Below are positions 1-64,000 of a DNA stretch of 64,000 nt, piece by piece (position 1 is the first letter of the stretch; each line of letters begins with the position of its first letter). The stretch is taken from assembly GCA_031272405.1 (NCBI GenBank), contig JAISTW010000047.1, forward strand, positions 1-64,000, given 5' to 3'. Under the pieces are notes generated by a model, which had not been told where the DNA came from, searched no databases, and worked only from the letters and a program-made list of their open reading frames with translations. This stretch comes from Desulfovibrio sp. (GTDB lineage Bacteria; Desulfobacterota; Desulfovibrionia; Desulfovibrionales; Desulfovibrionaceae). The position numbers and the translations under genes are program-made.

Positions 1-848
1 TTGGCGGTGTAGACGACTTCGTCGCCGGCGATGGCGACGTAGCCGAATTGCGTTTCATAGCCCTTGCCGCCGTTCATGGCGTTCAGTTGCGCCGTCGTCA
101 GCAGATTGCCGTCGCTGTCCAGGATGCCGGTCAGACGCGCGCCGCTCACGCCGTCATTGTGCAACACCGCGCCTTTGGTGACGGGCTCGCCGTCCCGCGA
201 GACGATGAAACGCTCTTCGGGCGGCGGCGGGGTTTGCGGCACAGGCGGGGTGACAGGCGGCGTGACCGGGGGAATATACGGCGGGACCGGAACATCCGGA
301 ATATGGGGCGCGGCCGGAACAGCGGAGACGTGCGTCGGGGGCGCTGTCGGCGCAACCGGGAAGGCCGCGCCGCTTCCGGAAGCCGTTGTGGCCACGGTGA
401 AAGGCACGGGATCCAGTGCCTGCACCTGATCCGGGTAACTCAGGGTGAAATTTTCATCCAAATCGCCCAGATGGCGCAGTCCGTTCATGAGGTCGGCGTC
501 GCCGTAGTTGGAATAGCGTCCTCCCTTGGCGCTCACTCCCACTCCGGCGGCCGGTTCTATGTCCGGAGCGAAGGCCTCGAAAAAGTCCACGCCGGCGATG
601 CTCTGGCCCTCGATCTCGAATTCGGGGAGATTGTCCTTGGTGTACTGCTCGTAAAAGCCCTCGATCTCCACAATACTGCCGTCGGAGAAGGTGAAGACAA
701 GGCTGTCGGAGTCCTCGGGCCGTTCTATGGTGGCCTGGTCAACGGGAAAGGCGAGAATGAATCTGGAATCGGGCTGCGCCTTGATGATTACCGGCTGTGT
801 GCCCATCCCCAGACTTTGCGGGGGAGGGGTTATGGTTACGTCTGTCAT
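1..848 (-). CDS. N-terminus of a large secreted (type I secretion/LapA-like) adhesin, runs off left edge
   Basis: Manual translation from ATG at 848 (RBS GGAG upstream): MTDVTITPPPQSLGMGTQPVIIKAQPDSRFILAFPVDQATIERPEDSDSLVFTFSDGSIVEIEGFYEQYTKDNLPEFEIEGQSIAGVDFFEAFAPDIEPAAGVGVSAKGG..., then a Pro-rich linker (PPYIPPVTPPVTPPVPQTPPPP). Open at base 1, so not in the ORF track. No Sec signal peptide. Confidence 0.7.
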   Translation of the reverse strand, partial: MTDVTITPPPQSLGMGTQPVIIKAQPDSRFILAFPVDQATIERPEDSDSLVFTFSDGSIVEIEGFYEQYTKDNLPEFEIEGQSIAGVDFFEAFAPDIEPAAGVGVSAKGGRYSNYGDADLMNGLRHLGDLDENFTLSYPDQVQALDPVPFTVATTASGSGAAFPVAPTAPPTHVSAVPAAPHIPDVPVPPYIPPVTPPVTPPVPQTPPPPEERFIVSRDGEPVTKGAVLHNDGVSGARLTGILDSDGNLLTTAQLNAMNGGKGYETQFGYVAIAGDEVVYTA

Positions 849-1075
849 GGTATTTTCTCCCAAGTTTTGCGTTGAGCGGCGTTCGGGTACGGCAGGGCAG
901 ATTCCGCGGCAAAACAAAACCGGCCGAACGAACGCCGACAAAAGTGTTGTTGAAAACGTTATTCACGAATCCGCGCCTTGTCAAGAAATTTTTGCGGGAA
1001 AGACAAAAAACTGATGCGCAAAGTCTCTTCGTTCAGGGGGAGCCTTCTTGACCGGGAAGCGGATGAAGACGCGGT

Positions 1076-1888
1076 TCAGGCCACTGTCGGCGTATTGCGC
1101 AGAAAGCCTGTCAGAGGGGACGACGCCTCGGCGCCGGCTGTCCGCGCGCGCGGAGCGGCAAGCCCGACCAGCCAGGCGGCGCGTCCGGCCTCCACAGCCG
1201 CCCGAAAGGCTCCGGCCATAGCCACAGGGTCCCTGGCCACGGCGATGGCCGTGTTGACAAGGCAGGCGGACGCGCCCATTTCCATGGCTTCGCAGGCATG
1301 GGAGGGTCTTCCGAGGCCGGCGTCCACCACAACGGGCACATCCATCTCCTCAATGAGGATGGCGATCATTTCCTTCGTGCGCAGACCGCGATTGGTGCCG
1401 ATGGGCGCGCCCAAGGGCATGACGGCCGCGGCGCCGGCGCTCGCGCAGTCACGGGCCACGTACAGGTCGGGATTGATGTAGGGAAAGGGAACAAAACCGT
1501 CCCTGACCATCAGTTCGACGGCTTTGGCCGTCTGGTAGCCGTCCGGCAAAAGATAGCGGCTGTCCGCAATGACTTCTATCTTGATCCAGTTCCCGCAACC
1601 GGCTGCTCTGGCCAGACGGGCCAGACGCAGAGCCTCCTCGGCTGTTCTGGCCCCGGAAGTATTGGGCAGAAGCCGCATATGCGCCGGTATATGGCTTGTG
1701 ATGCCCTGGTTGCCTTTTTCCACCCGGCGCATGGCTACAGTTATGACTTCAGCTCCGCTTGCCTCGGCGACTGCCGGAATAATGCCGTCCGCGCCGTATT
1801 TTCCGGTGCCGATAAAAAGGCGGCTTTTCAGCGCGACGCCGCCCACCGTAAAGGGATCATGCATCATGTGGGTCCTGTTTGAGTCCAT
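1076..1888 (-). CDS. thiG: thiazole synthase ThiG
   Basis: [49 protein letters not shown]...; ThiG family pattern; directly after thiS. Confidence 0.93.
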
Positions 1889-1891
1889 CTG

Positions 1892-2092
1892 CTACCCGCC
1901 GCCGACAATATGAACAATTTCCAGCTCGTCGCCTTCCTTGAGCGCCGTATGGGCGAAGTCTCCACGCGGCACTATGACGCCATTGAGTTCCACAACCACC
2001 ACTTTTTCGTTGTGTCCGCGCGCGTCGAGCACATCCGAAACAACCGCGGCCTGTTCAAAAATTTCTTTGGCGCCGTTCACGCTCAGTTCCAT
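1892..2092 (-). CDS. thiS: sulfur carrier protein ThiS
   Basis: 66 aa ending in ...LEIVHIVGGG (C-terminal GG); adjacent to thiG. Confidence 0.92.
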   Translation of the reverse strand: MELSVNGAKEIFEQAAVVSDVLDARGHNEKVVVVELNGVIVPRGDFAHTALKEGDELEIVHIVGGG

Positions 2093-3199
2093 TCACGTCT
2101 CCTTGGGGATAGCGCAATCGCATGCTTTGGAAAAAATATCCCCGATGGACGAAGAATGCAAGTTTTGAACGGCGGGCGTCAAGCCGTAACAGGCAAGCAC
2201 ACATTCTTCGGCGAAGGCGGCGTCATGTTCTCCGACAAAGGGCGCGTGCTCCTGCATGGCTTCCACTGCTTCCAAATGGTGCAGAATGCGCGATTCCAGC
2301 TCTTTCCAGGAGTATTTCCCTGCCTTGACCGCAGCCAGATCTTCCCGGCCTTGCAGAGGAAAGACGACCTTCCCTGTCCGCAGCAGTTCCTCCATCTGCT
2401 CCAAAGCGCGCAAGGCATGTGAAAACGCCTTGAGGTCCAGGCCTTCGCTGCGTTCGGCGGCATCCGCCCGCCCGCCGTAACGCTTCATATCCGCCTCCAC
2501 CCTGCAAATCAGTTCCGATACGCGAATCGCGCCCATGTGCAGTTTGCCGCCGAGCTGAAGCGCTTTTTCGCCCTGTATGTTCTTCAGGGAACAATAACGA
2601 TTGTCCCCGCAGGCGGCGACTATGGCCTCCAGGCAGTCAGCAAGGCGTCCGGTCGGATCCGGACGGCGTTGCCGCAACCAGTCTCGAACCGCCTTCAGCG
2701 CGCCGACGCGGGAACCCCTGATTCCGTATTTTTTCACCTGACCCAGGCTGTACTCGGCGTAGGCCCTGTTTTTGTGGGTGTTTACAAGCCGCAGGGGATT
2801 GGCGAAGACGGCATCCAGCGCCTGGCGCCTGTAGAGCGTGCAGTCGGCGTTCGACGGCGAAAAAAGCAGATCCATCGCCCCGATATCGCCCGCAGGCAAA
2901 AGTTTCAGCAACCAGCGCTGTACAGACCAGAGGTCAATGTCCACGTCGCCGGCCGTATTCCGCCTTGTCCCGTCGCCGGTGGAAAAGCGCAGGCTCCGGG
3001 GAACCTTGTCCAGGGCCAGGGACTCCAGAGAGGGCAGAAAAATTCCGCGCGCGTCAATATCTGATTTGCCGGGCGATTCCGTGCCATACAGGGTGGCGCC
3101 GAACAGGGTCAGGAAAAGAAGCGAAGCGTCATGCGCCCGGCAGAGCGCCCGCGCCTGTTCGACAAGAGCGGGCCGGTCAATGTGGCGGGGTTCACGCAT
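2093..3199 (-). CDS. predicted nucleotidyltransferase (DNA polymerase beta-like superfamily)
   Basis: From MREPRHIDRP...: LTLFGATLYGTESPGKSDIDARGIFLPS (G-S/T-x-x-SDID nucleotidyltransferase motif). Start chosen internal to the longer ORF. Confidence 0.7.
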   Translation of the reverse strand: MREPRHIDRPALVEQARALCRAHDASLLFLTLFGATLYGTESPGKSDIDARGIFLPSLESLALDKVPRSLRFSTGDGTRRNTAGDVDIDLWSVQRWLLKLLPAGDIGAMDLLFSPSNADCTLYRRQALDAVFANPLRLVNTHKNRAYAEYSLGQVKKYGIRGSRVGALKAVRDWLRQRRPDPTGRLADCLEAIVAACGDNRYCSLKNIQGEKALQLGGKLHMGAIRVSELICRVEADMKRYGGRADAAERSEGLDLKAFSHALRALEQMEELLRTGKVVFPLQGREDLAAVKAGKYSWKELESRILHHLEAVEAMQEHAPFVGEHDAAFAEECVLACYGLTPAVQNLHSSSIGDIFSKACDCAIPKET

Positions 3200-3408
3200 A
3201 CGGCGACTGGTAACACAATCGGCCCATACTGTACACCGGCGGCAAGGCAGACGAAAAGCGAAAACCGCGGCGAGACGCTCGATGGAGGCCGCTTGACATT
3301 TTTCACTGCCTGTCTGACAAACGTCAGTGCAGGTCACGAATGAAACATGTGACTGCCCTGCAGGGATTTGCCTGCGGAAAACCCGCCACAGGAAACAGTC
3401 AGGAGGCT

Positions 3409-4302
3409 ATGATGCGGGACGACGCCATCACATGTACGCGGATTACCGACATTGTGGAAAAATTTGTTTCAGGGCCGGTCAACAATCTGCATATGCCGGG
3501 CGGTTTTGAACCGGCGTTCGGACAACCGCTGCTTGGCTTCGCCTCCGGCGGCGACAGCCTGTGGACGGAATTCAAAAAACACATCGGAGAGTTTCACTGG
3601 ACTCCGGTCGAGGCCTTTCGTCTGGCCTATCCGGGCGAAAATCCGAGCCCGGAAGAGCTGACCGTGGTCAGTTGGATATTACCCCAAACCACCAGCACGC
3701 GCAAAGACCAGCGCAAGCAAAAGACCTATCCCTCCGAGCGTTGGGCCAGGAACAGAATCATGGGTGAACAGCACGTCAACCAGGGGCTGCGCAAGCATCT
3801 TCCCGACACGCTTGCCAGCCGCGGCGTACAGGCTTTAGCGCCCATGCTCCTGCCCGAATGGTCCAGGGTGGAGTGCGACAAACTCGTTTATGCCTCAACA
3901 TGGTCGGAAAGGCATGCGGCCTATGTTGCCGGGCTCGGCACTTTTGGCTTGTGCGACGGGTTGATCACCCCTGTCGGCAAATCAATGCGGACCGGCTCGG
4001 TTATCATGAGGGCGGCGTTGCCGCCTTCGCCGAGACCGTATTCATCACACAGGGAATATTGTCTGTTTTTCAATTCCGGGACTTGCGGCAAATGCATCAA
4101 GCGCTGTCCGGTCGGAGCGCTGAGCGCGGACGGGCATGACAAACGCCGCTGCAGGGAATTTCTCCAGGGCACGACCAGGCCCTATGTGAACAAAACCTAC
4201 CATTTTGACGGCTACGGCTGCGGATTGTGTCAGGTGGGCGTCCCCTGCGAGACGGGCATACCCAGAGTCCGGCGCGAATCGGCGATATCGTCCGCCAACT
4301 GA
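3409..4302 (+). CDS. 4Fe-4S protein related to epoxyqueuosine reductase (QueG-like)
   Basis: AGGAGG RBS just before ATG at 3409; Cys clusters GTCGKCIKRCPVGAL and YGCGLCQVGVPCETGIP. Confidence 0.65.
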   Translation: MMRDDAITCTRITDIVEKFVSGPVNNLHMPGGFEPAFGQPLLGFASGGDSLWTEFKKHIGEFHWTPVEAFRLAYPGENPSPEELTVVSWILPQTTSTRKDQRKQKTYPSERWARNRIMGEQHVNQGLRKHLPDTLASRGVQALAPMLLPEWSRVECDKLVYASTWSERHAAYVAGLGTFGLCDGLITPVGKSMRTGSVIMRAALPPSPRPYSSHREYCLFFNSGTCGKCIKRCPVGALSADGHDKRRCREFLQGTTRPYVNKTYHFDGYGCGLCQVGVPCETGIPRVRRESAISSAN

Positions 4303-4307
4303 AACTC

Positions 4308-4700
4308 TCAGCCCTGCCGCGCCGGCCACAGCAGGGCGGAAGAGCCGGCGCCGAGCAGGGTCATGCCCAGCGAACCGACAAGATGCAGAAAGATAAGCAG
4401 CAGGCCGGGAAAGATGCGCCCTTCCTGAAGCAGGAGCACAACTTCGGCCGAAAAAGTGGAAAACGTGGTCAGGGCGCCCAGAAAACCGGTTATCACAAAA
4501 AGCCGCCACAGTTCGGAGATGCCGGGAAAATGCGCGAATATTCCCAGCGCGAATCCTATCAGGTAGCCACCGAACAGATTGACGGCCAAAGTGCCCAGCG
4601 GCAGCACGGGAATGAGCGGATTCAGGGCGCGTCCCGCAAGCCAGCGTAAAACGGCTCCCAGGCAGGCGCCGGCGCAGATGCAGAGAGTGGAACGTATCAT
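4308..4700 (-). CDS. crcB: fluoride channel CrcB/FluC
   Basis: MIRSTLCICAGACLGAVLRWLAG...GTLAVNLFGGYLIGF...FLGALTTFSTFSAE; typical CrcB motifs. Confidence 0.93.
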   Translation of the reverse strand: MIRSTLCICAGACLGAVLRWLAGRALNPLIPVLPLGTLAVNLFGGYLIGFALGIFAHFPGISELWRLFVITGFLGALTTFSTFSAEVVLLLQEGRIFPGLLLIFLHLVGSLGMTLLGAGSSALLWPARQG

Positions 4701-4730
4701 GCCGGGAGCGCTTCTGTTTTTCCGGATTTT

Positions 4731-4765
4731 CTTAAAAGGCGCGGGGGCGCATTCCACGCCCCCGC
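4731..4765 (-). terminator. hairpin terminator-like element downstream of lactate permease
   Basis: Perfect 9-bp stem GCGGGGGCG/CGCCCCCGC (4741-4749/4757-4765) followed on the minus strand by CCTTTTAAG. Confidence 0.5.
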
Positions 4766-4800
4766 TTGCCTGAAAACGGCGTCAGAACTGGATGGCCGGC

Positions 4801-6564
4801 TTAGAATTGCAGGCCGAAGTTCATGCCGATGAGCATCCAGGCGATGATGCCCACCACGATGCCATAGAGGAGGAAGGGCCAGAAGGTCTTCTTCAGGATG
4901 TCCCCCTCCCGGTTGAGCAGACCCACAACTGTGCAGACAGCCACAATATTGTGGATGCAGATCATGTTGCCCATAGCTCCGCCCGCCGCCTGAGCGGCCA
5001 CGATGATGGGACGCGACAGCTTGAGCTGTCCGGCCATATCCCACTGGAAGAGACCGAAGAGCATGTCCGACACCGTGTTGGACCCGGTGATGAAGGCGCC
5101 CAGTCCGCCGACGTAGGAGGCGAACATCGGCCAGATGGGGCCAAGCACGGAAGCTATTGCAGTCGCCATGGCCAGCGGCATGGAGGGCAGGAATTTGGCC
5201 GAACCGGCGGCGACCTGCGCAACCATGTCGGGGTTGAAGCCGGAACCCTGGAAAATCTTGACCAGAGCCACGGAGGCGCACAGGGAAATGGTGGCCGCCT
5301 TCATTTTGACGGTGGTTTCCGTCCAGGCCTTGATGGCCTTGTCGCCGGGCATCTTGTGCATGACGATGGTCAGCAGAGCGACGAGCATGAAGGGTATGGT
5401 GCCGGGCAAATAGAGCAGCTTCAGGCTTTCGCTGACAGCGCCCATTTTCTTTCCGGCCACATCCACCGCGTCAAAGCCCAGAATGCCGTTGAAGGACACC
5501 ACGGCGTGGGCGTTCAGCCAGCCCTTGAGCCCCAGGGAATCAATGCGGGTCAGCACCAGAATGAGGCCGATGATGACATACGGCAACCAGGCCATGAATT
5601 GGCTCATGTGCGCCTTGAGTTCCGTTTCGCCGGAGAAGGAGATGTCGCCCGTCCAGTCCTTTTCCCACTTGGACGGTTCGCCGAATGTCCAGATATCTTC
5701 AGGCACGCAGAAGCCCTTCTTGGCCCCGGCGATGATGATGCCCAGACCAATGAGACCGCCCACCAGGGAGGGGATTTCCGGCCCCAGCGCCCAAGCCAGA
5801 ACCATGTAGGGCGTCACAAAGGCGACTGCCGCGAAAACGCAGAATTTCCACGCGGCGAAACCCTCTTTCCAGGAGCGGTTGGGCCCGAAGAAACGGGTGA
5901 TGAAGCCCAAAGTGAAAATGGGCAGAATAAAGGCCATGGGGCCGTGCATCAAGGTGACTGTTTCGCCGATGATTTTGTAAAACTGGTCAATGCTGGTCAG
6001 GGCCGGCACTGTGCCCCCGGCGATGAGGGCTTCAACCGTGCCTTTGAGGGAAGCGCCGAAACCCACGATGATGGGGGTGCCCACAGCGCCGAAAGTCACC
6101 GGGAAGGAGTTGAAGATGAGGCAGAGCACCGCCGACGCGAGGGGCGGAAAGCCGAGAGACAGCAACAGCGGAGCGGCCAGGGCCGCTGGCGTTCCAAAAC
6201 CGGCCGCGCCTTCGATGAAGGCTCCGAACATGTAGCCGATGATGATGGCCTGCACGCGCATGTCCTTGCTCACGGTCTGCATGCCGTACTGTATGGTCTC
6301 CATGCCTCCCGAATACTGGAGGGTGTGGAGGATGAGCAAAGCGCCGAACACGATGATGAGCACCCCCACGGCGCTGATGACGCCCTGGATGCTGAGGGCG
6401 GCTATGTAACCGGCCGGCAGCTTCCAGAAAAAGAATGCTCCGAGAGCGCAGACCAGCCAGGAAATGGGCATGGCTTTCATGGCCCCCATGCGGCATCCCA
6501 CCATGAGCACAAGAGCCACCAGAATCGGCAGGAACGCCACAACGGCAAGGATTCCATTACTCAT
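4801..6564 (-). CDS. L-lactate permease (LctP/LldP family)
   Basis: 587 aa, multi-[41 protein letters not shown]-type C-terminus; located in lactate oxidation operon. Confidence 0.93.
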
Positions 6565-6621
6565 ATATACCTCCTTGGATTAAATTAGGTTTATGTTTGA
6601 AAATGCGCTATGCGCTGGACT

Positions 6622-8790
6622 CTACGTTTTGCCCCCCTGCGGTTTCAAATTTTCCGCCAGCAGATCCGCCACATGATCCACCTTGACATTGAGCCCCTGT
6701 TTTTCCGCGCCTCCGCGCAACTGCATGACGCAGCCGGGGCAGTCTACCACCAGCCGGGTCGCGCCGGTCTTGCGCAGGGCGTCAAGTTTCTTTTCCAGCA
6801 ACTGCGCTGAAATTTCCGGGAATTTCACGGAATATGTCCCGCCGAAACCGCAGCAGAGCTCTTCTTCCTCGCCGGGCGCATATTCGGCCGCGGCCTTGAT
6901 GAGATCGCGCGGGGCCTGCCTGACGCCAAGCCCGCGGCAGAGATGGCAGGAGGCGTGGTAGGCGACCTTCTGGCCGGAATTGTTGAAATCATCGGATCCA
7001 AGCCCCAGCGTGTCGTGAACAAAGGAGCTGAAGTCAACGACTTTTTCCGCGAATTCCCGGGTTTTGCCGTAGAGCCCCGCATTGCCGGCCAGCAAGGTTT
7101 CGTAATTGTGCTTCAGGTGCGAGGCGCAGCTCGCGCACAAGGTGATGACGGCATCGTAGGATTTGCGGGAGAAAGCGCGAACATTCTGCTCCGCCACTTC
7201 CACGGCTGTTTTGCGCTGTCCCATCATCTCCAGAGGCAGACCGCAACAGGACTGTTCAAGAGGGAAATCCACCTCAACGCCTCTGGCGGCCAGAATTTTG
7301 ACGGCATCCTCAAGCTGTTCGGGATAGACGAAATCCTGAGCGCAGCCGCTGAAAAGAGCCACACGGAATTTTGGCTCATGCGCCCTGGGGGCGATTTCCG
7401 GCCAGCGGTCGCGGAAGGATTGGGCCGCTATGGCCGGCAGGGCCTTATAGCCGTGCTTGCCCAGAAACATGGCCGGCAGATGGCGCTGGAAGCCTGTGCC
7501 GCCGGTGAAGGGTTTCTGGGCGTATTTGGCGAACTTGAGCAGGCTGTGGAAAAGCTTGCGGTTTTTCATGACCGAAGAAAGCAGGACAGCCTGGGTGTCG
7601 CCGCCCTGTTCGTCGGTGAGGCGGCTGCGTATTTCGCGGATGAGCCTGGGCAGATCAATGCCGCCAGCGCAGACGTTTTTACAGGCTTCGCAGCCCACGC
7701 AGTTCTGACAGAGCACCTTGGCCTTGTCCTTGCCGTGGAAGAAATACGTAAGAATCAGGCCGATAGCGCCGATGTATATGTAGCCCATCTTGTGGCCGCC
7801 GACCAGCCGATAGACGGGACAGACGTTGGCGCAGGCCCCGCAGCGCACGCAACGGAATATCTGCGAGAAGAGCGGGTCTTTGGCGATTTCCGTGCGGCCG
7901 TTGTCCACAAAGACGACATGCAGAATCTTTTTGCCGTCCGGGTTGACGGAGCAGGGGCCGGCGCCGCATATCCAGCTCACATAGGCTGTCAAACGCTGGC
8001 CTGTGGCGTTGCGCGGCAAAACCAACAGAGCCGTGAGCGCTTCTTCCAGGGTGGGCGTCAGTTTGTCCAGACCGGCGATGGCCACGTGCACACGCGGAAG
8101 CGTCGTCACCATGCGGGCGTTGCCCTCGTTGGTCACGATGGTCACAGTGCCGTTTTCGGCTATGGCGAAATTGCAGCCGCTGATGCCCATGTCGGCCTGG
8201 ATGAATTTGCGCCGCAACTGCACGCGGGCCACCTTGACCAGTTTCTGGATGTCCGTGTCCTGCTTCACGCCCGTGGCCTTGGTGAAATCGTCGGCCACCT
8301 GATAGCGCGACAGATGGATGGCGGGCATGACCATGTGCGAAGGACCCTCATGACGCAACTGTATGATCCATTCGCCGAGGTCCGTCTCGTCCACAATAAA
8401 GTTGTCGGCGAAAAGACGCTCGTTGAGCTGCGTTTCCTCGGCGGTCATGGATTTGGATTTGACGATGCGCTTGACCTTGTTTTCTCTGGCGATGCGGGCA
8501 ATGATCTCGTTGGCCTCGGTCGCGTCTTTGGCCCGATGCACGCGCACGCCGCGTTTTTCCGCCTGCTCCTTGAACTGCGCGTAAAGCTCCTCCATGCGCT
8601 TGCAGGCTTTGTCTCTGGATTCGGCGATCTGGTTGATGATGCCGCGCTCGTCCACTTCCTGAAATATTGTTTCGCGGTTGGCTCGGTAAGCCACGGCAAA
8701 AGTGTCCAGCGTGCGGCGCAAAAATTCATCCTGCAACGCGGAATCAATCTCCTTGCGGTATTCGGAGAGTGTGTTTGGGGCTTGATGCAT
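6622..8790 (-). CDS. lactate utilisation iron-sulfur protein, LutB-LutA-like fusion (LUD domain + 4Fe-4S + CCG domains)
   Basis: 722 aa: N-terminal LUD-like region, CVRCGACANVCPVY and CQNCVGCEACKNVCAGG clusters, C-terminal CCG motifs (QSCCGLPLEMMG, ELCCGFGGTY). Confidence 0.88.
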   Translation of the reverse strand: MHQAPNTLSEYRKEIDSALQDEFLRRTLDTFAVAYRANRETIFQEVDERGIINQIAESRDKACKRMEELYAQFKEQAEKRGVRVHRAKDATEANEIIARIARENKVKRIVKSKSMTAEETQLNERLFADNFIVDETDLGEWIIQLRHEGPSHMVMPAIHLSRYQVADDFTKATGVKQDTDIQKLVKVARVQLRRKFIQADMGISGCNFAIAENGTVTIVTNEGNARMVTTLPRVHVAIAGLDKLTPTLEEALTALLVLPRNATGQRLTAYVSWICGAGPCSVNPDGKKILHVVFVDNGRTEIAKDPLFSQIFRCVRCGACANVCPVYRLVGGHKMGYIYIGAIGLILTYFFHGKDKAKVLCQNCVGCEACKNVCAGGIDLPRLIREIRSRLTDEQGGDTQAVLLSSVMKNRKLFHSLLKFAKYAQKPFTGGTGFQRHLPAMFLGKHGYKALPAIAAQSFRDRWPEIAPRAHEPKFRVALFSGCAQDFVYPEQLEDAVKILAARGVEVDFPLEQSCCGLPLEMMGQRKTAVEVAEQNVRAFSRKSYDAVITLCASCASHLKHNYETLLAGNAGLYGKTREFAEKVVDFSSFVHDTLGLGSDDFNNSGQKVAYHASCHLCRGLGVRQAPRDLIKAAAEYAPGEEEELCCGFGGTYSVKFPEISAQLLEKKLDALRKTGATRLVVDCPGCVMQLRGGAEKQGLNVKVDHVADLLAENLKPQGGKT

Positions 8791-8793
8791 GCC

Positions 8794-9435
8794 TTAATCC
8801 TCCAGAAGAATGATGTGCAGTTCCAGGGGGCCGTGTACGCCCACGGCGGCTACACGCTCTATGTCGGCTGTGCGGCTCGGGCCGGAAATCATCGTTGTGT
8901 AGGTGATCGGCTCTTCATTTATGCGCTCGCGCAGCTTTTGGGCAATGGAAGGAAGATCGGGATAAATGGTTGACGCGCACAGAAAGATAATGTGTATTTC
9001 CGCGATCATGCCGGCCAAACGCGCATCTTCCCCGTCGGTGTTCATCAGGCAGGTGCCGCTGGCGGCGACGCCCAGCAAGGCTTTGCTGACGCCCACGTCA
9101 AAGCCAGCCACATAGTTGCGCAGCCCCTCGCGGATGCACAAAAAGCCCTTTTCCTCACAGGCTTTGGCCAGGACGTCATATTCCCCGTCGTCCAGGTCGG
9201 GGGCGGCCACAATGCGTTTGACGCGCGTGGGCTGATTGTTGGGGCCGGGAGGCCCCTGCTCGACGCCTGGCTCGTCAGCCAGAATCTCGGATGCCTGCTT
9301 GGCGGCGCAGACATCCACAACGTATCGCAAGGCAGCCTGAATGTTGGGAAGTTCCTGAACCACGGCGTTGACCGCCGCGGCCTTGGCGATGAATGTTTCC
9401 ACCACATGTCGGCTGACGGAATCCGTTTGTGTCAT
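8794..9435 (-). CDS. LUD-domain protein, LutC-like lactate utilisation protein
   Basis: 213 aa: GVSKALLGVAASGTCLMNTDGEDARLAGM...ISGPSRTADIERVAAVGVHGPLELHIILLED. Confidence 0.88.
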   Translation of the reverse strand: MTQTDSVSRHVVETFIAKAAAVNAVVQELPNIQAALRYVVDVCAAKQASEILADEPGVEQGPPGPNNQPTRVKRIVAAPDLDDGEYDVLAKACEEKGFLCIREGLRNYVAGFDVGVSKALLGVAASGTCLMNTDGEDARLAGMIAEIHIIFLCASTIYPDLPSIAQKLRERINEEPITYTTMISGPSRTADIERVAAVGVHGPLELHIILLED

Positions 9436-9507
9436 ATATAGCTCCTTTACAGCAGTTCAGTTCACGACGGGCAAAGCCCGTGCCCATTTGTCCAGCGGTT
9501 CGTCCCC

Positions 9508-10800
9508 CTATCTCAGGCTTTCCGCATACAGCTCCACGGTATGTTTCACTTCCACCGGATCATGGTTGTGAGAGAGGACGTCTTCCAACTGCATCATGCA
9601 GGCCGGACAAGCGGTCGCCACAACGCGCGCCCCGGATGCGACCACATTGTTGCGCTTGCGTTGGCCTATTTTGCGTGACCAATCATAGTGGAACAGGTTG
9701 AACGACCCCCCGCAACCGCAACACCTGTCGGCTTCGGCCATTTCCGTCAGTTTGCAGGCCGGATTGGCTGCGATAAGTTCCCTGGGCTGGCTGGCCACGC
9801 CAAGAGTTTTTTTGAGGTGACAGGAATCATGGTAGGTGACGGCCAAGGCATTGGCGTTGGTCGAGGCGGCCCTGACTTTGAGCACATCCACGAGAAAGGC
9901 GTTGATGTCCATAGCCTTGTCGGCTATGTCCCGGGCCAGTTTCCGTTCCCAGGCGCCGAGGCGCTCGGCATAGCGGGGCCAGTGTTCCTTGATGCAGGCT
10001 GTACAGGATGCGCAGGGGCTCATGATGTAATCGAAATCTTTTCCGGCAAAGGCCTTGAGATTTACTTTCAGCTCTTCAAGCATGCCCCTGACGTCGCCGG
10101 AAGAGAGCGCCGGCAGGCCGCAACAGGCCAGCTTGTCCGGCATGTAAACAGCCACCTTGTGGTGGCGCAGGGCCTTCAGACAGGCTCCGGTAACGCCTGT
10201 ATACATTTTGTCGCCCATGCAGCCCGGGAAAAAGGCCACCTTCAGCCCGCCGGCAAAACGCGTTTCATCCACAAAGCCGTATTCGGCATGCGACGTTTTG
10301 GCCGCAAGGGGACGGATATGTCTGTCGCCCAGCATGAAATTGAGCATGGGCGCGCAGGTTGTATTTTGCGCTTCGCCGGTTTTGCGGAAGACCAGTTTTT
10401 GCGCGGGCGCGCCCAGACGCACGGTGAAGTTGAAAAGAGAAGGCTTTGCCAGCAGAATGCGGAAAATCATTTTTTTGACGGGATTGAGGCCAAGGTAACC
10501 GTAGACGAGCTCCCTTGCTTCCAGAAACACATCCATAATTTTGACGCCGGGCGGACAGGCCGCCTGACAGGAACCGCACAGCAGACAGCGGCCCAATTTG
10601 TCGGCCACCGCCTCGGGGTCCTTGATTGTTTCATGGGCCAGATTGCTGATGAGGGCGAGCTTGCCGCGGGTGACGTCCGCCTCCATGCCGGATGCCCCGA
10701 AAATAGGGCATACGCCCTGACAAAAACCGCATTTCATGCAATAAACAATGTCGTCGTCCAGCGCCATGAGGCGCTGGGCCAGGTCGTGCAGGTTGCTCAT
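9508..10800 (-). CDS. (Fe-S)-binding subunit of glycolate/D-lactate oxidase-type enzyme (GlcF-like)
   Basis: CMKCGFCQGVCP, CLLCGSCQAACPPG, CCG domain motifs LACCGLPAL and DRCCGCGGSF; adjacent to GlcD-like gene. Confidence 0.88.
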   Translation of the reverse strand: MSNLHDLAQRLMALDDDIVYCMKCGFCQGVCPIFGASGMEADVTRGKLALISNLAHETIKDPEAVADKLGRCLLCGSCQAACPPGVKIMDVFLEARELVYGYLGLNPVKKMIFRILLAKPSLFNFTVRLGAPAQKLVFRKTGEAQNTTCAPMLNFMLGDRHIRPLAAKTSHAEYGFVDETRFAGGLKVAFFPGCMGDKMYTGVTGACLKALRHHKVAVYMPDKLACCGLPALSSGDVRGMLEELKVNLKAFAGKDFDYIMSPCASCTACIKEHWPRYAERLGAWERKLARDIADKAMDINAFLVDVLKVRAASTNANALAVTYHDSCHLKKTLGVASQPRELIAANPACKLTEMAEADRCCGCGGSFNLFHYDWSRKIGQRKRNNVVASGARVVATACPACMMQLEDVLSHNHDPVEVKHTVELYAESLR

Positions 10801-10802
10801 GC

Positions 10803-12188
10803 TTAAATCCCCACAAGTTTTGTCGGATTGAGCAGACCCTTGGGATCAAGCGCTTTCCGCAAGCGCTGTGAGAATAAAATCGTGCCCCGTGAGGTTTCCT
10901 TTTCCATCCATTTGGACTTGGCCGTACCGATGCCGTGTTCTCCCGAGAGGGTCCCCTGGAGTTTGAGCGCCACATCGAACATTTCGTCAATGGCCGCTTC
11001 AACGCGGTGAAACTCCTCGGCGTCGCGCTTGTCGCACAAAAAAGTGGGATGCAGGTTGCCGTCGCCGGCGTGGCCAAAGGTTCCCACCTCAACCCGATAT
11101 TTGGCGGCGATGTCGTTGACGGCCTTCATCATGGCCGGAATCTGGGAACGGGGCACAGTGGCGTCCTCCAGCACGGTGGTCGGACGGCAACGGGCCAACA
11201 CCGGCAAGGCCATGCGGCGGGCTTCCCAAAGTTTGAATTTCTCCGCCGCGTCCTTGGGCACCTTGACATCCGTGGCGTTGTTGGCTTTGAGCACCTTTTC
11301 CACCACCTCGGCTTCATCAGCCACCTGAGCCGGGTGCCCATCCACTTCAATAAGCAGAATGGCGCCCGCTTCTCGCGGCAAACCGGCTTTGGTGAAGTCA
11401 TCCACGCGCACGATGGTGTTGTTGTCGAGGAGTTCCAGCGTACAGGGCACGACATGGGCGGCGATGATGCCGGCCACGGCCTGCGCGGCGTCCTGCACGT
11501 TGGCGAAAACAGCCATAAGCGCCTTGCTGGCCTTGGGTGGGGGCACCAGCTTGAGTACTGCCTGGCTGATGACGCCCAAAGTGCCTTCAGACTGAACCAT
11601 CATGCCCGCCAGATTGTAGCCGGTGACGCACTTGACGGTGCGCGAGCCTGTTTTGACCAGCTCGCCCGTGGCGTCAAAAAATTCCAGCCCCATGACATAG
11701 TCCTTGGTGCAGCCGTACTTGAGACCGCGCAGACCCCCGGCGTTTTCCGCGATATTGCCGGCGATGGTGGAGACGGCCTGTGAACCTGGATCCGGGGGAT
11801 AGAAAAGATTTTCCTTGCTCGCCGCCGTCGCCAGATCGGCGGTGATGACGCCGGGCTCAACCACGGCGTAGAGATCACCGGTGTTGATTTCAATGATGCG
11901 CGTCAGGCCGGTCGTGAGAATCACGACAGTGTCGGAGCGATCGGGGATGGTTCCGCCGGAAAGGTTTGTCCCCGCGCCGCGGACAGTCATGGGGATTCCG
12001 TTGTCATAGAGTTTTTTGACGCAACGGCCCAACTGCTCCACATTGGTCGGTCGTACCGCAAGGGCCGGAACAACAGGCGTCAATACGGCGGAATCATAGG
12101 AGTACGTCTGTCTGTCCGCTTCAGAGCCGAATACGTTTTCCTTGCCCAGCATGTCCTCAAAGTCTTTAACGAGCGCTTGATCAGCCAT
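10803..12188 (-). CDS. FAD-linked oxidase, GlcD/D-lactate dehydrogenase-like
   Basis: MADQALVKDFEDMLGKENVFG...TVRGAGTNLSGGTIP...GHAGDGNLHPTFL...SGEHGIGTAK; RBS GAGGAGG upstream of 12188. Confidence 0.9.
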   Translation of the reverse strand: MADQALVKDFEDMLGKENVFGSEADRQTYSYDSAVLTPVVPALAVRPTNVEQLGRCVKKLYDNGIPMTVRGAGTNLSGGTIPDRSDTVVILTTGLTRIIEINTGDLYAVVEPGVITADLATAASKENLFYPPDPGSQAVSTIAGNIAENAGGLRGLKYGCTKDYVMGLEFFDATGELVKTGSRTVKCVTGYNLAGMMVQSEGTLGVISQAVLKLVPPPKASKALMAVFANVQDAAQAVAGIIAAHVVPCTLELLDNNTIVRVDDFTKAGLPREAGAILLIEVDGHPAQVADEAEVVEKVLKANNATDVKVPKDAAEKFKLWEARRMALPVLARCRPTTVLEDATVPRSQIPAMMKAVNDIAAKYRVEVGTFGHAGDGNLHPTFLCDKRDAEEFHRVEAAIDEMFDVALKLQGTLSGEHGIGTAKSKWMEKETSRGTILFSQRLRKALDPKGLLNPTKLVGI

Positions 12189-12356
12189 GAAACCTCCTCG
12201 GTTACGCGGGGTGACGGTTATTCCCATGAACGAACATTGCCGTGAGCAATGCAGACGGGCGGCCGCACAGTGGTTGCGTGTGCGACCTGGAAAAAGAAAG
12301 GTATAAGGTATGAGGGGAAAAGCCCGTCACGCCCTATATTTCAAACCTTATGTCAA

Positions 12357-12385
12357 AGAATACGTTATTGACGAAAATATGTCAA
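12357..12385 (-). promoter_or_regulatory. putative sigma70-type promoter of the lactate operon
   Basis: Minus strand TTGACA (12380-12385) - 17 bp - TATTCT (12357-12362), about 170 bp upstream of the GlcD-like gene. Confidence 0.5.
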
Positions 12386-12425
12386 ATCCCCTCGCCCCGT
12401 AGGGTTTGCGTGTTTTTCAACCGGA

Positions 12426-13640
12426 TCAATGACAGGGCACGCCGGTGAGAAGATGAGCCATTTTTTCCTTTTTGGTGCGCAGGTAGTCCTCGTTTTCCGG
12501 ACAAGCCTCCACTTCTATGGGCACACGCTCCACAATTTCTATGCCGTAGCCGGACAGTCCCACGACTTTTTTGGGGTTGTTGGTCAGCAGACGTATTTTC
12601 GTGATGCCCAGATCCACCAGGATTTGCGCGCCCATGCCATAGTCGCGCAGATCGTCGGGGAAGCCCAGCTTGCGGTTTGCCTCCACAGTGTCATAGCCCT
12701 GATCCTGAAGGGCGTAGGCCCGGATTTTGTTGGCAAGACCTATGCCCCGTCCTTCCTGACGCATATACAACAGCGCGCCGCGTCCCTCTTTTTCGATTTG
12801 GCGCAGGGCCGCGCCAAGCTGGCCCCGGCAGTCGCATCGCAGGGAGCCCAAGGCGTCCCCGGTGAGACATTGGCTGTGTACACGCACGAGTACCGGCTCC
12901 GGGCCGGAGATGTCTCCCTTGACAAGGGCAAGGTGGGTGTTTGGTTCAAGATCGCTCTCATAAGCATGTATGGTGAAATCGCCGTACAGGCTCGGCAAAT
13001 GCGCGCTGGCCGCGGAACGTACGGAAACCTGCCCCCGGCGCAGGCGATAGCGGATGATGTCCTTGACGGCGGCGATTTTTATGCCGTGCTCGCGAGAAAA
13101 TTCTTCGAGATCCGACATGCGGGCCATGGAACCGTCATCGCGCATGATTTCGCAGATGACGGCGGCCGGTTTGAGGCCAGCCAGGCGTGCCAGATCAACG
13201 CTGCCTTCTGTTTGCCCGGCGCGTACCAGCACACCGTCCGGTCGCGCCTTGATGGGGAAAACATGACCTGGAGTGACGATGTCTTCCGGTCTGGTCTTGT
13301 CGGCGACGGCGGTTCTGATGGTGGCAGCTCTGTCCGCCGCGGAGATGCCGGTGCTGATGCCGTCTCGCGCTTCTATGGAAACCGTGAAATTTGTCCCGAA
13401 ACGGGACCCGTTGTTCTGGGTCATAAGCGGCAGGCGCAGCCGGTCGGCCAGTTCCGGCGCCAAGGGCAGGCAGATGAGGCCGCGTCCAAATTTGGCCATA
13501 AAATTGATGGCTTCCGGGGTGACGTGTTCCGCCGCCATGGTGAGGTCTCCCTCGTTTTCCCGGTCTTCATCGTCCACAAGAATAATCATTTTGCCCTGCC
13601 GGATATCGGCGATGGCCTCTTCTATGCTGCACAGTGGCAT
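12426..13640 (-). CDS. ribBA: bifunctional 3,4-dihydroxy-2-butanone 4-phosphate synthase / GTP cyclohydrolase II
   Basis: [43 protein letters not shown] (RibB) and [23 protein letters not shown]...[12 protein letters not shown] (RibA). Confidence 0.96.
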
Positions 13641-13887
13641 GGCGCGTTCCTTCGATGCGATGATTTATTGACGGCCGTCGGTAAAGAGCAGGCAAAGCGC
13701 CGCCTGACGGGAACACCTGAACATGCCCGAAAAATATACGGGAGGGCGTTTGCTGTCAATACCTGGAAAGAATAAGGATATCCCATCGGCATGGCCTTTG
13801 CATGTTTCGGCCCCGGGGGCTCCACGCTCCCGCAGGGGGAAATTTTATCCCCCCAGATGAATACGTTGAGAAACCAAGGAGCCACAC

Positions 13888-14154
13888 ATGGAAATCACCG
13901 GCATTACCCACTCCATTCCGTTCATGTTCCGTTTTCCGGGCGGGGAAGACAGCGGCTCCACGCCGCCGGTCGCCCATAATACGCCGGATGCGCCTGATAT
14001 GGTGACCTTGAGCGGGATTTCTGTTTTGGATGAGGACGAAGAGCAAAGCCTCTACACCGACACGCTGAACATGATCGCCTCGGACAATGTGGCCGCTCTT
14101 TCCGTACACAGCGGTCTGGTTCCGGAACGGGTTTTCGCTCTGCTGGGCATGTAA
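13888..14154 (+). CDS. small acidic hypothetical protein
   Basis: 88 aa ORF with AAGGAG RBS 8 bp before ATG; MEITGITHSIPFMFRFPGGEDSGSTPPVAHN...; no recognised family. Confidence 0.5.
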   Translation: MEITGITHSIPFMFRFPGGEDSGSTPPVAHNTPDAPDMVTLSGISVLDEDEEQSLYTDTLNMIASDNVAALSVHSGLVPERVFALLGM

Positions 14155-14190
14155 GCCCGTTTTTGGGAAAAGTCCGCCCCGGACGCGTTG

Positions 14191-15228
14191 TCAGTGTTTC
14201 TGCGGAGAATCGTTGCCGGCGTAGTTGCGGCCGCCCATAACAGCCGCGAATTTCGCCAGCGTCTCGTCCCTGTGTTCCGCAAAGTCGAGATAGTCTCCCA
14301 AGATGGCCCTGCTGAAGGCCTCCTGTAATCTGGGCAGGCCGTATTCCTCTGGAGGATCCACATCCATGCGCGCGGGCATGCTGCCCTCGGCGGCTATGAT
14401 TTTCTGCGCTTCTCTGGAAAGGATGAAATCCGCCAGTTGTTTGGCCGCTTCCATATTGCGGCTGTCCTTGAGGATGGCCAAGGGCGTCGGCACAATCAGC
14501 ATCTCCGGCGGATAGGCCAAAGCCAGGGGAGCGCCCTTCTTGATGCTGTTGCGCGCTATATAGTCCGGCGCAAGGCAGGCCTTGATCTCCCCGCGGGCTG
14601 TTTTCCCCACGGCGTTTCCGGCGTCGATGCAAACCTGTCCGGCGTTTTTTCCCATCTGATCCATGAAATCCCAACCGAAACGGTTCACCAGCAAGGAAAC
14701 AGCGGCGAAAGCCGTGCCGGACTCGGACGGGTCGGCAATGCAGAAGGCGCCTTGCAGCTCCGGGCTGAATATGTCGCTCCATTCCTGTGGCGGATCCTTG
14801 ACCAGTTCCGTATTGTAAACAATGGGCATGGTGACGAAACGCGTAGCGGAAAAAAATTCCTCGGCGCCGGGCAGAAAATTGACGATTTCCGGAGCATGAG
14901 GCGAAACATGCCGCTCGAAAAGATGCAGTTCCCCCATGGTGTAAAAGTTGTGCAAAGCGCTTGACCAGATGACGTCCGGCACAGGCAGACCTGCCGCGTG
15001 TTCTGCCAGGATACGCTCTGCGCTCTTGAGGCTCCCGTCCACATGATACCTGATCGTGACGGAGGGATTTATGCTCTGAAACGTCTGTACAAGCATGCCG
15101 ATGAGAGGTTCCTTGACGGATGTGTACAGAACAAGTTCCTCGGCAGGGGATGGGGAAACGCTCAGGACGAAGACCAGGACAAGAAGCGCGGCCGCGGCAA
15201 GAAGCGAGACTCGTATTTTGCGGAACAT
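14191..15228 (-). CDS. extracellular solute-binding protein (ABC transporter, family 1, iron/phosphonate-type fold)
   Basis: MFRKIRVSLLAAAALLVLVFVLSVSPSPAEELVLYTSVKEPLIGMLVQTFQ... signal peptide followed by an SBP-like pattern. Confidence 0.75.
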   Translation of the reverse strand: MFRKIRVSLLAAAALLVLVFVLSVSPSPAEELVLYTSVKEPLIGMLVQTFQSINPSVTIRYHVDGSLKSAERILAEHAAGLPVPDVIWSSALHNFYTMGELHLFERHVSPHAPEIVNFLPGAEEFFSATRFVTMPIVYNTELVKDPPQEWSDIFSPELQGAFCIADPSESGTAFAAVSLLVNRFGWDFMDQMGKNAGQVCIDAGNAVGKTARGEIKACLAPDYIARNSIKKGAPLALAYPPEMLIVPTPLAILKDSRNMEAAKQLADFILSREAQKIIAAEGSMPARMDVDPPEEYGLPRLQEAFSRAILGDYLDFAEHRDETLAKFAAVMGGRNYAGNDSPQKH

Positions 15229-15326
15229 GGCCACCCCCGTCGGCTCTGAACCCTCAATGACGCCGGAGGGGAACATATCATGACGCAGGTGAACGGTAAA
15301 GTCCCGCCGACTTTCCATCAGACCTT

Positions 15327-17060
15327 TCACAGCAGCGCCTCGACGGAGCAGCCCTGACCACGAAGCAAGGCTGTGAAACGTTGTTCCTGCCCGACGGCTT
15401 GGGCCGTGCGGCGCGCTTCGGCAATAAGGCAGACGCCCTCTTCCGCAAGACAGGCCTTGATGCAAGTCATACCGTAAGACAGGCGCAAACGCCAGTTTCC
15501 CGGTTCCAGAGCGCAGAGAGCGTCCAAAGTGTGCATATGCCGCCCCAGATGCACGGGGAGGGCCGTCATATCACGTTCCAGGACGAGAATATGTTTGCGT
15601 GTTCTGTCGCCTTCTTCTCCCGCAGGGAGGAAAGATTTGGCAAAGTGCAGGTATTCCAGCGCGCATTCCGGCAATGCGCCTTTGTCGGGCTGAAAACAAA
15701 ATCCCACCTGGGCCGTTCTGCCGCTTCGGCGCAGGGCCGCTGCCCAGCGACAACACAATTGCGCCGCGTCATTCGGAATGTTTTGGATATGCTGCCCCGC
15801 GCCGTTGGCGTGACGGCAATCCGGGCAGCGCATCCAGAAGAACCGGGCCAGACTGAAGTCACCTTCACGCAGAGCCAGAGCTGAGGCCACAGAGGCGGTT
15901 TCAATGTGTTCGGCGGATTGTGTTCCAAACTGCCCGGCAGCCAGCGCCCGGGCCAAAGTCATGGCTTCGGGCGTTGTTTTGGGAGAAACGGCCAAAAGCA
16001 GTATGCATTGCGCCAAGGAGTGGAAGACAAGGGAGCGCGCGTCAGCCGACAGGTTTTCCGGAGCAGAGGCCGCTTCGAGCAGGTGCAGCCCAACGGTCGC
16101 GTGCTCCGCGATGTTGAGAGGGAAAGTCCCGTTGCGCGACTGCTTCGCGGCGGTCAGCCACAGGGCCAGACGGGCGGCCAGACCGTCCAGTCTGTTGCGG
16201 GGCAACCCGCGCGCTGTGTCGAGCAGCGCCCGCGCCCTGTGTTCAGGCAGATGGCAGGCGTTTATCCTGGCAAAGGCGGCTCTGCCGATTTTTTCCACCG
16301 GGGTCGGCCGCATTTTGGCCCAAGCCACGTGATCAAGCAGGTCAAGCCCATCGTGCCAGACAAGACATTCCTTGCCGGGCTCCAGCAAAGCGTTCTGATC
16401 CTCCCCCACATCCGGGGTCAGGACACAGCATCCGGCAGAAGCCGCTTCGAGCAGACGAAAATTGCTTTCCCAGGCTATACATTCGTTGGGCACAAGACGG
16501 CTGTCGTCGTACAGGGCCATCATGGCGGCATTGTCAAGACCCTCGACGCATTTCAGCCCACGCGGCTCCAGCAGCAGTATAAAATTTTCCCGCAAGGGCC
16601 GGTGTTCCGTGCGTCGGGCGCACAGCCCCATGAAGCGAGCGCGGCTCTCATGCGACCGCCATTGGCGCGCCTGACCGAACCAGGCCATGCGGGTGACCGA
16701 AGGCAGGGCGCAGTCCGCCGGCAATGCCTCAAAAAGACTGAGATGAGGAGTGAGAACGGCGTCAAAGAGGCGACCGTACCACTGGTGCCAGAAAAGATTG
16801 AGATGCGAATCAATGGCGAAAAATATTGTGGGACAGGGGGCGTTTTTCAGACCGGTAAGGTAGAGACGCTGTCCCAGGCTTTCCTGTTGCACGAGCAGGT
16901 CTGGAACAAATCCTCTGTCCGCCAGCTGTTTCAGCAGACGAGACAGGGAAACGAGGCCTCTCGGCGGCCGCAGCTCTTCCGTCGCGTGTCCCAAAGCGTT
17001 CATGGCCAGCGCTATGGGGGAGGAAACGTCAACAAGCAGTATTTTCATAGGGCAAGACAT
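15327..17060 (-). CDS. CgeB-like glycosyltransferase with C-terminal repeat-rich region
   Basis: MKILLVDVSSPIALAMNALGH...NFRLLEAASAGCCVLTPDVGEDQNALLEPGKECLVW (CgeB-like donor-binding region). Long Ala/Leu helical C-terminus. Start 17060 or 17048. Confidence 0.65.
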   Translation of the reverse strand: MSCPMKILLVDVSSPIALAMNALGHATEELRPPRGLVSLSRLLKQLADRGFVPDLLVQQESLGQRLYLTGLKNAPCPTIFFAIDSHLNLFWHQWYGRLFDAVLTPHLSLFEALPADCALPSVTRMAWFGQARQWRSHESRARFMGLCARRTEHRPLRENFILLLEPRGLKCVEGLDNAAMMALYDDSRLVPNECIAWESNFRLLEAASAGCCVLTPDVGEDQNALLEPGKECLVWHDGLDLLDHVAWAKMRPTPVEKIGRAAFARINACHLPEHRARALLDTARGLPRNRLDGLAARLALWLTAAKQSRNGTFPLNIAEHATVGLHLLEAASAPENLSADARSLVFHSLAQCILLLAVSPKTTPEAMTLARALAAGQFGTQSAEHIETASVASALALREGDFSLARFFWMRCPDCRHANGAGQHIQNIPNDAAQLCCRWAAALRRSGRTAQVGFCFQPDKGALPECALEYLHFAKSFLPAGEEGDRTRKHILVLERDMTALPVHLGRHMHTLDALCALEPGNWRLRLSYGMTCIKACLAEEGVCLIAEARRTAQAVGQEQRFTALLRGQGCSVEALL

Positions 17061-17311
17061 GCGGCGTTCAGCAACGTCATGGGCAAAGATAACGAAAATA
17101 TTCGACACTATCCACCTAAAATCGTCGTCTCTGGCGATGCTTCCCAAATTCTCCTCGTTGGCGGCGCATTTCCTCCCTTGTTCGAAATAAAAAAAAATGG
17201 TAGAGTTTTTCTTGAATCGAATGGCGCCCACGTAAAGCGACCGTCTTAAGAAAATATTTTTAACTATGTACAATTACTATAAAAATAATACTTAGAGTTG
17301 TTTCATCCGCC

Positions 17312-18325
17312 ATGTTTTCACCCACTCAGGCCCGCGCTGAAGAAAACCCCTTCGCGTCATTTCTGTACAACGCGAAAAACATGTTCCCCTTGGCCGCCCT
17401 TGGGGAAATCGCCCGCAACAAACCCGGCGGGGCCTACAGTCCATTTACCCTCTGCGGCCCGGTAAGCGCCGGAAAAAGCCATCTTCTGCAAAACTTGACC
17501 GAAGCCTTCCGAAAAAAAATGCCTCCGGAACGAATAGTGTGTTCCAAGGCTCTGCGCTTTTGCACGGATAATACCCAATGGGCTCTGCGGCCAGAGCATT
17601 TCTGGCGACGATACAACGTTCTGTTGCTCGACGATATGCAGGAACTGACGGACAAGCCGAGTGAACAGCGCACGCTGGAAATACTTCTGGACGCCTGCCC
17701 CACAGCTGAAAAATGCTGTCAGGCGGTTTTCGCCTACGCCGGCAATTCGGCGTCTCTCAAACTTCTGGAAGAACGCCTGCGCTCGCGTCTGGAAAGCGGC
17801 CTTGTGGCGGAACTTTCAGCCCCGGACATGGATGTGCGCCTGAGATACGCACACGCCGTCTGCAAGAAGGAACACATTCCTCTGGATCGTGAACAATGCC
17901 TTTTTCTGGCCCAGACTTGTTCCCAAACGCGTCTTTTGCACGGCATTCTGCTCAAAATCAAGGCTTTTATCTCGGTACACAAAAAAAAGATTTCCCAAAC
18001 AGACATACAGAACATACTTTCCACAGGCGGACTTAAAAAACCGACCTCCTGCAAAAAAATCATCGCCGGAGCCGCCCAGGTCTTCGGCGTGCGCGTTGAA
18101 GATATACTCAGCGACAAACGCAACAGTGAAACCACATTGGCCAGACATGCGGCCATGTACCTGTGCCGCCGCAAGCTGCGTCTGCCCTACGCCGACATCG
18201 GCAGGGAATTTGAAGGCAGAGATCACAGCACTGTCATCTATGCCTTCAACAGGATTAAAAAAATTATAGTTGTGAACAAAGATGTGCACAACAAGGTGTC
18301 TGAAGTGGAAAAAAACCTGACTTAA
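17312..18325 (+). CDS. dnaA: chromosomal replication initiator DnaA, short form (AAA+ and DNA-binding domains only)
   Basis: Walker A GPVSAGKSHLL, Walker B VLLLDDMQ, C-terminal RLPYADIGREFEGRDHSTVIYAFNRI; followed by dnaN-gyrB-gyrA. Confidence 0.88.
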   Translation: MFSPTQARAEENPFASFLYNAKNMFPLAALGEIARNKPGGAYSPFTLCGPVSAGKSHLLQNLTEAFRKKMPPERIVCSKALRFCTDNTQWALRPEHFWRRYNVLLLDDMQELTDKPSEQRTLEILLDACPTAEKCCQAVFAYAGNSASLKLLEERLRSRLESGLVAELSAPDMDVRLRYAHAVCKKEHIPLDREQCLFLAQTCSQTRLLHGILLKIKAFISVHKKKISQTDIQNILSTGGLKKPTSCKKIIAGAAQVFGVRVEDILSDKRNSETTLARHAAMYLCRRKLRLPYADIGREFEGRDHSTVIYAFNRIKKIIVVNKDVHNKVSEVEKNLT

Positions 18326-18351
18326 GCGACTGCGCTGGAATGCAACGGAGA

Positions 18352-18395
18352 AAAATGTTTCTTCCGTTCCCTGATCTGGCAGGAAAATGTTTCTT
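18352..18395. repeat. 12-bp direct repeat AAAATGTTTCTT x2 in the dnaA-dnaN intergenic region
   Basis: Copies at 18352-18363 and 18384-18395, 32 bp start-to-start. Confidence 0.8.
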
Positions 18396-18470
18396 AAAAA
18401 TTCATGAATATCACTAAGTTATTTTAAACAGGAACATAGGAACACACCCTTTAATAAGAAGGAATAAACA

Positions 18471-22057
<3,587 letters not shown>

Positions 22058-22076
22058 CAAAGTTTTCGAGGAAATC

Positions 22077-24587
22077 GTGTCCGAGCCAGAACTGCCTCAC
22101 GTCAGCATAGAAAAAGAGCTGCGCAAATCCTATCTTGAATATTCCCTGTCGGTCATTATCGGCAGGGCCATACCAGACGCGCGTGATGGGCTCAAACCTG
22201 TACATCGCCGCATTCTTTTTGCCCAGTATGAATTGGGCAACGCCTGGAACAGGCCGCACAAAAAATCCGCCCGCATTGTCGGCGATGTTATAGGCAAATA
22301 CCATCCGCATGGCGATTCAGCCGTGTACGACGCCCTGGTGCGCCTGGCTCAGGATTTTTCCATGCGCGACCCCTTGGTGGATGGCCAGGGCAATTTCGGT
22401 TCCATAGACAATGACCCTCCGGCGGCCATGCGATACACCGAAGTGCGCATGTCCCGTTTCGCCCACGAGTTTCTCAATGATCTGGACAAGGGGACTGTGG
22501 ATTTTTCGCCGAACTACGACAATACCCTGCAGGAGCCCACAGTTTTGCCGACCAGAGCTCCCAATCTGCTGCTCAACGGATCTTCGGGCATAGCAGTGGG
22601 AATGGCCACCAATATTCCGCCGCACAATCTGGGAGAGTTGTGCGACGCGCTCGGGCACATGCTGGACAATCCCCAGTGCAGCGTGGACGACCTTATGCAG
22701 TATGTGAAAGGGCCGGATTTTCCGACTTACGGCGCTGTCTACGCCGGTCGTGGGCTTTATGACGCCTACCATACGGGCCGCGGCTCCGTTAAGATTCGCG
22801 GCCGCGTCGTTGTCGAAGAGCGCAAAAAGGGTTTGGAATCCATTGTCATCAAGGAAATACCTTATGGTCTGAACAAATCCGTTTTGGTGGAAAAAATAGC
22901 CGCTCTGGTGACAGAACGCAGAATTGACGGTATCACGGGCCTGCGCGACGAGTCCGACCGCAAGGGCATCCGCGTCGTTGTTGACCTCAAACGCGGCATC
23001 GTGCCGGATATCATCATCAACGCTCTGTACAAGTACACTCCCCTGGAAACGAGTTTCGGCATCAACATGTTGGCTGTTGTGGACAACAGACCGCAATTGC
23101 TCAATCTGAAAACGGCATTGCGTTGTTTTGTGGATCATCGGCGCGAAGTGGTCATACGGCGTACCCGTTTTGACTTGGAAAAGGCACAGGCTCGCGCTCA
23201 CATTATTGAAGGCCTGCAGACGGCCATGGACAATATTGATGCCGTCGTCGCGCTGATCCGCGCTTCCGCGAATACGGATGAGGCCCGCGTCCGCTTGATG
23301 TCCGAATTCGCCCTTTCTGAGATCCAGGCCAAGGCCATCCTTGAAATGCGTCTCCAGCGTCTCACAGGGCTGCAACGGGAAGAATTGCAGAACGAGTATG
23401 CCGAACTTGTGGGCAAAATAGAATTTTATCTCTCCATCCTCAACAACGCAGATATTCTGCGTTCGGAAATGAAACGCGAAATTGCGGAATTGCGTGAGGC
23501 GTTTGCCAGCCCGCGCCGCACCGAGGTCTTGAGTGAAGCTTTGGGCGGCTTTGATGTTGAAGATCTCATCGCTGACGATGAGGTGGTCATCACACTGTCC
23601 CGTCGCGGGTACATGAAGCGCACCAACCTGGAGAACTACCAACAGCAGAAGCGCGGGGGCAAGGGAATTGCCGCCCTGCATATTTCCGATGACGATTATG
23701 TCCAGGAATTTTTGACCACAACCAATCACCAGTATCTGTGCCTGTTCACCAACAGGGGCCGTGTGCTGCAGCTCAAGGTGCATCAGGTTCCCGAGGGCAG
23801 CCGTACCGCCAGGGGTGTGCATATCAACAATATTTTGCCTCTTGAGGATGGTGAATGGGTGACCACGGTGCTGGCTTTGCGGGAATTTGCCGAAGACAAA
23901 TTCTTTTTGTTCGTCACGCGGCACGGCATGGTCAAAATGTCGGCCGCCTCCCTCTATGCCCGTTGCCGCAAAAACGGCATCATGGCCGTGGGACTGCGCG
24001 AGGGTGACGAGTTGGTGGCAGTGCGTCCTGTACGCCGGGACAATCATGTTGTTCTGGTTACAGCGGACGGTTTGGCCATCCGTTTCGCCGGGGACGATTT
24101 GCGTCCTTTGGGACGGACGGCGACAGGCGTCAAGGGCGTTTCCCTGCGCCGCAACGATTGCGTGGTTGCTGTTGTTGTGCTTAAGGAAACCGACCAGAGC
24201 ACGGAAATCATGTCCATTTCGGAAAATGGTTACGGCAAGCGCAGTCGCGTGGATCTGTATCGTTTGCAGTCGCGCGGCGGCAAAGGAATTTTCAATTTCA
24301 GGGTGACAGCCAGAACAGGCAGGGTAATCGGGGCCATGCCTGTGCATGACAATGACGGCCTGGTTTTGTTGACTTCTGCCAACAAGGTTGTGCGCATCGG
24401 CGTGGAGGAAGTGCGCAGCACGGGCCGCGCCACACAGGGAGTGATGCTGGTGCGTCTGGACGACGGCGCCTGCGTTGTTGCCTTTGACCGTGTGGATGAG
24501 GGCGGTCGCCCCAGTCGCGACGCCGGGCCTGGCGGCAACAGTGCTTTGCCGGCTGACGTGCGGCCGGATATGCCGGAGCGGCAATGA
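22077..24587 (+). CDS. gyrA: DNA gyrase subunit A
   Basis: GTG start at 22077: [54 protein letters not shown]...; GyrA C-terminal repeats. Confidence 0.97.
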
Positions 24588-24627
24588 TGCCGGAGCGGCA
24601 AAGACGCAGTGGCTGACCGGACGCCTT

Positions 24628-25431
24628 ATGCTGTACACGTGCCGACCTGTTTCCATCATCCTGCTGGGTTTGTTTGTTTTCCTTTCCTCAGGTTGCGAAC
24701 CCGGGGCGACATTTGTTTCCGCGGATGACGTGGCGCGGGCGCGCTCGGCTATAGTCGCGCGGGACTGGCCCCTTGCCGAGAGGCTTTTGCGCAGGGCCTT
24801 GCGCACGGAGCAGAACGCCGACCGGCGCTGGGAAGCGTGGGACATGCTTTTGACCGCTGTCAATGCCGAAGGGGAAGAACCGCGGGTCAGTCTGGAATAT
24901 CTGGAAGTCATGCTGGAGGAATTCGCCGAGAACGAGGGGCGAGCCGGGGAAATTCTCCGGCGCATGGGCCGCTGCGCCGAAATGTTGCGCCATTTTCCTC
25001 GCGCGGCGGACGTCTGGAGTTCCTATCTGGGTCTGGCTGATTTGCGGCCGGAAGAAATGGTCAACGGATACCGTCATCTGGCCCAGGCTCATTTCAACAA
25101 CCGTCGCTTTGAGGCGGGTGAGGAGGTGCTGAACCAGTGCCTGGGTCTTCCTTTGTCGGAGCATGATAAAATTTTGTGCATGTATGACATAGCGGACCAG
25201 AACGCCGGTCGGCAGCGCTGGCAGGATGTGGCGGATATTTCCCAGCAGATTTTGGACAGCGAACCCGATGGAGATTTGCGCGGGCTGACGGCTTATCTTC
25301 TGGCCGATGCTTTGGAGCAGCTGGGCCGAAAAAAAGAGGCTCTGGAACAGTTTGAAAAGGCCCGCGCCGATTACCCCAATCCTGCAGTGATAGACAATCG
25401 CATTGCGTATTTGCGCAAAAAGCCGAAGTGA
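24628..25431 (+). CDS. TPR-like lipoprotein
   Basis: MLYTCRPVSIILLGLFVFLSSGCEPG (lipobox LSSGC) followed by helical repeats. Confidence 0.7.
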   Translation: MLYTCRPVSIILLGLFVFLSSGCEPGATFVSADDVARARSAIVARDWPLAERLLRRALRTEQNADRRWEAWDMLLTAVNAEGEEPRVSLEYLEVMLEEFAENEGRAGEILRRMGRCAEMLRHFPRAADVWSSYLGLADLRPEEMVNGYRHLAQAHFNNRRFEAGEEVLNQCLGLPLSEHDKILCMYDIADQNAGRQRWQDVADISQQILDSEPDGDLRGLTAYLLADALEQLGRKKEALEQFEKARADYPNPAVIDNRIAYLRKKPK

Positions 25432-25499
25432 CGGTTTCAAGTTCAGGCAATTAAGCGCCGCCTTGCCTGGACAAAGCGTTTCAGAATTTTTTCTGTCTC

Positions 25500-25528
25500 T
25501 TGACGCCGGTTTTTTCGTCTGCTAGATT
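25500..25528 (+). promoter_or_regulatory. putative sigma70 promoter for purF
   Basis: TTGACG (25500-25505) - 17 bp - TAGATT (25523-25528). Confidence 0.4.
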
Positions 25529-25590
25529 TCCTTTTTTTCGCGGCAAGCGTCGCACGCGCTGGTCGCGTTTTCGCTTTGCATGGAGCCCCT

Positions 25591-27012
25591 ATGATCCGGC
25601 ATGAATGCGGCCTGTTTGGCATCTACGGCCATGAAGAAGCGGCCCGCCTGACTTATTTCGGCCTTTACGCCCAGCAACACAGGGGGCAGGAGAGTGCCGG
25701 CATAGTCAGCTCCGATGGAGATGCGATTTTTGAGCACAAAGGCATGGGACTTGTGCCGGACGTCTTCGCCGAAGGTGATTTGCAGCGGCTGCCAGGTTCC
25801 ACCGCCCTCGGGCATGTGCGTTATTCCACGACAGGCCAGTCGGCCCTGCGCAATGCGCAGCCGTTTGTCGTACGTTATCGCGGCCGCAATATCGTGCTTG
25901 CCCATAACGGCAATCTGGTCAATACACTGGCTCTGCGCGAGGAACTGGAGAGCAGCGGCAGCATTTTTTCCACCACCACGGACACTGAGGTTCTGGTGCA
26001 TTTGCTGGCCCGCGCGCTCAAGGATCACGATTTGCCCGGCGCGGTGCGACAGATTTGCAAAAAGGCCAATGGAGCCTTTTGTTTGCTGATTCTGAGCGGC
26101 GACACGCTTATCGCGGCCCGGGATCCCTACGGATTTCACCCCCTGGCTTTGGGGCGTCTGAACGGCAGCCCGGTGTTCGCCTCCGAAACCTGCGCCTTTG
26201 ACCTTTTGGAGGCTGCCAGCGAACGCCCCATCGCGCCGGGGGAAATGTACATAGTCGATTCCAGCGGTGAACGCAGCGAGCCTTTTTGCGACGCGCCGCC
26301 TCCCAGACCGCGACAGTGCATTTTTGAGCTCATTTACTTTGCCCGCCCGGATTCCAGCGTTTTTGGCGAGCAGGTGTATCTGTGCCGTAAACGTATGGGT
26401 TGGCAGCTTGCCGTGGAATCCGCGCCCGATGTGGACTTTGTCCTGCCTTTTCCTGATTCCGGCGTTTACCCCGCCATCGGATTCGCCCATTGCGCGGAAT
26501 TGCCTTACGAGCATGCCATGATACGCAACCACTATGTCGGGCGCACATTTATCCAGCCCAGCCAGTCCATGCGCAATTTCGCCGTTCGGGTGAAGATCAA
26601 CCCCGTGCGTCCCATGATTGAGGGTAAACGCATCTGTATCGTGGACGATTCCATAGTGCGCGGAACCACCATGATGACGCGGGTACGCAAATTGCGCGAG
26701 CTGGGAGCCAGGGAAGTGCATATCCGCATATCCTCGCCCCCGGTCAAATTTCCCTGCTATTACGGCATTGATTTTGCCTCGCGTGGCGAGCTTATAGCGG
26801 CGCGACACAGTCTGCCGGAAATCATCGAAAAGCTTGATGTGGATTCCCTGCACTATTTGAGCATTGAGGGCATGCTTCATGCCGTCATGCACTCCGACAG
26901 CTACTGCCTGGCCTGTTTTACTGGCGAGTACCCCATTTACGGCTGTGAGGCCGGGAAATACCGATTGGAGAGCTCCAGCGACGGCGGCATGTGCGCCGCT
27001 TTGCAGGACTGA
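25591..27012 (+). CDS. purF: amidophosphoribosyltransferase
   Basis: MIRHECGLFGIYGHEEAARLTYFGLYAQQHRGQESAGIVSSDG...; RICIVDDSIVRGTT (PRPP-binding). Confidence 0.96.
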   Translation: MIRHECGLFGIYGHEEAARLTYFGLYAQQHRGQESAGIVSSDGDAIFEHKGMGLVPDVFAEGDLQRLPGSTALGHVRYSTTGQSALRNAQPFVVRYRGRNIVLAHNGNLVNTLALREELESSGSIFSTTTDTEVLVHLLARALKDHDLPGAVRQICKKANGAFCLLILSGDTLIAARDPYGFHPLALGRLNGSPVFASETCAFDLLEAASERPIAPGEMYIVDSSGERSEPFCDAPPPRPRQCIFELIYFARPDSSVFGEQVYLCRKRMGWQLAVESAPDVDFVLPFPDSGVYPAIGFAHCAELPYEHAMIRNHYVGRTFIQPSQSMRNFAVRVKINPVRPMIEGKRICIVDDSIVRGTTMMTRVRKLRELGAREVHIRISSPPVKFPCYYGIDFASRGELIAARHSLPEIIEKLDVDSLHYLSIEGMLHAVMHSDSYCLACFTGEYPIYGCEAGKYRLESSSDGGMCAALQD

Positions 27013-27036
27013 GTTTTTATCAGGAGCGTTTTTGGC

Positions 27037-28293
27037 ATGTCTGCACAGCGTCCCGCGCGCATCAAGGGTTTTGCCGATATTTTATCGCCGGAGAGTGCTG
27101 TTTTCACCTTACTGGAAACCGCGGCCAGATCTGTGTTCGCGCGTTATGGCTTTCAGGAGTTGCGTACCCCCCTTCTGGAGTATACAGAGTTGTTTGCCCG
27201 CGCCATCGGGGATGAAACGGACGTCGTGCAAAAGGAAATGTACTCCTTCACAGACAGCAAGGGGCGTTCCTGTTCTCTCAGGCCGGAAGCCACTGCCGGT
27301 GTGATGCGCGCCTATATTGACGCGGGACTTAATGCCCGAGAGAGTGTGAGCCGTCTTTTTACCCTTGGCCCCATGTTTCGTCACGAGCGTCCGCAGCTGG
27401 GCCGCATGCGCCAGTTTCACCAGATCAACTGTGAATGCCTTGGTTCATCAGAGCCGTTGACAGATGCCGAGATGATCCTCATGTTGCTTGATTTTCTCTG
27501 TGAAATCGGCTTGAACGGACTTGCGCTCAAGCTCAATTCCCTTGGATGCGCTGAATGCAGGCCGCGGTATCGGGCCGCGCTGACGGATTTTTTGTCCGGC
27601 CTCAAGCAGGGGGCGCTGTGCCCCGACTGCGCGCGGCGCGCCGCGACAAACCCCCTGCGCATATTGGACTGCAAGGTGGACACCTGCCGAGAACTTACGG
27701 AAGGCGCGCCCAAATTCACAAATTATCAGTGTTCCGCCTGCGCGGAGCATTTTGACATGACCCTTCGGTATCTTGAGGCTGCGGGGACCGTCTTTGAACT
27801 TGACAGCAGGCTGGTGCGCGGGCTGGATTATTATTGCCGTACCACGTTTGAAGTTGTCAGCGGCGACATCGGAGCGCAGTCCGCTGTGGCGGGCGGAGGG
27901 CGTTATGATGGGCTTGTTAAAAGCCTGGGGGGGCCTGACGTGCCGGGAGTCGGCTTTGCCTGCGGCATGGAGCGGCTGGCTCTGCTTATGGCCGCGCCTC
28001 AAACGGAGCCGCCTGTTTTTTTTATCGCGGTGGCCGACAACTCGGCGCTGGAGCAGGGATTTCTCCTTGCGCGGCGGCTGCGTCATGCCGGCTGCAGGGG
28101 CATTGTCGCTTCCGGTGGGATGAAAGGCCTTTTGCGTCAGGCCGACAAGTCCGGCGCTCGGTATTGCCTGATTCTCGGCCAGGATGAGGCAGCGCTCAAC
28201 GCTGTTTCTCTTAAAAATATGGATACCGGCCAGCAGAGCCTTGTCCCCCAGGTTGATGTTTTGTCCATTCTTTTGCAACAGGGATTTTTGTAA
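27037..28293 (+). CDS. hisS: histidyl-tRNA synthetase
   Basis: [12 protein letters not shown]..., [60 protein letters not shown]. Confidence 0.97.
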
Positions 28294-30161
28294 TGTCACA
28301 AGTCAATGCTGATTTTTTTTCCGAGAGCGTTCAGTCCGACGTTCAGTCAGAACACCGCAAATATGTTCAGGAACTGGGCGAGTGGCGTCGCAGCCATTCT
28401 TGTGGTGAGCTGAACGCCGCCGATACTGACCGGGAAGTCTGCCTTATGGGTTGGGTTCAGTACCGCCGTGACCACGGTGGTCTCATTTTCGTCGATCTAC
28501 GGGACAGAATTGGCCTGACCCAGATAGTGTTCAGTCCGGAAGCTGCTCCTCAGGCGCACGAGAGCGCGCATATTCTGCGCCCGGAATATGTGCTGGCGAT
28601 ACGCGGGCGTGTCCGCCCCCGTCCCGAAGGCATGGTCAACAACAATTTGCCTACAGGGGAAGTTGAGGTTGTCGTTCTGGAATGGAAATTGCTTAACACC
28701 AGCAAAACTCCTGTTTTTCCGATTGAGGACAGAACAGACGCTTCGGAAAATCTGCGCCTGACCTGGCGTTATCTTGACTTGCGACGTCCCCGGATGCAGG
28801 CAAACCTTCAGCTTCGGCACAGGGCCGCGCAGTCCGTACGCCGTTATCTGGATGAAAATGGTTTTCTTGAAGTGGAAACCCCTATGTTGACAAAATCCAC
28901 ACCGGAGGGGGCTCGTGATTTTTTGGTTCCCAGCAGGTTGAATCAGGGACAGTTTTATGCCCTTCCCCAGTCTCCCCAGCTTTTCAAGCAGCTGCTCATG
29001 ATCAGTGGTTTGGACCGATACTTTCAGATAGTGCGTTGTTTTCGGGATGAAGATTTGAGAGCGGACAGGCAGCCTGAATTTACGCAGATTGATATTGAGA
29101 TGAGCTTTGTGGACGAACGGGCTGTGATGGACATGGCGGAAGGCCTGGTAGCTCGACTTTTCAGGGACGCGCTCAATGTCGAGCTGCCCCTTCCTTTTCC
29201 CCGTCTCAGCTGGGATGAGGCCATGCAGCGCTATGGAGTGGACAAGCCGGATACCCGCTTTGGAATGGAACTGGTGGACATCACGCATATTGTGCGCGCT
29301 TCTTCCTTCAAGCTCTTCGCGTCTGCGCCGTTGGTCAAGGCCATGAAGGTCGCCGGCGGAGAAGCCTTCACCCGCAAGGAGATTGATGAATACACCGATT
29401 TTGTGAAAATATACGGCGCCCAGGGCCTGGCCTGGATCAAGATCAGGGAGGGTGAGTGGCAATCCCCTGTCGCCAAATTTCTTTCTGAAGATGAACGTGT
29501 CGGCATAACGCAGGCTCTTGACCTGCGTGTTGGAGATTTGGTCTTTTTTCAGGCCGCGGAACCGACAGTGGTCAATGCCGCGCTGGGCAATCTGCGGGTG
29601 CGCCTGGCGCAGCGTTTCGAGCTCATTCAGCCGAACACTTTCAATTTCCTCTGGGTCACCGACTTTCCCCTCTTTGAATACGATGAGGTTGAAAAACGGT
29701 ACGTGGCCTGCCACCACCCCTTCACTTCTCCCGCGCCGGGACATTTTGAGCGTATCCTTTCAGATCCCGCTTCAACTAGGGCGCGCGCCTATGATCTTGT
29801 CCTCAACGGCAATGAGGTGGGGGGCGGCTCCATACGCATACATTCCGCTGCGACGCAGCGCGACATGTTCGCGGCGCTCGGCATTTCTCCGGAGCTTGCG
29901 GAAAGCCGTTTCGGTTTTCTGCTGCGCGCCCTGGAACATGGCGCGCCTCCGCATGGCGGAATAGCTTTTGGTCTGGACAGGCTGGTCATGCTTATGGCGG
30001 CGGCAACAAGCATTCGTGACGTCATTGCTTTTCCAAAAACGCAAAAGGCGACCTGCTTGCTCACGGACGCGCCCTCTGGCGTCTCCCCTGTTCAACTGCG
30101 CGAACTGGGCTTGCGCTTGAGGGAAGCGGGCAATGTATCAGGCGCCGGCAAGCTGGCATGA
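28293..30161 (+). CDS. aspS: aspartyl-tRNA synthetase
   Basis: [69 protein letters not shown]. Confidence 0.97.
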
Positions 30162-30676
30162 AGCTGGATATTGTTGCTTATCCGGATCCGCGTTTGACGC
30201 GAACCTGTGAGGCCGTTGCCGCGGTCAACGATGAAATCCGCACGCTGGTCGCGGATATGTTCGAGACAATGTACGCTCTGCGCGGCGTGGGGCTGGCCGC
30301 ACCGCAAGTAGGCCGCCCATTGCGCCTGCTGGTTATGGACACCGCGATGCAGGACGAAGCGCCCTCGCCGCGGGTGGTCATCAATCCGCAACTGGAATTG
30401 TTCGGCCGGGAGATCGTCAGCGAACGCGAAGGCTGTCTGTCCATACCGCTGGAGTTCAGGGCGGATGTCGTTCGCAGGGAAGAGGCCCGCCTTGCGGCCA
30501 CCGACCTTGCCGGCAATTCCTTTGAGCTAGAGCTTTCCGGCTTTCCGGCGATTGTTGCCCAGCACGAATTCGACCACCTCAACGGCGTGCTTTTCATTGA
30601 TCACATCAGTCGTCTGCGGCGGACCTTGTATGACAAAAGACTGAAAAAATGGCTGAATCGCAGCAATACCGCCTGA
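30158..30676 (+). CDS. def: peptide deformylase
   Basis: [29 protein letters not shown] motifs. Confidence 0.97.
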
Positions 30677-31647
30677 TTTTTATGGGAGCCCCGGACTTTG
30701 CCGTCCGGGTGTTGCAACATGTCGCGCGCTGGCCTCTCGGCCAGGTCGTCGCCGTGTACACGAGCCCTGATCGTCCGGCGGGGCGCGGCTACAAACTTAA
30801 GCCCCCGCCGGTCAAGGTTTTTGCGCAACATTGCGGTTTTCCGGTCTTGCAGCCCACAAGTCTTAATACCATTGAAACACAGCAAGAATTTGCGAACCTG
30901 TGCCCGGATTTTTTGTTGGTCGCTTCCTACGGGCTCCTGTTGCCGGATGCTGTCTTGCGGATTCCCAGATTCCCGCCGCTCAATGTCCATCCGTCTCTTT
31001 TGCCCCGCTATCGGGGCGCGGCTCCCGTGCAACGCGCTGTTCTGGAAAGCTGGCACGACGGTGCGACTACCGGCGTCAGCGTGATGCGCATTGAATCCCG
31101 CCTGGACGCAGGTCCGGTATATGCCGCATCATCGCGTGTTATAGGCGACAGCACTTCCGGCGAGCTTCTGGACGTGCTTGCGGACAAGGGGGCGCGTCTT
31201 TTGCTGCGGGTTATGGAACAGCTTTTGGACGGCACAGCCCGAGCGGACGCGCAGGACGAGCGCCTGGCATGTTATGCCGCCAAGATACTCAAGGAGGATG
31301 CTCGTGTTGACTGGAGCCGCCCGGCGGCAGAAGCCCATGCGCGCATTCGGGCGATGACGCCTTTGCCTGGGGCCTGGAGCGTCTTTGACTTTGGCGAAGA
31401 GCAGTCAAGCAAACTGCGGTTTGTGCTCTGGCCGGGAAAACCGACTTCACTGCCGTCGGACGTTCCCCCCGGCGCAGTTTTGCGCGACAAGCATTCTCTT
31501 ATGGTGGCCTGCGGCGATCACTGGTACGAACTGAGTCAGGTTAAACCGCAGGGGGGTGCAGTCATGCCGATTCGCGACATGCTCAATGGCCGGTTGAGAC
31601 ATCTTCCGCAAGGTTTGTGCGGCCGCGTCGTTCAGTCGCAAACCTGA
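30649..31647 (+). CDS. fmt: methionyl-tRNA formyltransferase
   Basis: [17 protein letters not shown]..., LNVHPSLLPRYRGAAPVQRAVL...TGVSVMRIESRLDAGPV. Confidence 0.97.
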   Translation: MAESQQYRLIFMGAPDFAVRVLQHVARWPLGQVVAVYTSPDRPAGRGYKLKPPPVKVFAQHCGFPVLQPTSLNTIETQQEFANLCPDFLLVASYGLLLPDAVLRIPRFPPLNVHPSLLPRYRGAAPVQRAVLESWHDGATTGVSVMRIESRLDAGPVYAASSRVIGDSTSGELLDVLADKGARLLLRVMEQLLDGTARADAQDERLACYAAKILKEDARVDWSRPAAEAHARIRAMTPLPGAWSVFDFGEEQSSKLRFVLWPGKPTSLPSDVPPGAVLRDKHSLMVACGDHWYELSQVKPQGGAVMPIRDMLNGRLRHLPQGLCGRVVQSQT

Positions 31648-31656
31648 TCTGTCTCT

Positions 31657-33021
31657 GTGGCGGCGCGCGGAATTTCCTCCCATAGCGTCTCTTGTGCGGA
31701 CGCCCGCAGCGTGGCTCTGCGCGCTCTGCTCTTGTGCGACGACGGCCTTTTGGCGCAAGCGGCTCTTGACAAGGCCGTTGCGAGCGCCTCCAACCCGGAC
31801 GGAAGAGACAGACGGTTGGCTGCCGAAATCTTTTACGGCGTCCTGCGCGCCGAGATACGCATTGACTTTTTGCTTTCCCGCGTTCTGCGCAAGCCCTTTG
31901 CCCTGCCGTCCGCTGTCCGCCATATTTTGCGTATTGCTGTCTACGCGATGCTGTTTCAGGATCGAGTACCGCACTACGCTGCGATCAGCGCCGCCGTTGC
32001 GCAAACTGGATATCTTTTCCCAAAATCTTTGTCGCGCCTGGTCAATGCGGCCTTACGCAGCGTACAGCGTATGGGCGATGATGTCCGTGAGCCGCAATTT
32101 TATGTTGAGGATAAAGATTGCCCGAACAAGGCGCGCTGGTGGGCACTTGCCCGGTACCACAGCATCCCTCGCCATATCGCCGATATGTGGGAAAACGCTT
32201 ACGGACGGGATAACGCCATTGCCTTGTTGCGTCGCTCATCCGCCAGACCGTGGACCGGTTTGCGGCTCAATTCGAGACACCCCTTCGCGGAGCGTCTCCG
32301 GCAAGCCCTGCTTGCCCTAGGAGCGGCGAATCCTGGTGAAAACGCTTTTGCCTTTGCTCCCGGCAGTCTGCCCCCCCTGGTTCTGAACAGACCCCTGGCG
32401 GATTGGGCGGCGGGCGGTGTTCTCAGTTTCCAGTCCTGCGGCTCGCAGCTTGCGCTTCTGGGCCTCGGGCTGGGCGGCTTTGGCTCGGCCCCCTGGTGGG
32501 ACGCCTGCGCCGGACAGGGCGGGAAAACCTGTTTTTTGCTGGAGCGCGGAGCTGGAGTCGCTTTGTGTTCGGACACGTCCCTGCCACGTCTGGGCCGACT
32601 CGGTTGTGAATGTCGTCGTCTGATGTTGCCGGTGCCGCCGCTTGTTCAGGCAGACGCAGCGTGTGCGCCTTTGTCTTCATGGAGCGGTCATATATTGCTG
32701 GACGTGCCCTGCAGCGGTCTGGGCGTTTTGGCCCGCAGGCCGGAAATCCGCCGCCGTCTTTCACCGGAGCGGATCGGACAGCATGTGGCGCTCCAAAGCA
32801 GGATTCTGGACCAGACCGCACATCTTCTGGGGAATGGCTGCTGTCTTGTCTATGTCACATGTACGCTCAATCCGGAGGAAAATGAGAGGCGGGTTGCTGC
32901 TCTTCTGGCGGAACATCCGCAATTTCGTCTTGTCAGACAGTGGATCACCCCTTTTGACCATCCCTGGCTGGAAGGCATGTACGCCGCGCTGTTGACGAAA
33001 GGGCGCGGCTTCAGCCGGTGA
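31657..33021 (+). CDS. rsmB: 16S rRNA (cytosine) methyltransferase, RsmB/Sun-like
   Basis: GTG start; NusB-like N-terminus; WDACAGQGGKTCFL, LLDVPCSGLGVLARRPEIR, YVTCTLNPEENERRV. Confidence 0.88.
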   Translation: MAARGISSHSVSCADARSVALRALLLCDDGLLAQAALDKAVASASNPDGRDRRLAAEIFYGVLRAEIRIDFLLSRVLRKPFALPSAVRHILRIAVYAMLFQDRVPHYAAISAAVAQTGYLFPKSLSRLVNAALRSVQRMGDDVREPQFYVEDKDCPNKARWWALARYHSIPRHIADMWENAYGRDNAIALLRRSSARPWTGLRLNSRHPFAERLRQALLALGAANPGENAFAFAPGSLPPLVLNRPLADWAAGGVLSFQSCGSQLALLGLGLGGFGSAPWWDACAGQGGKTCFLLERGAGVALCSDTSLPRLGRLGCECRRLMLPVPPLVQADAACAPLSSWSGHILLDVPCSGLGVLARRPEIRRRLSPERIGQHVALQSRILDQTAHLLGNGCCLVYVTCTLNPEENERRVAALLAEHPQFRLVRQWITPFDHPWLEGMYAALLTKGRGFSR

Positions 33022-33901
33022 CTCCGAGATGGCTCAGCAATTTCAGGAAACTTTCATTGCTTTCATAGCTCAAAGTTATCCGGCCGCTGTTTTCGTCGCC
33101 GACGATGCTGGCTTTGCAGTTCAGGCTTTCCCGCAGTGAATTTTGCAGACCGCGCAGGAGAGTGGATTTTTTTCGTTTGCTCTCTTGTCTGGTTTTTCCC
33201 TTTTGTTGCGTCGCTTCTCCAGTCCAGGGGAATGTGCCGTCATTTTTCCAGCGTGCAGCGGCTTCCTCCGCTTCCCGCACTGTAAGACCGCTTTCCACAA
33301 TTCGGCGGTGCAGTTCGGCGGCAGCCGCCGGTTCGGCGATGCCAAGCAGACAGCGCGCGTGGCCGGCGCTGATTTTTCCCAGACGCAAGTCTTCCGTCGC
33401 CTCGGGGTTCAGCTTGAGCAGGCGTAGCGAGTTGGCGATGGATGGGCGGCTTTTGCCGAGCCGGTCTGCCAATTCTTCCTGCGTCAGTTGCAGGGTCGTC
33501 AGCAGCTTTTCCAGCGCCCCGGCTTCTTCCACCGGGTTCAAGTCCTCCCGCTGCAGATTTTCGGTGAGGGCGGCGACCATGATCTCCTGATCCGTGAGTT
33601 CCCTGATGTACACGGGAACTTCTTCAAGTCCGGCTTCCCTGGCGGCGCGCCAGCGTCTTTCGCCGGCAACGATTTCCCACGAATTGTCCTTTGCCGGGCG
33701 CACGAGCAGAGGTTGTATGATCCCCTGATTTCTAACGGACTCAACCAATTCCAGATGGCTGTCCGGATCAAAATCACGGCGTGGTTGGTCCGGGTTGGGA
33801 ACAAGGGATGCGGTCGGCACAAAGCGCATGTTGATGTTCTTTTCGTTCTGAAACAGCGCGTCAAGCCCTCTGCCCAGACTCTTTGTGTTCATGGCGCACA
33901 T
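33011..33901 (-). CDS. parB: chromosome partitioning protein ParB
   Basis: SLGRGLDALF; PNPDQPRRDFD...VAGERRWRAAREAGLEEVPVYIRELTDQE; HTH region; RBS GAGGAAAA. Confidence 0.96.
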   Translation of the reverse strand: MCAMNTKSLGRGLDALFQNEKNINMRFVPTASLVPNPDQPRRDFDPDSHLELVESVRNQGIIQPLLVRPAKDNSWEIVAGERRWRAAREAGLEEVPVYIRELTDQEIMVAALTENLQREDLNPVEEAGALEKLLTTLQLTQEELADRLGKSRPSIANSLRLLKLNPEATEDLRLGKISAGHARCLLGIAEPAAAAELHRRIVESGLTVREAEEAAARWKNDGTFPWTGEATQQKGKTRQESKRKKSTLLRGLQNSLRESLNCKASIVGDENSGRITLSYESNESFLKLLSHLGVTG

Positions 33902-34020
33902 TTTTTCCTCTTCAGGTTCTGTTCTGACGCGCAGGCGCGCCGTTGAAACTTTTTGCAAACACGTGTACTGTGAGACGCGCTTCTGTTCATTAGCCAAAGT
34001 CACTTGTAAGGATGCTTGTT

Positions 34021-34437
34021 ATGCCAGAATCATCTTCCCTTCTGTTTGTCACGAATGCCGAAGGACGTCCGGTCGCCGTGCAAATCCCCTTCGCCCTCTG
34101 GAAACGCCTTGAAGCTGAGGCAGGCCATCTGCTCCCGGATGCCCGGCCTGGTTTCGGAAAAAATGGGCGCGTTGAGGAGCCGTTGAAGGCCTTTGATGAA
34201 TTTTTGCGCTATTGGGATTTTCGTTATCCGTACAATCCGGCCGTTTCCTGTCCACATTGCGGAGTAAGCGTCACAGACTGGCGAGAAGGGGAAGGCAGGC
34301 CTTTCCGTCTGACCAACGCAAGCCTGGGAGGATTGCTTGTTTTCCGCTGCCTCAAGTGCAATACCACCATACGGCAAAAGCATTTTAAGGATCATGTGGC
34401 CTATGAATTCACTCCACCTCACAAACGGCAGAGTTAG
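34021..34437 (+). CDS. hypothetical zinc-ribbon protein lying between parA and parB on the opposite strand
   Basis: 138 aa; CPHCG...[11 protein letters not shown] (two CxxC pairs). Confidence 0.65.
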
Positions 34438-35258
34438 TCTTTTTTGTTTTCGTTCTTGCGGTGCAGCGCGTTCAGTTTGGACATCTGCCTTTTGACCGAG
34501 TGTCTCAGCACCACCTCCTTGGCCAATCCCAGGTAGGCCTCAGCTCCTCTGGAACGTATGTCGTAGTGTATGACGGATTTCCCGTGGCTCGGAGCCTCGG
34601 ACAACCTGACGTTGCGGGGAATGGCCGTTTCAAAGAGCTGGTCGGGGAAGCAGCGCCGCACCTCATTCTTCACTTCTCTGGTCAGCCTGTTGCGTATATC
34701 GTACATGGTCAGGACAATCCCCAGCAGAAGCAGGTCGGGGTTCAGGCGTTTTTTGATCTGCTCGTAGGTTTGCAGCAGTTTGACTATGCCCTCCAGAGCA
34801 AAAAATTCGCACTGGAGCGGTATGAGCAACTCCCTTGATGCACACAGGGCGTTGAGCGTCAGCAGCCCCAGAGATGGCGGACAATCCAGAATGATGTACT
34901 CGTAGTTTTCTTCTATTCGTTTCAGGCATTCGTCCAGAAAAAATTCCCGCCCTATCTTGTCCACAAGTTCAAGTTCAGCGCCCACCAAATTTGTGCTGGC
35001 AGGGAGGATATCAAGAAATGGAGGGCGGATCTGGCGTATGCTTCCTTGTGTTCTGTCGGGTTCGTACAGCGCGCCGTACAGGTCTTCCTTCAACGCCTCA
35101 TGCACGATTCCGATGCCGCTGGTGCTGTTGGCTTGCGGGTCGCAGTCCACGAGAAGCGTCTTTTTTTCCATCACCGCCAGTGCAGCCGCAAGGTTGATCG
35201 CGGTTGTCGTTTTACCTACGCCGCCTTTTTGGTTGGCGATTGCAATTATCCGCGCCAT
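34434..35258 (-). CDS. parA: chromosome partitioning ATPase ParA/Soj
   Basis: [28 protein letters not shown]...[16 protein letters not shown]. Confidence 0.97.
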
Positions 35259-35283
35259 TGTTTCCGTCCGTTGTTGTTGTGAG

Positions 35284-35297
35284 GTTTCACGTGAAAC
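35284..35297. promoter_or_regulatory. parS site
   Basis: Perfect palindrome GTTTCACGTGAAAC, the conserved bacterial parS core. Confidence 0.93.
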
Positions 35298-35310
35298 ATT
35301 GTCCGGGAAA

Positions 35311-35324
35311 GTTTCACGTGAAAC
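35311..35324. promoter_or_regulatory. parS site
   Basis: Second perfect GTTTCACGTGAAAC, 27 bp start-to-start from the first. Confidence 0.93.
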
Positions 35325-35519
35325 GGAAAAAGTATGCTTCATTTGAGAGATAATAGCAAGGAAAAGAGACGTCAAGTGCCCAGGGCGGCAAAAAAGAAAA
35401 ACTGGGCGAAAAAAGGATCATATTTTATAATCTATAGAAAATATTAACGAATTTGTAATATGGACTTTTGGGCGACAGAGGAATAAAATACCGCAGCAAA
35501 CTGAAAAGCGGGGAGTTGC

Positions 35520-35903
35520 ATGGGCGGCGTTCGGATTTTACTGGTGGATGACGAGCAGGACATTACGCGCATTCTCGGCAAACGGCTGGCACGGCGCGGT
35601 TATGAGTGCCTCACGGCATCCAACGGCAAGCATGCTTTGGATGTTATGGAGACTGCCCCCTGCGGTCTGGTGGTTATGGATGTCAAAATGCCCGTCATGG
35701 ACGGCCTGGAGGCTCTGCGGCGCATAACGGAGCGTTGGCCGCAGGCGCGCGTCATCGTCTTGTCCGGGCATGCGGATATGCAGTTGGCCGTGAGCGCCAT
35801 GAGCGACGGCGCATTCTGCTATCTGATGAAGCCTGTGGACTTTGACGAATTGCTCTTTAAGATTGAAGACGCAGCGGCTGATCTTGAGCTTCAGGGCGAA
35901 TAG
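35520..35903 (+). CDS. single-domain response regulator (receiver only)
   Basis: ILLVDDEQDITRILGKRL...LVVMDVKMPVMDGLEAL...VIVLSGHAD...YLMKPVDFDEL. Confidence 0.93.
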   Translation: MGGVRILLVDDEQDITRILGKRLARRGYECLTASNGKHALDVMETAPCGLVVMDVKMPVMDGLEALRRITERWPQARVIVLSGHADMQLAVSAMSDGAFCYLMKPVDFDELLFKIEDAAADLELQGE

Positions 35904-35968
35904 AAAGATTTCACGCGAAGCGTCGCCTTGACGGGACGCTCCGGAAAGGGCAACACGGGGAAGGATGT

Positions 35969-36754
35969 ATGAAGGGTAAAAAGGGCGCCGTCGCGGCGCT
36001 TGCGTTTTTCTGTTGCGCCGCATGGGCGCAGGCCGGCGAAATCACTTCCGACAATCTGGCCAAAGAGTTGGAAAAACTTTTCCGGAGTCGGCCGGACATT
36101 GTGATAGACGTTTTGCGGCGCGAAAGCGAAAGCGTGCTGGACATCGCCCAACAGGGTTCAAACCTGAAACGCCGCCACAGTCTGGAAGTGCAGTGGCGCG
36201 CTGATATGAAGAGCGAAAAGAAGGTGCGCCTGGAAGGCAGGCCGCTTCACGGAGAAAAGGACGCCAGAGTGCGCATTGTGGCTTTTTCCGATTTTACCTG
36301 CCACTTCTGCCGACAGGCGGCTGTCATGGTCAACGAAATTTTACGGGAATACGGCCGTGACGTCAGCCTGACTTTCAAAAATTTCCCCCTGGAGGGGAAG
36401 GGATCCGCCATGCAGGCGGCAATCGCCTTTTTGGCCATCGCCCAGCAAGATAATGACAAGGCATGGAAATTTTACAACGCCCTCTTTGCGGACAGAGACA
36501 AGCTGGCCGGCGAGGGGGACAAATTCATCGCCGAGACGGCGGCAGCCGTCGGGGCGGACGTGAAAAAACTGCAAAAGGACATGAAGAGCAAGAAGTTTTC
36601 GGACATGGTGGCCGAAGACATTGCTGACGGGCAGAAACTCGGCGTTGAAGGCACGCCCTTTTTTCTGGTGAACAATCTGGTCGTCAGGGGCGCTTTGCCG
36701 CTGGATTTGTTTCGCCTCGCGGTGGAAATGGCCCTCGGGGAAAAAGGGAAATAG
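35969..36754 (+). CDS. DsbA-family periplasmic thiol-disulfide protein
   Basis: Signal peptide, FSDFTCHFCRQAA (CxxC), cis-Pro GVEGTPFFLVNNLVV. Confidence 0.88.
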   Translation: MKGKKGAVAALAFFCCAAWAQAGEITSDNLAKELEKLFRSRPDIVIDVLRRESESVLDIAQQGSNLKRRHSLEVQWRADMKSEKKVRLEGRPLHGEKDARVRIVAFSDFTCHFCRQAAVMVNEILREYGRDVSLTFKNFPLEGKGSAMQAAIAFLAIAQQDNDKAWKFYNALFADRDKLAGEGDKFIAETAAAVGADVKKLQKDMKSKKFSDMVAEDIADGQKLGVEGTPFFLVNNLVVRGALPLDLFRLAVEMALGEKGK

Positions 36755-36809
36755 CTGTCCGCAGTTTGCGCCGGCGGCCTGCCTGTTGCGGATTCACGGC
36801 GCGTTCGGG

Positions 36810-37388
36810 CTACAGCGCGGCCGCTGTCCCGCGCGTTTGGATGACGCGCGCCATCCAACGGCGCAACTGCTCCAGATCGGATTGCTGTGTTTTTTCCGAA
36901 GCGTTGAGGAGCATGCGCAGGGTTTGCACTTCCTCCCGCAATTCCGATGTCTGACCGCTTGCGGCTTGATCGGAAAGCAACGGCAATCTTTCGACAAGAA
37001 CATGCATGAGCTGGGAAATCCCTTCCAAAGCCTGTGTCTGGCGCTCCAGCATCTGCAGGGCAGCCGCCGGAAAATGGGGGGGAGCGGCTTGTTGTTGCTG
37101 CGCCGGGGCCGCTGCCTGCTGCACGGCAAGAGCATTGCTGGGGAAAAGGGCCGCAAGCGCGTCCTCAACAGCAATGGCGGTGCGGGACTTTTGCATTTGG
37201 TCAAGAATGGCGGCGATAACCTCAAGCGTTTCCGGACGGTAGCGACGACGACGACCCTCGCCGACGCTTGGGATGAATTGGGAAAATCGTTTGCAATAAT
37301 AACGAGTTGTGGACTCAGGAAGGGAAAAATGCCGCGCTATGTCCGCAATGCTCAAAAGTCCTTCGGCCGGATTTGGTTTTGACGACAT
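36810..37388 (-). CDS. MerR-family-like transcriptional regulator
   Basis: LLSIADIARHFSLPESTTRYYCKRFSQFIPSVGEGRRRRYRPETLEVI. Confidence 0.75.
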   Translation of the reverse strand: MSSKPNPAEGLLSIADIARHFSLPESTTRYYCKRFSQFIPSVGEGRRRRYRPETLEVIAAILDQMQKSRTAIAVEDALAALFPSNALAVQQAAAPAQQQQAAPPHFPAAALQMLERQTQALEGISQLMHVLVERLPLLSDQAASGQTSELREEVQTLRMLLNASEKTQQSDLEQLRRWMARVIQTRGTAAAL

Positions 37389-37469
37389 GGCGTATCTCCA
37401 GGTAAACGCGTCGGAATACAGGGTTCATGGCGGGCTTGCTCCCGACGCTTTTTCTAAAAATACTCTAAA

Positions 37470-37498
37470 GAAAAATAAAAAGCAACCATGCTGTTGCT
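37470..37498 (-). terminator. hairpin terminator downstream of the NlpC/P60 gene
   Basis: Minus strand AGCAAC-AGCATG-GTTGCT then TTTTATTTTT. Confidence 0.55.
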
Positions 37499-37564
37499 CT
37501 TTTGTGCGGATTTCGCAAAAAGCCGGCAAGCAGGCAGAAATAGGGGATGCGGCGTTGCGCGCGT

Positions 37565-38086
37565 TCAGCGGACTATGCGCCGAACCGTAATCAGCTTGTC
37601 GCTCCAGTAGGGGGAATTGATGCTTTCCATGCGCACGTTGGCGCCCGCGCGCGGACTGTGGATGAAGGAATTTGCCCCGGCGTGGATGCCGGTGTGCAGG
37701 CCGTTGATCGCGTGCGACGCGCGAAAGACAAGGATATCGCCTGGTCTTGCGCTGTCGCGCGGCACAGGATTGCCCGCCCTGGCCTGTTCCACCGTCCTGC
37801 GCGGCACAGTCAGTCCGTTCTTGCTGTATGCCCACCAAATGAGACCAGAGCAGTCAAAGCCGGTCTGCGGCGATTTGCCGCCGGAGCGGTATTTCTTGCC
37901 CAACTGACTGTAGGCCGTGCTGACGACCTTGTGGGCCAGAGGCGGCGCCTCCCCGGCATCCTTGCGGCCCATGAAGCCGCACCCCCCCAGAAAAGGTCCG
38001 GCAAGGAGCGCGGCAAGCAGGGCTGCGCACAGGGCGCGCGGCGCAGGATTTTTTGTGCCCCGTGGTTTGGGGGCGTTCGTCTTCAT
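37565..38086 (-). CDS. NlpC/P60 family lipoprotein (peptidoglycan hydrolase)
   Basis: Lipobox LGGCG; TGFDCSGLIWWAYSKNG; RPGDILVF; LHTGIHAG. Confidence 0.88.
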   Translation of the reverse strand: MKTNAPKPRGTKNPAPRALCAALLAALLAGPFLGGCGFMGRKDAGEAPPLAHKVVSTAYSQLGKKYRSGGKSPQTGFDCSGLIWWAYSKNGLTVPRRTVEQARAGNPVPRDSARPGDILVFRASHAINGLHTGIHAGANSFIHSPRAGANVRMESINSPYWSDKLITVRRIVR

Positions 38087-38275
38087 GTTATGCACACCGT
38101 TTTTCGTGTCTGCGTCATGCCGCATTGGCGGCCCATGCATTCTCATCGTCGGAAAACGACAAAAGTTAAGGTGTCGGAAAGCCGGAATCGTCAGGAGCGA
38201 GAGGTGTTTCGCACCTAATGTATTTTCGATTTTCGCCGATGTATCTCTGTAGAACTGTTTTTATGGGGGTTGCAT

Positions 38276-40888
38276 ATGACAATTTCAAAAAAGCTGATCA
38301 GTCTGGTCGTCGTGTCCGTTCTTCTGACCAGCCTTTCTCTGGCCTTCATAGCCGTGTATCTGCTGTCGGACTTCAGTGAGGACAACGCTCAGGCGACCCT
38401 GACATCGGTTCGGGAAACCATAGAAGCGGAAATCCTCACACAGAGCGAGGCGTTCGACTGTCTGGGAGCGGCCCTGGAAAAGGACGCGGAACTGGCCCAG
38501 GCATTCGCCGAAAAGGATATGAGCGTGATCAAGGCGAAAGCCGCCACGCTGATCGCCTCCGAAGCGGTGGATATCGTCACCTTCACGGACGCTCAGGGCA
38601 TGATTTTCTACAGAGGGCACAATCCCGGAGACGCGGGCGGCCCCGGCGGCAAGAATATTCTCGGGCCGCTCAAGTCCGGCAAGCGCTCCTGCGGGCTGGA
38701 AGCTGGCAACAAGATCAAGATGTCCCTTGGCTGCGGCATGCCCATACGCTATAAGGGAGAGATTGTCGGCGGGCTCCTGGTGGGGAGGAATTTGTCCAAA
38801 GGGGAGTTCGTCAAAAGCATCAAGAAAATTTTCGGCGTCGAGTGCACCATTTTTCTGGGCGAGGAACGCGTTTCCACCACCATAGAGCGCGACGGGAAGC
38901 CCGTTATCGGCACAATGCTGAACAACAAGGCGATTTCCGACCGCGTGCTGGGCGCGGGCGAAACGGTCCATACCCAGAATATCATCGCCGGCCAGGAATA
39001 CAAAACCGTCTATTGGCCCTGGAAGGACTTGAGCGGGAAAAACGCCGGCATGCTCTTTGCGGGGCTTTCCAGCGCCAAGCTCGAAGCCGGACTGAGGGTC
39101 AGTTTTCTGCTGATCAGCGCGGCCAGCGCTGTGATCGCCCTGCTGGTGATCGGCGGCGGATTGTATATTTCGCGCGGCATAGTCATCCCCCTGAACAAGC
39201 TGGCTACAGTGGCGGATGCCGTCGCAGCCGGGGATTTCCAGCAGAATGTGGATACCGGCGGCAAGGACGAGATCGGCCACCTCGCCCGCGCCTTCCAGCT
39301 CATGATACATCAGCTTGAGGAACGGCTTGGTTTTGCCCAGGGCCTCATGAACGGGATCGCCATCCCCTTCCTGGTTGTGGATCAGGATGGCAGGATGACC
39401 TATCTGAACAAGCAGCTTCTGGAGCTGTGGGGGAGGCCGGGAGAGCCCGCCCAGTATTTGGGCAAAACGTCGGGCGATTTTCTGTCCGGTGACCCACAGG
39501 TGAAAACGCCCGTGGATTCCGTGCTGCAAACAAAAAAATCGCTGCTCAATCATCCGCTTTCCAGGCCCAACGCCTGCGGCGTCAAAAAAGCGTTGCGCCT
39601 GAGCGTTTCCCCATTGGAGGATCTGGTGGGCAACTCTATCGGGGCCTGCATGTTCTTCCAGGACGAAACGGAAATTCGCGCCCAGCAGGACAGAATCATG
39701 GCCCTCAATGAGCGTATCACCGCGTCCATCAACGCGGCACACGATATTTCGGAACAGCAGTCCCAGTCTTTTGGGCGGCTGATTGAGCAGCTGCGCGTGA
39801 CTTCCGTGAGCTCGGCCAATCAGCATGAAAGTTCCGCCCGCGTCATGGAAAGCGTCAACGTTATGAGTCAAACCCTCGAAATGCTGGCCGGCAAGGCCAA
39901 GCAGACCACAGACGAGTCCAGGGCCACCATGTCGGAAGCCGAAGACGGCAAGAAGGTCGTCAGCGAAACAGTCAACAATATTGATCAGGTCGCCTCCTAC
40001 GCCGAACGCACGGAAAAGGCCATTCAGGAATTGAGCCGGCGCACGGAAGGCATCAACAATATCGTTGAGCTGATCAAGGATATCGCCGACCAGACCAACC
40101 TGCTTGCTTTGAACGCCGCCATTGAAGCGGCCAGAGCAGGCGAAGCCGGCAGGGGTTTTGCCGTCGTCGCGGACGAAGTGCGCAAGCTGGCGGAAAAAAC
40201 CATGAACGCCACGGACGAAGTCAACAAGTCCGTTACCGAGTTGCAGGCAGAGGTTTCCATCGGCATCAAAATGACCACGGAAACGGTGCGCGTGGCACGC
40301 TCCGCCACGGAACTGGCTCAAAAGTCGGGGCAGAGTCTGGAAAGCATCGTGCAGACCGCCGACAGCACGGCCGCCGCCGTGATGGGAATTGCCGACGAAA
40401 CAGCGGAACAGGCCCGCACCGGCACGGGGCTTGCCTCCGAAATGCAAAAAATGATGGATTTGTCGCATCAGACGTCGGAAAATATGGAGACTTCCCAAAC
40501 CTTCATCGAGGAGTTGTCCAAGCATTCGCAGGCGTTGCGGAGCATGATTGAAAGCATGGGTTCCGACCGCCGTTCCTCGGAACGTCACAGCCTGGATTTC
40601 CGGTGCCAGGCCATGCTTGAGGGATTGTCCGCACAGCCCTTTGGCGTCAGGATCATGGACATCAGCACGGACGGCATCCGGCTTGAGGGTGATTTTCCCG
40701 AAATGGAAGCGCATGGCGAGGCGATCAAAATCGTGTCGGCCGAAGCGCCCTTCAGCGGCATTCTCGCCGGCAGGCGCGGAAAGCTGAGCTGGGTGGACGG
40801 GCGGTTCTGCGGGATGTTCTTTGACGACAAAATCAACGATGATGACCTGCAAGCCGCGATTGTGGAGAAGAGCAGCAAGGAATGGTAG
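38276..40888 (+). CDS. methyl-accepting chemotaxis protein with periplasmic sensor, HAMP, PAS-like and C-terminal PilZ domain
   Basis: MCP signature [41 protein letters not shown]-terminal RSSER...[11 protein letters not shown] (RxxxR and DxSxxG). Start 38270 or 38276. Confidence 0.9.
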
Positions 40889-40906
40889 CTGTTTGCGCCC
40901 CCGCGA

Positions 40907-40938
40907 CCCCGTTCCCCGCAGGGGGAACGGGGTTTTTT
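40907..40938 (+). terminator. Rho-independent terminator of the MCP gene
   Basis: CCCCGTTCCCC-gcag-GGGGAACGGGG-TTTTTT. Confidence 0.92.
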
Positions 40939-41006
40939 ATTTACCGCGGCGGCAAAAGAGCGTATAGACCACTGCGGACGCAAACAGTCTGCTGCAGGGG
41001 GGATTC

Positions 41007-41798
41007 GTGAACACGGGAATCACAGTCATAAAATACGGCGGTCACGCCATGACGGACGGGGCATTGGCCGCGGCTTTCGCCGCCGACATCGCCGCCCTGT
41101 CCGGGGCAGGCGGGCGTTTTGTCGTCGTCCACGGCGGCGGCCCGCAGATTACGGATCTGTTGGGACGGTTGCGCGTGGAGAGCCGCTTTGTGGACGGTTT
41201 GCGCGTGACGGACGCCGAAACCATGCGGGTTGTGGAAATGGCCCTGTGCGGCGAAGTCAACAAGGCTGTGGTCAGCGCCTTCGCGCAACGGGGGGTGCGC
41301 GCCGTCGGCCTGAGCGGTCGTGACGGCGGCCTGCTGCGGGCTGTGGTCAAAAATCCCGCCCTCGGGCTGGTCGGACAGGTGCGCTCCGTGGACGCCGCTG
41401 TGCTGGAATGCCTGCTGAATGGCGGTTTTACGCCTGTTGTGGCGCCGGTCGGCGCCGGCCCCGAAGGTCAGGCTTTGAACATCAACGCCGACACTGCCGC
41501 CGGGGCCATTGCCGGGGCCCTGAAGGCCGCCGCCTTTGTGCTTGTTTCCGACGTGCCCGGCGTTCTGGGGCCGGACAAAAGCCTCCTCCCGAGCCTGGAC
41601 AGGGCCGGGGCGGAGCGGCTCAGGGCCGAGGGCGTCATCTCCGGCGGCATGATCCCCAAGGTGGAGGCCTGCCTCCACGCCCTTGACGCCGGTTGCGGGA
41701 GCGCCCTCATTCTGGACGGCCGCGCGCCTTCCAGCCTGCGTCGCTTTTTGACAGCCGGCGAGCCTTTGGGCACACGAATCACGTCCCGCGCGGCATAG
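41007..41798 (+). CDS. argB: acetylglutamate kinase
   Basis: ITVIKYGGHAMTD...VVHGGGPQITDLL...LNINADTAAGAIAGAL...GGMIPKVEACLHAL. Confidence 0.95.
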   Translation: MNTGITVIKYGGHAMTDGALAAAFAADIAALSGAGGRFVVVHGGGPQITDLLGRLRVESRFVDGLRVTDAETMRVVEMALCGEVNKAVVSAFAQRGVRAVGLSGRDGGLLRAVVKNPALGLVGQVRSVDAAVLECLLNGGFTPVVAPVGAGPEGQALNINADTAAGAIAGALKAAAFVLVSDVPGVLGPDKSLLPSLDRAGAERLRAEGVISGGMIPKVEACLHALDAGCGSALILDGRAPSSLRRFLTAGEPLGTRITSRAA

Positions 41799-41810
41799 AG
41801 CCGGTTGGTT

Positions 41811-42398
41811 TTACCGCGCGGCCGGACGCAGATTCTTTTTCGGCTCGTTTTTGCCCTGCTCCCTTTGCGCTCCCGCGGGTTGTTCCGGCGGGCTGACCGT
41901 GACCACAGGCAGATCGGGAAATTTCACCTTTTTGGTGTTCATGGCCTCCATGACCGTCATGGTGATGTCGTGGGTTCCGCTGGCGTCCAGCAGGTTCTGC
42001 AGGGCTATGACGGCGACGGCCTTGTTCGTCTGCCGCCACTTTTTGACTTCCTCCACCAAGAGGTTGTGGACGATCTGCCGCACCTGGGCTTCCTCGGCCC
42101 GTATCTGCTGCTGCAGCGTCTGCAGCCCGTTGGCCAGCGTCACGCGGCGCTGCTCCGGCGGCTCGTTCTTCGACGCCTCCTGCAACTGCTTCCAGCCGTC
42201 CTGCAAACGCGCTGTGGCCGCTTCCAGATGGCTAATGCCTTCCTTGGCCGCGCGGGAATCACGCATCACGCGTTCCACGTCCACCACAGCCAGGGTCAGG
42301 GTCTGGTGGCCCTTGTCTTCGCTTTTCCAGCAACCGCAGATCAGCAGGGGCAGGGCCAGCAGCGCGGTCAGGAGAATGTGTCGCATATCCACACGCAT
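41811..42398 (-). CDS. OmpH/Skp-like lipoprotein
   Basis: Lipobox LLICGC; LAVVDVERVMRDSRAAKEG... then long coiled-coil-like helix (EAATARLQDGWKQLQEAS...LQQQIRAEEAQVRQ). Confidence 0.65.
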   Translation of the reverse strand: MRVDMRHILLTALLALPLLICGCWKSEDKGHQTLTLAVVDVERVMRDSRAAKEGISHLEAATARLQDGWKQLQEASKNEPPEQRRVTLANGLQTLQQQIRAEEAQVRQIVHNLLVEEVKKWRQTNKAVAVIALQNLLDASGTHDITMTVMEAMNTKKVKFPDLPVVTVSPPEQPAGAQREQGKNEPKKNLRPAAR

Positions 42399-42407
42399 CT
42401 CCCGTCC

Positions 42408-45400
42408 TTAAAATTCCACCCGGAACGTGCCGAACAGGGCGTGGTTGGTGTTGTGCTCCGAGGCGATGAGGTTGTAGTTCAGGCCAAAGGAGACCGTGTC
42501 GTTGCCGAATTCCAGACCAACGCCGCCCATGTAGGAGACGTAATCCATAACCCGGTTTTCCATCTCGGCCTTGCCGTCCGTTCCGGTGAAGCGCACCTTG
42601 GTCTTGTTTTCCAGGTCGCCCGCGGCGGGTATGACGGCCAGATCCAGGCTCGGTTTGACGCGCCAGCCGTTGCCGGTGCTGATGGGTTTGGAGATGGCCA
42701 CGCCCACGGGGAATGTCCAGATGTTCTGGCTGACCCGGTCCGCCTTGAGCACAGTGCTGTCGCTCTTGACGCTGTGGGCGTCCGTGACCAGGTTGGTGTA
42801 GCGCGCGCCCGCGTGCGGGATGACGTCAACAACCGGGGTGACGATCTTGTATTCGGCGCGCAGGCCAGCGCTCACCGCGTGGGACTGGATGTCCGACTTC
42901 AGATCGCGCATGGCCATGCCCCTGGACAGTTCCTGTTTCACGTTGTTCCACACGCTGGTGTAGGTGAGGTCAGCGGTGAGGCCGAAGTTGCGGGCCGTCA
43001 TGCCGGCGTAGGCGCCCAGGCCCCAGAAGTTGAAGTGGTTGGTGGTTTCCGCCAGGTCGCCGCCGCCGGAGGCGTAGCCGCCGCCCATGTGGGCCGTGAC
43101 GCCGAAGCGGGCCGTGTTGGCCACAGTGTAGTCCGCGCCCACGGCAACACCGCCCAGGCCGCCGCTGTAGTCCTGCTTGAAGGTGTCCCCGGCCTTGATT
43201 TCATGTCCGTTGGCGCTCTGGTAGAGCGGAATGGCCCAGAGGGCCAGGCCGAGCTTGTGCGCGCCGGGGCTTTCCAGCGTGCCGTCAGCGCGCACGGCGC
43301 GCAGGCCGGAATGGGGCTGGGCCAGGGAGGTGCGTTGGGTTATCGCGCCGCCGGCCGCGTTGTTTGCGGCTAGGGTCATGGGCGCCACCGCGCCGAGCTG
43401 GGCAAAGCGGGCCGCGCTTTCTATGGTGATGGTCGCGGATTTGGGGTCGTTGCCCAGGCCGATATTGCGGGTCGCGTCCCAGGCAGTGGCGCGGGACAGG
43501 AAGCGCACCCCGGCCGCATTGGCATCCATATTTTCACGGCCGTTCACAAGGTACATATTGTCAACGATGTGGACGAGTTGATCGTCAAGGTCAGGCAGCC
43601 AGTTTTTTGCGGAATTGAATTTTGCTTCAAACCAGCCGTCGTGGCCAGCGGCGCGCGTCAGGACAATGCTTCTGGATTGCGTGCTCAGGTTGCTTCCGTT
43701 CCAACCGGTGCTGGCCGCGTAGGCGGCGGCATCCAGGTTGATGTTATCGCCCAGAACTATGTAGGTTTGGTTTATTTGGGCGTCAGCAATGCGCAATTTT
43801 GCGCCGTTGTACACTGTCGCCTGCGTGGCGGCAGTGGCGGACAGGGCTTCATTGGCTCCCAGGGCGGCGTCGCCTCTCACGACCAGCAGAGAATTGCCCG
43901 CGAAAGTGATTGTTGGCGAATTAGAGTTGAATGCGTCATTAAGTGCTGTATTAAGCGCATTGTAATTCATGCCACCGTCCACGATCAGGCTGTACCCTGT
44001 TCCTGCGCTATAGCCCAGGCGCATGGGATTGTATATGCCCAGGGCCGCCTGAACACCGTTCTGGGTCAGACCTTTGCCGTTTGTGACTTGGTTAACTTGA
44101 TCCGCCAGCCAAGTCAGATCAGGCGTACCAAGGGTCAACATGGAATTTTGTCCAACTCCCACGCCGCCATCAATAACGTTGGTGCCATTGTTGAAGTTCC
44201 CAATGCCGACTTTGTTCGGGCCGTCAGCTGCCCAAGACGGGTCAACAATGAGGTTGCCGCTATTGAGTGCCAAAGTGCGAACCTGCAAAGTGCTGGCTTT
44301 TGTGTCCTGTGTTGTGCCAACAGCAATTGTATGACCTGCTGAGCCTTGCATGTTAACAATAATAGCATGTGTACCTTGGTTTATGTTGACATCATCGTTG
44401 AATTTGGCATTCATGATAGCAACAGTAGAGTCTTCGAATAATGTATGACCATTAAAGGCAGAAGTTGCGCCAAATGCGGACGGAGTAGGATTTTGTGTGT
44501 AGAGAATTTCATGGAGATTGGCATCTTTTGGTATAATGGCAAGAGTACTGTTTTTAACTTTTGTCTCGCCAGAAACATCCATTTGATGCGCGATAATGAT
44601 ACTTTCGTTCTCGGCAGTAAAGCCAGTGGTCGAAATTTTGGTAGCTCCTACGGCGCTGTTCATCGCACTTAGCTGATCAGCTATAATAGAATTCGCGATA
44701 AGAGTGCTTTTATTGTCCAAAGTAATATTATGCGAGTTCAGATTCTTACCATAAGTCTCCAAATCAGTGAAGACTTGTTGAAGATCAGAATAGACTTTCT
44801 CAGCATTAGCTGGATTAACCACAGTGCTATTGCTGCTCAATGTTTTTACATCATTGACAATTTTCTCAGAGGCAGCAGGGTCAGGATTAAACAAGACCAA
44901 GCTGCTGCCATTGACAACCTCAACATTTTGCAGCTTTTCTGTTGCGCCTATATCGCCAGCAAATAATATGCTGCCGTCTGTGACTTTGATAATTCCTTTG
45001 TCGGCAATTTCTGTAGTAATGTCGCCTGTCGTGACTTTGCTGGGGCTGACCTGACCGTTTGCCGCAGTAAAGCCGCTGACATTGAGTTGGGAATCACCTC
45101 CATCGTTCCGTAAGGTTACATCTGCAACGCGGCTGCCAAGCTCAACTGCCGGGTCAGACTGTAGCGTTACCTGGCCCGCTCCTATGCTCAGGTTGCCGGC
45201 CTCACCTACATGTGTAGTAGGATCAACTTCTTTAGCCACCAGAAGAGAGTAGCCTTCATTGTCATGGGCTAGAATTTCTGCATCATTCTTATTCGGGTTG
45301 TAGCTGCCCGTGAGCGTAAGGTTATTGTTGCCGTTTTTGAGCGTGGTAGCGCCGACAGTCAGTTCAACTCCAGCCGCTTTCTCAAGCCCTACGTTGACGC

Positions 45401-48400
45401 TGGCAGCAGGCTCGGGCACATCTTTAACGATAATATCACCGGTGTTCTCCCCGGAATCATAGTTTTTAAAATTCCCAAGGTTGTTGTCAGCAATTGTTTG
45501 GTTTACAGTGTCGTAGTCGATACGACGATCAACAGCTCCTGCCACAAGATTCACGTCCACTCTCGCTTGATTTAAATCAATCATGTTGGCGGAGTCACTC
45601 GCACCAAGCAGATTTTCTTTCAGGTCACCAAGTTGAGTTGTGGTAAGAGGATCGGCACCCAAATCCTTAAGCGAGATTGTACCGCCATTGTTGGATGCGG
45701 TGACTATCTGGCCGTCATAACCGTTACCATCCAGCACATCAACTAATGTTTTGCCAGAGTTATCCTGCATTGAGGCGGCGGTAGTAACCAGCTCCGCCTT
45801 GTCGTCCAGCACGATGTTGCCGCCGGCGCTGGAAGACACCAAAGCGCCGTTGCTGACGTCCAGCGTTGCTCCGTTGGCGATGGTGAGAGCGTCAGAACCT
45901 GAAGTGGAGCTTGCGATGTTGATGGTGGAGCCGGAACCCTCTTTCAGGCTCCAGTCCCCGCCGTTGACGTTCATTTTGCCCGTATTCTCAACGGATACGT
46001 TGCCGTTGATCACGCCCGCGTCATTCTTGCCGGTTTGGCCAAGTTCCAGGCTGCCGATGTCGCTGGCATTGTCGCTGATGACCAGCGTTGGGCCAGTATT
46101 GCGATTTTTGTCCAGCACATTGAGGCCGGACTGCGCGGACAGTGTGCCGGAAGCGACCGTAAGCTTCAGGGTTGCGGGGTCGGTGCCGTCAGCGTCGCTT
46201 TGCCGCGCGTTCAGGATATCGGCGTATATCGCGCCCTGCCCGATGTCCAAAGTGGAGTCGCCGCTGGGGGCAAGTTTGAGGGTAATTTCGCTGGGCTCGC
46301 CCGACACTTCATCCTTGCTTGTGACAGAACCGCCCTCTCCGAGATATATGCCTTCCGTCGTCGGATCGGTTGCGTCGGCTTTATGAAGAGCCCGCACATC
46401 AAGCCAGGCGCCGCCGTCATCGCCCGCCGCCTCTTTCGCGGCGGAGTCGTATGTCACAACAAGCGTCCCGCCATCATTCCCCACCCGGACCGCAACGTCG
46501 CCTGGTGTGCTGGAGACATCGTTCAACTGTTTTTCGCTGACCGTAAGCGTTGCGGGGGTTGCGGTGCCGGGCGCGCTGTTGACCGTGAAAAGCGTGGCTG
46601 AGGCGTGATCAACATCCAGAGTTGTCTCTGAAATGTCCAGATCCGATTGCACATCAATTTTCCCAGAGCCTGAAAGCGACAGTGAGGAGTTGGAGTCGAG
46701 TGTAACCGGCCCACCTTTGATGGTCAGAGTGCCATTATTGTTGTTGGCAACAGCGCCGGACAGGGTTTGGCTGCCGGTTTGGGCGAAGGTCAGATAGGAG
46801 TTGTTGTTTATGTCTCCTGCATAGTTGTTGCCGGTTACGGAATTATTGTCGGAATCCATTGTGCCTGTGATGGTCAGTGTCCCTACTCCGTCCTTTGTCA
46901 GGCTTCCGGAACCGGATATGCCGCCGGACAGGGTCTGGTTACTGATCTGGTTGAAGGTCAAAGCGCCGTCGTTGACGATGCCGCCTGCATAGTCGCCGTC
47001 GTGCGTGGTAATCGTCGTCCCGTTATAAGTATCGCCCAGGGTGCCGGTGACATTGAGCGTTGCGCCCTCACCGACATTCGTGCCGCCCGTGTATGTGTTG
47101 TTGCCGGCCAGGGTCAGCGTGTTCGTTCCGTTTTGGGTCAGCGTGCCGGAACCGGAGACAACCCCGGACAGGATCTGGTTCTCGGTCTGATTATTATTTT
47201 TGAAGATCAGCGCGCCGTCGTTGGCTATCGCCCCGTGGTAGTCATATCCAGCGGTGTCAGCATTGGAATCCAGCGTGCCGCCGACGCTGACCGTGCCTGC
47301 GTTGATGGTTGTATTGCCGCCGTAGGTATTGAGGCCGTTCAGATGAAGCGTGCCCGCGCCGTTTTTGACGACAAAGCCATTCGCTCCGGCTATGCCGTCC
47401 GCATCTGTAATTGTCCTGAGAGGAGCGGCGTCGAATGTCGCTGTGGCGCCCTCGGCCAACATGATGGAGTTTCGAGTTTCAACACCGTTGTTTACGACTT
47501 TGTTGCCGCTGAAGGTGACATTATTGACTACCGCTCTGACTTCGATATCTTTGTTCGTCCAGATGGCGCCGCCCTGGGCCGTACCGTTGGTACTCACGGC
47601 GCTGTTGCCGGTGAAAGTCGAGTCCTTGACGGTAATTTTCTCATTGACGGGAGTTTCCAGATTCATCCAGATCGCTCCGCCCTGGGCGTAGCTGGCGGTG
47701 CCGGACGCCTTGTTTTCAGCCGTGTTGCCGGTAAACTCCGTGTTGTCAATAAGAGCGGATTCAACTTTTCCATTGCTTGTCGCCAGAATGGCCATTGCGC
47801 CGCCCGCGGCTGTGCTGGCTCCCACGCCGCCGACAACGACTTGCGCCGTGTTGCCGGTAAAGGAGGAATCGGACACGGTCAGGGTGAGAGCGTTGGCAGG
47901 GTCGCTCGGCGTTGGGCCGGTGTTGTCTTCCACAATGTAGAGGCCGCCGCCCCGCACATTGATATTGTCGGCGCTGTCTGGTGTGCCGGGGAAAACGCGC
48001 TGGGCCGTGTTGTTCAAAAACTCGGTGTAGGTTATGCTGACCTTTGTGTTCTGATTCTCGGTGTCGCCGATGTACAGGGCGCCGCCGCCGGCATAGCCGC
48101 CGCCGTCGGATGTGGCCGTGTTGCTGTCGAATGTGACTTTTTCTGTTGCTGTTCCGGTGATTTCCACAGTCGGGAAGGCGCTGACGTGCGCGCCGCCGCC
48201 GAGGGCAGAGAAGGCGTTTGAATCCGAGTTGTTGACTGCGTCGTAGCCCTTCTGCGTCGCCTGATTCTCCGTGAAGTTCGCGCCACCGGTAATGTAGAAG
48301 GAACTGCCGCCGCCGGTCCCGGAGACGTACAGACCGCCGCCCACACCGAGGGAAGCTGATGACCCGCCGTCAACGCTTACATTATTGGTGTGTTGTAATG

Positions 48401-48995
48401 TAAAGTTGCTGAGTTCGAGTTTGCCGAGAACAGCCTGAACAGCAGCAACGCCATAGCTGCCCGCTGGATTCAGGTGGGAGAAAGTGCTGGCATTGCCGTC
48501 AGCCGCCCGGCCGTCCAGCACAAGATTGGAAAGCGTAACATCTTTGGCGTTGGCGATGCTCAACAGACGGTTGGGTTTTGCGGACGTGGCTATCTCGTAT
48601 TGTATCTTCAGGGAAGCTCCGTTTGAAAGTACGCCGTCAAGGCTCAGGTCGTGCCCGCCGCCATTCCAATATAAACTACCATTACTTGAAGTCGGCGCAT
48701 ATTGAACAGTCCCGCTGCCCGTAAATGTGATGGCCTTGTCGCCGTTGGCGGGATTAACGTCAGGCACGGGAGTGTTGTTCATAATCTGCTGGCGCAGCGC
48801 AGTCCGTGTGTCTGTATTTACCTCGACAGCCCGCGCAAGTCCGGATCCGCCCAGAATCAGCGCGGCCGCCAGCAGGACGACGGCCGCCCATTTCCGGCGG
48901 CGCAGCCGCCGCGCGGTTCCGCCCGCATCCTGAAACACGGTTGAAGCATTCTGTGAACTCTCCGACGGCAACGCTCTCACAATATCTGTCAACAT
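42408..48995 (-). CDS. autotransporter (type Va secretion) with Pmp-like and autotransporter-associated beta-strand repeats
   Basis: 2195 aa; extended N-region and signal peptide; GGA(I/L)/FxGNxA repeats; YTGGTNVGEGATLNV-type PATR repeats; C-terminal beta-barrel ending ...ALFGTFRVEF. Confidence 0.9.
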   Translation of the reverse strand: MLTDIVRALPSESSQNASTVFQDAGGTARRLRRRKWAAVVLLAAALILGGSGLARAVEVNTDTRTALRQQIMNNTPVPDVNPANGDKAITFTGSGTVQYAPTSSNGSLYWNGGGHDLSLDGVLSNGASLKIQYEIATSAKPNRLLSIANAKDVTLSNLVLDGRAADGNASTFSHLNPAGSYGVAAVQAVLGKLELSNFTLQHTNNVSVDGGSSASLGVGGGLYVSGTGGGSSFYITGGANFTENQATQKGYDAVNNSDSNAFSALGGGAHVSAFPTVEITGTATEKVTFDSNTATSDGGGYAGGGALYIGDTENQNTKVSITYTEFLNNTAQRVFPGTPDSADNINVRGGGLYIVEDNTGPTPSDPANALTLTVSDSSFTGNTAQVVVGGVGASTAAGGAMAILATSNGKVESALIDNTEFTGNTAENKASGTASYAQGGAIWMNLETPVNEKITVKDSTFTGNSAVSTNGTAQGGAIWTNKDIEVRAVVNNVTFSGNKVVNNGVETRNSIMLAEGATATFDAAPLRTITDADGIAGANGFVVKNGAGTLHLNGLNTYGGNTTINAGTVSVGGTLDSNADTAGYDYHGAIANDGALIFKNNNQTENQILSGVVSGSGTLTQNGTNTLTLAGNNTYTGGTNVGEGATLNVTGTLGDTYNGTTITTHDGDYAGGIVNDGALTFNQISNQTLSGGISGSGSLTKDGVGTLTITGTMDSDNNSVTGNNYAGDINNNSYLTFAQTGSQTLSGAVANNNNGTLTIKGGPVTLDSNSSLSLSGSGKIDVQSDLDISETTLDVDHASATLFTVNSAPGTATPATLTVSEKQLNDVSSTPGDVAVRVGNDGGTLVVTYDSAAKEAAGDDGGAWLDVRALHKADATDPTTEGIYLGEGGSVTSKDEVSGEPSEITLKLAPSGDSTLDIGQGAIYADILNARQSDADGTDPATLKLTVASGTLSAQSGLNVLDKNRNTGPTLVISDNASDIGSLELGQTGKNDAGVINGNVSVENTGKMNVNGGDWSLKEGSGSTINIASSTSGSDALTIANGATLDVSNGALVSSSAGGNIVLDDKAELVTTAASMQDNSGKTLVDVLDGNGYDGQIVTASNNGGTISLKDLGADPLTTTQLGDLKENLLGASDSANMIDLNQARVDVNLVAGAVDRRIDYDTVNQTIADNNLGNFKNYDSGENTGDIIVKDVPEPAASVNVGLEKAAGVELTVGATTLKNGNNNLTLTGSYNPNKNDAEILAHDNEGYSLLVAKEVDPTTHVGEAGNLSIGAGQVTLQSDPAVELGSRVADVTLRNDGGDSQLNVSGFTAANGQVSPSKVTTGDITTEIADKGIIKVTDGSILFAGDIGATEKLQNVEVVNGSSLVLFNPDPAASEKIVNDVKTLSSNSTVVNPANAEKVYSDLQQVFTDLETYGKNLNSHNITLDNKSTLIANSIIADQLSAMNSAVGATKISTTGFTAENESIIIAHQMDVSGETKVKNSTLAIIPKDANLHEILYTQNPTPSAFGATSAFNGHTLFEDSTVAIMNAKFNDDVNINQGTHAIIVNMQGSAGHTIAVGTTQDTKASTLQVRTLALNSGNLIVDPSWAADGPNKVGIGNFNNGTNVIDGGVGVGQNSMLTLGTPDLTWLADQVNQVTNGKGLTQNGVQAALGIYNPMRLGYSAGTGYSLIVDGGMNYNALNTALNDAFNSNSPTITFAGNSLLVVRGDAALGANEALSATAATQATVYNGAKLRIADAQINQTYIVLGDNINLDAAAYAASTGWNGSNLSTQSRSIVLTRAAGHDGWFEAKFNSAKNWLPDLDDQLVHIVDNMYLVNGRENMDANAAGVRFLSRATAWDATRNIGLGNDPKSATITIESAARFAQLGAVAPMTLAANNAAGGAITQRTSLAQPHSGLRAVRADGTLESPGAHKLGLALWAIPLYQSANGHEIKAGDTFKQDYSGGLGGVAVGADYTVANTARFGVTAHMGGGYASGGGDLAETTNHFNFWGLGAYAGMTARNFGLTADLTYTSVWNNVKQELSRGMAMRDLKSDIQSHAVSAGLRAEYKIVTPVVDVIPHAGARYTNLVTDAHSVKSDSTVLKADRVSQNIWTFPVGVAISKPISTGNGWRVKPSLDLAVIPAAGDLENKTKVRFTGTDGKAEMENRVMDYVSYMGGVGLEFGNDTVSFGLNYNLIASEHNTNHALFGTFRVEF
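46720..47420 (-). repeat. autotransporter-associated beta-strand (PATR-like) repeats within the passenger
   Basis: GAGTLHLNGLNTYGGNTTINAGTVSVGGTLDS / TNTLTLAGNNTYTGGTNVGEGATLNVTGTLGD / VGTLTITGTMDS; approximate boundaries. Confidence 0.7.
47496..48344 (-). repeat. Pmp-like GGA(I/L)...FxxN repeats within the passenger
   Basis: FTENQA, FDSNTA, FLNNTA, FTGNTA, FTGNTA, FTGNSA, FSGNKV interspersed with GGGLY, GGALY, GGGLY, GGAMA, GGAIW, GGAIW. Confidence 0.75.
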
Positions 48996-49325
48996 GGCGC
49001 ATTCCTTGTATATGGGCCGCGGGTTGCGCGGACCGAAACTGTTCGTGGCTGTTCAAATCCGTCAAGCACTGTCGGGCGGCTCCTCCGCCCTGAATCGTGT
49101 GAGACAAAAAGTTTGTAGACGGCGCAATAAATGTCAACGGCGAAATTTTGTTAAACTTTAGCATGAAGAGCGGGAAAAAACAAAAATTTTTTTGAGAAAT
49201 CAAACCGCGTTGCGGAAACAGAGTGCCCATTGCGGATAAAACAGGCCGCTGCTCAGCGCGGGACGGGACTTTGCGGCAATGGCCCCGCGAACGAAGACTG
49301 TGGCCTTGCGTTCAGAAAAGAGGGA

Positions 49326-50318
49326 TCAGAGGGTGCAATAATAGTACAGCGCCGTCATCACAATCATGCTTGCGGCCCGCAGGGCCTGGTTGGCGCAGAC
49401 AAGCTTCAGGGCCAGGGCGGGGCGGAAAATGCCGGAGTAGACCGGCAGTTGGTGGCGCAGGGCGCGCACCGGCGTGGAGAGAATATTGCCGGCCATCAGG
49501 GCCAGGACGATGTCGCGCGGGCTCAGGGCGCCGTGTTGCAGGGCAAAGCCGGCCGCGCCCAGAGCCGCGCCGAATTCCGCCGCCAGATGCAGGGCGATGA
49601 CGCTCGCGGCTTCGGGCTTGAGAAAGCCGAGCCAAGCGATATGCGCGGACAGCCAGGCCTCCAGCAGGGCGAATTGCCCGGTGCGCTGCAAGACGTACAT
49701 GAGCGTGTAGATGGGCACGGTGAACAGAACCAGCCTGACCAGCCTGCGCGTGAAACGCCGCCAGGCCGTGCCCAGCGCGTCCTGAAAGGTTTCCCGAAGC
49801 CGTTTGCCGGAATGCGGAATGCGGGGGGCGGCGTTTGCCTGGTTTGCGGCCGGCTGGGGCGCGGGCAGGGTCAGCGCGCCCAGGGCGATGGTAAAGCCGG
49901 TGCGGGCGGCGGCGGCCAGCAGGGTCAGGCCCACATAGACCGCGGCAGGCCGCCCCAGCGCGGGCCAGGCCAGCAGAAAAATGGAGGGCGTGTGCATCAG
50001 ATAGGCGGGCAGGCTGTTGAAGAGGTTGGCCAGGGTCAGTTCCCTGCCTGAAATCCGCCCCTCGCTGTGGGCATGGGCCAAAAGACTGTTGGCGGCCGCC
50101 GGGGCGGCGAAGGCCAGGGCGAACGCCGCGCCGGAGACTTCTCCCAGATGGGCGAGGCGGGCCAGGGGGCGGGTCGGGGCGGCCAGAAAGCGCGCCCAGT
50201 TGAGGGATTCCAGCAGGCCGGCCAGCATCAGACCGGCGGACAAACCGGCCAGCAGGCGCGACAGCGGCAACGCGAGGGAGTGGACAAGCTCGCCGAACAA
50301 ATCCGCGTTTTCGGGCAT
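49326..50318 (-). CDS. membrane protein, nucleoside recognition (Gate) domain-like
   Basis: 330 aa hydrophobic; FAAPAAANSLLAHAHSEGRISGRELTLANLFNSLPAYLMHTPSIFLL and second half NILSTPVRALRHQLPVYSGIF. Confidence 0.65.
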   Translation of the reverse strand: MPENADLFGELVHSLALPLSRLLAGLSAGLMLAGLLESLNWARFLAAPTRPLARLAHLGEVSGAAFALAFAAPAAANSLLAHAHSEGRISGRELTLANLFNSLPAYLMHTPSIFLLAWPALGRPAAVYVGLTLLAAAARTGFTIALGALTLPAPQPAANQANAAPRIPHSGKRLRETFQDALGTAWRRFTRRLVRLVLFTVPIYTLMYVLQRTGQFALLEAWLSAHIAWLGFLKPEAASVIALHLAAEFGAALGAAGFALQHGALSPRDIVLALMAGNILSTPVRALRHQLPVYSGIFRPALALKLVCANQALRAASMIVMTALYYYCTL

Positions 50319-50322
50319 GGCC

Positions 50323-51021
50323 TTATTGATACTGCCAGACGCCGTTTTCGTTAAAGGCGAATTCCACCTTGTAGTAACGGCTCAGGGCTTCGTTCTGCTT
50401 CAGGACAAGTCCCGGGGGGCGGGCGTTGTTATCTATGATGTAGATGTGCCCGTCAATGCGCACTGCCAGCAACATGTGCCCGACGCTGCCGTTTTCCGTA
50501 ACGATGACCAGGCGCATGTTTTCTGCGGCGAAGCCGTGCTCGCGCAGGACAAAATACTTGGCGATGGCGAAATCCTCGCAATCGCCCCGGGCGAGCCGCA
50601 AGCACGTGGCCGGTGCGGCCCATTTTTCCGGCACGCCGTACACTTCCTCGTCCGACGCGCCCTTGACCTGAAAGTTGATGAAACCGCTGATGGCGGAAAG
50701 TTGTTCCAGGGGTTTCATGCGCGGCAAGGCTGCTTCCAGATTGCGCCTGTTCTCCTGGGCGGTTTCCGGCAGGCGGCGCAGGGAGTCTTTTTCCTCGGCG
50801 GAATCACGGGCGTATTCGCTCAGAACTTCTTCCCACATTATAGCGTGGTGTCGCCAGGCCGGCGAGGCAAGGGCGGATGCTTCCAAGCGCGTTTCGCCGA
50901 GCAGCGTTTTCCATCCGTCCGTCTCGGCGGACCGCGCCGCCAGAGCATCCGTTGGCGTTGTCGTCACGCGCAACAACAGCCACAAAAACACAAGAAGCCG
51001 TCTCCACAGCGTCATGGTCAT
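50323..51021 (-). CDS. bacterial transglutaminase-like cysteine protease (BTLCP), LapG-like
   Basis: N-terminal signal region; LARGDCEDFAIAKYFVLREHG (Cys), GHMLLAVRIDG (His), YIIDNNARP (Asp). Confidence 0.85.
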   Translation of the reverse strand: MTMTLWRRLLVFLWLLLRVTTTPTDALAARSAETDGWKTLLGETRLEASALASPAWRHHAIMWEEVLSEYARDSAEEKDSLRRLPETAQENRRNLEAALPRMKPLEQLSAISGFINFQVKGASDEEVYGVPEKWAAPATCLRLARGDCEDFAIAKYFVLREHGFAAENMRLVIVTENGSVGHMLLAVRIDGHIYIIDNNARPPGLVLKQNEALSRYYKVEFAFNENGVWQYQ

Positions 51022-51500
51022 TGCCGCTCTTCTCCGTCCCAGCCGGCATCCTCGGGCAGATTGATCCCCCGCGCCGCCAGGCCTGCCAATTCGTCGCAGC
51101 GCGCGTTTTCCTCATGGCCAGCGTGGCCCCTGAGCCAGACAAAGCGCACCTGATGGCGGGTTAGCAGGGGCAGGAGCCTTTGCCACAAATCCACGTTTTT
51201 GACCGGCTTGTTGTCGGCTTTGCGCCAGTTTTTGGCCCGCCAGCTGTCCAGCCAGCCCTTTTCCACGGCATCGCGCACATAGCGGGAATCCGTATACAGG
51301 CTCACCCGGCAGGGCTCCCGGAGAGCGCCGAGACCTTCCAGCACGGCCATGATTTCCATGCGGTTGTTGGTCGTCAGCCTGAAGCCCCCGGTCAGTTCCC
51401 GGCGATGGGGGCTGCCCTCAAGACGCAGCAATGCCGCCCAGCCGCCGGGGCCGGGATTGCCGAGGCAGGCGCCGTCCGTGTGGATGACGACTTCTTTCAC
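51018..51500 (-). CDS. rnhA: ribonuclease HI
   Basis: VVIHTDGACLGNPGPGGWAALLR...TNNRMEIMAVLEGL...YTDSRYVRDAVEKGWLDSW...WLRGHAGHEENARCDELA. Confidence 0.97.
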   Translation of the reverse strand: MKEVVIHTDGACLGNPGPGGWAALLRLEGSPHRRELTGGFRLTTNNRMEIMAVLEGLGALREPCRVSLYTDSRYVRDAVEKGWLDSWRAKNWRKADNKPVKNVDLWQRLLPLLTRHQVRFVWLRGHAGHEENARCDELAGLAARGINLPEDAGWDGEERQ

Positions 51501-51512
51501 AAAACGCCGCCG

Positions 51513-52937
51513 TCAGTATCTGTAGAGTTCCGACTTGTACGGGCCTTCAATCTTCACGCCGATATAGTTGGCCTGTTCCGGGGTCAGGCGCGTCAGTTTG
51601 ACGCCCAGGCGGGCCAGATGCAGGCGGGCGACCTCCTCGTCCAGTTCCTTGGGCAGGGTGTAGACCTTTTTCTCCATATGTTTGTCGCCCGCCAGAAGCA
51701 GTTGGGCCAGAGTCTGGTTGGTGAAGCTGTTGGACATGACGAAGCTGGAGTGTCCCGTGGCGCAGCCGAGGTTGACCAGGCGGCCTTCGGCCAGCACGAT
51801 GATGCTCCGGCCGGAGCGCAGCGTCCATTTGTCCACCTGAGGCTTGATGTTGACCTTGCTCACGCCCGGTGTCTTTTCCAGGTAGGCCATGTCGATCTCG
51901 TTGTCAAAGTGGCCGATGTTGCAGACGATGGCCTCGTTTTTCATGCCCTCCATGTGCGCGCCGGTTATGACGCGCAGATTGCCGGTGCAGGTGACGTAGA
52001 TGTCCGCTTCCGGCAGGGCGTCTTCCACAGTGACGACCTCAAAGCCCTCCATGGCCGCCTGCAGAGCGCAGATGGGGTCAATTTCGGTCACCAGCACCCG
52101 CGCGCCGAAACCGCGCATGGACTGGGCGCAGCCCTTGCCCACGTCGCCGTAGCCGACAACGCACACGCACTTGCCGGCCACCATGACGTCCGTCGCCCGC
52201 TTGATGCCGTCCGCCAGGGATTCCCGGCAGCCGTACAGATTGTCGAATTTTGACTTGGTGACCGAGTCATTGACGTTGATGGCCGGAAAGAGCAAACGCC
52301 CGGCCGCCTCAAGCTGATAGAGTCTGTGCACGCCGGTGGTGGTTTCCTCCGAAACGCCTTTCACCCGCGCGGCCACGGTCTGCCAGTGCTTCGGGTCTTC
52401 CTTGCGGCGCAGGGCCAGCCGTTCCAGGATGCAGGCCTCTTCCTTGTTGTCTGTGGGCTGCTCAAGCAGGGCCAGCTCCCTTTCCACGTCAACGCCTTTG
52501 TGTATGAGCAGCGTCGCGTCTCCGCCGTCGTCCACAATCAGGTCCGGGCCGGCGCCGTCCGGCCAGGTCAGGGCCATTTCCGTGCACCACCAGTAGTCCT
52601 CCAAACTTTCGCCCTTCCAGGCGAACACGGCGGCCAGGCCTTCTTTGGCGACGGCGGCGGCCGCGTGATCCTGGGTGGAGAATATGTTGCAGGAGGCCCA
52701 GCGCAAATCCGCGCCCAGGGCATGCAGCGTCTTGATGAGCATGGCCGTTTGTATGGTCATGTGCAATGAGCCGGTGACGCGCAGGCCTTTGAGGGGCTGC
52801 AGCGGTCCGTATTTTCTGATGCATTCCATGAGGCCGGGCATTTCACGTTCGGAAAGCTGCATTTCCTTGGCGCCGAAATCCGCCAGACCAATATCCGCCA
52901 CCTTGTACGGCAGGGTCAAATCCAGGGCTATTACCAT
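51513..52937 (-). CDS. ahcY: adenosylhomocysteinase
   Basis: [82 protein letters not shown]-terminal [13 protein letters not shown]. Confidence 0.97.
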
Positions 52938-53064
52938 ATCTCTTGTCTCCTTGCAGGAAATCCTGTATATTCGTGCCGGTTGCGGCGGATTCGCCGAACC
53001 TGCGCGTATTGTTTACCAGTATTGAAGCCCTCGCACAAGCACAAATAAACGCGATATCCGAAAA

Positions 53065-53409
53065 ATGAAACCCACGCGCAAGCGCGCAAGACTGGAAGCC
53101 CCCGTCCCGGCCGCGGCCGTGTTGCAATCCGTGCTCAATGCGCTGGGCGCGAGTCCTGAACGGGCGCGGCTTTTCCATCTGTGGCAAAACTGGGATATGG
53201 TCATGGGGCCGGAACTGGCCTCTTTGGCCCTGCCCATGGGAGCGCGGGGGAACACGTTGCTTCTGGGCGCGCCGGACTCCATAGCCATTCAGGAACTGCA
53301 CCTGCAAAACGGGGAAATTCTGGAACGGGTCAACGCCTTTATGGAAAGTCCGTTTTTCAGGGCGGTCAACATCAGTTTGTGCCCGGGGCGGCCGACGTGT
53401 GGGGAATGA
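53065..53409 (+). CDS. DUF721 (DciA-like) family protein
   Basis: 114 aa; VLQSVLNALGASPERARLFHLWQNWDMVMGPELASLALPMGARGNTLLLGAPDSIAIQELHLQNGEILERVN. Confidence 0.7.
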   Translation: MKPTRKRARLEAPVPAAAVLQSVLNALGASPERARLFHLWQNWDMVMGPELASLALPMGARGNTLLLGAPDSIAIQELHLQNGEILERVNAFMESPFFRAVNISLCPGRPTCGE

Positions 53410-53642
53410 GAGCGGCAGTCGAAGCACAAGACATATTTTTAAAAAATACAACTGGATAACCATGTTAAAGCGTTGCTTTTCAAGAAAAACTTTAAAACCG
53501 CAATGCGTATTTTACTCAAGATTTTCGTGAGAACCGCAAAAAAAACTCTAGAGACTGAAAAAAATTTTATCAGTTATTTTATATAATTGTAAAAAATTTT
53601 AAATTTTTCTCATGCGAACTTGTTGTTTTTGGGCTGCGGTTC

Positions 53643-53672
53643 TTGACAAGCCTTGCCCGCTGGTGCTAGCTT
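53643..53672 (+). promoter_or_regulatory. putative promoter for the 53729 ORF
   Basis: TTGACA (53643-53648), 18 bp, extended TGc-TAGCTT (53667-53672). Confidence 0.35.
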
Positions 53673-53728
53673 GTGCCCGTACCTGCAACCCCTCGGGCGC
53701 ACAAAGCGCCATTGCGGCGGAGGAGTCA

Positions 53729-54103
53729 ATGAGTTCTGAAAAAAATATGGAAACCATCTGTCTGAAGCATGACAACGGCGTGGACATGGAGTTCCGCGGG
53801 CGGCTTTTCTCGGAATGCTCCTGGTATGACGAGGAAAATGCCTACACGCTTCAGAAGCTCTATGTTACGGACAATAACGAACAGGTTTATTATATTGTGC
53901 GTAAACACGGCGACGATCACAGCCGCCATGCCTACCGACTGGCCGTGGAGGGCGAGTCCTGCCGCATATTCAACGGCACCTTGGAGATAAGCCTGGATTT
54001 TGACTCCCTCATGCTGGCCGTGCGCGGCATCTGCGGCATGGCGGACGGAGACCTGCCCACGCTTTCCCAGGTTGGGGACATGCTCAAAGCCGCGAACACC
54101 TGA
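53729..54103 (+). CDS. hypothetical protein
   Basis: 124 aa with GGAGG upstream; MSSEKNMETICLKHDNGVDMEFRGRLFSECSWYDEENAYTLQKLYVTDNNEQ... Confidence 0.6.
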   Translation: MSSEKNMETICLKHDNGVDMEFRGRLFSECSWYDEENAYTLQKLYVTDNNEQVYYIVRKHGDDHSRHAYRLAVEGESCRIFNGTLEISLDFDSLMLAVRGICGMADGDLPTLSQVGDMLKAANT

Positions 54104-54134
54104 TTTTCGTCTCGTCCCATCAGTTCGCGCCGCG

Positions 54135-55022
54135 TCACGCCGTTTCCCGCGGTGTCGCCTTTTTCGTTTCTTCCGCCGTTGGCCGCAGAAAATAGTTCGT
54201 CACCCAGGTCAGCCCCAGCACATACAGCGCGGCGACAATGCTGACCACGGTATCCCAGGGCTGCTCCGCGGACAGGGCAAGGCGCATGAGCAGCGTGCCG
54301 ATGACAAAGCCGGAATTGCGGAAAACCGCCTGAAAGGCCGGCATATAGCGCTGGGCGATGAGCACCAGGGCGATATCGGCAAAAATAAGCACCGTGTAGA
54401 TGACTTCAAAAAACGTGTGCCCCGCGCCCTCCAGAAATATCATCCGCGCGTCGCGCACCATGAAGCCGAAAAAAATCACGAAGAGGCTCAGGGAGAGCAG
54501 TTTTTTGCTCATGACGTAGCGCATGCGCATTTCCGGCTTCTGGATGAAGCGCTGCGGCCTGACCATGCGCATATACACGCACAGGCAGGCGAAAACGCAC
54601 AGCGCGCCGAAGCCGGAAAGAGCTATGTAGAGAATGGGCTGAAGATTGCCGGCCACGGTGACGGGTTCGGGCAGCGCGGAAAGCTCCTTGAAGGCGTTGC
54701 GCAGGAGAATCAGGGTGAGTATCTCGAACTGTTTCCCGACGGAACGGGAAATGGAGCTGGAAATGGAAAAAATGAGACTCATCACCTCCAGTCCCAGAAT
54801 CAGGGTAAAGGCAAGATGTATGGCGGCGAAGTGGCTCAACGGCGTGTGCTGGGCCAGCGCCGGCGGCAAAAGACGGCATCGGTTCAGTTCTATGCCGATC
54901 AGGGCGAAAATGTATACCCATAAAATCAGAAGGGCCACCCGGCGCTGGGTGCCGGGCCTTTCCCAGGTCTGGTGCATCCAGTCGAAAACGTCCGTCAGCG
55001 GTTGCAGTTTGTCTATAATCAT
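54135..55022 (-). CDS. conserved multi-pass membrane protein
   Basis: 295 aa with several hydrophobic segments; RBS-like GGAGAG upstream. Confidence 0.7.
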   Translation of the reverse strand: MIIDKLQPLTDVFDWMHQTWERPGTQRRVALLILWVYIFALIGIELNRCRLLPPALAQHTPLSHFAAIHLAFTLILGLEVMSLIFSISSSISRSVGKQFEILTLILLRNAFKELSALPEPVTVAGNLQPILYIALSGFGALCVFACLCVYMRMVRPQRFIQKPEMRMRYVMSKKLLSLSLFVIFFGFMVRDARMIFLEGAGHTFFEVIYTVLIFADIALVLIAQRYMPAFQAVFRNSGFVIGTLLMRLALSAEQPWDTVVSIVAALYVLGLTWVTNYFLRPTAEETKKATPRETA

Positions 55023-55088
55023 GGGCGGGTCTCTCCTTCTCTCTATAAATCAATTTACAACCTTTGCAAATATCTTTATACAGCGCGC

Positions 55089-56228
55089 ATGGAGCCGATT
55101 GTTTTTTCGACGGACGACGCGGCAAGTCGCCTGAATGTCATCCTGCCCGGCCTGGGGCGGGACGCGGCTTTCGGCGGCATGACCTCGGCTTTGGAGCTGG
55201 CCCGGCACCTGGCGCCGAACTACGACCGGTTGCGCTTCGTCTCCCTGTACGAGGACGCGGCGCGTTTTTCAGGCGACGAAAGCCTTGATCCGATCATCAG
55301 GGCCGGCCAATGTTTTTACGCAGCCTCGGGGGAACCGCTGCCCTGCAATGCCGGGGACGTTTTTCTGGTGACGTACTGGCCCGGTTTCGCCTTCTGGGAG
55401 GCGACGCACCGGGCCCGGCTTCAGCGCGGGCTGCCGCCGCTGCCCTTTTACTATTTCATTCAGGATTACGAGCCCTCCTTCGCTCCCTTCGGGGTCAAAC
55501 ACGCCCTGTGCCTCAAAACGTACGCCGCGGGCGAGCTGACCCGCGCCGTCATCAATTCCGGCTGGCTGGCCGAACACCTGAAGTTGCGCGGGCACAATTT
55601 CGCGCGGGAATACGTGCTCACCCCTTCCCTGAACCCCGACATCGCCGCCTGGCTGAACAGGGTCGGCTTTCGCCTGCCGCCCAAGGACGACGAGCGGACG
55701 ATAATCCTTTTCTACGGCCGTCCGGGATTGGCCCGCAACTGTTTTGAACTCGGGCTGGAGACTCTGTCCCGTTTTTTCGCCGATCTTCCGCCGTCGGGCA
55801 GGCGGCGTTTTCAGGCTCTTTCCGCCGGTCTGCCCCACGATGATGTGCCCCTGGCCGGGGGAGCGACGCTGAAAAGCCTGGGCCGCCTGCCCATTGACGA
55901 TTACATCGCCCTGCTCGCAAGGGCGCATGTGGGGCTTTCGCTTATGATATCGCCTCATCCTTCGTATCCACCGTTGGAAATGGCCCTTTTCGGCATGCCT
56001 ACCGTAACCACCGATTACGGCGTCAAAAAAATGGGGCGCGCCCATCACCTTTTGCTGTCCGCGGCCTGGCCCGATGTGGACGAACTCCTGCCCCTGCTGC
56101 GGCAGGCCGTTGCCCGGGCGCAGAAGCTCAAGCCCGTCGCCTGCCGGGCCGTCATGCCCTCTGTTTTAAGCAGATTGGGCTGGGCGGAGAATTTCGCTTC
56201 TCTGGGCATTGAGCCCATCAGGCCCTGA
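55089..56228 (+). CDS. glycosyltransferase (rhamnosyltransferase/WsaF-like, GT4 fold)
   Basis: MEPIVFSTDDAASRLNVILPGLGRDAAFGGMTSALELARHL...YFIQDYEPSF...LSLMISPHPSYPPLEMALFGMPTVTTDYGVK. Confidence 0.8.
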   Translation: MEPIVFSTDDAASRLNVILPGLGRDAAFGGMTSALELARHLAPNYDRLRFVSLYEDAARFSGDESLDPIIRAGQCFYAASGEPLPCNAGDVFLVTYWPGFAFWEATHRARLQRGLPPLPFYYFIQDYEPSFAPFGVKHALCLKTYAAGELTRAVINSGWLAEHLKLRGHNFAREYVLTPSLNPDIAAWLNRVGFRLPPKDDERTIILFYGRPGLARNCFELGLETLSRFFADLPPSGRRRFQALSAGLPHDDVPLAGGATLKSLGRLPIDDYIALLARAHVGLSLMISPHPSYPPLEMALFGMPTVTTDYGVKKMGRAHHLLLSAAWPDVDELLPLLRQAVARAQKLKPVACRAVMPSVLSRLGWAENFASLGIEPIRP

Positions 56229-56230
56229 AC

Positions 56231-57100
56231 TTGAACAAAAACATGCCGCCCGACACCGCCTTTTTCCTGCACATTCCGCGCACGGCGGGCACCACGCTGA
56301 ACAGCGTCCTCACAGCCAACTACGCGCCGGAAGAGGTGCTTTCCGTCTACGACAAGGATGACTACAAGGCGCACCGGGCACATTCCCCGGCGGAATTGGC
56401 CAAAATCCGCCTCATCCAGGGCCATCTGCTGCTGCCGCGCTTCGATCCCCCCGGCATATACGGCCTTGACGTGCGGGTGTTCACATTCGTGCGCGAACCC
56501 GTGAGCCGTCTTGTCTCCGAATACCTCTTCCTGAAAAGCTGGAAGGCGAATCACCTGTACGCGTACCTGCATGAACAGTCCGTCTCTTTTCGCCGCTACA
56601 TCGAGAGCGACGACAAAAGGCTGCGCTACAGGGGCAAGAATTTCATGACCCGCTGCATTTCCGGCCTGTCCACAGGCGACAGGGCCTATCCGGCCAGGGC
56701 CGTGGCCCGGGCCAAACAACATCTGGAGAAGGTTTTTGGCTTTGTGGGCATTCAGGAGCGTTTTCCCGAAAGCCTGCTTTTGCTCGGCGATTTCCTGCCG
56801 CTCAGGACTTTGTTTCACGAGCGGCGCAATACGCTGGAAGGGCAGGCCAGGGAAGAAATTTCGCGGGAGGATCTGGACGTGGCCCGGGAGCGCAATCAGG
56901 GCGACGCCGAAGTCTACGCCTTCGCCTGCGGCCTGTTTTCGGAGCGGGTCGCCGCGGCCGGGCCCGGTTTCGCTGAACGGGTGCGCCGTTTTTTGTTTTT
57001 GAACGACAAATACCGGAAGATGTCGGCTCTGCTCATGCGTTCGACAGCGGCGCGGGACACGGGGCCGATTGGCCTGCCCAAGGAAAGCCTGTGGCGCTAG
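56231..57100 (+). CDS. sulfotransferase family protein (Sulfotransfer_2-like)
   Basis: TTG start; FFLHIPRTAGTTLNSVL (PAPS 5'-phosphosulfate loop) and FTFVREPVSRLVSEYLFL (3'-phosphate region). Confidence 0.85.
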   Translation: MNKNMPPDTAFFLHIPRTAGTTLNSVLTANYAPEEVLSVYDKDDYKAHRAHSPAELAKIRLIQGHLLLPRFDPPGIYGLDVRVFTFVREPVSRLVSEYLFLKSWKANHLYAYLHEQSVSFRRYIESDDKRLRYRGKNFMTRCISGLSTGDRAYPARAVARAKQHLEKVFGFVGIQERFPESLLLLGDFLPLRTLFHERRNTLEGQAREEISREDLDVARERNQGDAEVYAFACGLFSERVAAAGPGFAERVRRFLFLNDKYRKMSALLMRSTAARDTGPIGLPKESLWR

Positions 57101-57158
57101 ACGAGTGGATCAAGGGCAAAATGCTCCGTGGGGACGTAAGCCAGGAGGATGGGTTTTC

Positions 57159-58625
57159 ATGAGTCGGGAATATTTGTACCGTCTGCTGTTCGACAAGATA
57201 AAATCGTCGGGCGCTTGCCTGATACTGATCAAAATCCTTGATCCGGCCTACAGGATCGAGCATCCATCCGAGCATGAAAAAATTTTGAAACTGGAGGAGC
57301 GCAATTGCCGCCATTACAGAAACAGGGCGCATATTGCGGAGCTGATGCGGTTTTATGACGATGAATACTGCCAACATTATTCCGGGGACACCGTCTACCG
57401 CGTGTACCGCGACACGCCGCCGGCCTGCAGGCGCGACGGCGTCATCCTGAATGCGGACCATGCCTCGGAACATATCAACATCATGAACGGGTACAGGATA
57501 ACGCCCGACATGCCGGATGAATACGACAACGACATCTACCTGTTCGGAAACTGCTGGGCCTTCGGCGCCTGCGCCGAAGACAGGTTTACCGTCGCGGGAT
57601 TCCTGCAGAAATTTCTGAACGAACGCTGCTTGACAAAGAAATTCCGCGTCAGAAACGCCGCCACAAGATATCCCTTTGAGGAAAGCATGATTCAGGCTCT
57701 CAGCCACCATTACAGTTTCAACAGGGGGGACATGGCGGTATTCATCTCCCATGATATTGACGACAGGGCTGTAGCGGACGATATTCTGAAAAAGTTTAAC
57801 TTCACGGATGCGGATTTTCTGCAATTCTACGATTTGTCTGGAATTTTCGAGCGCCCGCACGAGCACGGCGAACTGTTTCTGGACAGGGCGCATACGAATC
57901 ACCGCGGCTACAGAATCGTCGCATCGGCTCTGCTTCAGATCATACTGAGGCCGGCCGGGGAAAGCAAAGCCGCGCTGCCGGATATTTCGGGCGAGCTGGC
58001 GAAGTATGTGCGCTACCTGAAACATATCGCCCAAAAAAGAAAGGGCGGGGACGGCGTGGCCGGCTGCATCGTCATGAACTGCAACCCCTTTACCCGCGGG
58101 CACATGCGCCTGATACAGGAAGCCCTGAAACAATGCGGTTTTCTGTATGTCTTTGTCGTGGACGAGAACAAATCTTTTTTCAGTTTCGACGAACGCCTCA
58201 AAATGGTGAAGGAAGCCTGCAAAAACGAGAAAAATATCAGTATACTGCCCACGGGGAAAATGATTTTGTCCGCCGACACGTTTTCCGAATATTTCACCAA
58301 GGAAGAAGCGCAGGATGTAAACATTGACGCCGCCCTTGACCTGGAAATATTCGCCGGGATTGTGGCGCCGATTCTGGGTCTTAAAAAACGCTTCGCCGGA
58401 AGCGAGCCGTTCTGCAACATCACGCGGCAATATAACGCCGAGATGAGAAGAATATTGCCCCAATACGGCGTGGAATTTGTGGAAATGCCGAGGGAAAAAT
58501 CCGGCGATCGGGAAATAAGCGCATCGGAGGCTCGTCAATGCCTGCTGGAAAAGAATCTTGAAAGACTCAGGGAGCTTGTTCCACAGTCCACCTACGAAAT
58601 TCTGGCGGCCAATGGTCACGTCTGA
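57159..58625 (+). CDS. SGNH-like domain fused to citrate lyase ligase (CitC)-like nucleotidyltransferase domain
   Basis: IYLFGNCWAFGACAED...DRAHTNHRGYRIVASAL (SGNH-like blocks) then CIVMNCNPFTRGHMRLIQEALKQCGFLYVFVVDENKSFFSFDERLKMV (CitC-like, xxGH). Confidence 0.75.
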   Translation: MSREYLYRLLFDKIKSSGACLILIKILDPAYRIEHPSEHEKILKLEERNCRHYRNRAHIAELMRFYDDEYCQHYSGDTVYRVYRDTPPACRRDGVILNADHASEHINIMNGYRITPDMPDEYDNDIYLFGNCWAFGACAEDRFTVAGFLQKFLNERCLTKKFRVRNAATRYPFEESMIQALSHHYSFNRGDMAVFISHDIDDRAVADDILKKFNFTDADFLQFYDLSGIFERPHEHGELFLDRAHTNHRGYRIVASALLQIILRPAGESKAALPDISGELAKYVRYLKHIAQKRKGGDGVAGCIVMNCNPFTRGHMRLIQEALKQCGFLYVFVVDENKSFFSFDERLKMVKEACKNEKNISILPTGKMILSADTFSEYFTKEEAQDVNIDAALDLEIFAGIVAPILGLKKRFAGSEPFCNITRQYNAEMRRILPQYGVEFVEMPREKSGDREISASEARQCLLEKNLERLRELVPQSTYEILAANGHV

Positions 58626-58651
58626 GCCGGGGGCCGGCCGCGCGCCGCGTT

Positions 58652-59482
58652 TTATCCGGGCAGCAGGGCGGCCGTTCTCCTGCGCCATGTGTCGTGAAAT
58701 TCGGCAAAACAGCCGCGTCTGTGCCGCCCGCGCCGGCTCAGACATTCCATATCTTCGTACATCAGGCCGATTTGCTCCGGGCAGGCAGGATTCCCGCGCA
58801 AATGCCGGGCGTCATACCTTGTGTGCCGCAGATTTTGATGCAGAAAACCGTTCAGCACCAGATTCAGCTCGTCAGCGATGACCGGCAGGGAGAAAAATCG
58901 GGCGATCCGGCGCAGCGCCGCCTCGGCATCATCCATAAAATCGTCGTAATTGACGAGCAGGTGCGTGTCTTCGCCCGCATAGCGGAAACATTCCAGCATA
59001 TGGACGGCCCACAGCAGGTAGCCGCGTTCAGGGGGCAGGCGATCTCTCTTGTACAGGGATTCGGCGACGCTGGCCGGATTGCGAAAAACAATAACGCAAT
59101 GCGGACGCAAGGGCGCCAATATCTTGTTCCAGAAGGGCAGCAACTTGGTCATTCTGGGTTCTTTCAGGGCGTAAAATCTGTTGGCTTTGATTTTGTCCGC
59201 AAGCAGCTGGCTCGCTTTTATGTGGAAGCCCTGCCGCTCCAGAATTTGCACATCACGCTCGGTCACCGCTTCAAGACTGTCCCAGCGCATGCCCAGGGCC
59301 TCCAGCATCGCGTCGTCAAGGCGCAACACGTCAATGTCTTCCCAATGCCCGAGCGGGTTTGAGGACAGCCCGCCCACAAGATCGTCGCCGTGGCTCGCGC
59401 CGAAAATGCGCAGAGACCGCGAAACGGCGCTTGTGCCGCCGCGGTGCATGCCGAGGATGAGTATGCATTTGGGATCAGGCAT
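58652..59482 (-). CDS. sulfotransferase family protein
   Basis: CILILGMHRGGTSAVSRSLRIFGASHGDDLVGG...GHWEDIDVLRLDDAML...CVIVFRNPASVAESLYKRD. Confidence 0.82.
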   Translation of the reverse strand: MPDPKCILILGMHRGGTSAVSRSLRIFGASHGDDLVGGLSSNPLGHWEDIDVLRLDDAMLEALGMRWDSLEAVTERDVQILERQGFHIKASQLLADKIKANRFYALKEPRMTKLLPFWNKILAPLRPHCVIVFRNPASVAESLYKRDRLPPERGYLLWAVHMLECFRYAGEDTHLLVNYDDFMDDAEAALRRIARFFSLPVIADELNLVLNGFLHQNLRHTRYDARHLRGNPACPEQIGLMYEDMECLSRRGRHRRGCFAEFHDTWRRRTAALLPG

Positions 59483-59598
59483 TGACGGCCCTTTGGTCAA
59501 AAAACATTTGTGCCTTGTATACAGGCTTCATTTCGGAAAGTCCACAATCTCGCCGCCTGCGTCTTGCCAAACGCGAGCCCGCGTTTTAAATAGTCCCC

Positions 59599-62556
59599 AT
59601 GAAAAACGACGCGCCGCGCGGCATACGCATTGAAAGAGCGAGACAACACAATCTCAAGGACATCAGCCTGACCATACCCCGCGACGAGCTGGTGGTGATC
59701 TGCGGGCCATCCGGTTCCGGAAAATCCACTCTGGCCTTCGATATCGTCTACGCCGAGGGACAGCGGCGTTATGTGGAATCTCTTTCGGCCTACGCCCGGC
59801 AGTTCCTGCCCAAGATGAACAAACCGGATGTGGACAAAATCGAGGGGCTTTCGCCGGCCATTTCCCTGGAACAGCAGAGCGTGTCGCGCAACCCCCGCTC
59901 GACTGTCGGCACGGTCACGGAACTGCATGATTTTCTGCGCGTGTTTTTCGCGCGGCTCGGACGCATGTACTGTCCCCGCTGCGGTCTTCCCATTGAAGCC
60001 CGCTCCTCCGATGAAATCATCTCCGATATTCTTGCCTTGCCCGAGGGCGCAAAGTTCATGATCATCGCGCCGCTGGTGGACAGGCAGAAGGGAACTCAGG
60101 CCGACAGATTCAAAAAGCTGCGGGCCGAAGGCTTTGCACGGGTGCGTGTGGACGGGGTTTTTTATGCTCTGGATGAAGCGCCCGCTCTGGACAAAAACAA
60201 AAAACACAGTATTGATCTGGTGATTGACCGTCTGGTGGCGAAGGGGGACGGCGCCAGCATCCGCACCCGCCTTGCCGACTCCGTGGAGTTGGCTTTGCGC
60301 TACGGCGACGGGCGGCTTGTTCTGCACCTGCCGGACGAGAAGCGCGACATTGTCCACTCCACCACCTCGGTCTGTCCGAGCTGCCGCATATCTCTGCCCG
60401 CCCCCAGCCCGCAGCTGTTTTCCTTCAACGGCCCGCAGGGGGCTTGTCCTCGCTGTGTGGGACTGGGTTCCATAGACTATTTCGAGCCACGCCTCATTGC
60501 GCCCAACAAGGGGCTTTCCCTCAAGGAGGGCGCGCTTCTGCCCTGGGGGAGCAGAAGTTTGGCCCGCTACGAAAGCGCCCTCGCGGCCTTGGGCAAACGC
60601 TTTGATTTCAGCCTGACCACTCCTCTGGCCGACTTTTCCGAAGATGCGTTGGCCGTCCTTTTTTACGGCGAAGACGAGGCGGGCAGACCCGCCCGTTCAT
60701 CCCTCGGGCTGCGCCGCAACTGGATGGGCGGCAACGTGGCCCTGGGCGCGACAGGCGATTACCAGAGCGAACATTTCGCCCATCTGCGGGCGGCGGCGCG
60801 CATTGATCACGCCCACATCGTTCGGCGTTGGCCCGGCGTCATCCCCCTGCTGGAGTCGGGCATGCAGTACGGCGAAGCCTGGCGGGAAGAGCTTGCCCGT
60901 TTCCGTCAGTCCACCAACTGCCCGGATTGCGGGGGAGCGCGCCTCAAGCCTGAGGCCTTGGCCGTGCGCGTGGACGACCTGAACATCGCCGCTTTTTGCG
61001 ACCTTTCCGTGGAGCGGGCCCTGGCCTGGCTCAAGGAGCGGACCTTCGGCGGCATGCAGGTACGCATCGCCGAACCGTTGCTCAAGGAAATCACGCGTCG
61101 CCTCTCCTTTATGCTCAACGTGGGTCTGGAATATCTTTCCCTGGGGCGGGCCATGATCACTCTTTCCGGCGGCGAGGCCCAGCGTATACGGCTGGCCTCC
61201 CAGCTCGGCTCGGGACTGGTGGGCGTGACCTATGTGCTGGACGAGCCTTCCATCGGGCTGCATCCGCGCGACAGCGAACGTCTGCTGGGCACGTTGCGCT
61301 CCTTGAAGGAGCGCGGCAACACCGTGCTTGTGGTGGAGCACGATGAGGCCACCATCCGCGCCGCTGACGCGGTGATTGAGCTTGGCCCCGGCTCCGGCGT
61401 TCAGGGCGGGGAAATCATGTTCCAGGGCTCCGTGGAAGAGCTTGTGGGCGGAGCCGACACCTTGACGGCCCGCTATCTGCGCGGGGACATGCGCATATCC
61501 CTGCCCGAGGCGCGGCGCGAGGCCAGAGGGGCTATCGTGCTGCGCAACGTGACCACCCACAACCTGCGCGGCATTGACTGCCGTTTCCCCCTGGGCGTGT
61601 TGACCTGCGTGACCGGCGTTTCCGGCTCGGGCAAAAGTTCTCTGGTGGTGGATACCCTCTACAAGCATTTGGCCATCACTCTTGGTTTGCGCGTGGACCA
61701 ACCGGGCGCCATCGGCGGTCTGGAATACGATGGGGCCGCTCCGGTGGAACGCCTGGTGATCATTGACCAGACTCCCATTGGCCGCACTCCGCGTTCCAAC
61801 CCGGCCACCTACACCAAGATTTTTGACGAGATACGCCGCATTTTTGCCCTGACGGCGGACGCCAGACGCCGCGGGTACACGGCGGGGCGCTTCAGCTTCA
61901 ACGTGCGCGGCGGCCGTTGCGAAACCTGCTGCGGTGACGGGCAGTTGCGCGTGGAAATGCACTTTCTGCCGGATGTCTATGTCACCTGCGATGTGTGCAA
62001 GGGCCGGCGCTACAACCACGAGACGCTGGAAGTGCGCTACAAGGGCCTCAATATCGCGGAAGTGCTGGATTTGACCGTACATCAGGCTCTTGATCTGTTC
62101 GAGGCCTATCCGTCCCTGCAGCGCCGCCTGGCCGTGCTGGAAGAAGTGGGCCTGGAATACGTGCGTCTGGGGCAGTCGGCCACCACTCTTTCCGGCGGCG
62201 AAGCCCAGCGCATCAAGATTTCGCGCGAGCTGGGCAAAAAATCCCTGCCCGGAACAATGTACGTGCTGGACGAGCCGACCACCGGTCTGCACATGCACGA
62301 AGTCGGCAAGCTTATCAAGGTGCTGCACGCCCTGGTGGACAGGGGCGCGAGCGTGGTGGTCATAGAGCACAACGCCGACATGATCCTGGCTGCGGATCAT
62401 GTGCTGGATATGGGCCCCGGCGGCGGGGAAAACGGCGGGCTGATCATCTCCTCCGGCACGCCGGAAGACCTGATTGCCGACCCGAATTCCGTGACAGGCC
62501 GTTTTCTGGTGCGGGGGCATCAGGACAGGCGCAGGAGAACTGGACGCAACGTCTAG
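59599..62556 (+). CDS. uvrA: excinuclease ABC subunit A
   Basis: Two ABC ATPase halves ([51 protein letters not shown]), zinc-finger Cys pairs, LSGGEAQRI twice. Confidence 0.98.
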
Positions 62557-62610
62557 ACTTTCTTTAAAAAGGCTTGCCCTTCGGGTGAAGACATGACATA
62601 GTTTCCGGGC

Positions 62611-63774
62611 ATGATTCCCTCGGACCTCAAATACCTTGTCGTCGGCGCGGGCCTGTGGGGCGGCGTGCTGGCCGAGCGCATCGCTTCCGAACTGGGCGTG
62701 CGCGTGCTGGTGATTGAAAAACGCGATCACATCGGCGGCAACTGTCACAGCGCCGTTGATCCGGCCACGGGCATTGAATGCCATGTATACGGCACGCACA
62801 TTTTTCACACCTCCATCCCGCGCGTATGGGACTATATCCGCAAATTCACCGAATTTACCTCTTATCGGCACAAGGTGCTCACCGAGCACAAGGGCCGAGT
62901 CTATCCCATGCCCATCGGGCTGGCGACCATCAACATGTTTTACGGGCTCAACCTGCGCCCCGGGGAAGTGGCGGATTTTATCCGCCGCGAGGCCGCGAAG
63001 GGAGCGGATGCCGACAAGCCCCCGGCCAATCTGGAAGAAAAGGCCGTATCCCTCATCGGGCGGCCTCTTTATGAGGCTTTCATCAAGGGCTACACCTGGA
63101 AGCAGTGGGAAAAAGACCCCAGGGAACTGCCCGCCGGGATAATCACCCGCCTGCCCGTGCGCTGCAATTACAACTGCGATTATTTCGACGACCCGTGGCA
63201 AGGCATGCCTCTGCGGGGGTATGCGGCCCTTTTCACTGCCCTTTTCGGGCATCCGCTCATTGAAGTGCGTACCGGCGTTTCCTGGGTGGATGTCGCCGGA
63301 CGCGTTCCCCCTTCCTGCACGGTGCTCTATTCGGGCCCTCTGGACGAGCTGTTTGGCTATTCCCTCGGCGGGCTGGAATGGCGCGGCCTGCGTTTCGAGC
63401 GGGAGACATTGCCCTGCCCGGACGCTCAGGGCACGTCCGTGCTCAATCAGGCCGATGTGGAAATACCTTGGACCCGTAGCCACGAGTTCAAGCATCTGCA
63501 TCCGGAACGCGGCCCCCAGGGCGACAGCACCGTCGTCGCGCGGGAATATTCCCGGACATGCACTCCGGGCGACGAGCCGTATTATCCTGTCAACACGCCC
63601 CAGAATCAGGCTCTTTTGGACAAATACAGGGCGCGCCTGGCGGCTGAAGCGCCGAATATAACGGCCGGCGGCCGTCTTGGCGGCTACCGCTATCTGGACA
63701 TGGATAAAACCATTGACGACGCGCTCGGCGTTTTTGAAAGGCTGCGCGCGGCTCACGGGGAACGCGGCGTATGA
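62611..63774 (+). CDS. glf: UDP-galactopyranose mutase
   Basis: YLVVGAGLWGGVLAERIASELGVRVLVIEKRDHIGGNCHS...YGTHIFHTSIPRVWDYIRKFTEF...GGRLGGYRYLDMDKTIDDAL. Confidence 0.96.
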   Translation: MIPSDLKYLVVGAGLWGGVLAERIASELGVRVLVIEKRDHIGGNCHSAVDPATGIECHVYGTHIFHTSIPRVWDYIRKFTEFTSYRHKVLTEHKGRVYPMPIGLATINMFYGLNLRPGEVADFIRREAAKGADADKPPANLEEKAVSLIGRPLYEAFIKGYTWKQWEKDPRELPAGIITRLPVRCNYNCDYFDDPWQGMPLRGYAALFTALFGHPLIEVRTGVSWVDVAGRVPPSCTVLYSGPLDELFGYSLGGLEWRGLRFERETLPCPDAQGTSVLNQADVEIPWTRSHEFKHLHPERGPQGDSTVVAREYSRTCTPGDEPYYPVNTPQNQALLDKYRARLAAEAPNITAGGRLGGYRYLDMDKTIDDALGVFERLRAAHGERGV

Positions 63775-64000
63775 CTCCGAGCGTGATGGAGCTTTTGAGA
63801 CGGGATCTGAACGGGGAGATGAGCATTCTGTCCCTGGAGGACAAATGCGCCTTTGTGCGGCGGCAGATACGTCTCATGGTTCTGAGCGGAAACATGGCGG
63901 TGATTTTCGCCAACGCCCTGAGTTCAGCCCCCGGCTTCGGCGGCGCGCCGCAGGCCCAGCTGCTCTTTCTCCACTGCCTGAGCAGGGCCTCTCATGCCTC
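63771..64000 (+). CDS. hypothetical protein, N-terminus only (runs off right edge)
   Basis: ATG overlaps the glf stop (ATGA); open frame MTPSVMELLRRDLNGEMSILSLEDKCAFVRRQIRLMVLSGNMAVIFANALSSAPGFGGAPQAQLLFLHCLSRAS... to end of window. Confidence 0.6.
   Translation, partial: MTPSVMELLRRDLNGEMSILSLEDKCAFVRRQIRLMVLSGNMAVIFANALSSAPGFGGAPQAQLLFLHCLSRASHA

Follow-up and report, generated by a model that had tools for sequence, protein, structure and literature searches.

The timing of bacterial attachment and detachment is controlled by LapA-type adhesins. In Desulfovibrio vulgaris, the protease DvhG cleaves the adhesins DvhA and DVU1545 at a [T/A/P]AAG motif, where the scissile bond is that between the two alanines, and these adhesins are laid out as a beta domain, a helix and a disordered stretch that contains the site (PMC13090378). 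The DNA analyzed here (the window, 64,000 nucleotides) corresponds to bases 1-64000 of contig C26 of a Desulfovibrio genome (G000), which is assembled in 80 contigs and is 80.65% complete. At its left edge lies a further member of this known kind of adhesin gene, cut off by the assembly. The likeness to DvhA and DVU1545 was drawn from their published description.

The left-edge gene and its parts

The adhesin gene occupies 1..848 on the minus strand (the window copy), and its body and C-terminus are not readable because the contig stops at base 1. The features of the window are as follows.

1..848, minus strand: 5′ part of the retention-module adhesin gene, an open frame of 282 codons running off the contig end
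820..829, minus strand: interrupted C tract CCCCTCCCCC, codons 7-10, in frame; pure C at this place in the paralogs on contigs C17, C8 and C27
597..848, minus strand: beta-rich retention domain, residues 1-84 (AlphaFold2 model and alignment A2)
570..593, minus strand: predicted targeting helix GVDFFEAF, residues 86-93 (AlphaFold2 model, alignment A2)
543..554, minus strand: PAAG, predicted DvhG/LapG site, residues 99-102 (PAAG in 67/79 modules)
456..524, minus strand: post-site motif GGRYsNYGDaDLMnGLrHLgDLD, residues 109-131 (alignment A2)
219..371, minus strand: Pro-rich linker, about residues 160-210 (from the sequence)
857..861, minus strand: Shine-Dalgarno-like GGGAG (from the sequence)
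956..984, minus strand: putative sigma-70-like promoter, TTGACA (979-984), 17 nt, TAACGT (956-961) (from the sequence)
50323..51021, minus strand: second LapG-type Peptidase_C93 protease (PF06035, E 7.8e-19; GDCEDF, GHM, IIDNN)

The initial annotation had described a minus-strand frame starting at ATG 848 that was missed by the ORF track, and had noted the lack of a Sec signal, a folded-looking N-terminus, PAAG at residues 99-102 and a Pro-rich linker behind it; all of these observations held. The frame is open to base 3, and it was listed once open-ended frames were allowed, its omission being due only to the fact that it runs off the source. The protein starts MTDVTITPPPQSLGMG and has no hydrophobic N-terminal stretch or leader. 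In the AlphaFold2 model, whose overall confidence is moderate (mean pLDDT 71, with 82-86 over most of residues 1-84), a beta domain extends to residue 84 and is followed by a helix at 86-93 and by disorder from residue 102. F89 and F90 of the helix are invariant in the module alignment (A2). Residues 95-102 read PDIEPAAG, and at the site (FFEAFAPDIEPAAG) the [T/A/P]AAG motif stands behind the helix and an Asp-containing turn; by analogy with DvhG, the predicted cut would fall between the two alanines, residues 100/101. Behind the site, the pattern GGRY..YGD..L..G..HL..LD shows a conservation nearly equal to that of the site itself, with L120, G123 and D131 invariant and L127 and L130 nearly so. 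The Pro-rich linker presumably spans the outer-membrane conduit, as in LapA-type adhesins. Window 818-1044 is 82% identical to positions 1-236 of contig C27. The upstream region also matched contig C61, but the match was discarded: only a promoter-like stretch, and no adhesin, was seen there.

The PAAG tetrapeptide alone is weak evidence, because a [T/A/P]AAG motif arises somewhere in 6.6% of shuffles of the 282-aa window protein, and on this ground the gene might encode an unrelated cytoplasmic protein in which the tetrapeptide occurs by chance. However, PAAG is kept at the homologous position, after the invariant FF helix, in 67 of the 79 distinct modules of the genus used for the site statistics, indicating that it is not fortuitous, and the paralogs are RTX proteins; we regard the probability of a chance tetrapeptide as negligible. 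The 12 remaining modules carry PAEG (three), PGAV (two), PATG, PEAV, PGAG, PAAA, PAVG, PAMG or QDAL at this position, and the Ala-Ala pair is altered in all of them except PAAA.

The only curated family that recognized the module was the BapA prefix-like domain (NF033677, PF22783). Among 21 module members tested, 14 matched the NCBIfam model NF033677 (best E 3.5e-8) and 12 matched BapA_N (PF22783), whereas the window member, at E 0.12 for NF033677, fell below the cut-off. With the window protein alone, searches of Pfam and NCBIfam returned nothing, the PDB searched by sequence returned nothing credible, and Foldseek with the window model against the PDB gave a best E of 0.09 and no match at E <= 0.001. 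The order of elements in the model does agree with that published for the D. vulgaris adhesins.

Copies of the module in the genome and the genus

Nine module matches, including the window copy, were found in the genome, together with the beginning of one more gene at the left edge of contig C27, where the sequence ends within its first codons. Besides the window copy, those on contigs C17, C80 and C27 break at contig ends. A continuation of the window copy was sought by end overlap, but matches of other contigs to window 1-313 were too poor to reveal one. Five copies lie in long open frames of 1007-3141 aa, with RTX repeats in four of the five; these copies and one remnant are listed below.

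Contig C12: 3141 aa; VCBS x13, cadherin-like, RTX
Contig C8: about 1970 aa; RTX
Contig C62: 1341 aa; no Pfam or NCBIfam match, no RTX/VCBS
Contig C47: 1094 aa; RTX
Contig C5: 1007 aa; VWA, RTX
Contig C52, L030 9784-10164: remnant; an internal deletion has fused 64 module residues to the 3′ end of an adhesin gene, out of frame thereafter

The modules of the window copy and the C17 copy are identical in protein sequence over residues 8-104 and diverge shortly after the site. Over 98 codons they differ at 16 silent and 0 replacement codons, indicating that the protein is under constraint. Past the site, the C17 tail resembles that of C47. These features fit an anchor that is strongly constrained as a protein and may recombine with various bodies. 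The codon differences also bear on the possibility that the window copy is a decayed or truncated gene from which no adhesin is made. Such a remnant exists in the same genome, on contig C52, and the continuation of the window copy lies beyond the contig end; but the window frame is open through the module, site, post-site motif and linker, and the absence of replacement changes relative to C17 points to a constrained protein. We therefore consider decay quite improbable.

The paralog on contig C62 raises a different question, namely whether the window module is a retention-type N-terminus that carries a non-RTX passenger and has a function distinct from adhesion. Of all linkers, that of C62, a protein without RTX or VCBS matches, most resembles the window linker. 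However, RTX repeats are the rule among the long paralogs, and none of the other loci fetched matches window residues 211-282, so that the likeness to C62 does not extend beyond the linker; the C62 protein itself ends in a Gly-rich EILGGGG, which by eye is somewhat like the ends of other copies. A non-RTX passenger appears unlikely on this evidence, and we infer that the body of the window copy beyond the contig end is an RTX-type adhesin.

A profile search of 79 Desulfovibrio genomes found the module in 47. Ten matches were obtained in G017, ten in G076 and eight in G078, a genome in a single contig; the weakest of these matches may be divergent or partial. Several genomes of the genus hold 7-10 module copies. 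A related copy was also found in Desulfovibrio sp. MAG Pc512_bin104 by a contig scan with the single window protein. No module was found in 16 genomes of other genera of the order by a first-pass protein search, from which divergence could hide it. In G017, three adhesin genes lie close together on contig C17 (L035), one with PAAG and the others with PGAG and PEAV; in G078, three lie close together at 1906-1917 kb of contig C1, one with PAAG and two with PGAV. Judging from these substitutions for PAAG, the PGAG, PEAV and PGAV members may resist cleavage.

Protease, receptor and secretion genes

Contig C11 encodes a DvhG-like Peptidase_C93 protease with a C-H-D triad (motifs GDCED, GHA and VLDN), adjoined by a 691-aa DvhD-like receptor with PAS and HD-GYP (HD_5) domains and by a TolC-like outer-membrane efflux protein; judged by gene content, this grouping is the Dvh arrangement. 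The second protease, at 50323-51021 of the window, also has an intact C-H-D triad and lies away from any adhesin operon; its closest relative among the sequences fetched is in G001 (57% identity). It adjoins a nucleoside-recognition (Gate) membrane protein, and L064 was the one relative in which a close ortholog was seen. A third Peptidase_C93 protein, on contig C69 (L032 10452-11234), has Ser in place of the catalytic Cys, lacks the catalytic His and is likely a dead protease. Only one protease gene is present in most of the relatives tested. Also in the window, at 42408-48995 on the minus strand, is a 2195-aa protein with repeats and, by eye, an autotransporter-like C-terminus.

Type I secretion genes, which the initial annotation had suggested looking for next to the adhesin gene, were not present on the readable side of the window copy, and no T1SS ABC or HlyD protein scored over the cut-off in this 80%-complete genome assembly. 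An LssB-type ABC protein was over the cut-off in all four near-complete relatives tested. An assembly gap is the most economical reading of the absence, although it may represent a true loss. The end of an ABC gene on contig C24 was considered as the missing T1SS component and rejected because a metallo-hydrolase-like gene and then sugar-nucleotide genes follow; by eye, it looks like another exporter.

Module homology, the conserved site, the RTX bodies of the paralogs and the presence of DvhG-, DvhD- and TolC-like genes form the basis on which we assign the window copy to the LapA-like Dvh system of Desulfovibrio and read it as the periplasmic N-terminus of an adhesin exported by type I secretion, with a probability of about 0.88. 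Retention, cleavage and c-di-GMP control of this copy are inferred. In the proposed mechanism, the module (residues 1 to about 84) would stay in the periplasm and plug the TolC-like exit, so that the long C-terminal body would be exposed outside the cell. Once the c-di-GMP level drops, DvhG would dock on helix 86-93 and cut between A100 and A101 of PAAG, thereby releasing the adhesin.

Poly-C tracts and comparison with known systems

Codons 7-10 of the window copy do not form a pure homopolymer (CCCCTCCCCC), whereas three paralogs in the same genome have a pure tract in the 5′ coding region. The C80 copy is the same as the window copy here (CCCCTCCCCC), and the C52 copy has CCCCCCTCCC. The tract comprises 8 C in the copy on contig C17 (L029 432-439) and 9 C in that on contig C8 (L024 16462-16470); at these lengths neither start codon shares the frame of its open module, as it would at 7 or 10 C. 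The contig C27 copy has 10 C (L039 3-12) and would be in frame, but its sequence ends just behind the tract. In the relative G076, tracts of 11 C (contig C3, L180 5687-5697), 12 C (contig C61, L185 278-289) and 15 C (contig C40, L179 4778-4792) sit some 45-50 nt from the start of the gene; the copies with 11 and 15 C are out of frame, and that with 12 C has a stop in the module. Pure poly-C tracts of 8-15 C thus occur in six copies in the two genomes, most of them out of frame.

By hand count, the genome of the window has about 31 tracts of at least 8 C. That three such tracts should fall in the opening 60 nt of ten genes has a Poisson p near 1e-7, a value that comes from the data on which the hypothesis was formed and that overstates the case because the copies share ancestry and are not independent. 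G076 has about 27 tracts of at least 10 C, three of them in adhesin genes. The other poly-C tracts of both genomes are mostly intergenic or inside other frames, with a few other candidates in 5′ coding regions. A tract of 10 G around L225 1502 (G076 contig C92), in the part of another gene that encodes a signal-peptide-like start, is a further candidate switch.

The tracts suggest phase variation of the adhesin copies, as a lead rather than a result. Their lengths may instead stem from homopolymer errors in sequencing or assembly. The C17 module shows no replacement changes, which argues against a long-dead gene. We found no report of phase variation in LapA or Dvh adhesins in the library of open-access papers searched. 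We tentatively propose, at slightly less than even odds, that in this Desulfovibrio lineage some ten Dvh adhesins share a DvhG-cleavable anchor and that slipped-strand changes in poly-C switch individual members on or off. Phase variation would then select the members displayed, c-di-GMP would time the shedding of all, and members lacking Ala-Ala, which in relatives have PGAV, PEAV, PAEG or other variants, would stay attached permanently. If the tracts do switch, a sulfate reducer would have a single adhesin set under two layers of control, stochastic choice and release triggered by c-di-GMP. The size of this set and the poly-C tracts are what give the locus its interest beyond the first reading.

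Poly-C and poly-G tracts underlie phase-variable surface genes in Campylobacter and Neisseria. The tract genes of those bacteria share with the present copies a pure homopolymer in the first codons and a frame set by tract length, whereas the tract lengths given here are those of assembled sequence. LapA of P. fluorescens (LapD/LapG) has the same architecture and cleavage consensus, but LapD is a GGDEF-EAL receptor, and the receptor beside the protease here combines PAS and HD-GYP. The initial designation as a LapA-like N-terminus is upheld as to the retention-module kind, given the paralog bodies, site and protease, while the nearest system is Dvh and not Pseudomonas Lap. Common to the present genes and to DvhA (DVU1012), DVU1545, DvhG and DvhD are a beta retention domain, a short helix with hydrophobic residues, the [T/A/P]AAG motif, a periplasmic BTLCP protease and an HD-GYP rather than GGDEF-EAL receptor (PMC13090378, PMC5646257). 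D. vulgaris DvhG has a transmembrane helix, whereas the DvhG-type protease here has, by eye, a signal-peptide-like N-terminus, and the genome also encodes another LapG-like protease as well as a third one that is probably dead. D. vulgaris has two such adhesins, compared with about ten copies here; in the published systems compared, one or two adhesins are served by a protease, whereas several Desulfovibrio genomes hold 7-10 module copies and a single protease gene is usual among the relatives tested.
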